Source: Burkholderia metallica (GTDB lineage Bacteria; Pseudomonadota; Gammaproteobacteria; Burkholderiales; Burkholderiaceae). Taken from it: 64,000 nt of DNA. This document shows positions 1 through 64,000 of this stretch, in pieces (position 1 is the stretch's first letter; the number at the start of each line of letters is the position of its first letter). The notes beneath the pieces were generated by a model. The model did not search any database. It had not been told where the DNA came from and worked only from the letters and a program-made list of their open reading frames with translations. The position numbers and the translations under genes were made by a program. The stretch lies in the NCBI RefSeq assembly GCF_902832845.1, contig NZ_CADFDB010000011.1:1-64000 (forward strand), written 5' to 3'.

Positions 1-84
1 ACACTTATCGGCTGTTAATTTTTAAAGAGCATTTCTGCGAGAAACCTGAAGTTTCCCAGCAGCGCTGCGTTTTCAGCAGCAGAG
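1..84 (-). ncRNA. rRNA operon leader with boxA (partial, runs off left edge)
   Basis: Read on the minus strand, this is the transcribed leader of an rRNA operon whose 16S gene should lie beyond base 1. The boxA antitermination element TGCTCTTTA is at 23-31, followed by the TAAAAATTAACAGCC stretch typical of beta-proteobacterial rrn leaders. BoxA recruits the Nus factors that let polymerase read through the untranslated operon. No rRNA sequence itself is inside the window, so the assignment rests on boxA plus the strong promoter directly upstream. Confidence 0.8.
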
Positions 85-91
85 AAGCGAG

Positions 92-120
92 ATTATGAAC
101 CGTGTTTCGCAGCGCGTCAA
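92..120 (-). promoter_or_regulatory. rRNA operon promoter
   Basis: Minus-strand sigma70 promoter: -35 TTGACG at 115-120, a 17-bp spacer and -10 CATAAT at 92-97. An A/T-rich stretch just upstream (about 121-130) could act as an UP element. Spacing and the downstream boxA leader fit a ribosomal RNA promoter. Confidence 0.85.
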
Positions 121-302
121 CAACTTTTTACATCAGATCGTTGCGACTGCGGGGCTCAACTTCCAGGTCAGCCGTGCGCTCCAGACTCCCGCGCTTCGCC
201 AACCTTGCTTCCCTCTTCCGCACCGCGTTTCCGTTAGCGCGAAAGAGGCGTGATTCTAAGCACCGGCCACCTTCCACGCAAGCCCTTTGTGAAAATAATT
301 TG

Positions 303-336
303 AAAAAGCCCCCGTGCGCTCGCGCGCACGGGGGCT
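303..336 (-). terminator. intrinsic terminator after the GDSL gene
   Basis: A 12-bp G+C-rich stem (307-318 with 325-336) is followed on the minus strand by a run of five T. It ends the esterase transcript before it reaches the rRNA promoter. The stretch 121-302 between promoter and terminator holds no supported gene. Confidence 0.8.
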
Positions 337-411
337 TCGGGCTCGACGGGGCATGTGACGCCGCTGAACTCTACGTAGCCGACAACACGTCCGTCTATAT
401 ATAGACGCGCA

Positions 412-1686
412 TCACTTGCCGCCGGCCGCTGCCTGCAACTGCTCGACCGGCACCGCATCGGCCATCGCCGTGTAGCCCGCATCGCTCGGATGGATGCCGT
501 CCCCGCTATCGTATCGACGCTGCAGCACGCTCGGGCGCGCCGGATCGCGCAGTACCGCATCGAAGTCGACCACGCCGTCGAACCCGCTACCGCTCCGGAT
601 CCACCGGTTCACCTCGAGCCGGATCGCCTCGCGCCCCGCCGGCAGCCCGGCCGGCGTCAGCGTCGCGCCGAAGATCTTCACCCCTTGACGGTGCGCCGCG
701 TCGATCAGCCTGCGATAGCCGTCGATCAGCGACTCAGCCGTGACCTGCGTATGCGGGTGGTCGCAATCGAGCCCCGCGCGCGGCGGCATCGCCGCGAAGT
801 TGATGTCGTTGATCCCGATCAGCACGATCGCCGCCTTCACGCCCGCGCGCGACAGCGCATCGCGTTCGAAGCGCGATGCCAGCGACGTGCCGTAGCACGC
901 CGAATCGCTGAGCAGCCGGTTCCCGCTGATACCGAGGTTTGCGACGCCGATCGACTCCACGCCGGAGACCGTCAGCCGGCGCGCCAGTGCGTCCGGCCAG
1001 CGGCGGTTCCGGTTCACGCTCGAGCGCAGCCCGTCGGTGATCGAATCGCCGATCGCGGCGACGCTGGTGCGCGCGGAACCAGCCTCGACCGCGAGCTCGG
1101 TCACCCACGCATATTGCGTGAAACGGGTGCGGAACGCGGCAGCACCCGGGTCGCTCACGTGGTCGCCCGGCGACGACACATAGTTGAACTGGTTCGACAC
1201 GCGGTGCCAGACCGTCATCCGCTGGTTCGCCCCCATTTGAAGCGTGACCGCATACGGCCGCCCGGCCGCCACGTCGATCGCCACCGGATCGCTTTCGACC
1301 TCCTGGCTCGGAGCAAGCGTCACCGACGTCTTGCCGGCGAACCGGATCGGCACCGCCGCGCCGCTGAGCGCCGCACCGTCGCCGGCGCGCGCCAGGCTCG
1401 CCGCCTCGACGACCAGCGGTGCGCGGCCGTAGGCATTGCTGACGCGGATCCGCGCGGCGCGCCCCGACACGGTCGGATAAACGATCTGGCGCACGGCCCG
1501 GCCGGCCACGTCGGGCGCGCGATAGAGCGGCGGCGGTGCGGCAAGGTCGGGAATCGGTTGCAATGCCGTCGCCCACGCGGCAACCCATCCGGCCGGCGCA
1601 GCCGAGGCCGACGCCGCAAGCGGCGAGATAAAGACGGCCGCACCCAGCACGGCCGCGGCGATACTGCTTCGAAATGACATCGGCAA
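412..1686 (-). CDS. secreted SGNH/GDSL-family esterase
   Basis: 424-residue protein with an N-terminal signal peptide (hydrophobic run ending in an ASASAA-type cleavage region near residue 29). SGNH hydrolase blocks are visible: AIGDSITDG near residue 212 (nucleophile serine), GISGN near 250 (oxyanion Gly/Asn), GINDI near 290 and DGIHPSD near 396 (catalytic Asp and His). The family hydrolyses esters or acyl groups on lipids and polysaccharides; the substrate here cannot be read from sequence. The long N-terminal part before the GDS block is probably a beta-sandwich domain, as in two-domain secreted GDSL esterases. The gene is monocistronic and converges on the rRNA promoter region. Confidence 0.85.
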
Positions 1687-1822
1687 AATCCTCGTCGGAA
1701 AGCGGGCATTGTGCCGCAGAAGACGCGAACCCCACGCGCCGGACCCGCATCACGCCAACCCGATCGCGCCCCGAGGTCCCTCGTTTACCCGAATCCCAGC
1801 GCAAATCCGCAAGAAATTTATT

Positions 1823-1848
1823 AACCGACCGGTCGGTTGGTTTATACT
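1823..1848 (+). promoter_or_regulatory. PaaR-type operator and -10 box of the paa operon
   Basis: A perfect 16-bp palindrome, AACCGACCGGTCGGTT, occupies 1823-1838. It sits just upstream of a -10-like TATACT (1843-1848), 33 bp before the paaA start. TetR repressors of phenylacetate catabolism in Burkholderia recognise a palindrome of this type, and a TetR gene lies downstream in the same locus. The position over the -35/-10 spacer predicts repression by blocking polymerase, relieved by phenylacetyl-CoA. Confidence 0.75.
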
Positions 1849-1880
1849 TCGCACACATTCAACCGGACGAGAGTCTCGCC

Positions 1881-2879
1881 ATGTACACGCAATCCCTCGA
1901 CATCCCCGGCAACGTCGCGCCGCTCGACGCCGCAGCCGAGTCGCCCGAGCAGGCGCGGTTCGATGCGGTCATGGCCGTCGACGGCAAGATCGAACCGCAG
2001 GACTGGATGCCCGAAGCCTATCGCAAGACGCTGATTCGCCAGATCTCGCAGCACGCGCACTCGGAAGTCGTCGGCATGCTGCCCGAAGGCAACTGGATCT
2101 CGCGCGCGCCGAGCCTGAAGCGCAAGGCGATCCTGCTCGCGAAGGTCCAGGACGAAGCCGGCCACGGCCTCTATCTTTATAGCGCTGCCGAAACGCTCGG
2201 CGTGTCGCGCGATTCGCTGATCGACGCGTTGCACGCCGGCAAGGCGAAATACTCGAGCATCTTCAACTACCCGACGCCGACCTGGGCCGACGTCGGTGTG
2301 ATCGGCTGGCTCGTCGACGGCGCCGCGATCATGAACCAGATCCCGCTGTGCCGCTGCACGTACGGCCCGTACGCGCGCGCGATGATCCGCGTATGCAAGG
2401 AAGAATCGTTCCACCAGCGCCAGGGTTTCGACGCGCTGCTGTCGATGATGAAGGGCAGCGACGCGCAACGCGCGATGGTCCAGCAGGCCGTGAACCGCTG
2501 GTGGTGGCCGGTGCTGATGATGTTCGGCCCGAGCGACGCCGATTCGGTCCACAGCAGCCAGTCCGCGAAATGGGGCATCAAGCGGATCTCGAACGACGAC
2601 CTGCGGCAGAAATTCGTCGACGCGACGGTCGACCAGGCGAAGGTGCTCGGCGTGACGCTGCCCGACCCAGACCTGAAGTGGAACGAGGCGCGCGGCCATC
2701 ACGACTACGGCACGATCGACTGGGACGAATTCTGGCGCGTGGTCAACGGCGACGGCCCGTGCAACAAGGAACGCCTCGCGACCCGCGTGAAAGCGCACGA
2801 AGACGGCGCCTGGGTGCGCGAAGCCGCGCTCGCCCACGAAGCCAAGCGGCGTGCGCGCGCCGAACAGCACGCCGCCTGA
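1881..2879 (+). CDS. paaA: 1,2-phenylacetyl-CoA epoxidase catalytic subunit A
   Basis: Catalytic subunit of the multicomponent oxygenase that epoxidises the ring of phenylacetyl-CoA, the step after the CoA ligase in phenylacetate breakdown. The 332-residue protein carries the ferritin-like diiron ligands: DEAGH near residues 91-95 and EESFH near 174-178. The start was chosen at ATG 1881 because the sequence MYTQSL begins the family homology and GGACGAG lies upstream; the frame stays open further upstream but crosses the operator. First gene of paaABCDE. Confidence 0.97.
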
Positions 2880-2919
2880 GCGGCGGCACACCATCGAATT
2901 CAGGATTCAGGAGAAAGTG

Positions 2920-3204
2920 ATGAACAAGGAATGGCCGATCTGGGAAGTGTTCGTGCGCAGCAAGCAGGGGCTCGACCACAAACATTGCGGCAGCCTGCAC
3001 GCCGCCGACGCGACGATGGCGCTGCGCATGGCGCGCGACGTCTACACGCGCCGCCAGGAAGGCGTGAGCATCTGGGTGGTGCCGTCGTCGGCGATCACCG
3101 CGTCGGATCCGAACGAGAAGGCCGAGCTGTTCGAGCCGGCGGGCGACAAGATCTACCGTCACCCGACCTTCTACACGCTGCCCGACGAAGTCAACCACAT
3201 GTAA
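2920..3204 (+). CDS. paaB: 1,2-phenylacetyl-CoA epoxidase subunit B
   Basis: Small 94-residue subunit that bridges PaaAC heterodimers in the epoxidase complex; it has no catalytic residues. The sequence EWPIWEVFVRSKQGLDHKHC matches the PaaB family from its first residues. An AGGAG ribosome binding site at 2909-2913 fixes the start. It lies 40 bp after paaA and 10 bp before paaC, so it is translated from the same message. Confidence 0.96.
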   Translation: MNKEWPIWEVFVRSKQGLDHKHCGSLHAADATMALRMARDVYTRRQEGVSIWVVPSSAITASDPNEKAELFEPAGDKIYRHPTFYTLPDEVNHM

Positions 3205-3214
3205 TGCGCGCGCC

Positions 3215-4018
3215 ATGACGATCACGCCCGAACACCTCTCCTACGTGCTGCGCCTCGCGGACAACGCGCTGATTCTCGGTCAGCGCAACGCCGAATGGTG
3301 CGGCCACGGCCCGATCCTCGAGGAAGACATCGCCCTCACGAACATGAGCCTCGACCTCATCGGCCAGGCGCGCATGCTGTATTCCCATGCCGCCGAACTC
3401 GAGCGCCAGGTGAACGGCGCGGCGAAGACCGAGGACGACTACGCGTACTTCCGCACCGAGCGCGAGTTCGCGAACTTCACGCTCGCCGAGCTGCCGCACT
3501 ATGGCCCGGTCGCCGGCACCGCGCATGCGGACAAGGACTACGCGGTGACGATCGTGCGCAACTTCCTGTACTCGGCGCTGATGCTGCACGTGTGGACCGC
3601 GCTCGAGACGTCGGCCGACCCGCAGCTCGCCGCGATCGCCGCGAAATCGGTGAAGGAAACCCGCTATCACGTGCAGCACGCACGCGAGTGGCTCGTTCGC
3701 CTCGGCGACGGCACCGACGAATCGCACCGTCGCGCGCAAGACGCGCTCGACTACCTGACGCCGTACACGCGCGAATTCTTCGCCGCCGATGCGATCGACG
3801 ACGCGGTCGCCGCAGAGGGGATCGCACCCGCACCGGCCACGCTCGAAGCGGCGTGGCGGGCGGACGTCGACGACGCGCTCGCAGAAGCGACGCTCACGCT
3901 GCCAGCCCCCGTGCAGCACGTAACCACCGGCAAGCAAGGCGAGCACTCGGAGCACATGGGCTACCTGCTCGCCGAAATGCAGAGCCTCGCGCGCCAGCAC
4001 CCCGGCGCGACCTGGTAA
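3215..4018 (+). CDS. paaC: 1,2-phenylacetyl-CoA epoxidase subunit C
   Basis: 267-residue structural partner of PaaA. It shares the ferritin-like fold but is non-catalytic and stabilises the catalytic subunit. Family features include the N-terminal YVLRLADNALILGQRNAEW segment and the WCGHGPILEEDIALTN motif. Length is close to that of other PaaC proteins. It sits between paaB (10 bp) and paaD (25 bp) in the operon. Confidence 0.96.
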   Translation: MTITPEHLSYVLRLADNALILGQRNAEWCGHGPILEEDIALTNMSLDLIGQARMLYSHAAELERQVNGAAKTEDDYAYFRTEREFANFTLAELPHYGPVAGTAHADKDYAVTIVRNFLYSALMLHVWTALETSADPQLAAIAAKSVKETRYHVQHAREWLVRLGDGTDESHRRAQDALDYLTPYTREFFAADAIDDAVAAEGIAPAPATLEAAWRADVDDALAEATLTLPAPVQHVTTGKQGEHSEHMGYLLAEMQSLARQHPGATW

Positions 4019-4043
4019 CCGGCCCACGCCACGGAGCCCGACG

Positions 4044-4613
4044 ATGTCCGTCCAGACCGCCGCCCCCGCCCACGCCCACGCCGCGCCCGCCGCGCACCAC
4101 GACGATCCGCTGCTCGCCCGTGCCTGGGACGTGCTCGAAGCCGTGCCCGATCCCGAGATTCCGGTCGTGTCGATCCGCGAGCTCGGCATCCTGCGCGACG
4201 TCCGTCGCGCGGACGACGGTCTGCTCGAAGTCGTGATCACGCCGACCTACTCGGGCTGCCCGGCGATGTCGCAGATCGCGGAAGACATCGCCGCCGCGCT
4301 GCAGTCGGCCGACCTGCCGCCGCACCGGATCGAGACGGTGCTCGCCCCCGCGTGGACAACCGACTGGATCACGCAGGAGGCGCGCGACAAGCTGCGCGCA
4401 TACGGCATCGCGCCGCCGGTCGGCCAGTGCGGCAGCGCCGCACCGCGGGAAAACGTCGTGCGCTTCGTACCGCGCCCGGTCGCCGCACCCGCGTGCCCGC
4501 GCTGCGGCTCCGCCCGTACCGAACGCCTCGCGCAATTCGCGTCCACGGCCTGCAAGGCGCTGTATCGCTGCGTCGACTGCCGCGAACCCTTCGACTACTT
4601 CAAACCCTATTAA
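4044..4613 (+). CDS. paaD: phenylacetate degradation protein, Fe-S maturation factor
   Basis: 189 residues. The N-terminal two thirds is a MIP18/DUF59 domain (DPEIPVVSIRELGILRDV near 37-54, with SGCPAM), a fold used in Fe-S cluster assembly. The C-terminus adds a zinc-ribbon-like cysteine cluster, CPRCGS near 152-157 and CVDC near 176-179. PaaD is required for an active epoxidase, probably through cluster insertion into PaaE or the diiron site. A His/Ala-rich tail of about 20 residues precedes the domain. The stop is 5 bp before paaE. Confidence 0.94.
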   Translation: MSVQTAAPAHAHAAPAAHHDDPLLARAWDVLEAVPDPEIPVVSIRELGILRDVRRADDGLLEVVITPTYSGCPAMSQIAEDIAAALQSADLPPHRIETVLAPAWTTDWITQEARDKLRAYGIAPPVGQCGSAAPRENVVRFVPRPVAAPACPRCGSARTERLAQFASTACKALYRCVDCREPFDYFKPY

Positions 4614-4618
4614 TCGAT

Positions 4619-5707
4619 ATGGCGACCCCGCAATTTCATCCGCTGCGTATCCGCGACGTGCGGCCCGAGACCGCCGACGCCGTGACCGTCTCCTTCGACG
4701 TGCCGCCCGAACTGCGCGACGCGTACCGTTTCACGCAGGGCCAGTTCGTCACGCTGAAGACCCACATCGACGGCGAGGAGACGCGCCGCTCGTATTCGAT
4801 CTGCGTCGGCACGACGGACTACGACCGTGACGGCGAACTGCGCATCGGCATCAAGCGCGTGCGCGGCGGCCGCTTCTCGAACTTCGCGTTCGATACGCTG
4901 AAGCCCGGCCACACGATCGACGTGATGACGCCGGACGGCCGCTTCTTCACGCACCTGAACGCCGACCACGGCAAGCAGTACGTCGCGTTTTCCGGCGGCT
5001 CGGGGATCACGCCGGTGCTCGCGATCGTGAAGACGACGCTCGAACTGGAGCCGCGCAGCACGTTCACGCTGATCTACGGCAATCGCAGCGTCGACGCGAT
5101 CATGTTCGCGGAAGAGCTCGAGGACCTGAAGAACCGCTACATGAACCGCTTCGTCCTGTATCACGTGCTGTCGGACGACCTGCAGGACGTCGAGCTGTTC
5201 AATGGTGTGCTCGACCAGGCGAAATGCGCGGAATTCCTCGACACGCTGACGCCGGCCGACGCGATCGACGAGGCGTTCATCTGCGGCCCCGCGCCGATGA
5301 TGGACGCGGCCGAAGCCGCGCTGAAAGCGGCCGGCGTGCCGCAGGCGAAGGTGCACGTCGAGCGCTTCGGCACGCCGCTGCCGCAAGCCGGCGCGCCGGT
5401 CGTCGAAATCACCGACCAGACGCCGGCCGCCGACCTCGAAATCGTGCTCGACGGGAAGAAGCGCAAGCTGCGGCTGCCGTACGAAGGCGTGAGCCTGCTC
5501 GACATCGGGCTGCGCGCGGGCCTCGCGCTGCCGTACGCGTGCAAGGGCGGCGTGTGCTGCACGTGCCGCGCGAAGGTGCTCGAAGGCGAAGTCCGGATGG
5601 AGAAGAACTACACGCTGGAAGAACACGAAGTGAAGGACGGCTTCGTGCTCACGTGCCAGTGCCACCCGGTCAGCGACAAGGTCGTCGTGAGTTTCGACGA
5701 GCGTTGA
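4619..5707 (+). CDS. paaE: 1,2-phenylacetyl-CoA epoxidase reductase subunit E
   Basis: 362-residue reductase that passes NADPH electrons to the PaaAC diiron centre. Domain order is a ferredoxin-reductase FAD domain (RRSYSIC near 55-61), an NAD(P) domain (GGSGITP near 125-131) and a C-terminal plant-type [2Fe-2S] ferredoxin (CKGGVCCTC near 307-315 plus a cysteine near 345, spacing CX4CX2C...C). Start ATG 4619 follows paaD by 5 bp. It is the last epoxidase gene and is followed by a strong terminator hairpin. Confidence 0.97.
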   Translation: MATPQFHPLRIRDVRPETADAVTVSFDVPPELRDAYRFTQGQFVTLKTHIDGEETRRSYSICVGTTDYDRDGELRIGIKRVRGGRFSNFAFDTLKPGHTIDVMTPDGRFFTHLNADHGKQYVAFSGGSGITPVLAIVKTTLELEPRSTFTLIYGNRSVDAIMFAEELEDLKNRYMNRFVLYHVLSDDLQDVELFNGVLDQAKCAEFLDTLTPADAIDEAFICGPAPMMDAAEAALKAAGVPQAKVHVERFGTPLPQAGAPVVEITDQTPAADLEIVLDGKKRKLRLPYEGVSLLDIGLRAGLALPYACKGGVCCTCRAKVLEGEVRMEKNYTLEEHEVKDGFVLTCQCHPVSDKVVVSFDER

Positions 5708-5769
5708 GCGACGTCGCGTCGCGGCGCCGGACGGTTTCTCGCCGTCACACATCTCGCTTACACTAGGGG

Positions 5770-5820
5770 CCGCCGGCCGGCTGGACATCGCAACGTCCGC
5801 CCGGCCGGCGGTTTTCTTTT
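5770..5820 (+). terminator. intrinsic terminator after paaE
   Basis: An 11-bp stem (5770-5780 with 5801-5811) is followed by TTTTCTTTT. Placed between paaE and the DUF1835 gene, it should end or attenuate the paaABCDE message, so the following two genes may be expressed at a lower level. Confidence 0.8.
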
Positions 5821-5835
5821 GTTGACGACAGGCCG

Positions 5836-6663
5836 ATGAGCACCATTCATGTGATTCAGGGCGGCACCGCCGCCGCGTCGCTGCGCGAAGCGCTTGCGCA
5901 AGCCGGACGCCACGACGAGCACGTCGTCGGATTGCTCGACGATCTCGGCTTCGGGCCGCTCAAGGGCGCCGACGAGACGCCCGACACACGCGCCGCCTTC
6001 TGGCGACGCGTGCTCGGCGACCAGATTCCCGACTGGAACGCGGAAATCGAAGGCGAGTTCGCGCGCCTCGACCAGCTTGCGATGGATACCGGGCAGGTGG
6101 TCGTGTGGCACGCACCGAGCGTCGGCGACAAGCTGCTGCTGCGGCGCGTCGCCTATCACCTGCGCAACGTCCCGCAACGCCTGAACGAAGTGCGGCTGTC
6201 GGCCGCCGATCTCGACCCGGCGCAGCGCGCGTCGCTGTCGCGCACCGACCAGGCATGCGCGACCGGGATGTTCTCGCCCGCGGAACTGGCGCGCAAGCGC
6301 CCCGTGGCCGCGCCGATCTCGGTGCTGCGCATCGGGCGCCTCGCGCTCGAATGGCAGGAAGCGAAGCACCTGAACGCCGAGCTGCGCTACTGGGTCAGCA
6401 ACACGATCAAGAGCGGCCACTACGAGGATCTCGACGCGCTGATCCTCGCTCGTGCGCAAGCCGACTGGCTGCCCGCCCGGCGCCTCGTCGGCGGCATCAT
6501 GGCCGATGCAGACCGCGGCGGGCTGTTCGTCAGCGACGCGATCGCCTGGTGGCGCTGCCGCGAGCTCGCAGCCGCCGGCCGGCTCGAGCTGCAGGACGAC
6601 ACGCCGGACGCCCTCTCTTTCACGCAGGTGCGCACGGCCCGCACGGCCCCCCCGCACCGCTAA
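5836..6663 (+). CDS. DUF1835 domain protein of the paa locus
   Basis: 275-residue cytoplasmic protein with an N-terminal DUF1835 domain (IHVIQGGTAAASLREAL near 4-20, then LLDDLGFGPL) and a C-terminal DUF3658-like part ending near residue 265. Its biochemical function is unknown. It lies between the paa terminator and the TetR regulator, 16 bp before the latter, and this position is kept in Burkholderia paa loci as I recall them. A link to phenylacetate metabolism is inferred from position only. No signal peptide or membrane segment is visible. Confidence 0.8.
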   Translation: MSTIHVIQGGTAAASLREALAQAGRHDEHVVGLLDDLGFGPLKGADETPDTRAAFWRRVLGDQIPDWNAEIEGEFARLDQLAMDTGQVVVWHAPSVGDKLLLRRVAYHLRNVPQRLNEVRLSAADLDPAQRASLSRTDQACATGMFSPAELARKRPVAAPISVLRIGRLALEWQEAKHLNAELRYWVSNTIKSGHYEDLDALILARAQADWLPARRLVGGIMADADRGGLFVSDAIAWWRCRELAAAGRLELQDDTPDALSFTQVRTARTAPPHR

Positions 6664-6679
6664 TCTTCCCCATTCGACC

Positions 6680-7285
6680 ATGGCCCGAACCCGAGCGCCC
6701 GACCACGAATCCCAGCGCGAGCAGATCCTCGATCTGGCCGCCGAGAAATTCGCGCAGACGAGCTACCCGAGCACGTCGATGTCCGATCTCGCGACCGCGA
6801 GCGGCACGTCGAAGGCGCGGCTTTATCACTATTACGAGAGCAAGGAAGCGATCCTGTTCGACCTGCTCGACCGCTACACGAAACGGCTGATGCTGATCAT
6901 CGCCGAGGTCGAGGGCGCGAGCCAGCGGCGCGGCCTCGGCGAGCGCGACGCGTTTGCCGAGCTCGTGCGCGCATTCCTGGCCGAATACGAGACGTCGCAC
7001 AGCCGCCACGTCGCGCTACTCAACGACGTGAAGTATCTCGAGGACGCGCAGCGCGAAATCGTGCTCGACCGCCAGCGCGACATCGTCGCGGCGTTCACGC
7101 GGCAGCTCGCGCGCGCGTACCCGGACCGCATCTCGAAGGAAAACCAGACGTCCGTGACGATGATGGTGTTCGGGATGATCAACTGGACCTTCACGTGGCT
7201 GAAGCCGGGCGGGCGCCTCGGCTACCGCGACTTCGCCGAACAGGTGATCGACCTGATCGAACGCGGGCTGTCGACGGGCGCCTGA
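6680..7285 (+). CDS. paaR: TetR-family repressor of phenylacetate catabolism
   Basis: 201-residue TetR regulator. The helix-turn-helix lies near residues 33-56 (SMSDLATASGTSKARLYHYY), followed by the KEAILFDLL segment that starts the ligand-binding half. In Burkholderia the TetR gene next to paaABCDE encodes PaaR, which represses paa genes and responds to phenylacetyl-CoA. The operator before paaA fits such a regulator. The start at 6680 was chosen because it begins the conserved N-terminus; the open frame upstream overlaps the DUF1835 gene. Confidence 0.85.
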   Translation: MARTRAPDHESQREQILDLAAEKFAQTSYPSTSMSDLATASGTSKARLYHYYESKEAILFDLLDRYTKRLMLIIAEVEGASQRRGLGERDAFAELVRAFLAEYETSHSRHVALLNDVKYLEDAQREIVLDRQRDIVAAFTRQLARAYPDRISKENQTSVTMMVFGMINWTFTWLKPGGRLGYRDFAEQVIDLIERGLSTGA

Positions 7286-7354
7286 TTGCCGCGCAGCAGC
7301 ATGCGTTGCGCGACGGGCACAGTGCGACCGCCCGCCGCGCACTTCATATGACGA

Positions 7355-7374
7355 ATTTTAAATCCGTTTAAAAT
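7355..7374. promoter_or_regulatory. perfect A/T palindrome upstream of the GNAT gene
   Basis: ATTTTAAA-TCCG-TTTAAAAT is a perfect 8-4-8 inverted repeat in a locally A/T-rich stretch. A second, wider pair (TAAATCCG at 7359-7366 and CGGATTTA at 7399-7406) overlaps it. This could be a regulator site or a cruciform-prone segment for the GNAT gene, which has a -10-like TAAAAT at 7464-7469. No regulator is identified. Confidence 0.4.
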
Positions 7375-7518
7375 CATATAGATATAGAATGAACTAAGCG
7401 GATTTAGAATTCCTCCTCAGCACAAACAACGTCAAATACGGGTTTTCCCCAACCCCGCTCGGGTAAAATGCTGTTGCATTGCACAACCGACTTGTGCACC
7501 CACACTGAGGAACCCACG

Positions 7519-8166
7519 ATGAACACGCAATTCAACGGCCGTGCCGATGCTGTCGGCAACGCCGGTAGTGCGCCGGTTCTCGTCAGGGAACTGGCTTCCA
7601 AAGACCGTGAGCAAATGCTCACCCACTTTCTCTCGCTCGACGAAGAGGACCGCCTGCTGCGCTTCGGCCAGATGGTGCCCGACCACGTGATCGAGAACTA
7701 TGTCCGCACGATCGACTTCGGTCGCGATACCGTGTTCGGCGTGTTCGACCACGACCTCGAACTGATCGGCGTCGGCCACCTCGCCTATCTGCCGGCCGAC
7801 GGCGACAAGCGCACGGCCGAATTCGGCGTGTCGGTGCTCGAAAGCGCACGCGGCCGCGGCGTCGGCTCGAAGCTGTTCGAGCGCGCGGCGATCCGCAGCC
7901 GCAACACGCACGTGACGACGCTGTACATGCACTGCCTGTCGCGGAACGCGACGATGATGCATATCGCGAAGAAGTCCGGGATGCGGATCGAGTACGCGTA
8001 CGGTGAAGCGGATGCATACCTGTCGCTGCCGCCGGCCGACCACTCGACGATCATCGCCGAGATGCTGCAGGAACAGGCCGCGGTGTTCGACTACGCGATG
8101 AAGCGCCAGGCGCGCCGCACCACGAAGTTCATCGAATCGCTGATGCCCGCCGCGCTGACGGCGTAA
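7519..8166 (+). CDS. GNAT-family N-acetyltransferase
   Basis: 215 residues with one GNAT domain in the middle. Motif A, with the acetyl-CoA loop ARGRGVGSKLFERA, lies near 113-126, and MHCLSRNATMMHIAKKSGM near 143-161 matches the following motif B region. The substrate is not predictable. A C-terminal helix rich in Arg/Lys (KRQARRTTKF) is unusual for the family and may bind nucleic acid or a partner. The start at 7519 follows CTGAGGAAC. Single gene between paaR and the Lrp regulator. Confidence 0.85.
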   Translation: MNTQFNGRADAVGNAGSAPVLVRELASKDREQMLTHFLSLDEEDRLLRFGQMVPDHVIENYVRTIDFGRDTVFGVFDHDLELIGVGHLAYLPADGDKRTAEFGVSVLESARGRGVGSKLFERAAIRSRNTHVTTLYMHCLSRNATMMHIAKKSGMRIEYAYGEADAYLSLPPADHSTIIAEMLQEQAAVFDYAMKRQARRTTKFIESLMPAALTA

Positions 8167-8235
8167 CGTCGGCCAGCCGGGCCGCGCCCGCCGCGCGCCC
8201 GGCCCCCTCTTCCCTTCTGCCCACCAACGGGCCCG

Positions 8236-8760
8236 CTAGCGCACCGACCGAATCGGCAACGCGGTCGTCTCCTTGAAGCAGTCGAGCGAGAAGCTCGTCT
8301 TCACGTCGATCACCGACGGGTGATGCAGCAGATGCTCCTGCACGAAGCGGGAGAAATGCGCCATGTCCTCGACCTGCACGCGCAGCAGGTAATCCATGTC
8401 CCCCGTCATCGCGTGGCATGCGACCACTTCCGGCCACGCCTGCACGGCCGCGCGGAACAGTTCCGCGTGGGTTGCGCCCGCGCGCGCCGACGTCTCGTCG
8501 ACCCGCACCGGCGCGAGGCCGCCGCGCTTCTCCAGCCGCACGCTCACGTACGCGAGCAGGTCGAGCCCGAGCTTCTGCGGATTCAGCAGCGCGACGTAGC
8601 CGGTGATCACGCCGATCTCCTCGAGCCGCCGGATCCGCCGCAAGCACGGGCTCGGCGACAGGTTCACGCGCTCGGCGATCTCCTGGTTCGACAGGCGCCC
8701 GTTCTCCTGAAGAATCGCCAGAATCCGCCGGTCGATGGCATCCAATTCGGCTTGCGCCAT
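8236..8760 (-). CDS. Lrp/AsnC-family regulator divergent from hpd
   Basis: 174 residues. The N-terminal winged helix-turn-helix (LDAIDRRILAILQENGRLSNQEIAERVNLSPSPCLRRI) occupies residues 6-43, and a RAM ligand-binding domain follows to about 160. It is divergently transcribed from hpd across 211 bp. Such pairs usually mean the regulator senses the amino acid degraded by its neighbour, here tyrosine or phenylalanine; that link is inference. Confidence 0.88.
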   Translation of the reverse strand: MAQAELDAIDRRILAILQENGRLSNQEIAERVNLSPSPCLRRIRRLEEIGVITGYVALLNPQKLGLDLLAYVSVRLEKRGGLAPVRVDETSARAGATHAELFRAAVQAWPEVVACHAMTGDMDYLLRVQVEDMAHFSRFVQEHLLHHPSVIDVKTSFSLDCFKETTALPIRSVR

Positions 8761-8971
8761 CTTCTGCCCTCCATTGATTATTTCGAGACTGGAAATTGCG
8801 CCATCGTAGGGTCAGGCGATCAAGTTCGCAAGTTTCCGCTCGCGGCTGCCCGCTACACTTTGTCGCACGTACCGATTCGTCGCGCACGCGCCGCGTGCGC
8901 CACGTTCGACATCGAACCAGGCCGGGCATGCGCACGTCGCTCCGGCCGATCGCCCCCACTGGAGACACGCC

Positions 8972-10069
8972 ATGCAGATCCCGAACTGGGACAACCCCGT
9001 CGGCACCGACGGCTTCGAATTCATCGAATACACGGCACCGGACCCGAAAGCGCTCGGACAACTGTTCGAACGGATGGGTTTCACCGCGATCGCGCGCCAT
9101 CGCCACAAGGATGTGACGGTCTACCGCCAGGGCGACATCAACTTCATCATCAACGCGGAACCCGACTCGTTCGCGCAGCGCTTCGCGCGCCTGCACGGCC
9201 CGTCGATCTGCGCGATCGCGTTCCGCGTGCAGGACGCCGCGAAGGCGTACAAGCGCGCGCTGGAACTCGGCGCATGGGGCTTCGACAACAAGACGGGCCC
9301 GATGGAGCTGAACATCCCGGCGATCAAGGGCATCGGCGATTCGCTGATCTACTTCGTCGACCGCTGGCGCGGCAAGAACGGCGCGCAGCCGGGCGCGATC
9401 GGCGACATCAGCATCTACGACGTCGACTTCGAGCCGATCGCCGGCGCGAACCCGAACCCGGTCGGCCACGGCCTGACGTACATCGACCATCTGACGCACA
9501 ACGTGCACCGCGGCCGCATGCAGGAATGGGCCGAGTTCTACGAGCGCCTGTTCAACTTCCGCGAAGTGCGCTACTTCGACATCGAAGGCAAGGTGACGGG
9601 CGTGAAGTCGAAGGCGATGACGTCACCGTGCGGCAAGATCCGCATCCCGATCAACGAGGAAGGCTCCGACACGGCCGGCCAGATCCAGGAATACCTCGAC
9701 GCGTATCACGGCGAAGGCATCCAGCACATCGCACTCGGCGCGAGCGACATCTACCAGGCGGTCGACGGCCTGCGCAGCAAGGAAGTGAAGCTGCTCGACA
9801 CGATCGACACGTATTACGAACTGGTCGACCGCCGCGTGCCGAACCACGGCGAATCGCTGGAAGAGCTGAAGAAGCGCAAGATCCTGATCGACGGCGCGCG
9901 CGACGACCTGCTGCTGCAGATCTTCACCGAGAACCAGATCGGGCCGATCTTCTTCGAGATCATCCAGCGCAAGGGCAACCAGGGCTTCGGCGAAGGCAAC
10001 TTCAAGGCGCTGTTCGAATCGATCGAGCTCGACCAGATCCGCCGCGGCGTCGTGCAGGACAAGGCCTGA
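8972..10069 (+). CDS. hpd: 4-hydroxyphenylpyruvate dioxygenase
   Basis: 365-residue Fe(II) dioxygenase that turns 4-hydroxyphenylpyruvate into homogentisate in tyrosine catabolism. Two vicinal-oxygen-chelate halves are present. The metal ligands are recognisable: His in YIDHLTHNV near 173, His in QHIAL near 252 and Glu in FFEII near 328. Length fits bacterial HPPD. A bidirectional terminator follows. It lies between the Lrp regulator and the arylpyruvate oxidoreductase gene, an aromatic amino acid context. Confidence 0.95.
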   Translation: MQIPNWDNPVGTDGFEFIEYTAPDPKALGQLFERMGFTAIARHRHKDVTVYRQGDINFIINAEPDSFAQRFARLHGPSICAIAFRVQDAAKAYKRALELGAWGFDNKTGPMELNIPAIKGIGDSLIYFVDRWRGKNGAQPGAIGDISIYDVDFEPIAGANPNPVGHGLTYIDHLTHNVHRGRMQEWAEFYERLFNFREVRYFDIEGKVTGVKSKAMTSPCGKIRIPINEEGSDTAGQIQEYLDAYHGEGIQHIALGASDIYQAVDGLRSKEVKLLDTIDTYYELVDRRVPNHGESLEELKKRKILIDGARDDLLLQIFTENQIGPIFFEIIQRKGNQGFGEGNFKALFESIELDQIRRGVVQDKA

Positions 10070-10130
10070 CGCAGCCGGCGCGCGGCTGCCCGGGGCAACC
10101 CGGCAGCCCGCACGATCCGGCGGCACAAAG

Positions 10131-10166
10131 AAAAAGGGCGGGAATCCGAGGATTCCCGCCCTTTTT
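10131..10166. terminator. bidirectional terminator after hpd
   Basis: AAAAAGGGCGGGAAT (10131-10145) pairs with ATTCCCGCCCTTTTT (10152-10166). A runs on one side and T runs on the other let it terminate hpd from the left and the small minus-strand gene from the right. Confidence 0.9.
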
Positions 10167-10201
10167 GCATTCCGGCGCGGCCCGCTGGCCGCGCGACCGG
10201 A

Positions 10202-10396
10202 TCAACGCGCGTTCGCCTTCGACTCGACGGCGCGCTCGGCCGACGGCTGCGCGACAGCGTCCTGGGCCGGCACGATCTGCTGCATCTGCGCGCCGGCTGC
10301 CGCCAGTGCGCTCGCGCCTTGCGCGCGCACCGGGCCGGTCATCGAGAAAAACGCGGCGGACACGATCAGGAAACTTTGAATATGACGTGTGTTCAT
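10202..10396 (-). CDS. small exported protein of unknown function
   Basis: 64 residues beginning MNTRHIQSFLIV. A signal peptide ends near residue 24 (PVRAQG), leaving a 40-residue Ala/Gln-rich mature part with no recognisable domain. The start at 10396 is well supported: AAAGGAGGTG lies directly upstream on the minus strand, which also rejects the longer upstream frame. It converges on hpd at the shared terminator. I do not recognise the family. Confidence 0.7.
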   Translation of the reverse strand: MNTRHIQSFLIVSAAFFSMTGPVRAQGASALAAAGAQMQQIVPAQDAVAQPSAERAVESKANAR

Positions 10397-10512
10397 TGCA
10401 CCTCCTTTAAAACTGCCGGCGCCTCCCCGATTGCGTCGAAACGACCCCACGCGACCGGGCACCTCCGGCAGGCCGACAAGATTAACGGCATTTGCTCGCA
10501 GATGAACGCGGC

Positions 10513-10536
10513 TTTACATGCTTTTACATGATGTAA
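10513..10536. promoter_or_regulatory. TTTACATG repeat and palindrome upstream of the arylpyruvate oxidoreductase
   Basis: TTACAT-G-ATGTAA (10524-10536) is a perfect inverted repeat, preceded by another half-site TTTACATG (10513-10520). It lies in the 330-bp gap between the small exported gene and the oxidoreductase, about 190 bp before the start codon. The same gap also has a G+C hairpin at 10587-10606 (CCCGCC/GGCGGG). It may be an operator for a dimeric regulator; none is assigned. Confidence 0.35.
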
Positions 10537-10726
10537 CTCATCATCACGCTCTCTTTTCTGCCGCGCCACCGCCATTCGATCCGTATCCCGCCCCATGGGC
10601 GGCGGGTTTGCCCCAGTGCTACCATCACTTAAAACCGGCCAATATGCCGGCCACTGCAGACGCATCCACAAGATGGCCGACGCATTCGAGTTTTGGTGAT
10701 CCCAAACTGGGTGGAGGAGACAGTTA

Positions 10727-13700
10727 ATGAATGCCCCGCTAGACGCAGACCAACGCGCGTCGCTGGAAGCCGCGCTGAAGTCCGTCACGCTTGACGACAA
10801 ATACACGCTGGAACGCGGTCGCGCGTACATGAGCGGCATCCAGGCGCTCGTGCGCCTGCCGATGCTCCAGCAGGAACGCGACCGCGCCGCCGGTCTCAAT
10901 ACGGCCGGTTTCATCTCCGGCTACCGCGGCTCGCCGCTCGGCGGCCTCGATCTGTCGCTCTGGAAAGCCAAGCAGCACCTGGCGGCCCACCAGATCGTCT
11001 TTCAGCCCGGCCTCAACGAAGATCTCGCCGCCACCGCCGTGTGGGGCTCGCAGCAGGTGAACCTGTACCCCGGCGCGAAGTACGACGGCGTGTTCGGCAT
11101 GTGGTACGGCAAGGGCCCGGGCGTCGACCGTACCGGCGACGTCTTCAAGCACGCGAATTCGGCCGGCTCGTCGCAGCACGGCGGCGTGCTGGTGCTCGCC
11201 GGCGACGATCACGCGGCGAAATCGTCGACGCTCGCGCACCAGTCCGAACACATCTTCAAGGCTTGCGGGCTGCCCGTGCTGTTCCCGTCCAACGTGCAGG
11301 AATATCTCGATTTCGGCCTGCACGGCTGGGCGATGAGCCGCTACTCGGGCCTGTGGGTCGCGCTCAAGTGCGTGACGGACGTCGTCGAATCGTCGGCCTC
11401 GGTCGACATCGACCCGCATCGCACCGAGATCGTGCTGCCGACGGATTTCATCCTGCCGGAAGGCGGGCTGAACATCCGCTGGCCCGACCCGCCGCTCGTG
11501 CAGGAAGCGCGGCTGCTCGACTACAAGTGGTACGCGGCGCTCGCCTATGTGCGCGCGAACAAGCTCGACCGGATCGAGATCGACTCGCCGAACGCGCGCT
11601 TCGGGATCATGACCGGCGGCAAGGCCTACCTCGACGTGCGCCAGGCGCTGACCGACCTCGGCCTCGACGACGAAACCTGCGCGCGGATCGGCATCCGGCT
11701 CTACAAGGTCGGCTGCGTATGGCCGCTCGAAGCGCAGGGCGCGCAGGCGTTCGCGCGCGGACTCGACGAAATCCTCGTCGTCGAGGAAAAGCGCCAGATC
11801 CTCGAATACGCGATCAAGGAAGAGCTGTACAACTGGCCCGACGGCCAGCGTCCGCGCGTGTTCGGCAAGTTCGACGAGAAGGACGGCGCCGGCGGCGAAT
11901 GGTCGGTGCCGATGGGCAACTGGCTGCTGCCCGCGCACTACGAACTGTCGCCCGCGATCATCGCGAAGGCGATCGCGACGCGCCTCGAGAAGTTCGAGCT
12001 GCCGTCCGACGTGCGCGCGCGCATCGCCGCGCGGCTCGCGGTGATCAACGCGAAGGAAATGGCGCTCGCGAAGCCGCACGTGCAGACGGAGCGCAAGCCG
12101 TGGTTCTGCTCGGGCTGCCCGCACAACACGTCGACCAACGTGCCGGAAGGCTCGCGCGCGATCGCCGGCATCGGCTGCCACTACATGACCGTGTGGATGG
12201 ACCGCAGTACGAGCACCTTCAGCCAGATGGGCGGCGAGGGCGTGCCGTGGATCGGCCAGGCGCCGTTCACGGACGAGAAGCACGTGTTCGCGAACCTCGG
12301 CGACGGCACCTACTTCCACTCGGGCCTGCTGGCCGTGCGCGCGGCGATTTCGTCGAAGGCGAACATCACGTACAAGATCCTGTACAACGACGCGGTCGCG
12401 ATGACGGGCGGCCAGCCGGTCGACGGCGTGCTGACGGTGCCGCAGATCACGCACCAGCTCGCGTCCGAAGGCGCGAAGAAGATCGTGATCGTCACCGACG
12501 AGCCGGAGAAATACGACAGCCAGAAGGCGCTGCTCGCGCCGGGCGTGACGATCCATCACCGCGACCAGCTCGACGACGTGCAGCGCGAGCTGCGCGAGAT
12601 CGAAGGCACGACGATCCTGATCTACGACCAGACCTGCGCGACCGAGAAGCGCCGCCGCCGCAAACGCGGGACGTATCCGGACCCGGCCAAGCGCGTCGTG
12701 ATCAACGACGCGGTGTGCGAAGGCTGCGGCGACTGCTCGGTGCAGTCGAACTGCCTGTCGGTCGAGCCGCTGGAAACCGAATTCGGCACGAAGCGCCAGA
12801 TCAACCAGTCGAGCTGCAACAAGGATTTCTCGTGCGTGAAGGGCTTTTGCCCGAGCTTCGTCACGGTCGAGGGCGGCCAGTTGAAGAAGCCGAAGGCCGT
12901 GTCGGTCGACGGCAGCGCGCTGCCGCCGATCCCTGAACCGACGCTGCCCGACATCGACCGCGCGTACGGCGTGCTCGTCACGGGCGTCGGCGGCACGGGC
13001 GTCGTCACGATCGGCGCGCTGCTCGGGATGGCCGCGCACCTGGAAAACAAGGGCGTGACCGTGCTCGACGTCACCGGCCTCGCGCAGAAAGGCGGCGCCG
13101 TGATGAGCCACGTGCAGATTTCGCACGCGCCGACCGACATCCACGCGACGCGGATCGCGATGGGCGAAGCCGACCTCGTGATCGGCTGCGACGCGATCGT
13201 CACGGCCGGCGACGAATGCACGTCGCGCATGCGCCATGACGCGACGCGCGTGGTGGTCAATAGCGCGCAGACGCCGACCGCCGAGTTCATCAAGAACCCG
13301 AACTGGGCGTTCCCGGGCCTGTCCGCCGAGAACGACATCCGCGCGGCGGCGGGTGACGCCGTCGACTTCATCGACGCGAACCGTTTCGCGGTCGCGCTGC
13401 TCGGCGACGCGATCTACACGAACCCGTTTGTGCTCGGCTACGCGTGGCAGAAAGGCTGGCTGCCGCTCACGCTCGCGTCGCTCGAACGCGCGATCGAGCT
13501 GAATGCGGTGTCGGTCGAGAAGAACCGCGCGGCCTTCGACTGGGGCCGCCGCGCCGCGCACGACCTGGCGAGCGTGAAGCAGGCCGCGGCCGGCGACGCA
13601 CGCCCCGCGCAGGGCGCCACGGTGATCGCGCTGCACACGAAGAAAGCGGTCGATGCGCTGATCGCGAAGCGCGTGGAATTCCTCACCGCGTACCAGAATG

Positions 13701-14314
13701 CCGCGTACGCAGCCCGCTATGCGGCGTTCGTCGACAAGGTGCGCGCCGCCGAACGTGCGCTGGCGGACGGCGACACGATGCAGGAGCCGCTGACCGAAGC
13801 AGTCGCGCGCAACTTGTTCAAGCTGATGGCGTACAAGGACGAATACGAGGTCGCGCGGCTGCAATCCGATCCGGCGTTCCTCGCCCGCCTTGCCGCACAG
13901 TTCGAAGGCGACTGGAAGCTGAAATTCCACCTCGCGCCGCCGCTGTTCGCGAAGACGGACGCGCACGGCCATCTCGTGAAGAAGGCGTACGGCCCGTGGA
14001 TGATGTCGGCGTTCCGGCTGCTCGCGAAGGCGAAGTTCCTGCGCGGCACGGGGCTCGATCCGTTCGGCCGGACCGAGGAGCGTCGCACCGAGCGCGCGCT
14101 GATCGGCGAGTACGAAGCGCTGATCGACGAAGTGACGGCCAGGCTGAACGCGGCCAACCGCCCGCTCGCACTCGAGCTCGCGGCGCTGCCGGACGGCATT
14201 CGCGGCTACGGCCACGTGAAGGAGAACAACCTGCGGGCGGTGCGCCAGAAGTGGGACACGCTGCTCGCGAAGTGGCGTTCGCCGGCAGGCCAGTCGCACC
14301 AGCAGGTCGCGTAA
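10727..14314 (+). CDS. fused indolepyruvate ferredoxin oxidoreductase
   Basis: 1195-residue single-chain 2-oxoacid:acceptor oxidoreductase joining IorA-like and IorB-like parts; it oxidatively decarboxylates arylpyruvates to aryl-acyl-CoA. An N-terminal thiamine-diphosphate region comes first. Cysteine motifs follow: CSGCPHNTS near 461, CEGCGDC near 664 and CNKDFSCVKGFCPSF near 697. The gamma domain has GVGGTGVVTIGALLG near 753. The product phenylacetyl-CoA or 4-hydroxyphenylacetyl-CoA would feed paa-type pathways. The ribosome binding site TGGAGGAGACAG (10712-10723) is perfectly complementary to the putative sRNA at 24739-24799, suggesting translational repression. Confidence 0.92.
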   Translation: MNAPLDADQRASLEAALKSVTLDDKYTLERGRAYMSGIQALVRLPMLQQERDRAAGLNTAGFISGYRGSPLGGLDLSLWKAKQHLAAHQIVFQPGLNEDLAATAVWGSQQVNLYPGAKYDGVFGMWYGKGPGVDRTGDVFKHANSAGSSQHGGVLVLAGDDHAAKSSTLAHQSEHIFKACGLPVLFPSNVQEYLDFGLHGWAMSRYSGLWVALKCVTDVVESSASVDIDPHRTEIVLPTDFILPEGGLNIRWPDPPLVQEARLLDYKWYAALAYVRANKLDRIEIDSPNARFGIMTGGKAYLDVRQALTDLGLDDETCARIGIRLYKVGCVWPLEAQGAQAFARGLDEILVVEEKRQILEYAIKEELYNWPDGQRPRVFGKFDEKDGAGGEWSVPMGNWLLPAHYELSPAIIAKAIATRLEKFELPSDVRARIAARLAVINAKEMALAKPHVQTERKPWFCSGCPHNTSTNVPEGSRAIAGIGCHYMTVWMDRSTSTFSQMGGEGVPWIGQAPFTDEKHVFANLGDGTYFHSGLLAVRAAISSKANITYKILYNDAVAMTGGQPVDGVLTVPQITHQLASEGAKKIVIVTDEPEKYDSQKALLAPGVTIHHRDQLDDVQRELREIEGTTILIYDQTCATEKRRRRKRGTYPDPAKRVVINDAVCEGCGDCSVQSNCLSVEPLETEFGTKRQINQSSCNKDFSCVKGFCPSFVTVEGGQLKKPKAVSVDGSALPPIPEPTLPDIDRAYGVLVTGVGGTGVVTIGALLGMAAHLENKGVTVLDVTGLAQKGGAVMSHVQISHAPTDIHATRIAMGEADLVIGCDAIVTAGDECTSRMRHDATRVVVNSAQTPTAEFIKNPNWAFPGLSAENDIRAAAGDAVDFIDANRFAVALLGDAIYTNPFVLGYAWQKGWLPLTLASLERAIELNAVSVEKNRAAFDWGRRAAHDLASVKQAAAGDARPAQGATVIALHTKKAVDALIAKRVEFLTAYQNAAYAARYAAFVDKVRAAERALADGDTMQEPLTEAVARNLFKLMAYKDEYEVARLQSDPAFLARLAAQFEGDWKLKFHLAPPLFAKTDAHGHLVKKAYGPWMMSAFRLLAKAKFLRGTGLDPFGRTEERRTERALIGEYEALIDEVTARLNAANRPLALELAALPDGIRGYGHVKENNLRAVRQKWDTLLAKWRSPAGQSHQQVA

Positions 14315-14385
14315 CGGCGCGCGCGTCGGGCATTCGCGGTCCGGATGCCCGACGCGCGAGCGGCAACCGGCTCACGTCACGATAA

Positions 14386-14422
14386 AAAAACGCCACGGAA
14401 CGCAGGTTCCGTGGCGTTTTTC
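14386..14422. terminator. bidirectional terminator between oxidoreductase and maeB
   Basis: A long stem (AAAAACGCCACGGAAC with its complement, loop GCAG) has A and T tracts on both sides. It serves two convergent genes. Confidence 0.9.
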
Positions 14423-14462
14423 ATGGCGCCGCGCGTGAAGCGCGGCACACGCGGGCGTGAAC

Positions 14463-16733
14463 TTACTTCGTGTTCACGTTCGCGGCGGCAACGGCCGTCA
14501 TGTTGATGATCCGGCGCACGGTCGCAGCCGGCGTCAGGATGTGGACCGGCTTCGCCGCGCCGAGCAGGAACGGGCCGACCGTCACGCCTTCGCCGCCGAC
14601 CATCTTCAGCAGGTTGTACGCGATGTTCGCCGCTTCGACGTTCGGCATGATCAGAAGGTTCGCTTCGCCCGACAGCGTCGTGCCGGGGAACGCCTGCTTG
14701 CGGATCAGTTCCGACAGCGCCGCGTCGCCGTGCATTTCCCCGTCGACTTCCAGGTTCGGCGCCCGTTCGACGATCAGCTTGCGGGCCTCGCCCATCCGGC
14801 GCGACGACGCCGACGGCGCGCTGCCGAAGTTCGAGTTCGACAGCAGCGCGGCCTTCGGCACGATGCCGAAGCGCTCGATCTCGGCCGCGGCCTGAATCGT
14901 CATGTCGGCGAGCTGTTCGGCGCTCGGCAGCTCGTTCACGTATGTGTCGCACACGAACAGGTTGCGGCCCGGCAGCATCAGCAGGTTCATCGCGGCGAAG
15001 TGCTCGGCGCCCTTCGCGCGGCCCAGCACCTGCTCGATGAACTTCAGGTGGCTGTGGAACGTGTCGATCATCCCGCAGATCATCCCGTCCGCGTCACCCA
15101 GGTGCACGAGCATCGCGCCGATCAGCGTGTTGAACTTGCGCATCGCGGCCTTCGCGACTTCCGGCGTCACGCCGTCGCGCGCGCCGATCTCCTGATACGC
15201 CTGCCAGTAGCGGTGGTAGCGCGCATCGTCTTCCGGATCGACGATTTCGAAATCGGTGCCGGCCTTCAGCTTCGAGCCGATCTTCGCGAGACGCATGTCG
15301 ATGACCGACGGGCGGCCGACGAGGATCGGCTTCGCGATCTTTTCCTGCAGCACGAACTGCGCGGCGCGCAGCACGCGCTCGTCCTCGCCCTCGGCGAACA
15401 CGATGCGGGCCTGCTTCTGCTTCGCGGTCGCGAACACCGGGCGCATCACCATGCCGGTGCGGTAGACGGTCGCGCCGAGCTGCTCGCGGTACGCGTCCAT
15501 GTCCTGGATCGGGCGCGTGGCGACGCCCGAATCCATCGCGGCCTGCGCGACGGCCGGCGCGATCTTGATGATCAGGCGCGGGTCGAACGGCTTCGGAATC
15601 AGGTAGTCCGGCCCGAATTCGAGCGAGTGGCCTTCATACGCCTTCGCGACTTCCTCGCTCTGGTCGGTTTCCTGCGCCAGCTCGGCGATCGCGCGCACGC
15701 ACGCGAGCTTCATTTCTTCCGTGATCGTCGTCGCGCCGACGTCGAGCGCGCCGCGGAAGATGAACGGGAAGCACAGCACGTTGTTGACCTGGTTCGGGTA
15801 GTCCGAACGGCCGGTCGCGACGATCGCGTCCGGGCGCACGGCCTTCGCGTCTTCCGGGCGGATTTCCGGTTCCGGGTTCGCGAGCGCCAGGATCAGCGGC
15901 TTGTCGCCCATCGTCTTGACCATGTCCTGCTTCAGCACGCCCGCGCTCGAGCAGCCGAGGAACACGTCGGCGCCGACGATCGCGTCGGCGAGCGTGCGCG
16001 CGTCGGTGGTCGCCGCATAGCGCTGCTTCGACGGATCGAGGTTGCCGCGCCCTTCGTAGATCACGCCCTTCGAATCGGTGACGAGGATGTTCGACTTCGT
16101 GAGGCCGAGGTTCACCAGCAGGTCCAGACACGCGATCGCCGCCGCGCCCGCGCCCGAACACACGAGCTTCACTTCGGACAGCTGCTTGCCGACGACCTTC
16201 AGGCCGTTCAGGATCGCGGCCGAGGCGATGATCGCGGTGCCGTGCTGGTCATCGTGGAAGACGGGGATCTTCATGCGCTCGCGCAGCTTCTGCTCGATGT
16301 AGAAGCATTCCGGCGCCTTGATGTCCTCGAGGTTGATGCCGCCGAGCGTCGGCTCGAGCATCGCGATCGCCTCGACGAGCTTGTCGGGGTCGGACTCCGA
16401 CAGTTCGATGTCGAACACGTCGATGCCCGCGAATTTCTTGAAGAGGCAGCCCTTGCCTTCCATCACCGGCTTCGCCGCGAGCGGGCCGATGTTGCCGAGA
16501 CCGAGCACCGCCGTGCCGTTCGTGATGACGCCGACGAGGTTGCCGCGCGACGTGTACTTCTGCGCGTCGAGCGGATCGGCGTGGATCGCCTCGCACGCGG
16601 CGGCGACGCCCGGCGAATACGCGAGCGACAGATCGAGCTGATTCGACAGCGGCTTGGTCGGGGTGACCGAAATCTTGCCGGGTTTCGGGTTCAGGTGATA
16701 AGCGAGTGCGGCCTGCTTCAGTTGTTCGTCCAT
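14463..16733 (-). CDS. maeB: NADP-dependent malic enzyme with phosphotransacetylase-like tail
   Basis: 756 residues. The N-terminal malic enzyme half ([14 protein letters not shown] near 38-51, [10 protein letters not shown] near 160, Rossmann loop [10 protein letters not shown] near 192-201) converts malate to pyruvate and CO2 with NADP. The C-terminal half, from about 430, resembles phosphotransacetylase ([14 protein letters not shown]) and in MaeB proteins serves as an allosteric acetyl-CoA sensor. Length matches E. coli MaeB (about 759). The 460-bp upstream gap up to pyrE holds the promoter and a small palindrome. Confidence 0.95.
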
Positions 16734-16885
16734 GATTGACCTGCGAGAGACATGCGAAATATTGACGGTTCAGTACGCAGCACCTTCGGCCGCGTCTGCT
16801 TGAATCGAGGGGATGATCGACTGCGAGACGGCACGCGACGCGCCGGGTCGGCACGCCATCGAACCTTGGCGGGTGGCAAGAGGAA

Positions 16886-16898
16886 AGTACAAAGTACT
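16886..16898. promoter_or_regulatory. AGTAC palindrome in the maeB promoter region
   Basis: AGTAC-AAA-GTACT is a perfect inverted repeat. On the minus strand it overlaps a plausible maeB promoter (TTAGAA, 16-bp spacer, TACTTT). It is about 155 bp upstream of the maeB start. The rest of 16734-17193 shows only a -10-like TAAAAT near 17066, which may serve pyrE. Confidence 0.35.
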
Positions 16899-17193
16899 GA
16901 ACGATTTCTAAGGGCCGCCTAGTGTACACCCCCTAAATGACGTCCGTTGGTGCAGCGCCGCATCCCCGGCATCAGCAGCGCGCCCGGCGGCCCCCGCTTG
17001 TTTCGCCGGTGGTGAGCCGCGCGGCGAACCCGCGCGAATTCCGCCGAAAACCGGCCTGAATCGGGTAAAATAGCCGGCTACGCGCGCAGCGATGCGATTG
17101 GCCCTCCGATCGCGCCCCGGCCCTTCGGGCCGGTTCCCCTTGCTGCGCCACCGGGCCCGCGCCCGCTCTTCGCTCATCACCCAAGGAACGCCC

Positions 17194-17880
17194 ATGACAG
17201 GCTACGATCGTCAGTCGATCTCGGATACGACCGCCAAAATCCTGCTCGAAGTACAGGCAGTGCACTTCAACGCAGAAAAACCGTTCATCTTCACGTCCGG
17301 CTGGGCGAGCCCCGTCTATATCGACTGCCGCAAGCTGATTTCGTATCCGCGCGTGCGCCGCGCGCTGATGGAAATGGCTGAAACGACGATCACGCGCGAC
17401 ATCGGCTTCGAACAGATCGACGCGGTGGCGGGCGGCGAGACGGCAGGCATCCCGTTCGCGGCCTGGATCGCGGACCGGATGATGGTGCCGATGCAGTACG
17501 TGCGCAAGAAGCCGAAGGGTTTCGGCCGCAACGCGCAGATCGAAGGCCATCTGGAAGAAGGCTCGCGCGTGCTGCTGGTCGAAGACCTGACGACCGACAG
17601 CCGCAGCAAGATCAACTTCGTCAACGCGCTGCGCACCGCCGGCGCGACGGTGAACCACTGCTTCGTGCTGTTCCACTACGACATCTTCAAGGAAAGCGTG
17701 TCGGTCCTGAAGGACATCGACGTCGACCTGCACGCGCTCGCCACGTGGTGGGACGTGCTGCGCGTCGCGAAGGCATCGGGCTACTTCGAGACGAAGACGC
17801 TCGACGAAGTCGAGAAATTCCTGCACGCACCGGCCGAATGGTCGGCGGCGCACGGCGGCGCGACGGCTCCGAAGGAATGA
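17194..17880 (+). CDS. pyrE: orotate phosphoribosyltransferase
   Basis: 228 residues. It joins orotate and PRPP to make OMP in pyrimidine synthesis. The PRPP-binding motif [15 protein letters not shown] lies near residues 128-142, and [16 protein letters not shown] near 30-45 is typical of the family. The start at 17194 was chosen for MTGYDRQ with CAAGGA upstream; the frame continues upstream without homology. Stand-alone gene with its own terminator. Confidence 0.95.
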
Positions 17881-17919
17881 CGCCATGCCGGCGCACGCGC
17901 CGGCACGCTAGCTGAACAA

Positions 17920-17950
17920 GCCGCCCGCTTCATCGCGGGCGGTTTTTTTT
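17920..17950 (+). terminator. intrinsic terminator after pyrE
   Basis: GCCGCCCGC pairs with GCGGGCGGT around a short loop, followed by eight T. Confidence 0.9.
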
Positions 17951-18119
17951 CGTCCGTCGATTCGCGCGATGACCGATCGCAATTGCGCGCGCCGGCGTGC
18001 ATCGCTCATCGAACCCTAATGCTAGACTTGATCCATCGTCGCCATCAGCTGCGCAGCAACGCACAACGCCAACAATGCCGGGCGCGTCGGTCCGGCCCAC
18101 GTGACGGGAGAAGCGCCAT

Positions 18120-18716
18120 ATGCGTGTGGATCGCCGGATCACTCCGCCTGCGCCATCGGGTCGCCCTCCTCCGTTTCGCCTCTCCGCCCTTCTGTGCGCC
18201 GCCGTTTTCGCGACGCTGCCCGCGCATGCGGAAGGCCCGTTCACCGTGACGAGCGACGACCTGACGCCGGGCGCCCGCGTGCGGCTCGCGAACGTGTTCG
18301 ACCGCGGCGACTGCAAGGGCGGCAACCATTCGCCGCAGCTTGCGTGGCACAACCCGCCGCCCGGCACGCGCGGCTACGCGGTCACGATCTTCGATCCCGA
18401 CGCGCCCGGGCACGGCTGGTGGCACTGGGCCGTCGCGGGCATCCCCGCGACCGTCACGAGCCTGCCAACCGACGCGAGCGCGTCCGGCTTCCTGCGGCGC
18501 ATCGGCGCGAGCGAGGCGCGCAACGACTTCGGGATCGACGGCTATGGCGGCCCGTGCCCGCCGCCCGGCAAGCCGCACCGCTACGTGATCACCGTCTACG
18601 CGCTGAAAGGCACCGACCTGCGCATCTCGCAGGGCCGCCCCGCGCCGATGTTCGAGCACGAGATCGGCACGCTCGCGATCGGCACCGCGCAATTCACGGT
18701 CACTTACGGGCAGTAA
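18120..18716 (+). CDS. exported PEBP-family protein (YbhB/YbcL type)
   Basis: 198 residues with a signal peptide (hydrophobic run near 20-36, cleavage about PAHAEG), so it is probably periplasmic. The rest is one phosphatidylethanolamine-binding-like domain: FDPDAPGHGWWHWAV near 93-107 and GPCPPPGKPHRY near 143-154 are the two signature regions lining the anion-binding pocket. Biological role of YbhB/YbcL proteins is unknown. A GGGAG ribosome binding site precedes the start. Single gene between pyrE and the flavodoxin gene. Confidence 0.88.
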   Translation: MRVDRRITPPAPSGRPPPFRLSALLCAAVFATLPAHAEGPFTVTSDDLTPGARVRLANVFDRGDCKGGNHSPQLAWHNPPPGTRGYAVTIFDPDAPGHGWWHWAVAGIPATVTSLPTDASASGFLRRIGASEARNDFGIDGYGGPCPPPGKPHRYVITVYALKGTDLRISQGRPAPMFEHEIGTLAIGTAQFTVTYGQ

Positions 18717-18935
18717 GCGCTCGCGCGCTGCCCGTCGCCCGTCGCCCGTCGCGATTGCCCGCGCCCGCGAATTTCCGCGCGCGGCCTGCGCGCCTGTTTC
18801 CCGTCATTTCGACTTGCTAGACTCCGTTGCACCGGTCGCGGCATTCCGCCGCGCATCCGTCGCGCCGCCCGAGTGCGGCGCGTGACACGGCGAGCCAGCG
18901 GTCCGCCGTTCCCGTCCCTTTCCGGAGAACGCTTC

Positions 18936-19508
18936 ATGTCGAACATCGTCATCGTCTATCACAGCGGCTACGGGCACACGCAAAAACTGGCCGAAGCCGT
19001 GCACGCGGGTGCGCAGGATGCCGGCGCGAACGTACGCCTGCTCGCCGTCGGCGACCTCGACGACGCGGGCTGGGCCGCGCTCGACGCGGCCGACGCGATC
19101 GTCTTCGGCGCGCCGACCTACATGGGCGGCCCGTCCGCGCAGTTCAAGCAGTTCGCCGATGCGACGTCGAAAGCGTGGTTCACGCAGAAATGGAAGGACA
19201 AGATCGCCGCGGGCTTCACGAACTCCGCGACGATGAACGGCGACAAGTTCTCGACGATTCAATATTTCGTCACGCTGTCGATGCAGCATGGGATGGTGTG
19301 GGTCGGCACGAGCCTGATGCCGGCCAACTCGAAGGCGGCCACGCGCAACGACATCAACTACCTCGGCGGTTCGACGGGCCTGCTCGCGCAATCGCCGGCG
19401 GATGCGACGCCCGACGAGGGCCCGCTGCCGGGCGACCTCGAAACCGGCAAGGCGTTCGGCCGGCGGGTCGCCGAAGCGACTGCCCGGTGGGTCGCCGGCC
19501 GCGATTGA
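18936..19508 (+). CDS. WrbA-like flavodoxin/NAD(P)H oxidoreductase
   Basis: 190 residues with a flavodoxin fold. The FMN phosphate loop YHSGYGHTQKLAE is near 7-19, GAPTYMGGPSAQFKQF is near 62-77 and a GTSLM loop near 123. WrbA-type proteins reduce quinones by two electrons, limiting radical formation. The sequence is somewhat shorter and more diverged than classical WrbA, so I leave out the gene symbol. CCGGAGAAC sets the start. Followed by a terminator. Confidence 0.85.
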   Translation: MSNIVIVYHSGYGHTQKLAEAVHAGAQDAGANVRLLAVGDLDDAGWAALDAADAIVFGAPTYMGGPSAQFKQFADATSKAWFTQKWKDKIAAGFTNSATMNGDKFSTIQYFVTLSMQHGMVWVGTSLMPANSKAATRNDINYLGGSTGLLAQSPADATPDEGPLPGDLETGKAFGRRVAEATARWVAGRD

Positions 19509-19538
19509 GCCTCGCGCCGGCTGACGCCAAAGGGACAC

Positions 19539-19564
19539 AAGACGGCCAGCCGGCCGTCTTTTTT
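19539..19564 (+). terminator. intrinsic terminator after the flavodoxin gene
   Basis: AAGACGGCC (19539-19547) pairs with GGCCGTCTT (19552-19560) and is followed by further T residues. Confidence 0.88.
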
Positions 19565-19650
19565 CACCCCGCGCGGTGCAGGCCCGTCGAATGACGTCTT
19601 AAAATGGCGGTTTCAGGGCGCGGGCCCGCGTTTCATCCAGTGAGAGCGAA

Positions 19651-20601
19651 ATGAGCACCAAAGTTTTTGTCGACGGCCAGGAAGGCACGACCGGCCTCAA
19701 GATCTTCGAATACCTGTCGGCACGCAGCGACATCGAGATCCTGCGTATCGAAGAAGCGAAGCGCAAGGACGTCGACGAGCGCCGCCGCCTGATCAACGCA
19801 TCGGACGTCACGTTCCTGTGCCTGCCGGACGTCGCGTCGCGCGAATCCGCGTCGCTCGTCGAGAACCCGAACACCACGCTGATCGATGCGAGCACCGCGT
19901 TCCGCACGAATGCCGACTGGGCCTACGGCCTGCCCGAGCTGACCCGCGCGCAGCGCGAGAAGATTCGCACGTCGAAGCGCATCGCGGTGCCGGGCTGCCA
20001 CGCATCGGCGTTCGTGCTCGCGATGCGTCCGCTCGTCGATGCGGGCATCGTCGCGCCGACGTTCGCCGCGCACAGCTACTCGATCACCGGCTACAGCGGC
20101 GGCGGCAAGTCGATGATCGCCGACTACGAGAACGCGGCGCCGGGCGGCAAGCTCGCGAGCCCGCGCCCGTATGCGCTCGGCCTCACGCACAAGCACCTGC
20201 CGGAAATGGCCGCGCACACGGGGCTCGAGAACCCGCCGATCTTCACGCCGATCGTCGGCCCGTTCCTGAAGGGGCTCGCGGTGACGACCTACTTCACGCC
20301 CGATCAGCTCGCGAAGCGCGCGACGCCGCAGGACGTGCAGCGCGTGTTCGCCGAGTACTACGCGGACGAAGCGTTCGTGCGCGTCGCGCCGTTCGATGCG
20401 GACGCGAACCTCGACGGCGGCTTCTTCGACGTGCAGGCGAACAACGACACGAACCGGGTCGACCTGTTCGTGTTCGGCAACGCAGAGCGCTTCGTCACCG
20501 TCGCGCGCCTCGACAACCTCGGCAAAGGCGCGTCGGGCGCGGCGATCCAGTGCATGAACCTGAACATCGGCGCGGCCGAGGACGCCGGTCTCAAACGCTG
20601 A
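19651..20601 (+). CDS. argC: N-acetyl-gamma-glutamyl-phosphate reductase (type 2)
   Basis: 316 residues. It reduces N-acetylglutamyl phosphate to the semialdehyde in arginine synthesis. This is the short class: the N-terminal loop is [15 protein letters not shown] and the catalytic cysteine lies in PGCHAS near 116. [10 protein letters not shown] near 149-158 is also class-typical. It stands alone, apart from other arg genes, which is usual in Burkholderia. A terminator follows 21 bp downstream. Confidence 0.94.
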
Positions 20602-20621
20602 TTCCGCATCGCACGCAATGC

Positions 20622-20647
20622 AAAGCCGGCCACTGGCCGGCTTTTTA
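20622..20647 (+). terminator. intrinsic terminator after argC
   Basis: AAGCCGGCC and GGCCGGCTT form a stem with a three-base loop, followed by TTTTA. The remaining 20650-21036 is A/T-rich spacer with a TTGACA at about 20975 that may start the lipoprotein transcript; no gene is seen there. Confidence 0.88.
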
Positions 20648-21036
20648 TTTACCCGCATCGCGCAATAATTAAAAAATTCCGGCTCGCGCATTTACAAATA
20701 TTTACAAGCTTTCCATTGCGCGATTACCAGTGAATTAATCCCACCCGTTCTTTATCCAGTCAATCCCGAATAGGGATAAACCGGATACCGCCGCTTCAAA
20801 CGCTGCCGTTATACGCAGGAAGGCTCGCCGCCGACCCGCCCGGCGTCGTACATTCCCCACTCCGCCCGCTTTCGGCCGCCTGTCTCACGTTTTAATTCTT
20901 ACCGAATGCCATGCCGGACAAGGATTCAAAACACGCTTCCCGTTTCAATCGCCTTTTTTAGACGGGTTCATCAATTGACAGCAAAAATCCAGGCGGCGAC
21001 ATTAGCTCGCACAATTAAACGATTGGAGACAGCGGC

Positions 21037-22452
21037 ATGTCGCACGCCTTAACGAAGGGGGTGGCAACGGCCTTTGCCATTGCCCCTTTCCTGGTTGCAT
21101 GTGGTGGGGGGGACTCCGGCGGCGCACTCGCGCCGATCGATGCGCCCCAATGTTCAGGTTCCAGCTGCGGCACGCAAGGGCCGCCGCCGTCGCAGCCCGT
21201 CAACGGCGCGCTGTGCCCGGCCACCGCGGACATCGTGAAGAGCACGTACCTCGGCGGCGCCGGTAGCGGCGAGATCGTCAGCGTCAACATCGACGCCGTG
21301 GCGATGACCTACACGCTCAAGTGGCTCGAATCGCCGATTCCGCTCGCGACCGGCACCGTTACGCCGAGCCGCGCCGGCACGACGATCACCGGCAAGGTCG
21401 TCCATCCGCCGGCCGGCACGCTGCCGACCGCAGAACAAACGCGCTGCGCATTCGTCCTCACACCGGGCACCGGCACCGCGCCGAACGGCTCGACCTATTC
21501 GACGGCCGCCGACTTCAACCAGGCGAACCCGCCGATGCTGCTGGTCGGCATGGGCGTCGCGGGCGGCGGCATTCCGGGCGCGACGATCCAGTACGACGGG
21601 CTGACGATCATCCCGGGCATCGTGCAAAACGTCGGCCAGGTGCCCAATCGCCACTTCGATTTCTATCCGTTCCTCGGCTTCGCGAGCACGACGACGGACA
21701 TCTCGAAGCTGCCGGGCACGTACAACGCACTGATCTACCACCTCGTGCCGTCGGGCAACTACGCGACGAAGGGGACGAACTCGAGCGAGACGTTCGATGC
21801 GAACGGCGCGTGCACGTCGACAGGTTCGGGCGGCTGCCAGACGACCGGCAACCCATGGACCGTGAACACCGCGAACGGCGGCTACTTCGACAGCACGAAG
21901 GCGCCGCAGACGCTGCCGCAAACGTCGCTGCCGATCGTCGGCGCGACCGGCAAGTCGGCGACCGCGCACATGGTGATCGGCCAACTCAACGGCGCGACGG
22001 TGCCGGTGATCGTGCGCACGGGCAACGTGAACCTCGGCACGCCGCCGCTGCACACCGACGCGCAGGTCGACGACGAATCGGGCATCGCGGTGCTCGGCAG
22101 TGCCACCGCGATCCAGTCGGGCGCGATTGACGGCGGCTACGCGGGCGCGGACTCGAACTTCAAGTACACGGCTGCGCTGATCCGCGGCAGCAACGCATCG
22201 TTCATCAATCCGAGTACGCAGGCCGAGGAAGACGGCTTCACGCTCGACTACGGCCAGACGACGCCGGGGCTGCTCAACGCGACGACGATTCCGAAGAGCG
22301 GTAGCGCCGCGTCGGGCGTCGTGATCGCGACGGGCGGGCTGTACGCGGCGCTGATCCAGGGCACGGTGAATGGCGGCGTGACGTCGACGTCCGCGAATTC
22401 GACGACGTCGTCGACCCCGTACTTCGGCGTGGGCGCGCAGATCAGCAAGTAA
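21037..22452 (+). CDS. DUF2957-type lipoprotein, first paralogue
   Basis: 471 residues with a lipoprotein signal: hydrophobic run, then lipobox LVAC with the cysteine at residue 22, followed by a Gly/Ser/Pro-rich linker. The mature part is a repetitive beta-rich domain found almost only in Burkholderiaceae (DUF2957). Conserved blocks are LCPAT near 59, GGAGSGE near 73, LLVGMGVAGGGIPG near 168 and DDESGIAVLG near 348. No catalytic motif is seen. It is followed by a paralogue and an OmpW gene, suggesting a shared envelope role. Function unknown. Confidence 0.8.
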   Translation: MSHALTKGVATAFAIAPFLVACGGGDSGGALAPIDAPQCSGSSCGTQGPPPSQPVNGALCPATADIVKSTYLGGAGSGEIVSVNIDAVAMTYTLKWLESPIPLATGTVTPSRAGTTITGKVVHPPAGTLPTAEQTRCAFVLTPGTGTAPNGSTYSTAADFNQANPPMLLVGMGVAGGGIPGATIQYDGLTIIPGIVQNVGQVPNRHFDFYPFLGFASTTTDISKLPGTYNALIYHLVPSGNYATKGTNSSETFDANGACTSTGSGGCQTTGNPWTVNTANGGYFDSTKAPQTLPQTSLPIVGATGKSATAHMVIGQLNGATVPVIVRTGNVNLGTPPLHTDAQVDDESGIAVLGSATAIQSGAIDGGYAGADSNFKYTAALIRGSNASFINPSTQAEEDGFTLDYGQTTPGLLNATTIPKSGSAASGVVIATGGLYAALIQGTVNGGVTSTSANSTTSSTPYFGVGAQISK

Positions 22453-22598
22453 CGAGGACGCGGCGGCGGCCGGCCCGCCGCCGCGTGATGCAGGGAAGGC
22501 ACGAAAGCGCTCGGCACGGCGCAAGCAGGACGAGCACAAGCAACAGAAGCGGCCGACAGGGAGCTGGCCGCCGTACAAGACAAATCTGGAGGAGCAAC

Positions 22599-23840
22599 AT
22601 GAAGCGCAACCTCATTCTGGCGGCGGCCCTTGCCGCCCCCCTTCTTTCCGCATGCGGCGGCGGCAGCGACAATCCGCCTCCGCTCGTCGAAGACCGGCTC
22701 TGCCCTGCCACGCTCGACTACAACACCGTGTTTACGGGCGGCGCGGGCAGCGGCGAACTCGCGAAGGTCCAGCTCGACACGACCAAGATGACCTGGCAGA
22801 TCACCTATGTCGAATCGGCGGTGCCGCAAAAGACCGGCACCGTCGTGCCGACCCGCGCGGGCACGGTCGACAGCGGCACGCTCACGCAGGAAACGCTGCT
22901 GCCGACCAACAAGCTGAACCAGTGCGCGTTCCGGCTGAACGGCGCGAGCCTCGATGCGTCGCGTCCGGCGCGCATCTTCGTCGGCTTCGGCGTCGCGGGC
23001 GGCACGATTCCCGGCAAGGAGATCCAGTTCGACGGCGTGCTCGGCCAGGCCGCGGTGCCCGACACGAAATTCCCGTACTACCCGTTCATCGGCTTCTCGT
23101 CGATCGAAACCGACATCACGAAGGTCGCGGGCACGTACAGCCACATCGGCTTCGGCGAAGTGCCGTCGCAGAAATTCGCGCCCGCGTCGATCGACGCGAA
23201 GGTGACGATCAACGCGGACGGCACGTGGACCAAGTGCGACACGACCGGCCAGTTCGCCGGCGGCGCGTGCACGCAGCAAGGCACGAACTTCGTGCAGTCG
23301 GCCGACGGCAGCGGCGCGTTCCAGTCGAACAACTACGCGAGCCAGCTGAAGCCGACGCTGTCGGCGACGCCGCAGGGCAAGGGCTTCATGATCGTCGGCA
23401 AGCTGCGCAACCAGTTGGTGCCGATCCTCGTGCGCACGGGTGTCGCGAACCCGAACCCGACGCCGGACAGCAACGGCGTGCCGGGCCTGACCGCCGACGA
23501 CGAATCGAGCATCTCGATCCTCGCGCCGCAGACGGCAGTGGCAGTCGGTTCGCAGAACGGCGAATACATCGGCGTCGACAGCCAGTTCGATTACCGGACC
23601 ACCGCGCTGACCGACAAGCAGGCCACGCTGCTCGATCCGTTCCAGCCGTCGCAGGCGTCGCTCGCGACCGCGCTCGATCTCGACTACACGCAGAAGGTGC
23701 CGGGCACGGTCACGACGATCCACACGGGTTCGGGCAGCACGTCGCCGACCGGCAAGTTCATCTTCACGGGTGGCGTGTTCGGTTTCCTCGACAACGCGGG
23801 ATCGACGCCGTATTTCACGATCGGCGCATTCGTCCAGTAA
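22599..23840 (+). CDS. DUF2957-type lipoprotein, second paralogue
   Basis: 413 residues, clearly related to the gene 146 bp upstream: both share LCPAT, TGGAGSGEL, the CAF(R/V)L block, GVAGG.IPG and DDESSISIL in the same order. The lipobox LSAC places the lipidated cysteine near residue 19, followed by GGGS. The first paralogue carries insertions in its middle third that this copy lacks. A TGGAGGAGC ribosome binding site fixes ATG 22599. It is 15 bp from the OmpW gene, so they are probably translated together. Function unknown. Confidence 0.8.
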   Translation: MKRNLILAAALAAPLLSACGGGSDNPPPLVEDRLCPATLDYNTVFTGGAGSGELAKVQLDTTKMTWQITYVESAVPQKTGTVVPTRAGTVDSGTLTQETLLPTNKLNQCAFRLNGASLDASRPARIFVGFGVAGGTIPGKEIQFDGVLGQAAVPDTKFPYYPFIGFSSIETDITKVAGTYSHIGFGEVPSQKFAPASIDAKVTINADGTWTKCDTTGQFAGGACTQQGTNFVQSADGSGAFQSNNYASQLKPTLSATPQGKGFMIVGKLRNQLVPILVRTGVANPNPTPDSNGVPGLTADDESSISILAPQTAVAVGSQNGEYIGVDSQFDYRTTALTDKQATLLDPFQPSQASLATALDLDYTQKVPGTVTTIHTGSGSTSPTGKFIFTGGVFGFLDNAGSTPYFTIGAFVQ

Positions 23841-23855
23841 GCGGAGGGTGAGGCC

Positions 23856-24692
23856 GTGATCAAGAAAACCCTTCTCTGCGCGGCAGCCGGCGCCGCCGTC
23901 GCGGTGCCGTTCGCGGCGCACGCGCAGAGCGCCGGCAGCAACGTCGTCACGCTGGGCTGGTTCCACATCATGCCGCAGCAGAGCAGCACGCCGATGACGA
24001 CCAACGTCGCGCCGACGCCGATCAACACGCCGCTGCGGCTGCCGCCGTCGTTCACGTCGCCGGGCACCGGGCTGCACACCAGCGGCGCGGATACGGTCGG
24101 CCTGACGGTCAGTCACTTCCTGACCGACCACATCGCGGTCACGTCGGTGGCCGGCGTGCCGCCGGTGTTCAAGGTGTCCGGCCAGGGCACGATCAAGCCG
24201 CCCGGCCCGGCCGGCGCGCTGGGCACGCAGAACATCGCGCTCGCGTCGGTCAACCCGATCGTGAAGAGCGTGCGGCAGTGGAGCCCGGCGATGATCCTGC
24301 AGTACTACTTCGGGCAGGCAAACGCGAAGTTCCGGCCGTTCCTCGGCCTCGGCGTGTCGTACAACTGGTTCAGCGACCTGCAGCTCAACACGAACTTCAT
24401 CAAGCAGACGCAGGACAACCTCGGCGCGGTGCTCGCGGCGGGCGCGGGCAAGCCGGGTACGACGTCGGTGGAGGCGAAGGCGTCGTCGTCGTGGCAGCCG
24501 GTGTTCAACGCGGGCCTGCAGTACAACATGACGGAACACTTCGGGCTGGTCGCGTCGGTCACCTACATCCCGCTGAAGACGACGTCGACGGTGACGATCA
24601 AGGCGGCCGACGGCACGGTGCTCTCGGAGTCGAAATCGGACCTGAAGGCGGACCCGATCATCAGCTACGTCGGGATGACGTACAAGTTCTGA
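23856..24692 (+). CDS. OmpW-family outer membrane protein
   Basis: 278 residues starting at GTG 23856 behind GGAGGGTGAGG. The signal peptide ends AAHAQS near residue 23. An eight-stranded small barrel is predicted from alternating patterns; the C-terminus YVGMTYKF ends in the aromatic residue needed for barrel assembly. Family marks include GLTVSHFLTDHIAV near 81-94 and FGQANAKFRPFLGLGVSYNWF near 150-170. OmpW proteins form narrow hydrophobic channels. The close link to two DUF2957 lipoproteins suggests one surface system. Confidence 0.88.
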   Translation: MIKKTLLCAAAGAAVAVPFAAHAQSAGSNVVTLGWFHIMPQQSSTPMTTNVAPTPINTPLRLPPSFTSPGTGLHTSGADTVGLTVSHFLTDHIAVTSVAGVPPVFKVSGQGTIKPPGPAGALGTQNIALASVNPIVKSVRQWSPAMILQYYFGQANAKFRPFLGLGVSYNWFSDLQLNTNFIKQTQDNLGAVLAAGAGKPGTTSVEAKASSSWQPVFNAGLQYNMTEHFGLVASVTYIPLKTTSTVTIKAADGTVLSESKSDLKADPIISYVGMTYKF

Positions 24693-24738
24693 GCGCGGCG
24701 AGCGCCGGCGAATGGAACGCTGCGACACAATCGCAGGC

Positions 24739-24800
24739 AAAAAAAAGCCCGCCTAAGAGGCGGGCTGAATCCATATCAGAGGAGACATGGAGGAGACAGG
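24739..24800 (-). ncRNA. putative small RNA with two anti-Shine-Dalgarno repeats
   Basis: A transcript of about 60 nt read from the minus strand. It contains UGUCUCCUC twice (plus-strand GAGGAGACA at 24779-24787 and 24790-24798, 11 bp apart). It ends in a rho-independent terminator: AGCCCGCCT/AGGCGGGCT stem (24746-24754 with 24758-24766) then eight U. The repeats are complementary to ribosome binding sites of the GGAGGAGACA kind. Two such sites occur in this window (10713-10722 and 36806-36815). It resembles CU-rich riboregulators reported in B. cenocepacia (I recall ncS27), but the identity is not verified. It has no start codon with a usable frame. Confidence 0.75.
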
Positions 24801-24804
24801 TACA

Positions 24805-24833
24805 ACTATAGCGAATCGATTTCTGCATTGCAA
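24805..24833 (-). promoter_or_regulatory. sigma70 promoter of the putative sRNA
   Basis: On the minus strand: -35 TTGCAA (24828-24833), exactly 17 bp, then -10 TATAGT (24805-24810). Initiation about 7 bp downstream, near 24798-24800, would place the first anti-Shine-Dalgarno repeat at the very 5' end of the RNA. Confidence 0.75.
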
Positions 24834-24884
24834 CATTTCCGTAGAGAAAATAAGGATTTTCCCTCGAATGTCGCCTCTAGATCG

Positions 24885-25073
24885 CTAGTCCGAACCCGAC
24901 CCCTTCAGGATCTCCCGCTCGAGCACCGCGCCGAGCGCATCGCGCAGCAGCGCGACGGGCCGCACCAGCCGGCCCGGCAGCGCGCCGTGCACGATCCACA
25001 CGTTGATCCGCGTCTCCAGCCCCACCGTTTCCACCACCCTCAGCGCATCGCGATGCGCGCTGCGCGCCAGCGC
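24885..25073 (-). pseudogene. C-terminal remnant of a LysR-type regulator
   Basis: The minus-strand frame ending at 24885 reads as the tail of a LysR effector domain: RINVWIVHG followed by RPVALLRDALGAVLERE, the usual W-[LI]-V then final-helix pattern. Homology is lost upstream of about 25073, where the frame becomes Ala/Pro-rich noise, so about five sixths of the gene, including the helix-turn-helix, is missing. It abuts the tail of an MFS gene on the other strand. Moderate confidence because the match is short. Confidence 0.45.
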
Positions 25074-25074
25074 G

Positions 25075-25188
25075 CTCGGCGCGGCGCTGGCGGGCAGCGC
25101 GTGGGCCTCGGGCGGGTGGAGCGCGGTGTGCGGCGTCGGCTTCGCGTTCGCCGGCGCGGCTGCCGTATTCGGGTTGCGCGTTGCGTAA
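25075..25188 (+). pseudogene. C-terminal remnant of an MFS transporter
   Basis: The plus-strand frame reads about 37 residues resembling the last membrane helix of an MFS exporter (GSAWASGGWSAVCGVG, then a hydrophobic Ala/Phe/Val stretch and a short basic end). It stops at 25188. Nothing upstream in this frame continues the protein, and the LysR tail begins on the other strand. A divergent LysR/MFS pair that lost everything between the two C-terminal ends would leave exactly this. Short match, so tentative. Confidence 0.45.
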
Positions 25189-25278
25189 CGCCAGCTCGCG
25201 GCCGGGCACCGGGCCGGCGCGGCGACATCGACGGGCCCGAGCACGTAACGTCCGCGCCGCGAAGCAGCCGCCCAAAGC

Positions 25279-25315
25279 CGAACGCCCCGCCCTCTGGCGA
25301 GGGACGGGGCGTTCG
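25279..25315. terminator. strong hairpin after the LysE-type gene
   Basis: An 11-bp stem (25279-25289 with 25305-25315) lies just past the end of the exporter gene. There is no T run on either side, so termination is possible but not assured. Confidence 0.45.
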
Positions 25316-25337
25316 ATACGCGGGATTCAGCGTGAAA

Positions 25338-25979
25338 TCAGTGACGGACCAGCGCCATCATCGCGCCGAAGCCGACGAACAGCCCGCCCGTCAGCCGGTT
25401 GAAGATCTTCGCGACGCTCTGGCTCTTCAGCGTCGCGCCGATGCGCGTGCCGAACGACGCGTAGACGAGATACCAGCTCACCTCGATCACCGCGAACGTG
25501 ACCACGAGGACGCCGAACTGCGGCAGCGTCGGCTCGGCCGCGTTGATGAACTGCGGCAGCAGCGCGGCCGCGAACAGGATCGCCTTCGGGTTGCTGCCCG
25601 CGACCAGGAAACCGTTGCGGAACAGCGTCCCGCGAGACGCCGGCGCGGCCTGGCGCGACACGGTGTCGACGTCGGCGGCGGGCTGCTCGTCGTCGACGCG
25701 CGCGCGCCACGCCTTCACGCCGAGGTAGATCAGGTAGGCCGCGCCCGCGAAGCGCAGCGTGTTGAACATCGCCGGCCACGCCTCGAGCACCGCGCCGAGG
25801 CCCGCCGCGGACACCGACAGCATCAGCACCAGCGCGGTGAGGCAGCCGGCCATCGTCCACATGGAGCGGCGCAGCCCGTGCCGTGCGCCGTGCGTCATCA
25901 CGAGCAGCATGTTCGGGCCCGGAATCGCCGACACGACGAACACCGTCGCCACGAAAAGCCACCACGTATGCAAGTTCAT
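25338..25979 (-). CDS. LysE/RhtB-family amino acid exporter
   Basis: 213 residues and about six membrane helices. The N-terminal SAIPGPNMLLVMTHGARHG motif (17-35) is the family signature, with YLIYLGVKAWR near 82-92 and GFLVAGSNPKAILF near 122-135 lining the transport path. Members export homoserine, threonine, lysine or related compounds; the substrate here is open. The stop is followed by a hairpin. It is transcribed in the same direction as the dehydrogenase gene 76 bp upstream and could share its message. Confidence 0.9.
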   Translation of the reverse strand: MNLHTWWLFVATVFVVSAIPGPNMLLVMTHGARHGLRRSMWTMAGCLTALVLMLSVSAAGLGAVLEAWPAMFNTLRFAGAAYLIYLGVKAWRARVDDEQPAADVDTVSRQAAPASRGTLFRNGFLVAGSNPKAILFAAALLPQFINAAEPTLPQFGVLVVTFAVIEVSWYLVYASFGTRIGATLKSQSVAKIFNRLTGGLFVGFGAMMALVRH

Positions 25980-26055
25980 GACCGCCTCTGCCTCGATGAA
26001 AGGAAAAACGAAACGTCGATTATGCCGATGCGCCGGACTTCTGTCGCGCGCCGGA

Positions 26056-26925
26056 TCAGCGGCCCGCGCGGCGCAGCGCGACTTCGCCGAGCACCGCGAA
26101 ATCCTGGTCGCCGCCGCCGTGCGCGAGCGCGTCGAGCAGGTTGTCGCGCACGACGCTCGCCACCGGCAGCGGCACCGACACGGCGTCGCCGGCTTCCAGC
26201 GCGAGGCGCACGTCCTTCAGCCCGAGGCGCGCCTTGAAGCGCGCGGGCTCGTAGCGCCGCTCGGCAATCATGCCGCCGTAGCCTTCGTAGACGGGGCCCG
26301 GAAACACGCTGCCGGTGATCACGTCGAGGAAGTCGCGCATCGCGACGCCGTGCGCGCCGAGCAGCGCGGACGCTTCGCCGAGCGTCTCGATCGCCGACGC
26401 GAGCGTGAAGTTCGCGGCGATCTTCGCGACGTTCGCGTGCTGCGGCAGCGAACCGAACCGCCAGGTCTTCTGGCCGATCGCGTCGAACAGCGGCTGCACG
26501 CGGTCGATCGCCTCGGCCGGTCCGCCGGCCATGATCGTCAGCCGCGCGGCGGCCGCGACGTCGGGCCGGCCCATCACCGGCGCGGCGACGTAATGGATGC
26601 CGCGCGACGCATGCGCGTGCGCGAGCGATTCGGCCAGCGCGACCGACACCGTCGCCATGTTCACGTGAATCAGGCCGCGCGGCGCCTGCGCGAGCAGCGC
26701 GTCGTCGAAGATCGCGCGCGCCGCAGCGTCGTCGGCCAGCATCGAGAACACCGCGTCGCCGCGAAACGCGTCGGCCGGCGTATCGACGATCTGCGCGCCG
26801 AGCGCGGCGAGCGGCTCGGCGCGCTCGCGCGACCGGTTCCAGACCCGCACCGTGTGTCCGGCTTTCAGCAGGTTCGTCGCGATTGCCTGCCCCATTTCAC
26901 CCAGCCCGATAAACCCGAGATCCAT
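26056..26925 (-). CDS. NAD(P)-dependent beta-hydroxyacid dehydrogenase (HIBADH/GLYR family)
   Basis: 289 residues. The N-terminal Rossmann loop is GFIGLGEMGQAIATNLLKAGH at residues 4-24. The substrate-binding block is YVAAPVMGRP near 112-121, where HIBADH has DAPVSGG, and the catalytic lysine region reads ANVAKIAANF near 164-173. The family reduces or oxidises 3-hydroxy acids or succinic semialdehyde; MGRP rather than SGG points to a divergent subgroup. Start at 26925 behind AAGGAGCGGG; the much longer frame upstream is antisense to the Mut7-C gene. Confidence 0.87.
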   Translation of the reverse strand: MDLGFIGLGEMGQAIATNLLKAGHTVRVWNRSRERAEPLAALGAQIVDTPADAFRGDAVFSMLADDAAARAIFDDALLAQAPRGLIHVNMATVSVALAESLAHAHASRGIHYVAAPVMGRPDVAAAARLTIMAGGPAEAIDRVQPLFDAIGQKTWRFGSLPQHANVAKIAANFTLASAIETLGEASALLGAHGVAMRDFLDVITGSVFPGPVYEGYGGMIAERRYEPARFKARLGLKDVRLALEAGDAVSVPLPVASVVRDNLLDALAHGGGDQDFAVLGEVALRRAGR

Positions 26926-27021
26926 TTCCCGCTCCTTCGCTCCGTGAAGCGGGGAGTTAAACACAGATGCGACGCGTCTGCAGGCCGCGCGGCCGGCCAT
27001 GCGCGGTGCGATACTGCGCGC

Positions 27022-27801
27022 ATGGCGACCGCGACCTTCCGCTTCCACGGCGAACTGAACGCCTTTCTGCCGCGCGCGCAGCGCGACCGCGCGTTCGGGC
27101 ACGCGTGTGCGCGCGACGCGACGCTGAAGCACGCGATCGAGGCGCTCGGCGTCCCGCACACGGAAATCGGCCGGCTCTGCGTGAACGACGCGCCGTCCGC
27201 GCTCGACCGGCCGCTCGCCGACGGCGACCGCGTCGAAGCCTTTCCCGAGCGCGCGCAACCGGCGGCGAGCGGCGCCGCGATGCCGCCGCCGGCGCACTGG
27301 CGCTTCGTCGCCGACGCGCATCTCGGCGGCCTCGCGCAACTGCTGCGTCTCACCGGCTTCGACACCTGCTACGACAACCACTACCGCGACGACGAACTCG
27401 CGGCGCTTGCCGCCCGGGAGGGCAGGATCGTGCTGACCCGCGACCGCGAGCTGCTCAAGCGGCGCGCGGTTGAGCGCGGCTGCTACCTGCATACGCTGCA
27501 GCCGGCCGACCAGTTGCGCGAACTGTTCGAGAGGCTCGATCTCGCGCCGCACATGCGGCCGTTCCGGCTGTGCCTGCGCTGCAATGCGCCGCTGCATCCG
27601 CTCGACGCGGCGGCGGCCGCGCCGCGCGTGCCGGCCGGCGTCCGGCAGCGGCACCGGCGCTTCGCCGCGTGCGACGTGTGCCGGCGCGTGTTCTGGGAAG
27701 GTTCGCACTGGCGGCGCATGCGCACGGTGGTCGACGCGATGCGCATGCCGCCGCCCGTGCGGCTGGACAAACCGGGCGAATCCGGCGAATCCGGCGCCTG
27801 A
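27022..27801 (+). CDS. Mut7-C RNAse domain protein with ubiquitin-like N-terminus
   Basis: 259 residues in two parts. Residues 1-85 resemble the Mut7-C ubiquitin-like (ThiS-like) domain. From about 93 the Mut7-C domain begins: FVADAHLGGLAQLLRLTGFD, then ILTRD-like IVLTRDRELL near 136-145, acidic positions fitting a PIN-type nuclease. A zinc-ribbon pair follows: CLRC near 186-189 and CDVCRRVFW near 218-226. Bacterial members are uncharacterised; RNA cleavage is a family prediction. The gene is divergent from the dehydrogenase across 96 bp. Confidence 0.85.
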   Translation: MATATFRFHGELNAFLPRAQRDRAFGHACARDATLKHAIEALGVPHTEIGRLCVNDAPSALDRPLADGDRVEAFPERAQPAASGAAMPPPAHWRFVADAHLGGLAQLLRLTGFDTCYDNHYRDDELAALAAREGRIVLTRDRELLKRRAVERGCYLHTLQPADQLRELFERLDLAPHMRPFRLCLRCNAPLHPLDAAAAAPRVPAGVRQRHRRFAACDVCRRVFWEGSHWRRMRTVVDAMRMPPPVRLDKPGESGESGA

Positions 27802-27836
27802 AAAAACAAAACCCCGCATGCCGGAGCATGCGGGGT
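27801..27836. terminator. terminator between the Mut7-C gene and the small His/Lys-rich gene
   Basis: ACCCCGCATGC pairs with GCATGCGGGGT (27811-27821 with 27826-27836). The T-rich flank is on the minus-strand side, so it mainly ends the small gene to the right and may also stop the Mut7-C transcript. Confidence 0.8.
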
Positions 27837-27883
27837 CGGCCGACCGATGACCGGCAACGCCGGCCGTGGCGGCGAACCGCTTC

Positions 27884-28120
27884 TTAGTTCTGCGTGCCTG
27901 CGTCGTTCGTGCCGGCGGCCGATGCGGCTGCAGCCTTCGCCTGGCCCTTCTTCGAACCGTGGTGCTTCAGCTGGTGCTTCGGCTTGCTGTGATCCTTCTT
28001 CATCGGTGCGGAAGCGGGTGCCATCGCGCCCGCCGGAGCCGATGCCGTCTCCTGTGCGAATGCCGAAACCGATGCGAGTGCGAATGCTGCGGTCATGATC
28101 GAAGCGAGCGTCTTCTTCAT
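27884..28120 (-). CDS. small exported His/Lys-rich protein
   Basis: 78 residues starting at 28120 behind AAAGGAAG. A signal peptide (MKKTLASIMTAAFALASVSAFA) is cleaved near residue 22. The mature part has a central stretch with many His and Lys residues (KKDHSKPKHQLKHHG near 41-55), flanked by Ala/Ser-rich segments. Such proteins may bind metal or polyanions, or resemble acid-shock proteins; nothing proves either. Own terminator, no operon partner. Confidence 0.75.
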   Translation of the reverse strand: MKKTLASIMTAAFALASVSAFAQETASAPAGAMAPASAPMKKDHSKPKHQLKHHGSKKGQAKAAAASAAGTNDAGTQN

Positions 28121-28479
28121 TGTTCTTCCTTTAGCGGAGAAAAAATCCAACGTACCGGTAGTCAAAGATGCGAGGCATTCGCATCGGAGCCCCAGGCCGC
28201 GCGGCCGGCTTTCGCCGTTCCGCCGCGATAAAACCTGACGCACTGGTTCCATAACGCACCGCGTTCGCGGCAAGTTGACACGTTGCTTGCATCCTCGGGT
28301 TTCCCCGGGGGCGGGCGCGCCGGCCTGCGCCGGCAGGCCGGACTGGCCACCGCCGCACGGCCCCGCAAACCGGCTCGCGCGCCGTCGGGGCCACGCTTAT
28401 ACTGGCGTCCATCCGTCCCTTTCCCCGGAAACCGGATCGCGGCCGGTCGCCAGACCGCCGCCGTCTCGAGGCGCTCAAA

Positions 28480-29685
28480 TTGCCCGATCACAATCTGGAC
28501 AAACTGAAAATCGACCGGCGTCCGATCGCACCGGTGCCCCGCCGGCGCCGGTGGGTCCGCTATGCGGCCGCCGCCGCGTTCGTCGTCGTCGCGATCGTCG
28601 CCGGCCTCGCGCTCACCGGCCGGCCGACCGTCGAGACCACCTCCGTCACGTCCGCCTACCCGTACCAGAACGACACGCAGCTCAATGCGACCGGCTACGT
28701 CGTGCCGCAGCGCAAGGCCGCGGTCGCGTCGAAGGGTCAGGGGCGCGTCGAATGGCTCGGCGTACTGGAAGGCACGCGCGTGAAGAAGGACGACATCATC
28801 GCGCGCCTCGAAAGCCGCGACGTCGAGGCGTCGCTGGCGCAGGCGCTCGCGCAGGTGAAGGTCGCCCGCGCGAACCTGGGCGTCCAGCAGGCCGAGCTGA
28901 AGGACGCCGAGATCGCGTTGCGCCGCACCTCGGTGCTCGCGCCCAAGGGCGCCGTGCCGGCCGCGCAGCTCGACACCGACACGGCCCGCGTGAACAAGGC
29001 GCGCGCGTCGGTCAACAGCGACCAGGCCGCGATCGCGTCCGCCGAGGCCAACGCGCTGGCCGCGCAGGTCGCGGTCGACCAGACGGTGATCCGCGCGCCG
29101 TTCGACGGCATCGTGCTCGCGAAGCACGCGAACGTCGGCGACAACATCACGCCGTTCTCGTCCGCGTCGGACAGCAAGGGCGCGGTCGTGACGATCGCCG
29201 ACATGGACACGCTCGAGGTCGAGGCCGACGTCGCCGAATCGAATATCGCGAAGATCCGCGCCGAGCAGCCGTGCGAGATCCAGCTCGACGCGCTGCCCGA
29301 CATGCGCTTCGCGGGCCGCGTGTCGCGCATCGTGCCGACCGTCGACCGCTCGAAGGCCACCGTGCTCGTGAAGGTGCGCTTCGTCGAGCGCGACGAGCGC
29401 GTGCTGCCCGACATGAGCGCGAAGATCGCGTTCCTGTCGAAACCGGTGACGCCGCAGGACCGCCAGCCGGTGACGGCCGTGCAGGCGAGCGCGGTGGTCG
29501 AGCGCGACGGCCGGCCGGTCGTGTTCGTCGTGAAGGACGACACCGTGCGCGCGGTGGCCGTCACGCGCGGGATGCGGATCGGCGAACTCGTCTCGATCCG
29601 CGGCGTGCAGGCCGGCGACACGGTCGTGCTCGCGCCCGGCGCGAAGCTGAAGGACGGTGCGAAAGTGACCGTCGCGAAGAAGTAG
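28480..29685 (+). CDS. MacA/HlyD-type periplasmic adaptor of an ABC export system
   Basis: 401 residues anchored by one N-terminal helix (about 27-47). A lipoyl/barrel-sandwich domain is split around an alpha-hairpin (coiled coil about 110-195), with the return motif TVIRAPFDGIVLAKHANVGD near 203-222 and beta-barrel domains after it. It should connect the inner membrane permeases to an outer membrane exit. TTG 28480 appears to be the start, with GAGG upstream and no ATG nearby. First of four genes spaced 7, 21 and 3 bp apart. Confidence 0.88.
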   Translation: MPDHNLDKLKIDRRPIAPVPRRRRWVRYAAAAAFVVVAIVAGLALTGRPTVETTSVTSAYPYQNDTQLNATGYVVPQRKAAVASKGQGRVEWLGVLEGTRVKKDDIIARLESRDVEASLAQALAQVKVARANLGVQQAELKDAEIALRRTSVLAPKGAVPAAQLDTDTARVNKARASVNSDQAAIASAEANALAAQVAVDQTVIRAPFDGIVLAKHANVGDNITPFSSASDSKGAVVTIADMDTLEVEADVAESNIAKIRAEQPCEIQLDALPDMRFAGRVSRIVPTVDRSKATVLVKVRFVERDERVLPDMSAKIAFLSKPVTPQDRQPVTAVQASAVVERDGRPVVFVVKDDTVRAVAVTRGMRIGELVSIRGVQAGDTVVLAPGAKLKDGAKVTVAKK

Positions 29686-29692
29686 CGCACGC

Positions 29693-30391
29693 GTGAACGA
29701 CGCCCCGCCGCCCCTCGTCGAGATCAGCCACGTCGCGAAGTCGTACCGGCGCGGCAACCAGATCGTGCCCGTGCTGACCGACATCACGCTCGACATCGGC
29801 GAAGGCGACTTCGTCGCGCTGATGGGGCCGTCGGGCTCCGGCAAGAGCACGCTGCTGAATCTCGTGGCCGGCATCGACCGGCCCGACAGCGGCGAGCTGC
29901 GCGTGGGCGGCCTCGACATCTCGCTGCTCGCGGAGGCGCAACTGGCCGAATGGCGCGCGGCGAACGTCGGCTTCATCTTCCAGTTCTACAACCTGATGCC
30001 GGTGCTCACCGCGTTCGAGAACGTCGAGCTGCCGCTGATGCTCACGCACCTGTCGCGCCGCGAGCGGCGCGAGCGCGTCGAACTCGTGCTCGACATGGTG
30101 AACCTCGGCGACCGGACGAGCCATTATCCGTCCGAGCTGTCGGGCGGCCAGCAGCAGCGCGTCGCGATCGCGCGCGCGCTGATCACCGATCCGGTGCTGA
30201 TCGTCGCCGACGAGCCGACCGGCGACCTCGACCGCGCGTCGGCCACCGACGTGCTCGCGATGCTGCAGCGGATGAACGCCGAACTCGGCAAGACGATCAT
30301 CATGGTGACCCACGACGCGCACGCGGCCGGCGCCGCGCGCTCGCTCGTGCATCTGGAAAAAGGGGAGCTGATCGATGGGCACGCCGGCTGA
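29693..30391 (+). CDS. ABC transporter ATP-binding protein (MacB/LolD class)
   Basis: 232-residue ATPase. Walker A is GPSGSGKSTLLN near 45-56, the signature LSGGQQQR near 149-156 and Walker B VLIVADEPTGDLD near 168-180. This subfamily powers mechanotransmission permeases such as MacB, LolCDE and FtsEX rather than classical importers. Start GTG 29693, 7 bp after the adaptor gene. Neighbouring FtsX-like permeases complete the system. Confidence 0.93.
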   Translation: MNDAPPPLVEISHVAKSYRRGNQIVPVLTDITLDIGEGDFVALMGPSGSGKSTLLNLVAGIDRPDSGELRVGGLDISLLAEAQLAEWRAANVGFIFQFYNLMPVLTAFENVELPLMLTHLSRRERRERVELVLDMVNLGDRTSHYPSELSGGQQQRVAIARALITDPVLIVADEPTGDLDRASATDVLAMLQRMNAELGKTIIMVTHDAHAAGAARSLVHLEKGELIDGHAG

Positions 30392-30412
30392 CCGGCGGCG
30401 GGAGCGCGCGCG

Positions 30413-31567
30413 ATGTACGTGCTGAAGCTGATCGCGCGCAACGCGCTGCGGCACCAGCTGCGCACGCTGCTGACCGTGCTCGGGCTGACCATCGCCGTGC
30501 TCGCGTTCGGGCTGCTGCACACCGTGGTCGACGCGTGGTACGCGGGCGCGGCCGCCGCTTCGAGCGGGCGACTCGTCACGCGCAACGCAATCTCGCTCGT
30601 GTTTCCGCTGCCCGTGAGCTACGAGAACCGGATTCGCGGCGTCGACGGCGTGACGGCCGTGGTCCGCTCGAACTGGTTCGGCGGCATCTACCGCGACCCG
30701 AAGAACTTCTTCGCGAGCTTCGCGGTGTCGGACAACTATCTCGACCTGTATCCGGAATTCATCCTCCCCGCGCAGCAGCGCGCCGACTACGACCGCGACC
30801 GCCGCGGCTGCCTCGTCGGCCGCCAACTCGCGACACAGTTCGGCTTCAAGGTCGGCGACGTGATTCCGCTCAAGGGCACGATCTACCCCGGCACGTGGGA
30901 TTTCGTCGTACGCGGGATTCTCGACGGCCGCGACGATTCGACGATCACGCGCCAACTGGTGTTCCACTGGGACTACCTGAACGAGACGGTGCGAAAGCGC
31001 ACGCCGAAGCAGGCCGACCAGGTCGGCGTATTCGTGCTCGGCGTCGCGAACCCCGACGACGGCCCGTCGATCGCGCGCCACGTCGACGCGGTGTTCAAGA
31101 ACTCGCTTGCCGAGACGCTGACCGAGACCGAACAGGCGTTCCAGCTCGGCTTCGTCGCGATGTCGAACCAGATCATCGCGGCGATCCGCGTCGTGTCTTA
31201 CGTCGTGATCCTGATCATCATGGCCGTGATGGCCAACGCGATGGCGATGAGCGCGCGCGAACGCACGGCCGAATACGCGACGCTGAAGGCGCTCGGCTTC
31301 GGCCCCGGCTTCCTCGCGCTGATCGTGTTCGGCGAATCGGTCGTGATCGCGGTGGCCGGCGGCGGGCTCGGGATCCTCGCGACACCGCCCGCCGCGAGCC
31401 TGTTCAAGCAGGCGGCCGGCGGCATCTTCCCGGTGTTCAAGGTGTCGAGCGAGACGATCGCGCTCCAGGCCGCGTGCTCGGTCGCGGTCGGCTTCGCGGC
31501 GGCGATCGTGCCGGCATGGCAGGCGGCGCGCGTGCGCGTCGTCGAAGGGCTGAGGGCGATCGGCTAG
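30413..31567 (+). CDS. ABC transporter permease, FtsX/MacB type (first)
   Basis: 384 residues with the four-helix layout of the family: one N-terminal helix (about 21-40), a large periplasmic domain to about 255, then three C-terminal helices. The segment ERTAEYATLKALGFGP near 283-298 is the conserved cytoplasmic loop that contacts the ATPase. No fused nucleotide-binding domain. The next gene is a second permease of the same type, so the pair probably forms a heterodimer, as LolC and LolE do. Confidence 0.9.
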   Translation: MYVLKLIARNALRHQLRTLLTVLGLTIAVLAFGLLHTVVDAWYAGAAAASSGRLVTRNAISLVFPLPVSYENRIRGVDGVTAVVRSNWFGGIYRDPKNFFASFAVSDNYLDLYPEFILPAQQRADYDRDRRGCLVGRQLATQFGFKVGDVIPLKGTIYPGTWDFVVRGILDGRDDSTITRQLVFHWDYLNETVRKRTPKQADQVGVFVLGVANPDDGPSIARHVDAVFKNSLAETLTETEQAFQLGFVAMSNQIIAAIRVVSYVVILIIMAVMANAMAMSARERTAEYATLKALGFGPGFLALIVFGESVVIAVAGGGLGILATPPAASLFKQAAGGIFPVFKVSSETIALQAACSVAVGFAAAIVPAWQAARVRVVEGLRAIG

Positions 31568-31570
31568 GCC

Positions 31571-32737
31571 ATGGCGATTCCGCTCAACTACATCGCGCGC
31601 AACCTGTGGACCCGCCGGCTCACCACCGCGCTGACCGCCGGCGGGATGGCGCTCGTGATCTTCGTGTTCGCGACGGTGCAGATGCTCGACGCGGGGCTCA
31701 CGAAGACGCTCGTGTCGACCGGCGAACCCGACAACGCGGTGGTGATCCGCAAGGGCGCCGAAACCGAGATCCAGAGTTCGATCGACCATCAGCAGGCCAA
31801 CGCGCTCGAGATGCACCCGGCCGTCGCGCTCGGCGCCGACGGCCGGCCGCTCGTGTCGAAGGAAGCGGTCGTGCTGATTTCGCTCGTGAAGACGTCGACC
31901 GGCAAACCGTCGAACGTCGTGATCCGCGGCGTGTCGCCGGCCGGGCTCGCGCTGCGCCCGCACGTGAAGCTCGTCGCCGGGCGCCCGTTCGCGCCGGGCT
32001 CGTCGGAGATCGTCGTCGGCAGCGCGATCGCGAAAGGCTTCAGCGGCACGCAGCTCGGCGACAGCCTGCATTTCGCGCAGCGCGACTGGACCGTCGTCGG
32101 CGTCTTCGACGCGGGCGGCAGCGGCTTCGATTCGGAAATCTGGGGCGACGTCGACCAGTTGATGCAGTCGTTCCGGCGCACCAGCTATTCGTCGATGGTG
32201 CTGCGCATCCCGAGCGCCGACGGCTTCGCGCGCTTCAAGGCCGACATCGACGTCGACCCGCGGCTGACCGACGAGGCGAAACGCGAACAGACCTTCTACG
32301 GCGACCAGTCGAAGGCGCTGTCGACGTTCATCAACATCCTCGGCATCACGCTGTCGACGATCTTCTCGATCGCCGCGATGATCGGCGCGATGATCACGAT
32401 GTATGCGTCGGTCGCGAACCGCGTGGCCGAGATCGGCACGCTGCGCGCGCTCGGCTTCAAGCGCACGAACGTGCTCGCCGCGTTCCTGCTGGAAGCGCTG
32501 CTGCTCGGCTTCGTCGGCGGCGTCGCGGGGCTCGCGTGCGCGTCGCTGATGCAGTTCGCGTCGTTCTCGACCACCAACTTCCAGACCTTCGCGGACCTGT
32601 CGTTCCGCTTCGTGCTGACACCCGCGATCGTCGTGAAGACGCTGCTGTTCTCGCTGGTGATGGGGCTCGTCGGCGGGTTCCTGCCGGCGATGCGCGCCGC
32701 GCGGCTGAAGATCGTCGACGCGCTGCGCGCGCAGTGA
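31571..32737 (+). CDS. ABC transporter permease, FtsX/MacB type (second)
   Basis: 388 residues with the same topology as its neighbour: an N-terminal helix (about 20-38), a periplasmic domain, and three C-terminal helices. The coupling loop NRVAEIGTLRALGFKRTNV is near 283-301. It starts 3 bp after the first permease, so translation is coupled. A substrate cannot be named; related adaptor/ATPase/two-permease sets export peptides, antibiotics or lipids. Ends 17 bp from the convergent carotenoid oxygenase gene. Confidence 0.9.
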   Translation: MAIPLNYIARNLWTRRLTTALTAGGMALVIFVFATVQMLDAGLTKTLVSTGEPDNAVVIRKGAETEIQSSIDHQQANALEMHPAVALGADGRPLVSKEAVVLISLVKTSTGKPSNVVIRGVSPAGLALRPHVKLVAGRPFAPGSSEIVVGSAIAKGFSGTQLGDSLHFAQRDWTVVGVFDAGGSGFDSEIWGDVDQLMQSFRRTSYSSMVLRIPSADGFARFKADIDVDPRLTDEAKREQTFYGDQSKALSTFINILGITLSTIFSIAAMIGAMITMYASVANRVAEIGTLRALGFKRTNVLAAFLLEALLLGFVGGVAGLACASLMQFASFSTTNFQTFADLSFRFVLTPAIVVKTLLFSLVMGLVGGFLPAMRAARLKIVDALRAQ

Positions 32738-32753
32738 CGCGCCACCGCGCCGC

Positions 32754-34085
32754 TCACTGCTCGCGCGGCACCCATGCACCGTGGAAGCCGGCCGGCACGC
32801 GGCGCGGCAGGTGCACGGTCGCGACCGGCCCCGCGTCGATCGCGCGCGCATCGAGGATCACGACGTCGCTCGTATCCGTCGCCGCGCGGTACACCAGCAC
32901 CAGCAGCCAGCCGTCGTCCTCGTCGGTGCCGCCCGGGCGCGGCACGAACACCGGCTCGCTGTTCTGGTCGCCGGCCGGCACCGCGTAGCGCGTCGTCGTG
33001 CCGCTCGCCTGGTCGAAGCGCATCACGCCGCGCATTTCCGCGGGGTTCGGCTGCTCGACCGCATACAGGTAGCGATAGCGGCGCCCCGTGCGGCTTTCGT
33101 TGATGCGCGGCAGCTCGATGCCGCCGTCGGCGAGCGGCCCTTCGTCGATCAGCCCGTTCGCCGTGTCGATCACGTAGCGCCACAGCTCGCCGACCGGGTT
33201 GTCGGCGAAGCGGCCCGTGCGCGGATCGAGCCGAAGGAACGACGGATAGCGCACCGCATCGAGCACGATGCACGACGCGTCGCAGTCGTACGCGTTCACG
33301 ACGTGCATGATGAAACACGGCTCGACCTCGAACCAGCGCACCGCGCCGCCGTGACGCGCGATCACGCCGATGCGCGCGGGCCGGTCGTCGTGCCAGCGCA
33401 GCGGCATCCGGTGGCCCTGCTTGAGCAGCGAGAAGTCGTAGCCGACGTTCAGGTCGAGCAGCAGGCTGCGGGTTTCGGTGATCGCGAGGTCGTGCATCAT
33501 CGACGGCGCGCGCAGGTCGATCTCGATGTCGACACGCTGCACGCCCTGCGCGTCGGCGACGCCGTAGCGCAGCCACGGCGCGCGCCAGTCCGCGCGGAAT
33601 GCGATCAGCTCGCCGGTTACCGGGTCGACCTTCGGATGCGCGGTCATCCCGCCGCCAAGGCCCGTGTGCCGCGCCGGCACGCCGAGCGAATCGAGCGCGG
33701 CCGTGATCGCGAACGGCGCGCAGCCCTCCGACAGCGCGAGCAATTCACCCGCGTGCCGCAACACGCTCACGTTCGGATTGGTGTCGGGCAGTTGCGGCGC
33801 CTCGTGCGGCGCATGCACGGCGGCCCAGCGCTGCGTGCGCGCCCAGCGGTTCCGGTAGCCGGTCGCCCGCCCGCCTTCGAACGCGATCGCGTGCAGCATC
33901 GCGGCTTCCGGCCACCACGACAGCATGTCGTTGCCTGCGAAGCGGCCGCCCGGCGGATTCGGGCCGTTGCGCAGCAACGTGCCCGCGAGTTCGGGCGGAA
34001 CGGTGCCGGTCACGCGCAGGTCGACGAGGTCGACTTCGTCGGCGACCGGCGCGGTCGCGCCGCGGTTCAGGTCGAATACGGTCAT
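32754..34085 (-). CDS. carotenoid oxygenase family protein
   Basis: 443-residue seven-bladed propeller dioxygenase. The four iron-binding histidines are visible: MTAHPKVD, MMHDLAIT, FIMHVVNAYD and, at the C-terminus, FHGAWVP. The N-terminus VTGTVPPELAGTLLRNGPNP is characteristic. Members cleave double bonds of carotenoids, apocarotenoids, stilbenes or lignin-derived phenylpropenoids; in non-pigmented Burkholderia a stilbene or isoeugenol-like substrate is more plausible, by inference. Start ATG 34085. It lies 17 bp after DUF2239 and is probably cotranscribed with it. Confidence 0.9.
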   Translation of the reverse strand: MTVFDLNRGATAPVADEVDLVDLRVTGTVPPELAGTLLRNGPNPPGGRFAGNDMLSWWPEAAMLHAIAFEGGRATGYRNRWARTQRWAAVHAPHEAPQLPDTNPNVSVLRHAGELLALSEGCAPFAITAALDSLGVPARHTGLGGGMTAHPKVDPVTGELIAFRADWRAPWLRYGVADAQGVQRVDIEIDLRAPSMMHDLAITETRSLLLDLNVGYDFSLLKQGHRMPLRWHDDRPARIGVIARHGGAVRWFEVEPCFIMHVVNAYDCDASCIVLDAVRYPSFLRLDPRTGRFADNPVGELWRYVIDTANGLIDEGPLADGGIELPRINESRTGRRYRYLYAVEQPNPAEMRGVMRFDQASGTTTRYAVPAGDQNSEPVFVPRPGGTDEDDGWLLVLVYRAATDTSDVVILDARAIDAGPVATVHLPRRVPAGFHGAWVPREQ

Positions 34086-34102
34086 CGCGTTCGCTCCGCG
34101 TC

Positions 34103-34729
34103 TCAGCAGTCTTCGGCGGACGGCGGCAGGTCGCCGCGCGCGAGCGCGAGCGCATGGTCGCGCACGTCGTCCGGCCAGCCGGCGACGAGCTCGGCGAGCC
34201 GCGCCGGATCGTTCGCATACAGCGCGCGCGCGGCTTCCTCGAAGCCGGGCAGGTCGCCCGCTATCGCCGACATGAAGTGGTAGGCGCGGGTTTGCGCGTC
34301 GCGGAGACGATCGGCCGCCGCATGCGTGCGCCGCGCGTCCTCGACGAGCTTGCGCAGCGCGACCGACGCACCGCCCGGCTGCGCGGCCAGCCATTCCCAG
34401 TGACGCGGCAGCAGCGTGACCTCGCGCGACACGACGCCGAGCTTCGGCCGGCCGCGGCCGCGCTGTTCGCCCGCGCCGGCCGGCTCGCCGGCGGCCGCCA
34501 ACGCGTCGCCCGACGGCGGCGCGTAGCGCGCGCGGATGTCGTCCGCCGTGCCGCGCAGGTCGAGGTCGATCGAGCGCCCCGTCGCATCGTCGAAGATCAG
34601 GATCGTGGCGGACATCGCATCGCCGGCAGCCTGCCGGACCGCGAGCGCGACCGTCGCGAGCGGGCCCGACGCGAGCCGCCGGTGGCCGTCGAAGGCCGTG
34701 TAGGAAGGAACAAGCGTGGAAGTCGTCAT
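34103..34729 (-). CDS. DUF2239 family protein
   Basis: 208 residues with no signal peptide or membrane helix. Family features are SYTAFDGHRRLASGPLATVA near 9-28, ILIFDDATGRSIDLDLRG near 43-60 and GRGRPKLGVVSREVTLLPRHWEWL near 90-113. The KLGVVSREVTLLPRHW stretch resembles the part of short DNA-associated proteins, but no role is established. It is the first gene of a two-gene operon with the carotenoid oxygenase and sits directly behind twin operator sites. Confidence 0.85.
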   Translation of the reverse strand: MTTSTLVPSYTAFDGHRRLASGPLATVALAVRQAAGDAMSATILIFDDATGRSIDLDLRGTADDIRARYAPPSGDALAAAGEPAGAGEQRGRGRPKLGVVSREVTLLPRHWEWLAAQPGGASVALRKLVEDARRTHAAADRLRDAQTRAYHFMSAIAGDLPGFEEAARALYANDPARLAELVAGWPDDVRDHALALARGDLPPSAEDC

Positions 34730-34765
34730 GGGAGTCGCCCGCGGGCAGGAATCGGAATGACGCCA

Positions 34766-34810
34766 TTTTTACCCGGGTGTAAATTGGATGTCAATATCAC
34801 CCGGGTAAAA
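34766..34810 (-). promoter_or_regulatory. promoter with twin ACCCGGGT operators for the DUF2239/carotenoid oxygenase operon
   Basis: On the minus strand: -35 TTGACA at 34789-34794, 17-bp spacer and a weak -10 TAAAAA at 34766-34771. ACCCGGGT palindromes at 34771-34778 and 34799-34806, with A/T-rich flanks (TTTAC..GTAAA style), are centred 28 bp apart. One covers the -10 region and one lies just upstream of -35. This fits a dimeric repressor of TetR or MarR type. No regulator gene of either type is adjacent. Confidence 0.65.
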
Positions 34811-34859
34811 TTTAACGGCAGACTCCGCTTGCTCGGGCGACCCCGATGCCGGTCAGTGG

Positions 34860-35591
34860 TCAGATCGCACGGGCCGGAACCGCGAGGACGCGCGTGCTGG
34901 CCAGCGCGTCGTCAAGCGACACATGCCCTTCGAAGGCCGACGAGGCCGGCAGCGACAGGTTTTCCTCGATCGCATGCGCGAACTGCACGCCGGCGTCGTC
35001 GGCGAGCCGCGCACGCAACGCGGCGATGCGCGGGAACGCATCGCGCTCGAACACCGCGTGATAGTCGGCCCAGCGCGCGATCCCGGCGAAGTACGCATCG
35101 GCCAGCGTGCGCCGCGCGCCCAAGAGCCACGGGCCTTCGCCGCGCTCGAGCAGCGCTTCCAGTTGCCGGTGCGCCTTCAGCACCTTGCCGCGGCCGTACG
35201 CCTGCAGCGCCGCTTTCTCGGCGCCTTCGGTGTCGTGCTCGTACACGTACCAGAGCGCGCCGAACGCGCTGAAGAACGTCGTGTTCAGCCACGCCAGCAT
35301 TCGGTTCAGCCGGTCGAAATCCGCGCTGCCCTGGCGGAACGCCAGGCCGCCGTCGAGCGCCTGCGCGCCGATGTGGCCGAGGATCGCGACGCTTTCGGTC
35401 AGCACGTCGCCGTTCGCGGTGACGAACGCCGGCGTCTCGGCGACGGGGTTCAGCGCGAGAAAGGCGTCGCTCGTCACGGCGCCCGGCATCGTGATGCGCG
35501 ACAGCCGGTATGGGCGGCCGGCCCATTCGAGCGCGACGATCGAGCCGAACGAGCAGCCGGCGGGAACGCCGTAGAGAAGGATCGGAGACAT
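34860..35591 (-). CDS. glutathione S-transferase family protein
   Basis: 243 residues. A thioredoxin-like N-terminal domain (LLYGVPAGCSFGSIVALEWAG at 5-25, AETPAFV near 51-57, LTESVAILGHI near 64-74 with the glutathione-contacting ES pair) is followed by an all-helical C-terminal domain. The cysteine in GCSFGS suggests a beta/omega-like class. Divergent from a LysR gene 91 bp away, the usual arrangement for a LysR target; the actual substrate is unknown. Confidence 0.85.
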   Translation of the reverse strand: MSPILLYGVPAGCSFGSIVALEWAGRPYRLSRITMPGAVTSDAFLALNPVAETPAFVTANGDVLTESVAILGHIGAQALDGGLAFRQGSADFDRLNRMLAWLNTTFFSAFGALWYVYEHDTEGAEKAALQAYGRGKVLKAHRQLEALLERGEGPWLLGARRTLADAYFAGIARWADYHAVFERDAFPRIAALRARLADDAGVQFAHAIEENLSLPASSAFEGHVSLDDALASTRVLAVPARAI

Positions 35592-35682
35592 CGGGAAATT
35601 CCGAGAAAGTTGAACGAGCGATCATGCTCCCATGACGAACGATGGCGCAGTAGCCGCTAAAATCGAAACCCGTCGTTTCTTC

Positions 35683-36606
35683 ATGTGGACGCTGAAAGTG
35701 AATCTGAACGACCTTTACCTGTTCGTGCAGGCGGTCGACGCCGGCAGCATGTCGGCCGCCGCGCGCCGCCTCGACCTGCCGAAATCGACGGTCAGCAAGC
35801 GCGTGGCCGAGCTCGAGCGCACGCTCGGCGCGCGGCTCGTGCATCGCACGTCGCGCAGCTTCCGGCTCACGCCGGTCGGCGCCGAATTCTTCGAGCATGC
35901 GCGGGCGGCCGTGATCGAAGCGGAAAGCGCGCGCGATGCGGTGCTGCGGCAGGCCGCCGAGCCGGCCGGCGTCGTGCGGATCACGAGTTCGGTGCCGGTC
36001 GCCCAGCACATCCTCGCGCCGTGCCTGCCGGCGCTTGCGATCGCGCATCCGAAGCTGCTGCTGCAGATTCATGCGAGCGACCGCCTCGTCGACATCGCGC
36101 AGGAAGGCTTCGACATCGCCGTGCGCAGCCATTTCGCACCGCTGCCCGACTCCGCGCTCGTGCAACGGCCGCTCGCGGCATCGCCGATCGTCGCCGTGGC
36201 GTCGCCGGCCTATCTCGCGCGGGCGGGCGTGCCGGACGAGCCCGCCGATCTCGCCCGGCACGACGGACTCCACCCGGGCCCGCAAGCGTGGCGGCTGCAG
36301 CGCGGCGGCGACACCGTCGACGTGACGCCGCGCCTGCGCCTGCAGGCCGACGAATCGACGTTGCTGCTGCAGGCCGCGACGGCCGGGCTCGGCATCGCGT
36401 GCCTGCCCGACTGGATCGCCGGCGCGGCGCTCGCGTCCGGCGCACTCGTGCGCGTGCTGCCCTGCTGGCGCGCCGGCACCGTCACGACGACGCTGCTGAT
36501 GCCGCACCGGCGCGGTCAGTTGCCCGGCGTGCGCGCCGCCGTCGAGTTTCTCGCGCAGCACGTGGCGCGGCATCACGGCGCGAGCGCTAACGACGCGCGC
36601 GCCTGA
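35683..36606 (+). CDS. LysR-family regulator divergent from the GST gene
   Basis: 307 residues. The N-terminal winged helix (LNDLYLFVQAVDAGSMSAAA, then PKSTVSKRVAELERTLGARL) spans about 8-50, and a periplasmic-binding-like effector domain follows from about 93 (GVVRITSSVPVAQ). I chose ATG 35683 because homology starts there; an ATG at 35632 would add 17 residues. Probably controls itself and the GST gene across the 91-bp intergenic stretch. Confidence 0.88.
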   Translation: MWTLKVNLNDLYLFVQAVDAGSMSAAARRLDLPKSTVSKRVAELERTLGARLVHRTSRSFRLTPVGAEFFEHARAAVIEAESARDAVLRQAAEPAGVVRITSSVPVAQHILAPCLPALAIAHPKLLLQIHASDRLVDIAQEGFDIAVRSHFAPLPDSALVQRPLAASPIVAVASPAYLARAGVPDEPADLARHDGLHPGPQAWRLQRGGDTVDVTPRLRLQADESTLLLQAATAGLGIACLPDWIAGAALASGALVRVLPCWRAGTVTTTLLMPHRRGQLPGVRAAVEFLAQHVARHHGASANDARA

Positions 36607-36819
36607 CCGGTTCGCGCCCGATCGATCGATTCAAATGCTGAATCGATCAAGTCAGCAATTGGCATGAAAGCGCAAATTTCGACATGACAGAATGGCCCGG
36701 GCGCCCTGCCTGCATCGGCGCCCGGGGCCGGCCCGAACCGGCGGCACCCACACACATCACGCGCGCATCGACGCGCCTGCCGCACGGCGGCACCTTCCGC
36801 CCTTCGGAGGAGACAAGTC

Positions 36820-38160
36820 ATGAATCCGCTTCACGCGCTGCCGGCGTCCGCGTCGGCAACGGCCCGGCGCACCCGCGTGCGCTGGCTCGTGCTGGCCGTC
36901 CTGTTCGCGGTCACGACGATCAACTACGCGGATCGCGCGGCGATCGCGATCGCCGGCCCGAGCCTCGCCCGCGCAATGCACCTGAGCCACGTGCAGATCG
37001 GCTTCATCTTCTCCGCGTTCGGCTGGTCGTACGTGCTCGCGCAACTGCCGGGCGGCTGGCTGCTCGACCGCTACGGTTCGCGCATCGTCTACGCGTTCAG
37101 CATCTTCTTCTGGTCGCTCTTCACGCTGCTGCAGGGTTCGATCGGCTTCTTCGGCGGCGCGGCCGCGTTCGCGCTGCTGTTCGGGCTGCGCTTCCTGGTC
37201 GGCGCGGCCGAGGCGCCGTCGTTCCCGGCCAACAGCCGGATCGTGTCCGCGTGGTTCCCGGCCGCCGAGCGCGGCACCGCGTCGGCGATCTTCAACGCCG
37301 CGCAGTACGCGGCGACCGTCGTGTTCGCGCCGCTGATGGGCTGGCTCGTGCACGCGTTCGGCTGGCAGTCGGTGTTCGCGGTGATGGGCGTGCTCGGCTT
37401 CGCGTTCGTCCTCGTGTGGAACCGCACGATATACGACCCGAAGGATCATCCGAACATCAATCGCGCGGAGCTCGACTACCTCGCCGAAGGCGGCGCGCTC
37501 GTCAACATCGACCAGGCGACCGGCGAACGCGCCGGCGGCCCGTCGCTGCGCCACGTGAAGGCGCTGCTGCGCAACCGGATGCTGGTGGGCGTGTACGTCG
37601 CACAATACTGCATCAACGCGCTCACCTATTTCTTCATCACGTGGTTTCCCGTCTATCTCGTGCAGGCGCGCGGGATGTCGATCCTCAACGCGGGGCTCGT
37701 CGCGTCGATCCCGGCCGTGTGCGGGTTCCTCGGCGGGATACTCGGCGGCGTCGTGTCCGACGGGCTGCTCAAGCAGGGCCGCTCGCTGTCGGTCGCGCGC
37801 AAGGTGCCGATCGTGGTCGGCATGCTGCTGTCGATGTCGATGATCGTCTGCAACTACACCGATTCGCACGTGCTCGTCGTGCTGTTCATGGCGCTGTCGT
37901 TCTTCGGCAAGGGACTCGGCGCGCTCGGCTGGGCCGTCAACGCCGACACCGCGCCGCGCCAGATTGCGGGCCTGAGCGGTGCGCTGCTCAACACGTGCGG
38001 CAACCTCTCCAGCATCACGACGCCGATCGCGATCGGCTACATCGTCGAGCGCAGCGGCTCGTTCAACGGCGCGCTCGTCTACGTCGTCGCGCACGCGCTC
38101 GTCGCCGTGATCTGCTACCTGTTCGTCGTCGGCGAGATCCGCCGCGTCGAGCTTCAATGA
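36820..38160 (+). CDS. gudP: glucarate/galactarate MFS transporter
   Basis: 446 residues, 12 membrane helices, anion:cation symporter family. Marks are [22 protein letters not shown] near 28-49 and [16 protein letters not shown] near 72-87 (MFS motif A variant). Position in front of gudD gives the substrate. GGAGGAGACA at 36806-36815 serves as the ribosome binding site and is a perfect 10-base match to the anti-Shine-Dalgarno repeat of the putative sRNA at 24739-24799, hinting at post-transcriptional repression. Confidence 0.9.
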
Positions 38161-38222
38161 GCGGCGCGGGCCGCGCCGGCGCAGCCGGCCGCCCGCGCGT
38201 CACCGGAATCAGGAGCGAACCG

Positions 38223-39620
38223 ATGCCAGAATCCCGCCGTGCCGGCACCCCGCGCGTCACGCGCATGCAGGTGATTCCCGTCGCCGGCCGCGACAGCATG
38301 CTGCTCAACCTGTGCGGCGCGCACGCGCCGTACTTCACGCGCAACCTCGTGATTCTCGACGACAGCAGCGGACACACCGGGGTCGGCGAAGTGCCGGGCG
38401 GCGAAGGCATCCGCCACGCACTCGAACGCATGACGGATCTCGTGGTCGGCCAGTCGATCGGACGCTACCAGGCAACGCTCAACGCCGTGCGCGCGGCGCT
38501 CTCCGGCGCGCAGGCCGGCGCGGGCCGCACGATCCGGCACGAAGTGACGTCGGCCGGCGAGGCGGCCGTGCTGCGCCAGCCGCACGAGATCAACCTGCGG
38601 CTCGACAACGTGATCACCGCGATCGAGGCGGCGCTGCTCGACCTGCTCGGCCAGCATCTCGACGTGCCGGTCGCCGCGCTGCTCGGCGAAGGACAGCAGC
38701 GCGACGCGGTGCCGATGCTCGCCTATCTGTTCTACGTCGGCGACCGGCGCCGCACCGATCTGCCGTATCGCGACGAGATGCACGCCGCGCATGCGTGGTT
38801 CCGGCTGCGCAACGAGGAAGCGCTCACGCCGGCCGCGATCGCACGGCAGGCAGAGGCCGCGGTCGAGCGCTACGGCTTCGCCGATTTCAAGCTGAAGGGC
38901 GGCGTGATGGCCGGCGCCGACGAGATGGAGGCGATCGCCGCGATCAAGGCGCGCTTCCCCGACGCGCGCGCGACGCTCGACCCGAACGGCGCGTGGTCGC
39001 TCGACGAAGCCGTTGCGCTGTGCCGCGGACAAGGCCACCTGCTCGCGTATGCGGAAGATCCGTGCGGGCCGGAAGGCGGGTATTCGGGCCGCGAGGTGAT
39101 GGCCGAATTCCGTCGCGCGACGGGCATCCCGACCGCGACCAACATGATCGCGACCGACTGGCGGCAGATGGATCATGCGGTGCGGCTGCAGGCGGTCGAC
39201 ATCCCGCTCGCCGATCCGCATTTCTGGACGATGCAGGGCTCGGTGCGGCTCGCGCAGCTGTGCCGCGACTGGGGGCTCACGTGGGGCTCGCATTCGAACA
39301 ACCATTTCGACGTGTCGCTCGCGATGTTCACGCATGCGGCGGCCGCCGCGCCCGGCACGATCACCGCGATCGACACGCACTGGATCTGGCAGGAAGGCGA
39401 TGCGCGGCTCACGCGCGAGCCGCTCGAGATCGTCGGCGGCAAGGTGGCCGTGCCGGAGCGGCCGGGGCTCGGGATCGAACTCGACATCACGCAGGTCGAG
39501 GCCGCGCATGCGCTTTACCGGGAAGTCGGCGGCACCGCGCGCGACGATGCGGCCGCGATGCGCTATCTCGTGCCGGGGTGGACGTACGATCCGAAGCGGC
39601 CGAGTTTCGGGCGGGGGTGA
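38223..39620 (+). CDS. gudD: D-glucarate dehydratase
   Basis: 465-residue enolase-superfamily enzyme turning D-glucarate into 5-keto-4-deoxyglucarate. It aligns with E. coli GudD almost throughout: [20 protein letters not shown] near 19-38, FKLKGG near 221 (catalytic lysine), DPNGAWSL near 249 (metal ligand) and [11 protein letters not shown] near 356 (catalytic histidine). Start 38223 is preferred for its AGGAGCG; an ATG at 38157 overlapping the gudP stop would add 22 residues without homology. No later glucarate genes follow. Confidence 0.95.
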
Positions 39621-39827
39621 AAGGAGGTGGCGGGGGGTGTCAAATGTCGAAAACGGCTGCGTCCCGCCGGCGGCCCGGATCGTCGGCCATCACAGCGGCA
39701 TTCGCCGGGCGGCTGGCGGTGCCGATATTCAAGCTCGTGCATGAACGGATGACCTGACCGGTTGCCGGTCGCCGCTCGCGCCATGACGAGCGCGGCGCGC
39801 GGACGGGACCGTCATCGCCGAACCGCA

Positions 39828-39863
39828 AAAACAAAAAGGGCTCGGTCTGACGACCGAGCCCTT
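39828..39863 (-). terminator. terminator of the tRNA-Ala transcript
   Basis: AAGGGCTCGGTC (39836-39847) pairs with GACCGAGCCCTT (39852-39863). On the minus strand the hairpin is followed by TTTTTGTTTTT. Confidence 0.9.
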
Positions 39864-39873
39864 CGAATCCCGT

Positions 39874-39949
<76 letters not shown>

Positions 39950-40015
39950 AACAGTCAACTATCATACACACGCATTTCTGCGCTTGGCAATAGGGGTTGA
40001 GTCGCCCCCAAAGCG

Positions 40016-40378
40016 TTACTTCGACGGCGCGCCCGCCAGCACCCATTCGACCACCGAACGGACATCGGCGTCGCTCATGCGCGGGTGCGCGGGCATCGGA
40101 ATCGCGCCCCAGGCGCCGGAGCCGCCGTCCTTCACCTTCTTCGACAGCTTCGCGACGGCCTGCGGATCGGACTTGTAGCGGGCGGCGATATCCTTGAACG
40201 ACGGGCCGACGAGCTTGCGATCGACCGCGTGACAGCCCATGCATGCGTTACCGCGCGCCACCTTCAGGCCGTCGCCAACGTCCGCTTGCGCGGCGCCCAG
40301 CGTCCCCGCCACGAGCGCCGCGGCTGCGGCGCCCCGCACCATCCACCGTTTCATCTGCTTCATCTGCACGCTCTTCAT
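40016..40378 (-). CDS. small class I cytochrome c
   Basis: 120 residues with a signal peptide (cleavage near AAQADVG, residue 33) and one haem c site CMGCH near 46-50. PMPAHPRM near 94-101 supplies the distal methionine. Similar to cytochrome c551/c552, a periplasmic electron carrier for terminal oxidases or reductases. The start codon overlaps the stop of the BON-domain gene by 4 bp, so translation is coupled to the dolP homologue. Confidence 0.88.
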   Translation of the reverse strand: MKSVQMKQMKRWMVRGAAAAALVAGTLGAAQADVGDGLKVARGNACMGCHAVDRKLVGPSFKDIAARYKSDPQAVAKLSKKVKDGGSGAWGAIPMPAHPRMSDADVRSVVEWVLAGAPSK

Positions 40379-41175
40379 TGCGCGGGCGCCTTCGGGTTGC
40401 CCGGGTGCACGCTCGACGAATTCGAGATCGGCGCGGGCGGCTGCAGCGGCGTGGACTGCACCGACGCATCGGGCACCGCGCCCACCGTCGCGCTGTCCGC
40501 CGGCACCGCGGCGGCCTGCGCACCGGACGCGCCGCTCGCGGGCGATGCGTTCTGCAGCGCCTGCGCGTCCTGCGGCTTCACATACTGAAACACCTTCACG
40601 ACCTTCTCGACGCCCGGCACCTGGCTCGCGGCTTCCGCGCCGCGATTGCCTTCGTCCACCGTCACGAGCCCCATCAGGTAAACGTTGCCGCGCTCGCTGA
40701 CGACCTTGTAGTAGTTCGCCGAGATGCCCTTCGTCGCGATCAGCTCGGACTTCACGCGCCCTTCGAGGTACGAGTCGTTCGCACGCGACGACAGCGACGA
40801 CGCCGGCTCGACGGACAGCTCGTTGACGATGCCGTTCACGTTGTTGATGCCGCGCACGATTTCCTCGGCGCGCTGCTTCGATGCATCGTTCGGCACTTCG
40901 CCCGTCAGCAGCACGCGGCGGTTGAACACCGTCACGTTCACGTGCGACTGGTCAGGCAATCCGTTGTTGATCTGCGTGAGCGACTTGACCTGGATCTCGC
41001 GATCCTCCGTCTGCGCACCGAGCGTCCGGCGATCGGTCGCGATCAGCGCGCCGCCGCCGGCCGCGGCGCCCACGACGCCGAGCACACATCCCTGCAGCGA
41101 CACGGCGAGGCCCGCCGTCAGTGCAGCGAGCAGCGTGGTTCTGACGAGCGTCTGTTTGACGCGGCTTTGATTCAT
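40375..41175 (-). CDS. dolP: BON-domain lipoprotein, DolP homologue
   Basis: 266 residues: lipobox SLQGC with cysteine near 30, two BON domains (about 60-115 and 140-203) and a 60-residue Ala/Pro/Ser-rich tail absent from E. coli DolP (about 190 residues). DolP supports outer membrane integrity and BAM function at the division site. The neighbours rsmI, yraN and diaA are the same as around E. coli dolP, which supports the name. Start at 41175 is set by AAGGAGAG; a TTG at 41196 is less likely. Confidence 0.85.
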   Translation of the reverse strand: MNQSRVKQTLVRTTLLAALTAGLAVSLQGCVLGVVGAAAGGGALIATDRRTLGAQTEDREIQVKSLTQINNGLPDQSHVNVTVFNRRVLLTGEVPNDASKQRAEEIVRGINNVNGIVNELSVEPASSLSSRANDSYLEGRVKSELIATKGISANYYKVVSERGNVYLMGLVTVDEGNRGAEAASQVPGVEKVVKVFQYVKPQDAQALQNASPASGASGAQAAAVPADSATVGAVPDASVQSTPLQPPAPISNSSSVHPGNPKAPAQ

Positions 41176-41192
41176 CGACGGCTCTCCTTCGT

Positions 41193-41777
41193 TCAATCCT
41201 CACCCAGCAGCATCGCGTCGATGCCGTCGCACAGGCAGTGGATGGTCAGCAGATGGACTTCGTGGATGCGTGCCGCGCGAACGGCGGGCACGCTGATCGG
41301 AATATCGGTGTCGGACAGCGCGGCGGCGATCGCATGGCCGTCGCCGCCCGTCAGCGCGACGACGGTCATCTCGCGCTCATGCGCTTCGTCGATCGCGGCC
41401 AGCACGCGCGGCGACGCGCCGCCCGGGTCGAGCACCAGCAGGATGTCGCCGGTCTGGCCGAGCACGCGTACCTGCTGCGCGAACAGTTGCTCCGGGGCGG
41501 CCGCGCCCGCGAGGCCGCCTTGCGACGCATCGGTCGCCAGCGCGATCGCGGGCAGCCCCGGGCGTTCGCGCTCGAAGCCGCCGACGAGCGACACGGCGAG
41601 GTAATGCGCGGCGGCGGCCGACGGGCCGTCACCGCACGCGACGATCTTGTTGCCGTTCGCCAGCGCGGCGAACATTGCATCGACCGCGGCTGCGATCGGC
41701 AGCGACAGCGCGTCGGCCGCTTCGGCGTGAAGCGCGGCGCTGTCGCGAAAATGTTGCTGAATACGTTCGACTGACAT
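41193..41777 (-). CDS. diaA: SIS-domain protein, DiaA/GmhA-like
   Basis: 194 residues with one sugar-isomerase fold (KIVACGDGPSAAAAHYLAVSLVGGFERERPGL near 44-75; the family SGNGGSAAxA loop reads CGDGPSAAAA). DiaA binds DnaA and times replication initiation; GmhA is the sedoheptulose-7-phosphate isomerase. Synteny with yraN, rsmI and dolP favours DiaA. Start 41777 follows CAGGAA. 17 bp before the dolP homologue, likely one operon. Confidence 0.82.
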   Translation of the reverse strand: MSVERIQQHFRDSAALHAEAADALSLPIAAAVDAMFAALANGNKIVACGDGPSAAAAHYLAVSLVGGFERERPGLPAIALATDASQGGLAGAAAPEQLFAQQVRVLGQTGDILLVLDPGGASPRVLAAIDEAHEREMTVVALTGGDGHAIAAALSDTDIPISVPAVRAARIHEVHLLTIHCLCDGIDAMLLGED

Positions 41778-41903
41778 CGATTCCTGGTGAACTGGGCGCG
41801 TGGCACGCATCGCGCGACATCGTGGGTGCGGCGAGTTTACCGTACTCCGGCACCCTCTCCCGCGGTCCGGCAAGAACTCTTTACATCTCGTCACAGCTCG
41901 CCG

Positions 41904-42332
41904 CTACGCATCGTCGGCACGAAATGCGTCGCGCAGCCACGCGAGCCGCCCGGCCTCGAACGCGACGACGTCGAAGCGGCACGCGGCACCGGCGCCATGC
42001 CGCGCCCAGAACTGGAGCGCGGCCGCCACCACGCGCCGCCGCTTGCGCCAGCCGACGCTCGCGGCCGCGCCGCCATGCCGGACGCTGCGCCGCGCGCGTA
42101 CCTCGACGAACACGAGCAGGCCGTCGGGCTCGCGCATCACGAGATCGAGCTCGCCGCCGCGCATCGTCACGTTCGCCGCGACGAACGCGAGGCCGCGACG
42201 TTCGAGGAACTGCCGCGCACGTTGCTCGAACGCCGCGCCGACCGGTTTGGATCGCGCCGCGCCGGAAAAGTTGTCGCCCGCGAGCGGCAAACCGCGCCCG
42301 TCGCCCGGCCGGGCCGGCGCCGCGTGGCACAA
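41904..42332 (-). CDS. YraN family (UPF0102) putative nuclease
   Basis: 142 residues from TTG 42332. The Endonuclease-like core starts at [27 protein letters not shown] followed by LVFVEVRAR carries the D..E-x-R pattern of restriction-endonuclease-like folds. TTG is chosen because AAGGA sits five bases upstream and related proteins begin with CHAAP here. An ATG at 42380 would overlap the rsmI start codon on the other strand. Cellular role unknown. Confidence 0.82.
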
Positions 42333-42378
42333 TGCCGTCCTTGTTCCGCTTGCGCCGCGATTGCGTGCATTGCCTGCC

Positions 42379-43260
42379 ATGACTGCCCTCCTCGAACTCG
42401 CGCACACGCAGCACTACCCGGACGCCGCGCTCTACGTGGTCGCCACGCCGATCGGCAACACCGCCGACATCACGCTGCGCGCGCTGCATGTACTCGGCCT
42501 GGCCGACCGCATCGCGGCCGAAGACACCCGCAACACGGGCCAGCTGCTCGCCCGCTACGGGATCTCGAAGCCGCTCGTCGCCGTGCACGAGCACAACGAA
42601 CGCGAAGCCGCGCAGCGCGTGATCGAACTGCTGCGTGGCGGCGACCGCGTGGCCTACGTGTCGGACGCCGGCACGCCCGGCATCTCGGACCCCGGCGCGC
42701 GGCTCGTCGACGCGGTGCGCGCCGCCGGCTTCGCGGTGATCCCGCTGCCGGGCGCGAGCGCGGCCGTGACCGCGCTGAGCGTGGCCGGCGACTGGGCCGG
42801 CGCCTTCACGTTCGCGGGCTTCCTGCCGCCGAAGGCGAAGCAGCGCGCGAGCGCGCTGCAGGCGCTGGTGTCGCACCCGTACGCACTGGTGTTCTACGAG
42901 GCACCGCACCGGATCGCCGACACCGTCGCCGCGCTCGCCGACGCGTTCGGCCCCGCGCGCCGGCTGCTGATCGCGCGCGAGCTCACCAAGCTACACGAGC
43001 AGTTGTTCCAGGGCACCCTGGCCGAAGGACAGAGCTGGCTCGCCGGCGATGCGAACCGGCAGCGCGGCGAATTCGTGCTGGTCGTCGAAGGCGCGCCCGC
43101 GACGAGCGGCGAAGCCGACGACACCGCGCACGACGCGCTGCTCAGGCTGCTGCTGGAAGAGGTGCCCGTGAAGAGCGCGGCCAGGCTCGCGGCCGCCCTG
43201 ACGGGCGCGTCGCGCAACACGCTGTATGCGCGTGCGCTTGCGCTGAAGGAAGAGAACTGA
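42379..43260 (+). CDS. rsmI: 16S rRNA (cytidine1402-2'-O)-methyltransferase
   Basis: 293 residues of the tetrapyrrole-methylase fold. [20 protein letters not shown] near 17-36, [11 protein letters not shown] near 46-56 and [18 protein letters not shown] near 93-110 are the family signatures, binding S-adenosylmethionine and the 30S subunit. It modifies C1402 together with RsmH. Divergent from yraN, with only 46 bp between the chosen starts, so both promoters lie in or near coding sequence. Own terminator follows. Confidence 0.94.
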
Positions 43261-43316
43261 CGCGCGGCCCGGCCGGCCCGGGAAACCGGCGCCGGCTGCG
43301 CGGTGCGGAAAAGACG

Positions 43317-43343
43317 AAGGGCTGCCCGCGGGCAGCCCTTTTG
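43317..43343. terminator. terminator between rsmI and rlpA
   Basis: AAGGGCTGCC (43317-43326) pairs with GGCAGCCCTT (43331-43340), followed by T residues. It separates two convergent genes. Confidence 0.85.
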
Positions 43344-43368
43344 CATCGGCGGTCGATCCGCCGCGTGG

Positions 43369-43980
43369 TTACTTCGCCGAGATCGACGCGAACATTTCGT
43401 CGCGTGCCTCGCGCGCTTCCTGCGGCGACAGCCCTTCGATCTTCACGCGGCCCGTGCCGGCATGCACGAGGCCGATCACCTTGGCGGCGGCATACGACAG
43501 GTCGAGCACGCGGCCACGCTTGAACGGCCCGCGATCGTTGACCTTCACGACGACCCACTTGCCGGTCGATGCGTTCGTCACCTTGATGTACGACGACAGC
43601 GGCAGCGTACGGTGCGCGGCGGTGAACGCGTTCATGTTGAAGCGCTCGCCGTTCGCGGTGCGGCGGCCGTGGAAATCCCGCCCGTACCACGATGCGCGGC
43701 CCGTCTGGCGGAAGTCGGATACATCCTTGCCGTCGATCGGCTCGGCGTCCGCCAGCGACGACTTCTTCGCGTCCTTGCTGTCGGCGGCCGGCAGCGACGC
43801 CAGCGCGGAATCAAAACTGAGTTGCTGCTTGTCGTCGTCCGCTTTCGCGGCAGCGGCCGTCTTGTCGACCGCGTTCTTCTGGTTCGCGCTGCTGGTGGTC
43901 TGGCTGGGTGGCACCGCACAGCCCGTCAGCGCGAAAAACAATGCAATGGTTCCGAATCGGCTCGGAAAACGTAAATTCAT
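43369..43980 (-). CDS. rlpA: RlpA-family lipoprotein, septal ring lytic transglycosylase
   Basis: 203 residues. Lipobox LTGC (cysteine near 21), a 60-residue Lys/Asp/Ala linker, then the double-psi barrel RlpA domain: GRASWYGRDFHGRRTANGE near 93-111 and VNDRGPF near 147-153 with the catalytic aspartate. RlpA cleaves glycan strands lacking peptides. The C-terminal SPOR domain found in E. coli RlpA is missing, so septal targeting must work differently or not at all. Start ATG 43980. Long leader region upstream. Confidence 0.9.
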   Translation of the reverse strand: MNLRFPSRFGTIALFFALTGCAVPPSQTTSSANQKNAVDKTAAAAKADDDKQQLSFDSALASLPAADSKDAKKSSLADAEPIDGKDVSDFRQTGRASWYGRDFHGRRTANGERFNMNAFTAAHRTLPLSSYIKVTNASTGKWVVVKVNDRGPFKRGRVLDLSYAAAKVIGLVHAGTGRVKIEGLSPQEAREARDEMFASISAK

Positions 43981-44452
43981 CGACGTGTCGCCTTCTGGTT
44001 CGGGCCGCACCGATACAACGCTGCGTCACAACGCAAACATGCGGCCCGGACGGCAAATGCGTGCACGCCCCGCTCGAATACGAGCAGGCGGCTAGCATGG
44101 GCGCGGCTTTCTCTATGCCGCAACCGTCCTGATTAGCTTTCACGTCTGGCGCAACCTGTCCCCAACAGCCTGACCAGACCCCACATGCCGCCATCGAACA
44201 TGGTTTCACGTTCGCGCGCGTCGAAACGACCAACGCACGGGAACGGCGGCACAGGCCTCATCCGGCGGCGCGGCAGCAGGGCCGCAGGCGGGCGCGCAGC
44301 ACCCGGCCGGACAAGACGTGAGCACCGACTACGCGGTGCTGGATACACCGCCGGACTCCCCGGCGGCTGATGCTTGACGGTGCTTCCGGTGCCCTCGTTT
44401 AACGGGGCCGAAACACCAGCGAATGGCGTGAAATTCACGCGCAATGGAGCGC

Positions 44453-44458
44453 ATTATA
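44453..44458 (-). promoter_or_regulatory. consensus -10 box (TATAAT) far upstream of rlpA
   Basis: A perfect TATAAT on the minus strand in the 655-bp gap 43981-44635; no clear -35 is seen (GAGACA lies 15 bp upstream). Transcription from about 44446 would give rlpA a leader of about 465 nt or make a separate RNA. I see no supported protein gene, RNase P, tmRNA or terminator-bounded RNA in this gap, only a GCCGCC-type hairpin near 44348-44367. On the plus strand TACAAT at 44604-44609 fits the next gene. Confidence 0.4.
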
Positions 44459-44635
44459 CATAAGTCAAAACGCTGTCTCGAAAAGTGCCCGCGGCAGACC
44501 ATTGATTCTCGCTATGGCGGTAACAATCGGCATGCTCCGGGAATGCCCTCATCCGCGCGCCGCGGCGCGCATCGCACGCGCGGCAGGCCGTGCGCGCGAC
44601 CGGTACAATCGCTCCTTTTAGCCGCCGGTGCCCCC

Positions 44636-45280
44636 ATGAAAGTCACGCTCATTCCGGTCACGCCGTTCCAGCAGAACTGCTCGCTGCTCGTCTGCGAGAA
44701 AACGGGCCGCGCCGCCGTCGTCGATCCGGGCGGCGATCTCGACCGGATCCAACAGGAAGTCGCGCGGCAGAACGTGCAGGTCGAGAAGGTGCTGCTCACG
44801 CATGGGCACATCGATCACTGCGCGGGCGCGAAGACGCTCGCGACGCACTACGGCGTGCCGATCGAGGGGCCGCAGGAAGAAGAGCGCTTCTGGATCGAGA
44901 AGCTGCCGATGCAAAGCGAGCGCTTCGGCTTTCCGGCCGCCGAAACCTTCGAGCCGGACCACTGGCTGAACGACGGCGACACCGTGCGGTTCGGCGACGA
45001 GACGCTCGAGGTCTATCACTGCCCGGGTCACACGCCCGGCCACGTCGTGTTCTTCAGCCGCGAACATCGCGTCGCGATCGTCGGCGACGTGCTGTTCGCC
45101 GGCTCGATCGGCCGCACCGATTTCCCGCGCGGCAATCACGCGGACCTCGTCAAGTCGATCAAGGAGAAGCTGTGGCCGCTCGGCGACGACGTGACGTTCG
45201 TGCCGGGCCACGGCCCCGTGTCGACCTTCGGCGACGAGCGCCGCACGAACCCGTTCGTGTCCGACAAGGTATTTGGATGA
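44636..45280 (+). CDS. MBL-fold hydrolase, glyoxalase II-like (YcbL type)
   Basis: 214 residues. The metal motif THGHIDHC near 59-66 (HxHxDH), a histidine in GHTPGHV near 133-139, an aspartate in [15 protein letters not shown] near 150-164 and the final GHGP near 193 give a complete binuclear site. These short enzymes hydrolyse glutathione or other thioesters but lack the helical domain of true glyoxalase II. Start ATG 44636. The stop codon overlaps the next gene's start, ATGA. Confidence 0.88.
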
Positions 45281-45936
45281 ACCAGACCGCCATCCCGGAA
45301 ATCTACGTCAGCACCGATGTCGAGGCCGACGGCCCGATTCCCGGCCCGCACTCGATGCTGAGCTTCGCGTCGGCCGCCTATACCGAGGACAAGCAACTGA
45401 TCGCGACGTTCTCGGCCAATCTCGAAACGCTGCCGGGCGCCCATGCGCACCCGGTGCAGGAAGCGTGGTGGAAGACCGAGCCCGAAGCATGGGCCGCGTG
45501 CCGCAAGGATCTGCAGGCGCCCGAGGCGGCGCTCGTCGCGTACGTCGACTGGGTCGAGGCGCTGCCCGGCAAGCCGGTGTTCGTCGCGATGCCGGCCGGC
45601 TTCGACTTCACGTTCATGTTCTGGTACATGATGCGCTTCGCCGGACGCTGCCCGTTTTCGTGGTCGGCGCTCGACATCAAGACGCTCGCGTTCGCGATGA
45701 CGGGCCTGCCGTACCGCAAGGCGATCAAGCCGCGTTTTCCGAAGCACTGGTTCGACGACCATCCGCACACGCATGTCGCGCTCGACGACGCGATCGAGCA
45801 AGGCGCGCTGTTCTGCAACATGCTTGCCGACCTGCGCCGCCAGCAGGCCGCGCTCGCGGGCCTCGCGGTGGCCGGCACCGATCGGTCGGACAGCGCGGGG
45901 GCGGGACAAAATCCCACGGATCCGCGAGCAAATTAG
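45277..45936 (+). CDS. DnaQ-like 3'-5' exonuclease domain protein
   Basis: 219 residues. [22 protein letters not shown] near 10-31 matches exonuclease motif I with Asp and Glu. [13 protein letters not shown] near 106-118 corresponds to motif [15 protein letters not shown] near 164-176 is motif III, with the final His and Asp of a DEDDh site. The substrate, DNA or RNA, is not predictable. Its start overlaps the MBL gene stop by 4 bp, so both are translated together; the functional link is unclear. Confidence 0.82.
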
Positions 45937-46015
45937 CGAATCTCGCTCAACAGCGCGTCGCCAGATTGCCTTTCCTTTCCCGGCCCTCTAACATTCAGCG
46001 TGTTGTAGCTGCCGC

Positions 46016-46486
46016 ATGGAGGCGCAGGTGACGCTCGATTCCTTTTCGCAAAAAATCCTTCGCCTGTTGCAGCTCGACGCGCGCCGTTCCGTTCAGGAAA
46101 TCTCCGACCAGGTCGGCCTGTCGAGCACGCCGTGCTGGCGCCGCATCAAGGACATGGAACAGTCGGGCGTGATCCAGCGCTATACGGCGCTGCTTGATCG
46201 CGAGAAACTCGGCCTGCACGTCTGCGCGCTCGCGCACGTGCATCTGACCCGCCACAACGAAGGCGGCGTCGAGCAGTTCGAGCGCGAGATCGCGACCTGC
46301 CCGGAAGTGACCGAGTGCTACAGCACGACCGGCGAAGCCGATTACATCCTCAAGATCGTCGCGCCGGACATCAAGGCCTACGACGTGTTCCTGCACGAAC
46401 GCATCTTCAAGATCCCCGCCGTGTCGCAGGTGCGCACGAGCGTCGTGCTGCGCGAAATCAAGTTCGATACGCAACTGCCGCTGTGA
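46016..46486 (+). CDS. Lrp/AsnC-family regulator
   Basis: 156 residues: winged helix-turn-helix (LDSFSQKILRLLQLDARRSVQEISDQVGLSSTPCWRRI at 7-44) then a RAM domain (about 70-150). GEADYILKIVAPD near 104-116 is the ligand-binding turn. It belongs to the short one-target class. The next gene, a CDF transporter, converges on it, and upstream lies the exonuclease gene, so no target can be read from context. Confidence 0.88.
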   Translation: MEAQVTLDSFSQKILRLLQLDARRSVQEISDQVGLSSTPCWRRIKDMEQSGVIQRYTALLDREKLGLHVCALAHVHLTRHNEGGVEQFEREIATCPEVTECYSTTGEADYILKIVAPDIKAYDVFLHERIFKIPAVSQVRTSVVLREIKFDTQLPL

Positions 46487-46522
46487 CGCGCACGCACGCC
46501 CAGCAGGCCCGCCGGCGGCGGG

Positions 46523-47680
46523 TCAGGCCTGCGCGGGCATTGTGCGCGTGAAGCCGATCCGGCGCGCGCCGAACTCGCGCTTCAGCGTGTCGGCATCGAG
46601 CCGGCCGGCCAGCGCCGCATCGGTGTCGTGCGGATCGCACGCGAGCGTCACGTCGATCTCGAGCCCCGTACTCAGGTAATGCAGGTTGATGGCCGCCGCC
46701 CGCAGCCCGCGCTGCGCGAGCGCGGCCTCGAGCCCTGCCGCGATCTCGCTGCGCGGCGGCAACGCGAGCGCCGGGCGGCGCGCCGCGTCGTTCTCCGGAT
46801 CGACGTGGATCAGCGCGTCGAGCACGCGCGAGTCGGTCAGCACGCGCGCACGCGCGGTCTCGGCGATGTAGTGCCCTTCGGACACGGAGATTTTCGGGTC
46901 GACGAGGATGTGCGCGTCGACGAGCGCGGCATCGCCCATCTTGCGCGTGCGCAGATCGTGCACGTCGCGCACGCCGGGTGTCGCCGCGAGCAGCGCACGG
47001 ATGTCGGCCGTGTCGCTCGTATCGAGCGCGCGGTCGGAGAGATCCTGCAGCGCGTCATAGCCGAACATCCAGCCCATGCGCGCGACCATGAAGCCGACGA
47101 TCGCCGCGGCGATCGGGTCGAGCAGCCGCACGCCGGCCAGGCTGCCGACGATACCGATCGCAACCACGAGCGACGATGCGGCATCCGAACGCGCATGCCA
47201 TGCGTTCGCGACGAGCATCGCCGAGCGCACGCGCCGCGCTTCGCGCAGCATGTAGCGAAACAGCGCCTCTTTCGACACGAGCACCGTCAGCGCGACGATC
47301 AGCGCGGAAAAATGGACTGCCGGAATGTTTTCGAGATTAACGAGACGGTCGCCGGCCCGCCAGAGCATGCCGACGCCGACCGCAATCAGGATTGCACCGA
47401 GAAACAGCGAAGCGACGGTCTCGTAGCGGCTGTGCCCGTAATTGTGGTCGGCGTCCGGCGATGCGCCGCTATGCCGATTCGCAACCAGCACGACAAAATC
47501 CGAGATCAAATCGGAAATCGAATGCACGCCGTCAGCAATCAATGCCTGCGAATGCGCAATCACGCCAACGGCGATCTGAAATGTCGCGAGGACGACATTC
47601 AGCACAATACTGACGAACGTGCTCTTGCGCGCAACGGTGTGCTTATCTGCGCTCTGCGCGTCGCCGGAAAACGTGGACAT
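46523..47680 (-). CDS. cation diffusion facilitator family metal exporter
   Basis: 385 residues: six membrane helices, then a cytoplasmic domain from about 210. Metal-site residues appear as ALIADGVHSISDLISDF near 46-62 and ANAWHARSDAASSLVV near 157-172 (HxxxD in helices 2 and 5). The His/Asp-rich ASPDADHNYGHSRYE loop near 73-87 is typical of MamB/FieF-like members. A C-terminal extension of about 70 residues follows the usual domain, with a second ferredoxin-like repeat. Zn, Fe or Mn efflux is possible. Confidence 0.9.
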   Translation of the reverse strand: MSTFSGDAQSADKHTVARKSTFVSIVLNVVLATFQIAVGVIAHSQALIADGVHSISDLISDFVVLVANRHSGASPDADHNYGHSRYETVASLFLGAILIAVGVGMLWRAGDRLVNLENIPAVHFSALIVALTVLVSKEALFRYMLREARRVRSAMLVANAWHARSDAASSLVVAIGIVGSLAGVRLLDPIAAAIVGFMVARMGWMFGYDALQDLSDRALDTSDTADIRALLAATPGVRDVHDLRTRKMGDAALVDAHILVDPKISVSEGHYIAETARARVLTDSRVLDALIHVDPENDAARRPALALPPRSEIAAGLEAALAQRGLRAAAINLHYLSTGLEIDVTLACDPHDTDAALAGRLDADTLKREFGARRIGFTRTMPAQA

Positions 47681-47854
47681 GAAATATGAGATATCGGTGT
47701 GCGATACCCGATTCTATCAAGCGCGGCCGGCGAACTCCGCCAATACCCACAAATTTCTTATTTAAATCAACCGCTTATGCGAACAGGTCGCATTTCCATT
47801 CGCACCGGATCATTACATTTCCATGACAGCGGCATGCGCAGCGACCGCTGGAAA

Positions 47855-47893
47855 CAAAAAAGCCGCGCTCCTTCACGGACACGCGGCTTTTTT
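47855..47893. terminator. terminator of the H-NS gene
   Basis: AAAAAAGCCGCG (47856-47867) pairs with CGCGGCTTTTTT (47882-47893). A and T tracts flank both sides. The gap 47681-47854 beyond it holds only the CDF gene promoter region. Confidence 0.9.
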
Positions 47894-47919
47894 GAAGCGC
47901 AGGCAACTTAAACAAACGT

Positions 47920-48213
47920 TTAAATCGCAAACTGTTCACGGTTCTTGCCCGCGATCCAGCGCGGCGGCTTGCCGCGGCCCGACCACGTCGCGCCCGTTTC
48001 CGGATCGCGGTATTTCGCGGCGACGCCGGCGCGCGGACGGCCAACCTTGCCTGCCTTCGCGCGGCTGAGGCCGAGTTCGGCGAGCGAAAAGCCGTAGTCG
48101 GCAATTTTCTGCTTCACGTCATTCAGCACTTCAGCGTATTCACGCGACTTCGCTTCTTCGATTTGCTTCTCCAGCTTCTCCCGCTGGGCCAGCAGGTCCT
48201 TGTAAGAAGACAT
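47920..48213 (-). CDS. H-NS family nucleoid protein
   Basis: 97 residues. An N-terminal coiled coil for oligomerisation (SSYKDLLAQREKLEKQIEEAKSREYAEVLNDV) covers 2-33. The DNA-binding end reads AAKYRDPETGATWSGRGKPPRWI near 67-89, which is the H-NS C-terminal motif with the GRGKPP minor-groove loop. Burkholderia carry many such paralogues (BpH3/Bv3F type). GAAAGGGAAAC marks the start; the longer frame upstream lacks homology. A long A/T-rich upstream region suggests autoregulation. Confidence 0.93.
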   Translation of the reverse strand: MSSYKDLLAQREKLEKQIEEAKSREYAEVLNDVKQKIADYGFSLAELGLSRAKAGKVGRPRAGVAAKYRDPETGATWSGRGKPPRWIAGKNREQFAI

Positions 48214-48350
48214 AGTTTCCCTTTCTATCTGACTAATGGCGCCGGTCTGAGCCAGCTCACCATTCATGAAATATATGTGCCTCGGATTTTCGAAGGCAGA
48301 GATTAGCACAAAAAAGATTTGATAGAAGCGAGATTCATGAAAATCCCGAG

Positions 48351-48366
48351 GTGAATTGAAATTCAC
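48351..48366. promoter_or_regulatory. perfect palindrome upstream of the H-NS gene
   Basis: GTGAATT-GA-AATTCAC lies about 140 bp before the H-NS start, in the A/T-rich 364-bp gap 48214-48577. On the minus strand a -10-like GCTAAT at about 48302-48307 lies downstream of it. The palindrome may be a regulator site; the A/T-rich gap could also be an H-NS autoregulatory target. No gene is seen in the gap. Confidence 0.4.
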
Positions 48367-48577
48367 TCGTGTCATTTTGACCGGTCGCGGCCTTTTCTCA
48401 AATTTTTACGTTCTTACACAGAGATCAGGACATTAGCCATTGGCTATTCGGTCTATCAACATACGCAATTACCCGCATTCGGAAAAATCGAAGCTTTCAT
48501 CGGACGACAACTTTACGAAAATCGGATGGCGCGGTTCGGTAAACGGACAAAACGCGGACGAGTCGCTACCCGCGACG

Positions 48578-49237
48578 TCACGTCACATCTCGCGCGCAGG
48601 CGATCAGCCGTTCGCGCAACGCGCCCGCGTCGGCCGATGGCATCTCGAACGGTGACCGCACGCGGCGGCCTTCGTATCGCCAGTCGGCGCCGTGGCGATC
48701 GACGCCGAGCAGTTCGAGCCCGTCGCGGCGGCCCTCGCCGGTTTCGTATGCGTCCCACAACGCCTGTTCCTCGTCGAAAGCCAGCGGCGGCAGCGCATCG
48801 AGATGCGTGCCGTCGACCCAGCCCATGCGCCCGAAGCCGCCGATATAGCGCAGCCGCTCGACATCGAGCGCCCAGAACGTGAAATCGCCGAGCGCGAGAT
48901 AGCGCGCGGCGTCCGGCTCGTAGCGAAGGTAGCGCGCGGTGACGTGCGGATCGTCGCCGAGCGGCACGAACCGGCCGAGCAGCGTCGCACGCTCGGCGTT
49001 CAGCACGTCGCCGCCGGGGGCGTCGACGACGAGGAAGCCCGCGCGCGGATCGCAGACCAGATTGCGCGTGTGCTCCGCCAGGCCGCTCACGAGGATCACG
49101 GGGCGATGGCTTGCATCGGGTGCAAACGGGACGACCGTCGGATACGGGAAGCCCTGCGGATCGCGCACATGGGTGGCGAGCGTGCCGAGTGCGCAGCGGT
49201 GCAGCAGATGCAGGGCGAGAGCGGGATCGATGTTCAA
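48578..49237 (-). CDS. HugZ-like pyridoxamine 5'-phosphate oxidase family protein
   Basis: 219 residues: an N-terminal split-barrel flavin fold (ALGTLATHVRDPQGFPYPTVVPFA near 14-37) and a C-terminal DUF2470-like part (GFGRMGWVDGTHLDAL near 136-151). HugZ proteins bind haem and take part in iron release, but members vary. The start is TTG 49237 preceded by AGGAG five bases away; an ATG 14 codons upstream lacks such a site. Divergent from the MFS gene. Confidence 0.83.
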   Translation of the reverse strand: MNIDPALALHLLHRCALGTLATHVRDPQGFPYPTVVPFAPDASHRPVILVSGLAEHTRNLVCDPRAGFLVVDAPGGDVLNAERATLLGRFVPLGDDPHVTARYLRYEPDAARYLALGDFTFWALDVERLRYIGGFGRMGWVDGTHLDALPPLAFDEEQALWDAYETGEGRRDGLELLGVDRHGADWRYEGRRVRSPFEMPSADAGALRERLIACARDVT

Positions 49238-49489
49238 GGGGACTCCTGCGGTCGAAGGGCGGCGCGCCGGGCACGCCATGCGCTTCGATGTTACCCGCGG
49301 GCGCGGGGTGTCGCGCATCGGTCGAACGGCCGACGGGGGCGAACACGGGCGACGGGTCGCAGCGCTGCCGCGCCACCCGGTCTCCACCCACCGCCCCCTC
49401 CACCAAACGGCCATCGCCCGGCACGATCGTAAGCGGTTCGATAGAATCGGACAGGTCCGACGGGCGCCGCGTGCGTCCGCGCATTCCTT

Positions 49490-50722
49490 TTGACGAGCCT
49501 TTCCGTGTCCGAATCCTCTTCCCCCGAATCGTCGTCCCCGTTCGCCGCGCCGCCCGACGCGCACCGCGTGCTGTCGCTGCCGGCCCGCCAGCGCGCGCGC
49601 ACCGCGTCGATGGCGCTGTTCTTCGTCGCCGGCATGATGTACGCGTCGTGGGGCGTGCACGTGCCGACCGTGCGCGACAAGTTCGCGCTGAGCCCCGGCC
49701 TGCTGTCGATCGCGCTGTTCGCGGTCGCCGGCGGCTCGATCGCCGCGATGCTGACCATCGCGCGCTGGATCGCACGCGTCGGCTCGCGCACCGCGTGCCT
49801 CGTCGGCGGGCTCGTGATGTCCGCGTGCGCGGCGCTGATCCTCGTCGTGCCCGACTACTGGATGCTGCTCGCGGTGCTCGCGCTGTTCGGCTTCTCGATG
49901 GCGACGCTCGACGTCGCGATGAACGCCGAGGCCAGCGCGGTCGAGATCGCGCTCGGCAAGCCGATCATGTCGTCGCTGCACGGGATGTTCAGCATCGGCG
50001 GGATGTCGGGCGCGGCGGCCGGCGGCGCGCTGCTGTCGGCGGGCATGGCGCCGGCCGCGCATCTCGCGCTCGCGGCGGCGGTGAGCGCCGCGGTGCTGGT
50101 GGCGGCGAGCCCGGCCGTGCTGCCGCACGTGCCGCATCACGAACAGGCGCACGGCGGCGGCAACCGCTGGCGCTCGCCCGCGTTGTGGATGCTCGGCGGC
50201 ATCGCGCTGATCGCGTTGATCGCCGAAGGCGCGATGTACGACTGGGCGACGGTCTACATGCGCGACGTCGTCGCGGCGAGCCCCGCGCTCGCGAGCGCCG
50301 CGTATGCGGCGTTCTCGGGCGGGATGGCCGCCGCGCGCTTCGCGGGCGACGCCGTGCGCGCGCGCTTCGGCGCGCCGCAGCTCGTATTCGCGAGCGCGTC
50401 GCTCGCGTGCGCGGGGATGATCGGCGCGCTGCTGCTGCCGAATCCGGCGGCCGTGCTGATCGGCTTCACGATGATGGGCCTCGGCCTGGCCAACATGATG
50501 CCCGTGCTGTTCGCGGCCGCCGCGCGCGTGAAAGGCATCCACGCGGCCGAAGGGCTCGCGCATGTGGCCGGGCTCGCGTATTTCGGACTGCTGTTCGGTC
50601 CGGTCGTGATCGGCGCGGTCGCGCAGGCCGCGAACCTGACGATCGGCCTGTCGGTCGTCGCGCTGTGCGCGGCGCTCGTCGCGATCATCGCGCCGAAGGT
50701 GCTCGCCCACCTGAAGATCTGA
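49490..50722 (+). CDS. MFS transporter (YbjJ-like)
   Basis: 410 residues and 12 hydrophobic helices, with a 40-residue Ser/Pro-rich N-terminal tail. ASWGVHVPTVRDKFALSPGLLSIALF near 52-77 and VAMNAEASAVE near 143-153 resemble the E. coli YbjJ family of inner membrane permeases; no substrate is known. The start is unclear: TTG 49490 or GTG 49505 are possible, neither with a good ribosome binding site. A symmetrical hairpin follows. Confidence 0.82.
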   Translation: MTSLSVSESSSPESSSPFAAPPDAHRVLSLPARQRARTASMALFFVAGMMYASWGVHVPTVRDKFALSPGLLSIALFAVAGGSIAAMLTIARWIARVGSRTACLVGGLVMSACAALILVVPDYWMLLAVLALFGFSMATLDVAMNAEASAVEIALGKPIMSSLHGMFSIGGMSGAAAGGALLSAGMAPAAHLALAAAVSAAVLVAASPAVLPHVPHHEQAHGGGNRWRSPALWMLGGIALIALIAEGAMYDWATVYMRDVVAASPALASAAYAAFSGGMAAARFAGDAVRARFGAPQLVFASASLACAGMIGALLLPNPAAVLIGFTMMGLGLANMMPVLFAAAARVKGIHAAEGLAHVAGLAYFGLLFGPVVIGAVAQAANLTIGLSVVALCAALVAIIAPKVLAHLKI

Positions 50723-50750
50723 CGGCGCGGCGGCCTCCGCCGGCCCAAAA

Positions 50751-50784
50751 GAAAGCGCGCATGCGTTACCGCATGCGCGCTTTC
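50751..50784. terminator. bidirectional terminator between MFS and LivK-type genes
   Basis: A 15-bp perfect stem (50751-50765 with 50770-50784, loop TTAC). On the minus strand it ends in TTTCTTTT, so it mainly stops the binding-protein gene. Confidence 0.82.
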
Positions 50785-50809
50785 ACCCCTCCTGCGACCG
50801 CTTGTTGCG

Positions 50810-51952
50810 TTACATCTTCACTTCGTCGAGCAGCGACTTCTTGCCGCCCTTGTAGTTGTACAGCGAGATCACGCCGTGCTGCAGGTCGCCCTTCGAGTCG
50901 AAGGTCGTCGTGCCGATCACGCCCGTGTAGTTCGTCGCCGGCATCGCCGCGAGGATCTTCGCCGGGTCCGTCGAGTTCGCGCGCTTCATCGCGTCGGCGA
51001 TGATGTACACGGCGTCATACGTGAACGGTGCGTAGATCTGGATCGGCTGGCCGAAACGCTTCTCGTACTTCGCCTTGAACGCGCCGCCGCCCGGCATCTT
51101 CTCGAGCGACGCACCGGCTTCCGAGCACACCACGTTGTCGGTCGCGTCGCCGGCCAGGTCGGCCAGCTTTTCCGTGCACACGCCGTCGCCCGCGAAGATC
51201 TTCGCGCGCAGGCCGAGCTGCTTCGCCTGTTTCGCGAACGGGCCGCCGGTGGCGTCCATGCCGCCGTACATGATCGCGTCCGGGTTCTCGCCCTTGATCT
51301 TGGTGAGAATCGCGCGGAAGTCGACCGCCTTGTCGTTCGTCGCGTCGTGCGACATCACCTTCAGGCCGAGCGCCTTCGCCTTCTTCTCGAACTCGTTCGC
51401 GAGACCCTGGCCGTACGCGGTCGAATCGTCGACCACGGCCACGCTCTTGATGCCCTTCGAGTGCGCGTAGTTCGCGAGTGCCGGGCCCTGCTGCGCATCG
51501 GTGGCCACCACGCGGTACGTGGTCTTGAAGCCCTGCTGCGTGTAGGCCGGGTTGGTCGCCGACGGCGAGATCTGCACGATGCCCGCATCGCTGTAGATCT
51601 TCGAGGCCGGGATCGACGTGCCCGAGTTCAGGTGGCCGACCACCGCGACGACCTTGTCGTCGACGAGCTTCTGCGCAACCTGCGTAGCCTGCCGCGGGTC
51701 GGCCGCGTCATCCTGCGGGTCGAGTTGCAGCGTGATTTTCTGGCCGCCGATCGTGAGACCCTTCGCGTTGATCTCCTCGACTGCGAGACGCGCACCGTTT
51801 TCGTTGTCCTTGCCCAGGTGTGCAATGCCGCCCGTCAAAGGCGCGACGTGACCGATCTTCACGACTTGATCGGCGGCCGCGTTGCCTGCAGCTGCAACGC
51901 ACAGCATCGCCGCTGCGGTGATCGGCAACAGCTTCTGCATTTTGATATTCAT
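50810..51952 (-). CDS. branched-chain amino acid ABC transporter substrate-binding protein (LivK type)
   Basis: 380 residues starting MNIKMQKLLPITAAA, with a signal peptide ending NAAADQ near residue 23. The mature part is a type I periplasmic binding fold: KIGHVAPLTGGIAHLGKDNENGARLAVEEIN near 27-57, VVGHLNSGTSIPASKIY near 98-114 and AVVDDSTAYGQGLANEF near 160-176. Ligands are leucine, isoleucine, valine or similar. The membrane components are not adjacent, so this is an orphan binding protein using permeases encoded elsewhere. Start 51952. Confidence 0.92.
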   Translation of the reverse strand: MNIKMQKLLPITAAAMLCVAAAGNAAADQVVKIGHVAPLTGGIAHLGKDNENGARLAVEEINAKGLTIGGQKITLQLDPQDDAADPRQATQVAQKLVDDKVVAVVGHLNSGTSIPASKIYSDAGIVQISPSATNPAYTQQGFKTTYRVVATDAQQGPALANYAHSKGIKSVAVVDDSTAYGQGLANEFEKKAKALGLKVMSHDATNDKAVDFRAILTKIKGENPDAIMYGGMDATGGPFAKQAKQLGLRAKIFAGDGVCTEKLADLAGDATDNVVCSEAGASLEKMPGGGAFKAKYEKRFGQPIQIYAPFTYDAVYIIADAMKRANSTDPAKILAAMPATNYTGVIGTTTFDSKGDLQHGVISLYNYKGGKKSLLDEVKM

Positions 51953-52155
51953 GTAAGTCTCCAGTTTCGGTCCCAATAAACGCCATCGCCCGGTGCCCCG
52001 TTGCCATCCCTGTGCTTGCATTCACTGGACGATTCGCCGGTTGCATCGTTCATGCACTTGGCCTCAAGCACGTGAAAACAGCCGCTTTTAGCAGCCGCCC
52101 GTCCGTACTTGCGCGCAAGTGTAGGTGATCAAATTAATTTGTGGGACTTTTTTGG

Positions 52156-52173
52156 GGTAGTGGTAACACTACC
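52156..52173. promoter_or_regulatory. perfect inverted repeat upstream of the LivK-type gene
   Basis: GGTAGTG-GTAA-CACTACC is a perfect 7-4-7 repeat about 205 bp upstream of the start codon, within the 416-bp gap 51953-52368. It could be an operator or an RNA hairpin. The rest of the gap contains A/T-rich sequence at 52130-52155 that may hold the promoter, and a terminator at 52324. Confidence 0.4.
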
Positions 52174-52323
52174 GATACGCGCACTTTGGAACGACTCCTC
52201 GAATATCCCTGCGAGGCCCGCCGGATAAGGGTTTCCGCTAATTCCAGGCGACTCGGTGAAAGGTCGTTTTAAAACATTCCCGCGGCATTTCGATTCGGTA
52301 TTTTGTGCCCGGGATCATTGAAT

Positions 52324-52349
52324 GAAACGCGCGTGACAACGCGCGTTTC
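52324..52349 (-). terminator. hairpin after the nitronate monooxygenase gene
   Basis: GAAACGCGCGT pairs with ACGCGCGTTTC around the loop GACA, 20 bp beyond the gene's stop. The T tract is short, so termination is likely but moderate. Confidence 0.6.
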
Positions 52350-52368
52350 GTCGTCCGATATGAACGAT

Positions 52369-53448
52369 TCAGGCCACCGCCGCGCGCCATTCGGCATCGA
52401 GCGCGGCCACGAGCTGCGACGTCGTCGGCGCGTCGCCGCGCCGCCGCGCGAGCGGTGCGCCCTGCCCGGCCCACAGCGACAGGTAGTCGCCGTCGTTCGC
52501 GCGTGCGGCGGCCTGGCGCAGCGGCTGCGTCAGCGCGTTCTGCACCGGATACGGCGCGACGTCGGCCAAGCGTTCGCCGAGCCGGGCCATCAGCGTGTTG
52601 CGCAGCCCGCGCGCGTGGCGGCCGGTGATCGCGCGCGTGACCTGCGTCGACGTATCGGTGCTCGCGAGCAGGCGCGCCTTCCAGTCCGGCGCGATCGCGC
52701 TTTCCGCGCAGGTGAGGAACGCGGTGCCGAGCTGCGCGCCCTGCGCGCCGAGCGCGAGCGCGGCCGCGATCCCGCGCCCGTCCATGATGCCGCCGGCGGC
52801 CAGCACCGGCAGGCCGGTCGCATCGACCAGTTGCGGCACGAGCGCGAACGTGCCGATCAGCGCGTCGGCGGCCGAACCGATGAACGTGCCGCGATGCCCG
52901 CCCGCCTCGGCGCCTTGCGCGGACAGCGCATCGGCGCCGGCCGCCTGCCACGCGAGCCCTTCGGCCACGTGCGTCGCCGTCCCGATCACGTAGGTGCCGG
53001 CGGCCTTCAGGCGTGCGACGTCGGCCGCATCGAGCACGCCGAACGTGAAGCTCGCCACCGGCACGCGCAGCGCGACGAGCGCGTCGAGCTGCGCGCGGAA
53101 GTCGGGCGCGTAGCGGGCGGGCGCGGTGCCCGGCGGCAAGCCGAGTGTCGCGTTCAGCGGGTCGATCGCGGCCAGTGCGCGCGCGACGGTCGCCGCATCG
53201 GGCGCGGTGTCCGGCAGCACGAACAGGTTGATCGCGAACGGGCGATCGGTCGCCGCGCGGATCGCGTCGACTTCGGCCGCGATGCGCTCGGGCGCGAATG
53301 CGCCGGCGCCGAGGCTGCCGAGCGCGCCGGCATTCGATGCGGCGACGACCATCGCGGTCGTGGTCGACCCGACCATCGGCGCCTGCACGAGCGGCAGGCG
53401 CAGGCCGAAGCGTTCGGAAAAGGGGGTGGAGAGCAGACGGGCGGACAT
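52369..53448 (-). CDS. nitronate monooxygenase family flavoenzyme
   Basis: 359-residue TIM barrel binding FMN. LPLVQAPMVGSTTTAMVVAASNAGALGSLG near 18-47, QGAEAGGHRGTFIG near 179-192 (catalytic histidine in GGHRG) and VLAAGGIMDGRG near 216-227 (FMN phosphate loop) are family motifs. These enzymes detoxify propionate 3-nitronate or similar alkyl nitronates. Divergent from the dienelactone hydrolase gene over 223 bp. No operon partner. Confidence 0.9.
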   Translation of the reverse strand: MSARLLSTPFSERFGLRLPLVQAPMVGSTTTAMVVAASNAGALGSLGAGAFAPERIAAEVDAIRAATDRPFAINLFVLPDTAPDAATVARALAAIDPLNATLGLPPGTAPARYAPDFRAQLDALVALRVPVASFTFGVLDAADVARLKAAGTYVIGTATHVAEGLAWQAAGADALSAQGAEAGGHRGTFIGSAADALIGTFALVPQLVDATGLPVLAAGGIMDGRGIAAALALGAQGAQLGTAFLTCAESAIAPDWKARLLASTDTSTQVTRAITGRHARGLRNTLMARLGERLADVAPYPVQNALTQPLRQAAARANDGDYLSLWAGQGAPLARRRGDAPTTSQLVAALDAEWRAAVA

Positions 53449-53671
53449 GGCGAATCCTTCGATGACGATGCGCGAAAGCGCTTTGTAAAGGCCGGCACAT
53501 CGACTCTATCGAAGCGGCGCAGCGCCGAAAAATGAATAATCGAGATTGAAACGATCGCTGCGCGAGAAGCGCTCGCGTGCCCTGCACCGACTCACGATCG
53601 GTGGCACACTAGGCCGCCCTATTCCACCCCGGGGCGCGCACCGCGCACCCCGTTCGCCAGGAGTTCAGAAC

Positions 53672-54364
53672 GTGACTGCCCAATGGATCGACATCCCGAC
53701 CGGTAACGACAGCTTCGGCGGCTATCTCGCGCTGCCCAAGCGCGGCAAAGGCCCCGCCGTCATCATCATCCAGGAGATCTTCGGCGTGAACTCGCACATC
53801 CGCGCGGTCGCCGACCAGTACGCGTCCGACGGCTTCGTCGCGCTCGCGCCGGACGTGTTCTGGCGCACGCAGCCGCGCGTCGAGCTGACCTACGAAGGCG
53901 CGGATCGCGACAAAGGCATCGAGCTGATGAAAAAGACCGACGTGGGCCTCGCGGTCGCGGACATCGGCGCAGCGGCCGACGCGCTGCGCGCACGCCCGGA
54001 AGTGGACGGCAAGGTCGCCGCGATCGGCTACTGCTTCGGCGGCCAGCTCGCCTACCGCGCGGCCGCGACCGGCAAGATCGACGCGGCCGTCGCGTACTAC
54101 GGCGGCGGCATCCAGAACGCACTCGACCTCGCCGGCAAGATCACGCAGCCGATCCTGTTCCACTACGCGGAAAACGACCACGGCATCCCGCTCACGGCGG
54201 TCGACCAGGTGAAGGCCGCGTTCGCCGGCCACGGCCATGCGTCGTTCCACGTGTATCCGGGCGCCGAGCACGGCTTCAACTGCACGGACCGCGCGTCGTA
54301 CCATCAGCGCGCGTCGGCGCTCGCGCACGGCCGCACGCTGACCTTCCTCGCCGAGCACCTCTAA
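53672..54364 (+). CDS. dienelactone hydrolase family protein
   Basis: 230-residue alpha/beta hydrolase starting at GTG 53672 behind AGGAG. The cysteine nucleophile is in GYCFGG near 113-118, the acid in AENDHGIP near 166-173 and the histidine in PGAEHGF near 197-203. IIIQEIFGVNSHIR near 31-44 contributes the Glu of the triad-switching network. True dienelactone hydrolases act in chlorocatechol breakdown; many homologues act on other esters. There is no chlorocatechol cluster here, so the substrate is open. Confidence 0.9.
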   Translation: MTAQWIDIPTGNDSFGGYLALPKRGKGPAVIIIQEIFGVNSHIRAVADQYASDGFVALAPDVFWRTQPRVELTYEGADRDKGIELMKKTDVGLAVADIGAAADALRARPEVDGKVAAIGYCFGGQLAYRAAATGKIDAAVAYYGGGIQNALDLAGKITQPILFHYAENDHGIPLTAVDQVKAAFAGHGHASFHVYPGAEHGFNCTDRASYHQRASALAHGRTLTFLAEHL

Positions 54365-54444
54365 AAACGGCCGTTCGCGGGTCCGCACAGCGGGCCCGCG
54401 TTATGCTGCCGACATCGCCACGAGTCACAACGGGGGTGACAGCG

Positions 54445-55923
54445 ATGCACTCGGACTATCTCGCGCACGACGCGATCGGCCTCGCCGCACTGGTGCGCGA
54501 ACGCAAGGCGAGCCCGCGCGAGCTGCTCGACGCCGCGATCGGCCAGGCCGAAGCGGTCAACGGCGCGATCAACGCGATCGTGCTGCAGGACTATGAAGCC
54601 GCGCGCCAGCGCGCGGCGGCCGCGCCCGACGGCGGCGCCGGCGCGCCGTTCGCCGGCGTGCCGTATCTCGTGAAGGATCTCGGCGCGGCGGTCGCCGGGC
54701 TGCCGTTGTCGATGGGCAGCCGGCACTACCGCTATTTCGTGCCCGCCGACGATTCGCCGGTGATCGCGCGCAGCCGCGCGGCCGGTCTCAACGTGTTCGG
54801 CAAGACCAACACGTCGGAGATGGGCCAGATGCCGTACACCGAACCCGAGCTGTTCGGCGCGTGCCGCAATCCGTGGAATCTCGATCACACGCCCGGCGGC
54901 TCGAGCGGCGGCGCGGCCGCGGCCGTCGCGGCCGGCATCGTGCCGCTCGCGCACGCGTCCGACGGCGGCGGCTCGATCCGCATTCCGGCGTCGTGCTGCG
55001 GGCTGTTCGGCCTGAAGCCGAGCCGCAACCCGGTACTCGTCGACCTGCCGTCGAACGGCGAGCTGGTGGTCCAGCACGCGGTCACGCGCAGCGTGCGCGA
55101 CAGCGCGCTGCTGCTCGACGTGACGACGGGCCAGACCTTGCCGAGCGGCGCGCCCGGCACGTTCCTCGGCGAACTCGACACGCCGCCCGGCCCGCTGCGG
55201 ATCGGCCTCGTGCTCGACCCGATGCTCGCGCCGGCGCTCGCCGACGACACGCGCGCCGCGCTCGACGACGCCGCGGCGCTGCTCGAATCGCTCGGCCACC
55301 ACGTCGAGCCGGCGACGCTGCACGTCGACTACGCGCGCGCGGCCGAAACCTTCCTCACGCTCTGGGCGACGATCGCCGAGGAGATGGTGCTCGGCGCGCG
55401 TGCGCTGACCGGCCGCACGCCGAAGCGCGGCGAATTCGAAGCGGCGACGTGGGCGATGGCCGTGGTCGGCCGGCGCCTCGCGCGCACGCGGCTGCCGGAC
55501 GTGCTCGAATGGCAGCGCCAGCTCACCGTGCAGGTGTCCGGCCTCGTGTCGCGCTACGACGCGATCCTGTGCGCGTCGCTCGCGGGCCCGCCGGTGAAGA
55601 TCGGCGAGCTGCAGCCGACGCCGTACGAGACCGCGCAGATGAAGGTGCTCGCGGCGCTCCCGGTGAAGCCGCTGTTGAAGGAAATGCTCGCGAGGTCGTC
55701 GGAAAAGGCGTTCACGTGGGCCGGCTGCACCGAGCTGTTCAACCTGACCGGCCAGCCGGCGATGTCGGTACCGCTCTACTGGAACGCGCGCGGGCTGCCG
55801 ATCGGCGTGCAGTTCGCCGCGCGTCACACCGACGATGGATTGCTGCTCAGGCTCGCGCGGCAGCTCGAACAGGCGCGGCCGTGGTTGGACCGCCGCCCGC
55901 CGCTGATGCAGGCGCAGCGCTGA
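54445..55923 (+). CDS. amidase signature family enzyme
   Basis: 492 residues. The Ser-cisSer-Lys triad is present: lysine in PYLVKDLG near 74-81, cis-serine and glycine/serine region [17 protein letters not shown] near 150-166, and [21 protein letters not shown] near 174-194 with the nucleophile serine. It could act on amides, ureas or aryl acyl amides. I chose ATG 54445; an ATG-start frame upstream at 54403 would add 14 residues. The gene is 80 bp after the hydrolase. Confidence 0.9.
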
Positions 55924-55952
55924 CGCACGCGGCCCCGCCGCGCAGGCGGGCC

Positions 55953-55990
55953 GAAAAAAAAGCCCCGCCGGCACGAACCGGCGGGGCTTT
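55953..55990. terminator. bidirectional terminator between amidase and metF
   Basis: AAAGCCCCGCCGG (55959-55971) pairs with CCGGCGGGGCTTT (55978-55990). A run of eight A on the left gives a T run for the minus-strand metF operon. Confidence 0.9.
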
Positions 55991-56014
55991 CACGCAGGCA
56001 GCGCGTGAGCGCGC

Positions 56015-56845
56015 TTACCCGTCGAGCCGTTCGCAGATCGTCCGCGTCGCGGCCGCCGCGTTCAGCGTATAGAAGTGCAGCCCGGGCACGCCCGCGTCGA
56101 TCAGGCGCTGGCACAGGCCGGTGACGACGTCCGCGCCGAACGCGCGGATCGATTCGCGATCGTCGCCGAAGCTCTCGAGCCGGCGCGCCACCCAGCGCGG
56201 CACTTCGGCGCCGCACATCTCGGAAAAGCGCATCAGCTGCGAGAAGTTCGTGATCGGCATGATGCCCGGCACGATCGGCACGTCCACACCCAGCTTGCGC
56301 GCATCGTCGACGAAGCGGAAATACGCGTCGGCGTTGAAGAAATACTGCGTGATCGCGGAATTCGCGCCGGCTTTCACCTTGCGCGCGAAATTCTCGAGAT
56401 CGGCCTTCGGCGAGCGCGCCTGCGGGTGGTACTCCGGATAGCCGGCCACCTCGATGTGGAACCAGTCGCCATGCTCGGCGCGGATGAAGCTGACGAGCTC
56501 GGACGCGTAGCGCAGCTCGCCGACCGCGCCCATCCCGGACGGCAGGTCGCCGCGCAGCGCGACGATGTGCCGGATGCCGTACGAGCGGTACTGGTCGAGG
56601 ATCGCACGCAGGCTGTCGCGCGACGAGCCGATGCACGACAGGTGCGGCGCGGCCTCGAGGCCGTCCTTCTGCATGTCGAGCACGGTATCGAGCGTGCCCT
56701 GCTGCGTCGAGCCGCCGGCGCCGAACGTCACGGAGACGAATTTCGGCTTCAGCGGCAACAGCTGCGCACGCGTGGTGCGCAGCTTCTCGACGCCTTCCGC
56801 CGTCTTCGGCGGGAAGAATTCAAACGAGAGTTCGATCGGTTTCAT
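56015..56845 (-). CDS. metF: methylenetetrahydrofolate reductase
   Basis: 276-residue flavoprotein making 5-methyltetrahydrofolate for methionine synthesis. ELSFEFFPPKTAEGVEKL at 5-22 (catalytic glutamate in the FEFFPPK motif), SVTFGAGGSTQQGT near 38-51, HLSCIGSSRD near 68 and ALRGDLPSG near 95-103 are all typical. Short bacterial type without the regulatory domain. Last of three genes after ahcY and the holin-like gene, 24 bp from the latter, so controlled by the SAH riboswitch if cotranscribed. Confidence 0.96.
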   Translation of the reverse strand: MKPIELSFEFFPPKTAEGVEKLRTTRAQLLPLKPKFVSVTFGAGGSTQQGTLDTVLDMQKDGLEAAPHLSCIGSSRDSLRAILDQYRSYGIRHIVALRGDLPSGMGAVGELRYASELVSFIRAEHGDWFHIEVAGYPEYHPQARSPKADLENFARKVKAGANSAITQYFFNADAYFRFVDDARKLGVDVPIVPGIMPITNFSQLMRFSEMCGAEVPRWVARRLESFGDDRESIRAFGADVVTGLCQRLIDAGVPGLHFYTLNAAAATRTICERLDG

Positions 56846-56869
56846 GATTCGGTGGGAACACGCCCATGC

Positions 56870-57223
56870 TCAGCCGATGTCGCGCTGACCGAAGATCAGT
56901 GCGGACAACAGCCACGACACGATGCTGTACAGGATCGAACCGAAGAACGCGGACCAGAACCCCGACACCTCGAAGCCCTTCAGCAGCGACGACGCGAACC
57001 AGAAGCACAACGCGTTCACGACGAGGATGAACACCCCGAGCGTGACGATCGTGACGGGCAGCGTGAGCAGGATCAGCACCGGACGGATCACCGTGTTGAT
57101 CAGGCCGAGCACGACCGCGACGATCAGTGCCGTGCCGAAGCTCTTGATGTGGATCGACGGCACGAGGTACGTGATGATCAGCAGCGCGAGCGCGTTGATG
57201 ACCCAGGTGAGGATGACGCTCAT
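56870..57223 (-). CDS. phage-holin-4 family membrane protein (YvlD-like)
   Basis: 117 residues with four hydrophobic helices covering nearly the whole length. VVLGLINTVIRPVLILLTLPVTIVTLG near 37-63 is the family hallmark (N-x-I-R-P then LPxT). Despite the name, chromosomal members are not known lysis proteins; role unknown. No phage genes are near. It lies between ahcY and metF, and that position is recurrent in beta-proteobacteria as I recall, but there is no known methyl-cycle role. Confidence 0.87.
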   Translation of the reverse strand: MSVILTWVINALALLIITYLVPSIHIKSFGTALIVAVVLGLINTVIRPVLILLTLPVTIVTLGVFILVVNALCFWFASSLLKGFEVSGFWSAFFGSILYSIVSWLLSALIFGQRDIG

Positions 57224-57322
57224 GGAGTGCTCCGGTTCGGTTGTCGATCGGTACGATCAGTGGCCGCCGCCGGCCGCCGCAAGCGCCCGAAGGCGCACCG
57301 CGGCAGCCGGCGGCGCATCGGA

Positions 57323-58741
57323 TCAGTAGCGGTAGTGGTTCGGCTTGAACGGGCCGTCCTTCTGCACGCCGATGTACGCGGCCTGCTCGTCCGACAGCAC
57401 GGACAGGTTCGCGCCGATGCGCGCGAGGTGCAGGCGCGCGACCTTTTCATCGAGGTGCTTCGGCAGCACGTACACCTTGTTCTCGTACTCGCTGCCGCGC
57501 ACGAACAGCTCGATCTGCGCGAGCGTCTGGTTCGCGAACGAGTTCGACATCACGAACGACGGGTGGCCGGTCGCGCAGCCGAGGTTCACGAGGCGGCCTT
57601 CCGCCAGCAGGATCACGCGCTTGCCGTCCGGGAAGATGATGTGGTCGACCTGCGGCTTGATGTTTTCCCACTGGTACTGGCGCGTCGACGCAACGTCGAT
57701 TTCCGAGTCGAAGTGGCCGATGTTGCAGACGATCGCGTTGTGGCGCATCGCCTTCATGTGATCGTGGTTGATCACGTGGTAGTTGCCGGTCGCCGTCACG
57801 AAGATGTCGGCCTTGTCGGCCGCGTATTCCATCGTCACGACGCGGTAGCCTTCCATCGCCGCCTGCAGCGCGCAGATCGGGTCGATTTCGGTGACCCACA
57901 CGGTCGCGCCCAGGCCGCGCAGCGACTGCGCGCAGCCCTTGCCCACGTCGCCGTAGCCCGCGACGACCGCGACCTTGCCCGCGATCATCACGTCGGTCGC
58001 GCGCTTGATGCCGTCGACCAGCGATTCACGGCAGCCGTACAGGTTGTCGAACTTCGACTTCGTGACCGAATCGTTCACGTTGAATGCCGGGAACGGCAGG
58101 CGGCCGTCCTTTTCCATCTGGTACAGGCGGTGCACGCCGGTCGTGGTTTCTTCGGTCACGCCCTTGATGTGCGCGAGGCGCGTCGAGTACCAGGTCGGGT
58201 CCGCGTCGAGGTGCTTCGCGATCGACTTGTACAGCGCGACTTCTTCCTCGTTGGTCGGCTTCGCGATCACCGAACGGTCCTTCTCGGCCTTCGCGCCGAG
58301 GATCAGCAGCAGCGTGGCGTCGCCGCCGTCGTCCAGGATCATGTTCGCGAATTCGCCGTTCGGCCATTCGAAGATGCGGTGCGAGAACTCCCAGTATTCG
58401 TCGAGCGATTCGCCCTTGAACGCGAACACCGGCGTGCCGGCTTCGACGATCGCGGCAGCCGCGTGGTCCTGCGTCGAGAAGATGTTGCACGACGCCCAGC
58501 GGACGTCCGCGCCGAGCGCCTTCAGCGTCTCGATCAGCACGCCCGTCTGGATCGTCATGTGCAGCGAGCCGGCAATGCGCGCGCCCTTCAGCGGCTGCTG
58601 CGCCTTGTATTCGTCGCGGATCTGCACGAGGCCCGGCATTTCGGTCTCGGCGATGTTCAGTTCCTTGCGGCCCCAGCCGGCCAGCGCCATGTCGGCGACG
58701 ACGTAATCCTGGGAAGCCTTGGAATCGATAATGGCGTTCAT
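57323..58741 (-). CDS. ahcY: S-adenosylhomocysteinase
   Basis: 472 residues. It hydrolyses S-adenosylhomocysteine to adenosine and homocysteine, removing the inhibitor of methyltransferases. Landmarks are GSLHMTIQT near 59-67, [21 protein letters not shown] near 221-241 (catalytic Lys/Asp), the NAD loop [15 protein letters not shown] near 260-274 and the C-terminal KPNHYRY that closes the NAD site. Includes the about 40-residue insert of the long bacterial form. Start 58741 follows AAAGGAGGG; a GTG one codon upstream is possible. An SAH riboswitch precedes it. Confidence 0.97.
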
Positions 58742-58778
58742 CACGCCCTCCTTTCTAAAAAGTTTCTAGATTGGTGAC

Positions 58779-58887
58779 GTGAGCGCCGTTCAGGAAGCGG
58801 AGCCGGCGCGGTTGTGCCGCACGACTGCTTGGTGAAGCCTTCCGAGCCTGGCGGACACAGGAGGTCCGTCGCAACGCTCCTCGGAAA
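58779..58887 (-). promoter_or_regulatory. SAH riboswitch of the ahcY operon
   Basis: Read on the minus strand, the leader has the conserved strands of the S-adenosylhomocysteine riboswitch in order: CCGAGGAGCGTTGCGACGG near 58866-58884, then CCAGGCTCGG near 58842-58851, then GAACGGCGCTCAC near 58779-58791. The CCGAG/CTCGG pair forms the P1-like helix, and GAGCG can pair with CGCTC for the pseudoknot. It switches ahcY on when SAH accumulates. A -10 box TACAAT is at 58897-58902, placing the transcript start near 58890. Confidence 0.88.
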
Positions 58888-58967
58888 ACGGAGGGGATTG
58901 TAGCAAATCGGCGCGCGAAATGCGCATGCGCCGCGCGGCATCGGCGCGCGCGGGCGTCAAGAAAGGG

Positions 58968-59702
58968 TCAGGACTCCGCGCCGACCCACGCCTGTTCGCG
59001 CAGCCGCGCGCGCAGGCGCGCGACGGCCTGGCTGTGCAGCTGGCACACGCGCGACTCGCTCACTTCGAGCACCGCGCCGATCTCGCGCAGATTCAGACCC
59101 CGTTCGTAGTACAGCGACATCAGCAGCTTCTCGCGCTCCGGCAGCCGCTCGATCGCCTCGACGAGCGCTTCGCGCAGGTGCTCGTCGAGCAGCGCCGACA
59201 GCGGATCGGCGTGATCGACACGGTAGCGGTCGAGAAACGGCTCGTCGTCGGCCGCGCGGTCGAAATCCTCGTAGTAGATGAGCTGGCTGCCGTGCAGGTC
59301 CTGCAGCATCCCCTGATACTCGTCGAGCGGCATGTTCAGGTGCTGCGCGATCTCGGTCTCGGTCGCCGAGCGGCCCAGATGCTGTTCGATCTGGTGCACC
59401 GCGTGCTCGACTTCGCGCGACGTCTTGCGCAGGCTGCGCGGCAGCCAGTCGTTGCTGCGCAGCTCGTCGAGCATCGCGCCGCGGATGCGCTGCGTCGCGT
59501 AGGTCTCGAACTGCGCGCCCTGGTCCTCCTTGTAGCGGCCGGCCGCGTCCATCAGGCCGATCATGCCGGCCTGGATCAGATCGTCGAGGTCGACGCTCGC
59601 CGGCATCTTCGCGACGAGCTGCAGCCCCAGGCGCCGTACGAGCGGCGCATATTGCGCGAGCACGTCGGCCTGGGACATCTTTCCTTGAGCGTTGTACATC
59701 AT
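58968..59702 (-). CDS. fliA: flagellar sigma factor sigma-28
   Basis: 244 residues of a sigma70 group 3 factor. Region 2 (VDLDDLIQAGMIGLMDAAGRYKEDQGAQFETYA near 37-69), region 3 (about 100-150) and region 4 with helix-turn-helix (LNLREIGAVLEVSESRVCQLHSQAV near 203-227) are all present. It drives class III flagellar and chemotaxis genes. ATG 59702 lies seven bases after AAGGAG; another ATG follows immediately at 59699. It is downstream of flhG by 23 bp in a flhA-flhF-flhG-fliA order. Confidence 0.95.
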   Translation of the reverse strand: MMYNAQGKMSQADVLAQYAPLVRRLGLQLVAKMPASVDLDDLIQAGMIGLMDAAGRYKEDQGAQFETYATQRIRGAMLDELRSNDWLPRSLRKTSREVEHAVHQIEQHLGRSATETEIAQHLNMPLDEYQGMLQDLHGSQLIYYEDFDRAADDEPFLDRYRVDHADPLSALLDEHLREALVEAIERLPEREKLLMSLYYERGLNLREIGAVLEVSESRVCQLHSQAVARLRARLREQAWVGAES

Positions 59703-59725
59703 GGCCCCTCTCCTTCCGATGGCGC

Positions 59726-60550
59726 TCACGCGGCGTGTGCCGCGCCCGCCTCATACGACGGCTTGCCGCCCGCGTGCACGGCGCGGCCCGCACCCGCGCC
59801 CGAGCGCGGGCGCATCGGCCAGTACAGCAGGTCGGCGGCAATCTGCCGGTAGTCGCGCGCGGCGGCCGACGACGGGAACGCGTCGACCGCGGCACGCATC
59901 AGCTCGCGCGCATGCTCGACGAGCGGATCGGCGCTCACGCAGCCCGCATCGGCGATCGATACCGCCAGGTAGCGGCTCGCGACGCCCGCGAGATTGTCGA
60001 ACGCGACCTTCGCGTCCGCGGGGCTGCCGACGTGATTGGTCAGCACGCGGAACTGCGCGACCGCATGGGCGTAATGAAGCCGCTTCATGCACGCGTACGC
60101 CTCGGTGATCGCCTGCGCGGCGACCCGCGTGACGACCAGCACGTCGTGCGCTTCGCGCGCGAGCGCCGAGAACGATCCGTCGGCGCCGAGCTGCGCGTCG
60201 ACGAGCACGATGTCGGACGGCCCGTCGATGAAGTCGCTCAATTGCGCGCCGGTGTAGCCGGCCCGCGCGAGCCGCGCGGCCGCGCACAGGCCGAAGCCGG
60301 CCGCGACCCGCGTGCGCTCGCCGTCGCGCAGCCATGCGCCCGCGAGCGTCGCGCTGGCCGAATGCACGTCGGCGCGCTCGTCGACGACGAGCACGTCCTT
60401 GCCGAGCGACGCGAGCGCCGCCGCCAGGTTCACGACGGTGGACGTGCAGCCGACACTCGCCGGCCCGCCCGTCACCGCGACGATGCGCGACGCGCGCCCG
60501 GCCAGCAGGCGCCGCAGCCCTTCGGCCTGGTCGATGGTTCGTTTATCCAA
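59726..60550 (-). CDS. flhG: flagellar number regulator FlhG with degenerate P-loop
   Basis: 274-residue MinD/ParA-like protein. An N-terminal DQAEGLRRLL helix (7-16) matches the DQAxxLR element that activates FlhF GTPase. The Walker A region reads VTGGPASVGCTS near 26-37: both lysines of the usual KGGxGKS are absent. Walker A-prime DVLVVDERAD is near 52-61 and a Walker B-like IVLVDAQ near 113-119. Start TTG 60550 overlaps the flhF stop by 8 bp. It limits flagellar number at the pole. Confidence 0.9.
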   Translation of the reverse strand: MDKRTIDQAEGLRRLLAGRASRIVAVTGGPASVGCTSTVVNLAAALASLGKDVLVVDERADVHSASATLAGAWLRDGERTRVAAGFGLCAAARLARAGYTGAQLSDFIDGPSDIVLVDAQLGADGSFSALAREAHDVLVVTRVAAQAITEAYACMKRLHYAHAVAQFRVLTNHVGSPADAKVAFDNLAGVASRYLAVSIADAGCVSADPLVEHARELMRAAVDAFPSSAAARDYRQIAADLLYWPMRPRSGAGAGRAVHAGGKPSYEAGAAHAA

Positions 60551-62297
60551 ATCGCACCTCGTGCAGCTCGGCGGTGGAACGTGCGGTCAGTGCGGAAAGC
60601 AGCGTCGGCATGTCGTCGTCTTGCGGCACGAAGGGCGAGCCGTCGCGCGGTACACAGAACGCGCTCTTCAGCAGGAAGCGGGTCGATGCGACGTACAGGT
60701 TCTCCGGCACCTTCTGGCCGGTCGACACGTAGTGGACCGGCAGCTTGTAGCGGATCACCGTGTCGAGCACGCCGCCGAGGTGGGTCGCCTCGTCGAGCTT
60801 CGTGAGAATGCAGCCGGCGAGGTCCGGATGCTCGCCCGCGCTGCGATACGCCTGCACGACTTCGTTGAGCGTGTCGCCGTGGCTCGTCGCGTTCAGCAGC
60901 AGCAGGCGCTGCACCGGCGCGTTCGCGCCGTGCAGCATCGCGATCTGGTCGGACACCGCGCGGTCGCGCTGGCTCATGCCGATCGTGTCGATCAGCACGA
61001 TGTGCTTGTTGCGCAGCTCGGACAGCGCGAGCGCGAGATCGCCCGCGTCCTTCACCGCGTGCACGGGCACGCCGAGGATCTTGCCGAAGATGCGCAGTTG
61101 TTCGTGGCCGCCGATCCGGTAGCTGTCGGTGGTCAGCAGCGCGACCTTGCTCGCGCCGAAGCGCATCACGCAGCGTGCGGCCAGCTTCGCGGTGGTGGTG
61201 GTCTTGCCGACGCCGGTCGGCCCCATCAGCGCGAACACGCCGCCGCGCTCCATCAGCGCGTCCTCGCTGTCGAGCACCGGCAGGTTCGACGCGAGCACCG
61301 ACTGCGCCCAGTCGACGGCCTGCTCGAAGGTCTGCGCGCCGTCGCCCGCCGGCAGGTTGTCGACCAGCATCCGCACGAGCTGCGCGGAGAAGCCGGCGGC
61401 GAACAGGTGCTTCGTCAGCGCGCCATGCACGGCGCTGCGACGCTGGCGGTCGTGCCACATCAGGTTGTCGAACTGCGCTTCCATCATCCCGCGCAACTCG
61501 CCCAGCTCCTGCATCACCGTATCGTTGACGATCCGCTCGATGCGCGACTTCACCGCATCGGCGACCGCGGCGGCCGCATCGGCGGACAGGCGCGTGCGTT
61601 CGGCCGCCTTCGCGGCGTGCGTCGCACCCGGGTCGGGCGTGCGCACGGCCGCGGCCGGCATCCGGCGCTCGGCGTCGCGCACGATGTCGCGTGCCCAGTC
61701 GGGCGGCGTCGCGCTCGCGGCGGCCGGCGCGGCCGGCGCGCTCGCCTGCGGCACGGCGGGCGCCGCGTGCGCCCGGGCAATCAGCGCGTCGCGCTGCTGC
61801 GTCAGGCGCTTCGCGTGCTCGACCAGCCACGGCGCGGGTTCGGAGGTCGCGGCCGGCGCACCGGCGGCAGGCGCGGCGACCGACGGCATGTCCGCCGGCG
61901 CAGCCGCGTCGATCGAAGGCGGCGCGACCGGGTCGTGCGCGTCCTGCGCATCGGCGCTGGCGCCGAATACCGACGAGAACACGTCCGGCAACCCGCCTTC
62001 GCCTGCCGCATACGGATTGGCGACCACCGGGCGGGCCGACGTCGCACCCGGGCGCGCGACGATGCCCGGCACCGCGGCGGCCGGCACGGAATCCGGCGCG
62101 CGCGACGCGGCGATGCGCGGGCGTGCCGCAGCCGGCGGCGCCACGGCGGCCAGGTCCGAATCGGCGAGTGCGACGATTTCCACGCTGCCGTCATCGAGCG
62201 TGCGGTTCGACAGCACGACCGCGTCGGCGCCGAGCGCCTCGCGCACGAGACGAAGTGCGTCGCGGCTCGTTGCGCCGGTGAATTTGCGAATGTTCAA
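60543..62297 (-). CDS. flhF: flagellar GTPase FlhF
   Basis: 584 residues: an N-terminal B domain (about 1-55), a long Ala/Pro-rich linker to about 260, then the SRP-type N and GTPase domains. G1 is GPTGVGKTTTTAKLA near 362-376, G3 DTIGMSQRD near 437-445 and G4 TKLDEATH near 496-503. FlhF fixes the site of flagellum assembly. The start is TTG 62297, which overlaps the flhA stop (TTGA). The linker is longer than in enterics, as usual for beta-proteobacteria. Confidence 0.94.
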   Translation of the reverse strand: MNIRKFTGATSRDALRLVREALGADAVVLSNRTLDDGSVEIVALADSDLAAVAPPAAARPRIAASRAPDSVPAAAVPGIVARPGATSARPVVANPYAAGEGGLPDVFSSVFGASADAQDAHDPVAPPSIDAAAPADMPSVAAPAAGAPAATSEPAPWLVEHAKRLTQQRDALIARAHAAPAVPQASAPAAPAAASATPPDWARDIVRDAERRMPAAAVRTPDPGATHAAKAAERTRLSADAAAAVADAVKSRIERIVNDTVMQELGELRGMMEAQFDNLMWHDRQRRSAVHGALTKHLFAAGFSAQLVRMLVDNLPAGDGAQTFEQAVDWAQSVLASNLPVLDSEDALMERGGVFALMGPTGVGKTTTTAKLAARCVMRFGASKVALLTTDSYRIGGHEQLRIFGKILGVPVHAVKDAGDLALALSELRNKHIVLIDTIGMSQRDRAVSDQIAMLHGANAPVQRLLLLNATSHGDTLNEVVQAYRSAGEHPDLAGCILTKLDEATHLGGVLDTVIRYKLPVHYVSTGQKVPENLYVASTRFLLKSAFCVPRDGSPFVPQDDDMPTLLSALTARSTAELHEVRFG

Positions 62298-64000
62298 GCG
62301 GAACCCCCGATGACGTTAACGACCTTGATCGTGCGTGTGTCCGGCACTTCGGCATACGACAGCACTTTCAATTGCGGCAGGCTGCGGCGCAGGAAACGCG
62401 CGAGCATCGCGCGCAGCGCGTGCTGCACGAGCAGCACGGGCGGCAGCCCGAGATTCTGTTGACGCAGCATCGCCTGTTGCGTGCCGGTCAGAAGGTTGTG
62501 CGCGAGGCCGGGTTCGAGGCCCGGGTTCGCGCCGGTGGCGAGCGCCTGCGACAGCACGCGCTCCAGATTCGAGTCAAGGCCCATCACCTGCATTTCGCCG
62601 GCGCCCGGATACCACTGCTGCGTGATCGCGCGGCCGAGCGCGAGACGCACCGCGGCCGTGATCTCGAACGCGTCGCCGCGGCCCGCATGCTCGGACACGG
62701 CCTCGAGGATCGTGCGCATGTCGCGGATCGGCACGCCTTCCTCGAGCAGGTTCTGCAGCACCTTCTGCAGCGTCGTCAGCGAGATCGTCTTCGGCACGAG
62801 GTCCTCGACGAGCGACGGCGCATCCTTGCCGGTGCGCTCGACGAGCGCCTGCACTTCCTGGCGGCCGAGCAGCTCGGCCGCGTGCTGGACGACCAGATGG
62901 TTCAGGTGCGTCGCGACGACCGTGCTCGCGTCGACCACCGTGTAGCCGTACACCTGCGCCTGCTCGCGCATCGCGACGTCGATCCACACGGCCGGCAGCC
63001 CGAACGCCGGGTCCTGCGTGGCGGCGCCCGGCAGCGCGGCCGTCACCTGGCCAGGGTTGATCGCGAGCCACTGGCCGGGGAACACTTCGCCGACGCCGAT
63101 CTCGACGCCCTTCAGCGCGATCCGGTACGCGTTCGGCCGCAGTTCGAGGTTGTCGCGGATATGGATCACCGGCGGCAGGAAGCCGATTTCCTGCGCGAAT
63201 TTCTTGCGGATGCTCTTGATGCGCTTGAGCAGTTCGCCGTCGCTGTTCTTGTCGACCAGCGGGATCAGCCGGTAGCCGACTTCCAGCCCGAGCGGGTCGA
63301 TCAGCTGCACGTCGTCCCAGGTCGCCTCGTGGCTGTCCGACGGCAGCACGGCGGGCGGCGCGATGTCGGTCAGGTCGCCGGCCGCCTTGCGGGCCGCCGC
63401 GCGCCGCGTCTGCGTGCGCGCCAGCCAGATCGCGCCGGCGCCGAGCGCGAGGAACGCGAAGTGCGGCATCCCGGGGATCAGCCCCATCAGCACGATGATC
63501 GCGCCGGTGATGTTCAGCACGCGCGGGTTCGTGAACAGCTGGCCGGTGATCTGCGTGCCGATGTCCTCGTCGGTCGCGACGCGCGACACGATCACGCCGG
63601 CCGCGGTCGAGATCACGAGCGACGGGATCTGCGCGACGAGGCCGTCGCCGATCGTCAGCAGCGTGTAGTTCGTGCCGGCGGCGGCGAACGTCATGTCGTG
63701 CTGGACCATCCCGACGATCAGCCCGCCGATCACGTTGATCGCCATGATGATCAGGCCGGCGATCGCATCGCCGCGCACGAACTTCGACGCGCCGTCCATC
63801 GACCCGTAGAACTCGGCTTCCTGCGATACGGCGAGACGCCGCTTGCGCGCCTGTTCCTCGTTGATGAGGCCGGCGTTCAGGTCGGCGTCGATCGCCATCT
63901 GCTTGCCGGGCATCGCGTCGAGCGTGAAGCGCGCGGACACTTCGGCGATCCGCCCCGCGCCCTTCGTGATCACCATGAAGTTGATGATCATCAGGATCAC
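62294..64000 (-). CDS. flhA: flagellar type III export protein FlhA (N-terminus beyond window)
   Basis: 568 residues are visible; about 130 N-terminal residues lie past base 64000. FlhA is the export gate of the flagellar secretion system. It shows the conserved loop VSARFTLDAMPGKQMAIDADLNAG near 21-44, the last membrane helices to about 185, and the large cytoplasmic domain after that (ELRPNAYRIALKGVEIGVGE, VPIRDMRTILEAVSEHA). The stop TGA overlaps the flhF start codon. Truncated only by the window edge. Confidence 0.95.
   Translation of the reverse strand: MILMIINFMVITKGAGRIAEVSARFTLDAMPGKQMAIDADLNAGLINEEQARKRRLAVSQEAEFYGSMDGASKFVRGDAIAGLIIMAINVIGGLIVGMVQHDMTFAAAGTNYTLLTIGDGLVAQIPSLVISTAAGVIVSRVATDEDIGTQITGQLFTNPRVLNITGAIIVLMGLIPGMPHFAFLALGAGAIWLARTQTRRAAARKAAGDLTDIAPPAVLPSDSHEATWDDVQLIDPLGLEVGYRLIPLVDKNSDGELLKRIKSIRKKFAQEIGFLPPVIHIRDNLELRPNAYRIALKGVEIGVGEVFPGQWLAINPGQVTAALPGAATQDPAFGLPAVWIDVAMREQAQVYGYTVVDASTVVATHLNHLVVQHAAELLGRQEVQALVERTGKDAPSLVEDLVPKTISLTTLQKVLQNLLEEGVPIRDMRTILEAVSEHAGRGDAFEITAAVRLALGRAITQQWYPGAGEMQVMGLDSNLERVLSQALATGANPGLEPGLAHNLLTGTQQAMLRQQNLGLPPVLLVQHALRAMLARFLRRSLPQLKVLSYAEVPDTRTIKVVNVIGGSA

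What the first reader, a model, noticed from the sequence alone, without database searches (positions are those of the whole stretch)
24739..24833. Unannotated sRNA with duplicated anti-Shine-Dalgarno motifs and in-window targets
Seen: a near-consensus minus-strand promoter (TTGCAA, 17 bp, TATAGT), a RNA of about 60 nt carrying UGUCUCCUC twice, and a terminator with eight U. Two genes in the same window have ribosome binding sites that are perfect complements: the indolepyruvate oxidoreductase (12 bases, 10712-10723) and gudP (10 bases, 36806-36815). This predicts a riboregulator that shuts off carbon-catabolic genes by masking their start regions. I recall a CU-rich Burkholderia sRNA, ncS27, with a carbon-use role; identity is not verified.
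Basis: partly seen in the sequence, partly recalled or inferred. Interest (0 to 1): 0.78.

Follow-up and report, generated by a model that had tools for sequence, protein, structure and literature searches.

The report
Known Burkholderia double-hairpin regulatory RNA
The short RNA gene is real and strongly conserved, but it belongs to an already catalogued family of Burkholderia regulatory RNAs that are thought to turn down nutrient-use genes by covering the ribosome's landing site.

Summary
In detail: a minus-strand promoter, a ~60-nt RNA with UGUCUCCUC twice, a terminator, and exact complements at the ribosome-binding sites of the indolepyruvate oxidoreductase (12 nt) and gudP (10 nt). It is not new. 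It matches Rfam RF02278 (76.5 bits, cut-off 50). By gene order, neighbours and length it is the orthologue of B. cenocepacia ncS03, one of four published "double-hairpin RNAs". There are five matches in the genome. A 40-nt core is identical in 119 stretches of other genomes (capped scan). RBS masking of uptake and catabolic genes is already published for the family, and a galactonate transporter, probably this gudP, is a published predicted target. New details, all computational: the indolepyruvate site fits the ncS27-type paralogue better (14 nt; twice in 7.55 Mb, once as that sRNA's own antisense); GGAGACA is over-used before ATG in this genus; across the order this usage is weakly associated with strong sRNA matches. 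Against a specific regulon, a decoy test on 385 starts was not significant. Ordinary find; only the genome-wide seed/RBS pattern is worth following.

The parts
24828..24833 (-). -35 hexamer TTGCAA; TTGC is the conserved part
   Evidence: the four TTGC columns are 96-100% conserved over 118 aligned sequences (window included), the last two about 50%
24805..24810 (-). -10 hexamer TATAGT
   Evidence: columns 71-97% conserved over the same 118
24739..24799 (-). double-hairpin sRNA, RF02278 member, ncS03-type; start at about 24799 inferred from the promoter
   Evidence: Rfam 76.5 bits for 24739-24798; fold
24790..24798 (-). seed copy 1 UGUCUCCUC; the first eight RNA bases (CUGUCUCC) are single-stranded
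   Evidence: UGUCUCCUCC identical in four of the five copies of the genome
24779..24787 (-). seed copy 2 UGUCUCCUC; UCCUCU in the hairpin loop, the rest in the stem
24770..24791 (-). hairpin 1
24739..24766 (-). intrinsic terminator, 9 pairs then U tract
23856..24692 (+). OmpW-family gene, convergent neighbour
   Evidence: PF03922; convergent and within 75-295 nt of the sRNA start in 80 of 119 loci
25338..25979 (-). LysE-type exporter, upstream on the same strand
   Evidence: PF01810; upstream on the same strand, 80-5241 nt away, in 78 of 119 loci
10709..10723 (+). RBS of the indolepyruvate oxidoreductase gene: 12-nt complement to this sRNA (10712-10723), 14-nt complement to the ncS27-type paralogue (10709-10722)
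10727..14314 (+). indolepyruvate ferredoxin oxidoreductase family gene, candidate target
   Evidence: NF009588
36806..36815 (+). RBS of gudP, 10-nt complement, kept in 10 of 10 relatives
36820..38160 (+). gudP-like MFS transporter (D-galactonate transporter subfamily), candidate target
   Evidence: TIGR00893; a glucarate dehydratase-like gene (TIGR03247, under its cut-off) follows at 38223
8961..8967 (+). GGAGACA at the RBS of 4-hydroxyphenylpyruvate dioxygenase (8972-10069), weaker candidate target
   Evidence: GGAGACA kept in 10 of 10 relatives, duplex rank only 156 of 385

Best explanation
The locus is the orthologue of B. cenocepacia ncS03, one of several copies of the RF02278 family ('Betaproteobacteria toxic sRNA', 'double-hairpin RNA'). 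From its own sigma-70 promoter it makes a ~60-nt RNA. The free 5' end (UGUCUCC...) and the first hairpin loop (UCCUCU) pair with GGAG(GAG)ACA-type ribosome-binding sites, probably with Hfq, and block translation of uptake and catabolic genes in trans. The family shares one seed, so the copies share many targets, but each has a slightly different second half, which can favour individual targets (the ncS27-type copy for the indolepyruvate oxidoreductase). Shown here: gene anatomy, family, orthology, conservation, complementarity. Shown by others for relatives: expression, growth effect of ncS27, repression by Bordetella S17. Inferred: repression of gudP or the indolepyruvate oxidoreductase by this copy, Hfq dependence in this strain, physiological cue.
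For: Rfam match 76.5 bits, cut-off 50. Five matches in this genome, four over the cut-off; 4 to 7 in each of the 25 same-genus genomes searched, this one included. 40-nt identical core in 119 stretches; OmpW and/or LysE in the expected place and orientation in 91 of 119, neither in 28. Promoter and terminator conserved over 118 aligned sequences. Order SAH riboswitch - galactonate transporter - sRNA in the window agrees with BCAL0145 - BCAL0184 - ncS03 (BCAL0197/0198) in J2315. The C3 copy lies by rpsI and the C1 copy by a luxI-type gene, as expected for ncS27 and ncS62. gudP RBS 10-mer kept in 10 of 10 relatives; indolepyruvate site keeps 13-14 nt to the ncS27 type in 10 of 10. Duplex rank: indolepyruvate 4 (tied), gudP 9 of 385 starts. 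GGAGACA-N2-9-ATG: 209 matches in the genome against 10 for the reversed pattern.
Against: No transcript data for this strain were available. Decoy sRNAs with the anti-SD cores fixed do as well: 9-nt matches in 7 genes against mean 4.75, 230 of 1000 decoys at least as many; at 7 and 8 nt also not significant. RBS conservation in these close relatives is generally high: 9 of 21 GGAGNNN sites are identical in all ten, 7 of the 18 that are not candidate targets. The full 12-nt indolepyruvate match is kept in only 4 of 10. 16S pairing alone explains the GGAG part of every site.
Confidence: 0.8

Rival explanations
1. The RNA is a true RF02278 member, but gudP and the indolepyruvate oxidoreductase are not its real targets: the matches are ordinary strong Shine-Dalgarno sequences of this genus, which resemble any anti-SD RNA.
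For: Decoy test not significant; GGAG-type RBS are often fully conserved (9 of 21); GGAGAC-type RBS are common (32 of 171 GGAGNNN sites are GGAGACN).
Against: 10- and 12-nt matches are rare: GGAGGAGACA-N2-9-ATG occurs 7 times in the genome, and the 14-mer at the indolepyruvate site twice, one being the ncS27-type gene itself. A galactonate transporter is a published predicted target.
Confidence: 0.25
2. General anti-SD decoy: the RNA mimics the 3' end of 16S rRNA and slows translation broadly (the 'toxic' reading) rather than acting on chosen genes.
For: The family was named for toxicity in E. coli (PMC4603805, PMC5688073 passages); overexpressed ncS27 slows growth.
Against: The letters UGU before the anti-SD core are the same in four of the five copies though 16S mimicry does not need them; overexpressed Bordetella S17 did not impair exponential growth of E. 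coli, and its deletion raises a limited gene set; a review reports substrate-specific growth effects of ncS27.
Confidence: 0.12
3. The transcript acts on its convergent neighbour OmpW (stop at 24692) by antisense or terminator effects.
For: The convergent OmpW neighbour is conserved in 80 of 119 loci.
Against: The RNA ends at 24739, 46 nt short of the OmpW stop codon, so it does not overlap the coding sequence; the other copies of the genome have other neighbours.
Confidence: 0.04

Closest known systems
ncS03 of B. cenocepacia J2315 (RF02278)
   Same: Family, length (58-59 nt against 60-61), orientation pattern -> -> <-, gene order with the SAH riboswitch and the galactonate transporter
   Different: Nothing of substance seen; the J2315 sequence itself was not compared, only a B. 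cenocepacia NCTC13227 contig that holds the identical 40-nt core with OmpW beside it (L102)
ncS27 of B. cenocepacia (RF02278)
   Same: Same family and same UGUCUCCUCC seed (in the ncS27-type copy of this genome); proposed role in carbon use
   Different: 92-nt primary transcript that is processed; different second half; lies elsewhere in this genome (C3:438120, next to rpsI)
S17 of Bordetella pertussis
   Same: 5' seed and first loop pair with RBS; transporters and a sigma-54 activator among targets
   Different: 190-nt primary RNA cut by RNase E to 67 nt; not toxic to E. coli in exponential growth
RF02278 RNAs of Herbaspirillum seropedicae (Hsnc059, 063, 086, 107)
   Same: Four family members in one genome (PMC7011215, passages)
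   Different: Other family of the order; function not tested there
NmsR sRNAs of Neisseria
   Same: Two CU-rich unpaired stretches against RBS of metabolic genes (as described in PMC5688073)
   Different: Tandem copies, TCA-cycle targets; no sequence comparison made here
Rhizobial 'cuckoo' sRNAs (CCUCCUCCC motif)
   Same: Anti-SD motif RNAs (known from a search listing only, and recall)
   Different: Alphaproteobacterial, different sequence; works-like resemblance only

Membership tests
RF02278 Betaproteobacteria_toxic_sRNA | Covariance model score at or over the gathering score | tested here: met
   76.5 bits against 50, whole model 1-64
RF02278 Betaproteobacteria_toxic_sRNA | Two hairpins, the second a terminator with U tract, CU-rich unpaired stretches | tested here: met
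RF02278 Betaproteobacteria_toxic_sRNA | Toxic to E. coli when cloned | not testable with these tools
   reported for family members, as cited in PMC4603805 and PMC5688073; original paper not held
RF02278 Betaproteobacteria_toxic_sRNA | Expressed as short transcript | not testable with these tools
   no RNA-seq in the tools; shown for J2315 homologues
ncS03 orthologue | Same gene neighbourhood and order | tested here: met
   OmpW and/or LysE in place in 91 of 119 loci; order SAH riboswitch - galactonate transporter - sRNA as in J2315 locus numbers. The identity of BCAL0197/0198 themselves was not checked.
ncS03 orthologue | 58-59 nt transcript with its own promoter | tested here: inconclusive
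   60-61 nt inferred from promoter and terminator; no transcript data
ncS27 | Location between BCAL3348a and BCAL3349, near a ribosomal protein gene; longer primary transcript | tested here: not met
   The copy next to rpsI is C3:438120 (L003), not this one
Hfq-dependent trans-acting repressor | Hfq binding and repression of target mRNAs | not testable with these tools
   shown for Bordetella S17

The most novel reading that the evidence does not exclude
In these bacteria GGAGACA is a code word at start sites: some 200 start-like sites of the genome, in a sample largely before uptake and catabolic genes, carry an RBS tuned to the near-invariant UGUCUCC seed of a five-member sRNA family, so that the family works as a global post-transcriptional brake on nutrient use, with each paralogue's variable second half giving private targets (ncS27-type copy with the indolepyruvate oxidoreductase).
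Probability: 0.35. Interest if true: 0.5.

Novelty: already known. Interest (0 to 1): 0.25.

Why it matters
As a locus it is ordinary: it adds one annotated orthologue and corrects the recalled identity. If the wider pattern held, it would give a testable rule (RBS extension ACA after GGAG) for reading a carbon-use regulon directly from Burkholderiales genomes, and would help explain why several near-identical copies are kept.

Tried and rejected
Identity as ncS27: rejected by location.

Specific enrichment of complements at starts: the decoy test on 385 predicted starts gave no significance at 7, 8 or 9 nt (528, 243 and 230 of 1000 decoys at or above the observed count). Gene starts come from my own simple caller, not from annotation.

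Conservation of the in-window sites as proof: rejected, since 9 of 21 GGAGNNN RBS are identical in all ten relatives.

Clustering of 2 of 7 GGAGGAGACA starts in the window: noted, but chosen after the fact.

Functional contrast: of 14 sampled genes with GGAGACA upstream, 12 look like uptake/catabolism by my own unblinded reading of family names, one is a sigma-54 activator and one a predicted metal hydrolase. Of 20 random other-GGAG genes (drawn from the 133, those crossing a stretch end left out) 9 clearly do, up to 12 with doubtful ones. Fisher p is 0.03 with 9 and 0.14 with 12. Of 18 GGAGAC[CGT] genes about 10 do. Suggestive only.

Order-wide association of GGAGACA usage with the sRNA: 136 of 150 genomes kept (14 with too few counts dropped). 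Strong matches (E under 1e-8) 55 genomes, mean ratio 0.174; none, 44 genomes, mean 0.128; one-sided Mann-Whitney p 0.005; partial correlation given genome size r 0.25, p 0.003. Against it: genomes with weak matches (37, mean 0.104) are not higher than none (p 0.91), family means give p 0.06 and within-family deviations p 0.07, so relatedness is not excluded.

The full papers on ncS27 (Microbiology 2019) and on the toxic genes (Genome Res 2012) are not held; their content is known only through citing papers.

Full report
What is there. On the minus strand, 24833-24805 holds TTGCAA-17-TATAGT, the one sigma-70-like site the scan found in 24000-25500. The RNA runs from about 24799 to 24739 and folds into two hairpins, the second an intrinsic terminator; -28.2 kcal/mol, z -7.27, no shuffle of 200 as stable. 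Unpaired are the first eight bases CUGUCUCC, the loop UCCUCU of hairpin 1 and a short linker. The matches to the indolepyruvate oxidoreductase RBS (TGGAGGAGACAG, 10712-10723) and the gudP RBS (GGAGGAGACA, 36806-36815) are exact, and no other exact match of 9 nt or more to the first 30 nt exists in the window outside the gene itself.

What it is. Rfam gives RF02278, Betaproteobacteria_toxic_sRNA, 76.5 bits against a cut-off of 50, over the full model. The genome has five matches: this one, C6:29172, C3:438120 and C1:529655 over the cut-off, and C16:98020 at 42.5 bits under it. All 25 same-genus genomes searched (own included) have 4 to 7 matches; 35 of 41 genomes of the relatives set have at least one and 31 have one over the cut-off. 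In an order-wide sample 99 of 150 have a match at E up to 0.001 and 59 of 150 one over the cut-off. OmpW lies convergent and within 75-295 nt in 80 of the 119, LysE upstream on the same strand in 78, both in 67, neither in 28; a short flank can explain 7 of these 28. Over 118 aligned sequences, the window included, the -35 letters TTGC are 96-100% conserved, the -10 columns 71-97%, about half of the spacer columns 80% or more, and the columns upstream of -38 32-70%; the terminator hairpin with U tract is found in 116 of 118.

Which copy. In J2315 the four published members are ncS03 (BCAL0197/0198), ncS05, ncS27 (BCAL3348a/3349) and ncS62 near cepI (PMC4603805, passages; PMC5688073, passages and two sections). 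The window has the SAH riboswitch at 58774, a D-galactonate-type transporter at 36820 and the sRNA at 24739, the same order as BCAL0145, BCAL0184 and ncS03. The C3 copy lies by rpsI and the C1 copy by a luxI-type gene, as ncS27 and ncS62 should. That gudP equals BCAL0184 is inferred from order and family name.

Is the function known. For the family in B. cenocepacia: RBS-overlapping predicted interactions; predicted targets in uptake and metabolism of carbon compounds, including a galactonate transporter (BCAL0184); growth slowed by ncS27 overexpression and raised by its silencing (PMC5688073). A review says ncS27 affects phenylalanine/tyrosine catabolism and carbohydrate transport (PMC10987360, passages). 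Bordetella S17, with nearly the same seed, represses a sigma-54 activator directly, and 70 of 91 genes raised by its deletion (92 in the abstract) carry complements at or near the RBS (PMC11722255, abstract, passages and two sections). A Tn-seq study lists ncS03 and ncS27 as genes whose disruption is favoured in two host models (PMC12013268, passages). A search for papers with at least three of the terms ncS27, indolepyruvate, hydroxyphenylpyruvate dioxygenase and small RNA found none in the held library, which does not contain the main ncS27 paper.

Targets tested here. In ten relatives the gudP 10-mer is kept in 10 of 10, with a spacer to ATG of varying length; GGAGACA before 4-hydroxyphenylpyruvate dioxygenase is kept in 10 of 10 with changing flanks; the indolepyruvate 12-mer is kept in 4 of 10, the other six having one changed letter. 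But 9 of 21 GGAGNNN RBS of the window are kept in all ten, 7 of the 18 that are not these candidates, so this alone proves little. The indolepyruvate site reads GGGTGGAGGAGACA, 14 nt complementary to the ncS27-type copy; the 14-mer occurs twice in 7.55 Mb, once being the antisense of that sRNA gene, and 13 or 14 nt of it are kept in 10 of 10 relatives. It is the longest match of the ncS27-type RNA among 385 predicted starts, the next being 10 nt. By duplex energy the indolepyruvate start ranks 4 (tied) and gudP 9 of 385 for this RNA, while the dioxygenase ranks 156 (no accessibility term).

Against a special regulon: sRNA decoys that keep the anti-SD cores and shuffle the other letters reach similar numbers of matching starts. 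For it: after GGAG in the 22 nt upstream of 385 starts the commonest triplet is ACA, 14 of 171, then ACG with 10, and GGAGACA-N2-9-ATG has 209 matches in the genome (a few share one GGAGACA) against 10 for the reversed pattern. Relative to all A/C triplets after GGAG, and after subtraction of controls, the share of ACA is 0.33 in this genome and 0.24 to 0.39, mean 0.31, over the 25 same-genus genomes. Across 136 of 150 order genomes it is higher where RF02278 matches strongly (0.174, n 55) than where it is absent (0.128, n 44), p 0.005, but weak-match genomes (0.104, n 37) are not higher, and family-level and within-family tests are only p 0.06 and 0.07. I count this as a lead, not a result.

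Mechanism. Most likely the free 5' end and first loop pair with GGAG(GAG)ACA ribosome-binding sites and block initiation in trans. Steps shown here: the RNA gene's anatomy, its family and its complementarity. Steps shown elsewhere for relatives: expression, growth effect, direct repression of one target. Steps inferred: repression of the window's own candidates by this copy.

Verdict. A real, well conserved, already catalogued sRNA.

Noticed in passing
window 58774-58888 (-): SAH riboswitch (RF01057, 56.9 bits) just upstream of the gene called at 57323-58741; published for BCAL0145 in J2315.
   Followed up: partly
window 39877-39949 (-): tRNA gene (RF00005, 61.2 bits).
   Followed up: no
L005 (G000:C16:98020-98088): Fifth homologue under the Rfam cut-off (42.5 bits). 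Each of the 25 same-genus genomes lists a match of 35-45 bits, though it was not shown that these are the same locus. The papers read name four copies in J2315 and speak of three to five per genome.
   Followed up: partly
window 24825-24836 (-): Conserved ATGTTGC-N3-GC block over the -35 (columns 91-100%), partly shared by the C6 copy (ATATTGCGTCGC): possible regulator site. The 2017 paper mentions an upstream motif common to three copies.
   Followed up: partly
window 24739-24796 (-): Sub-threshold match to RF02837 anti-hemB (32 bits, cut-off 49.5): the two Burkholderia RNA families may be distantly related, or share only the terminator.
   Followed up: no
window 24885-25244 (-): 119-aa open frame just upstream of the sRNA promoter without Pfam match; possibly a gene remnant or not a gene.
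   Followed up: no
window 21037-23840 (+): Two adjacent predicted genes upstream of the OmpW-family gene look alike by eye, probably tandem paralogues.
   Followed up: no
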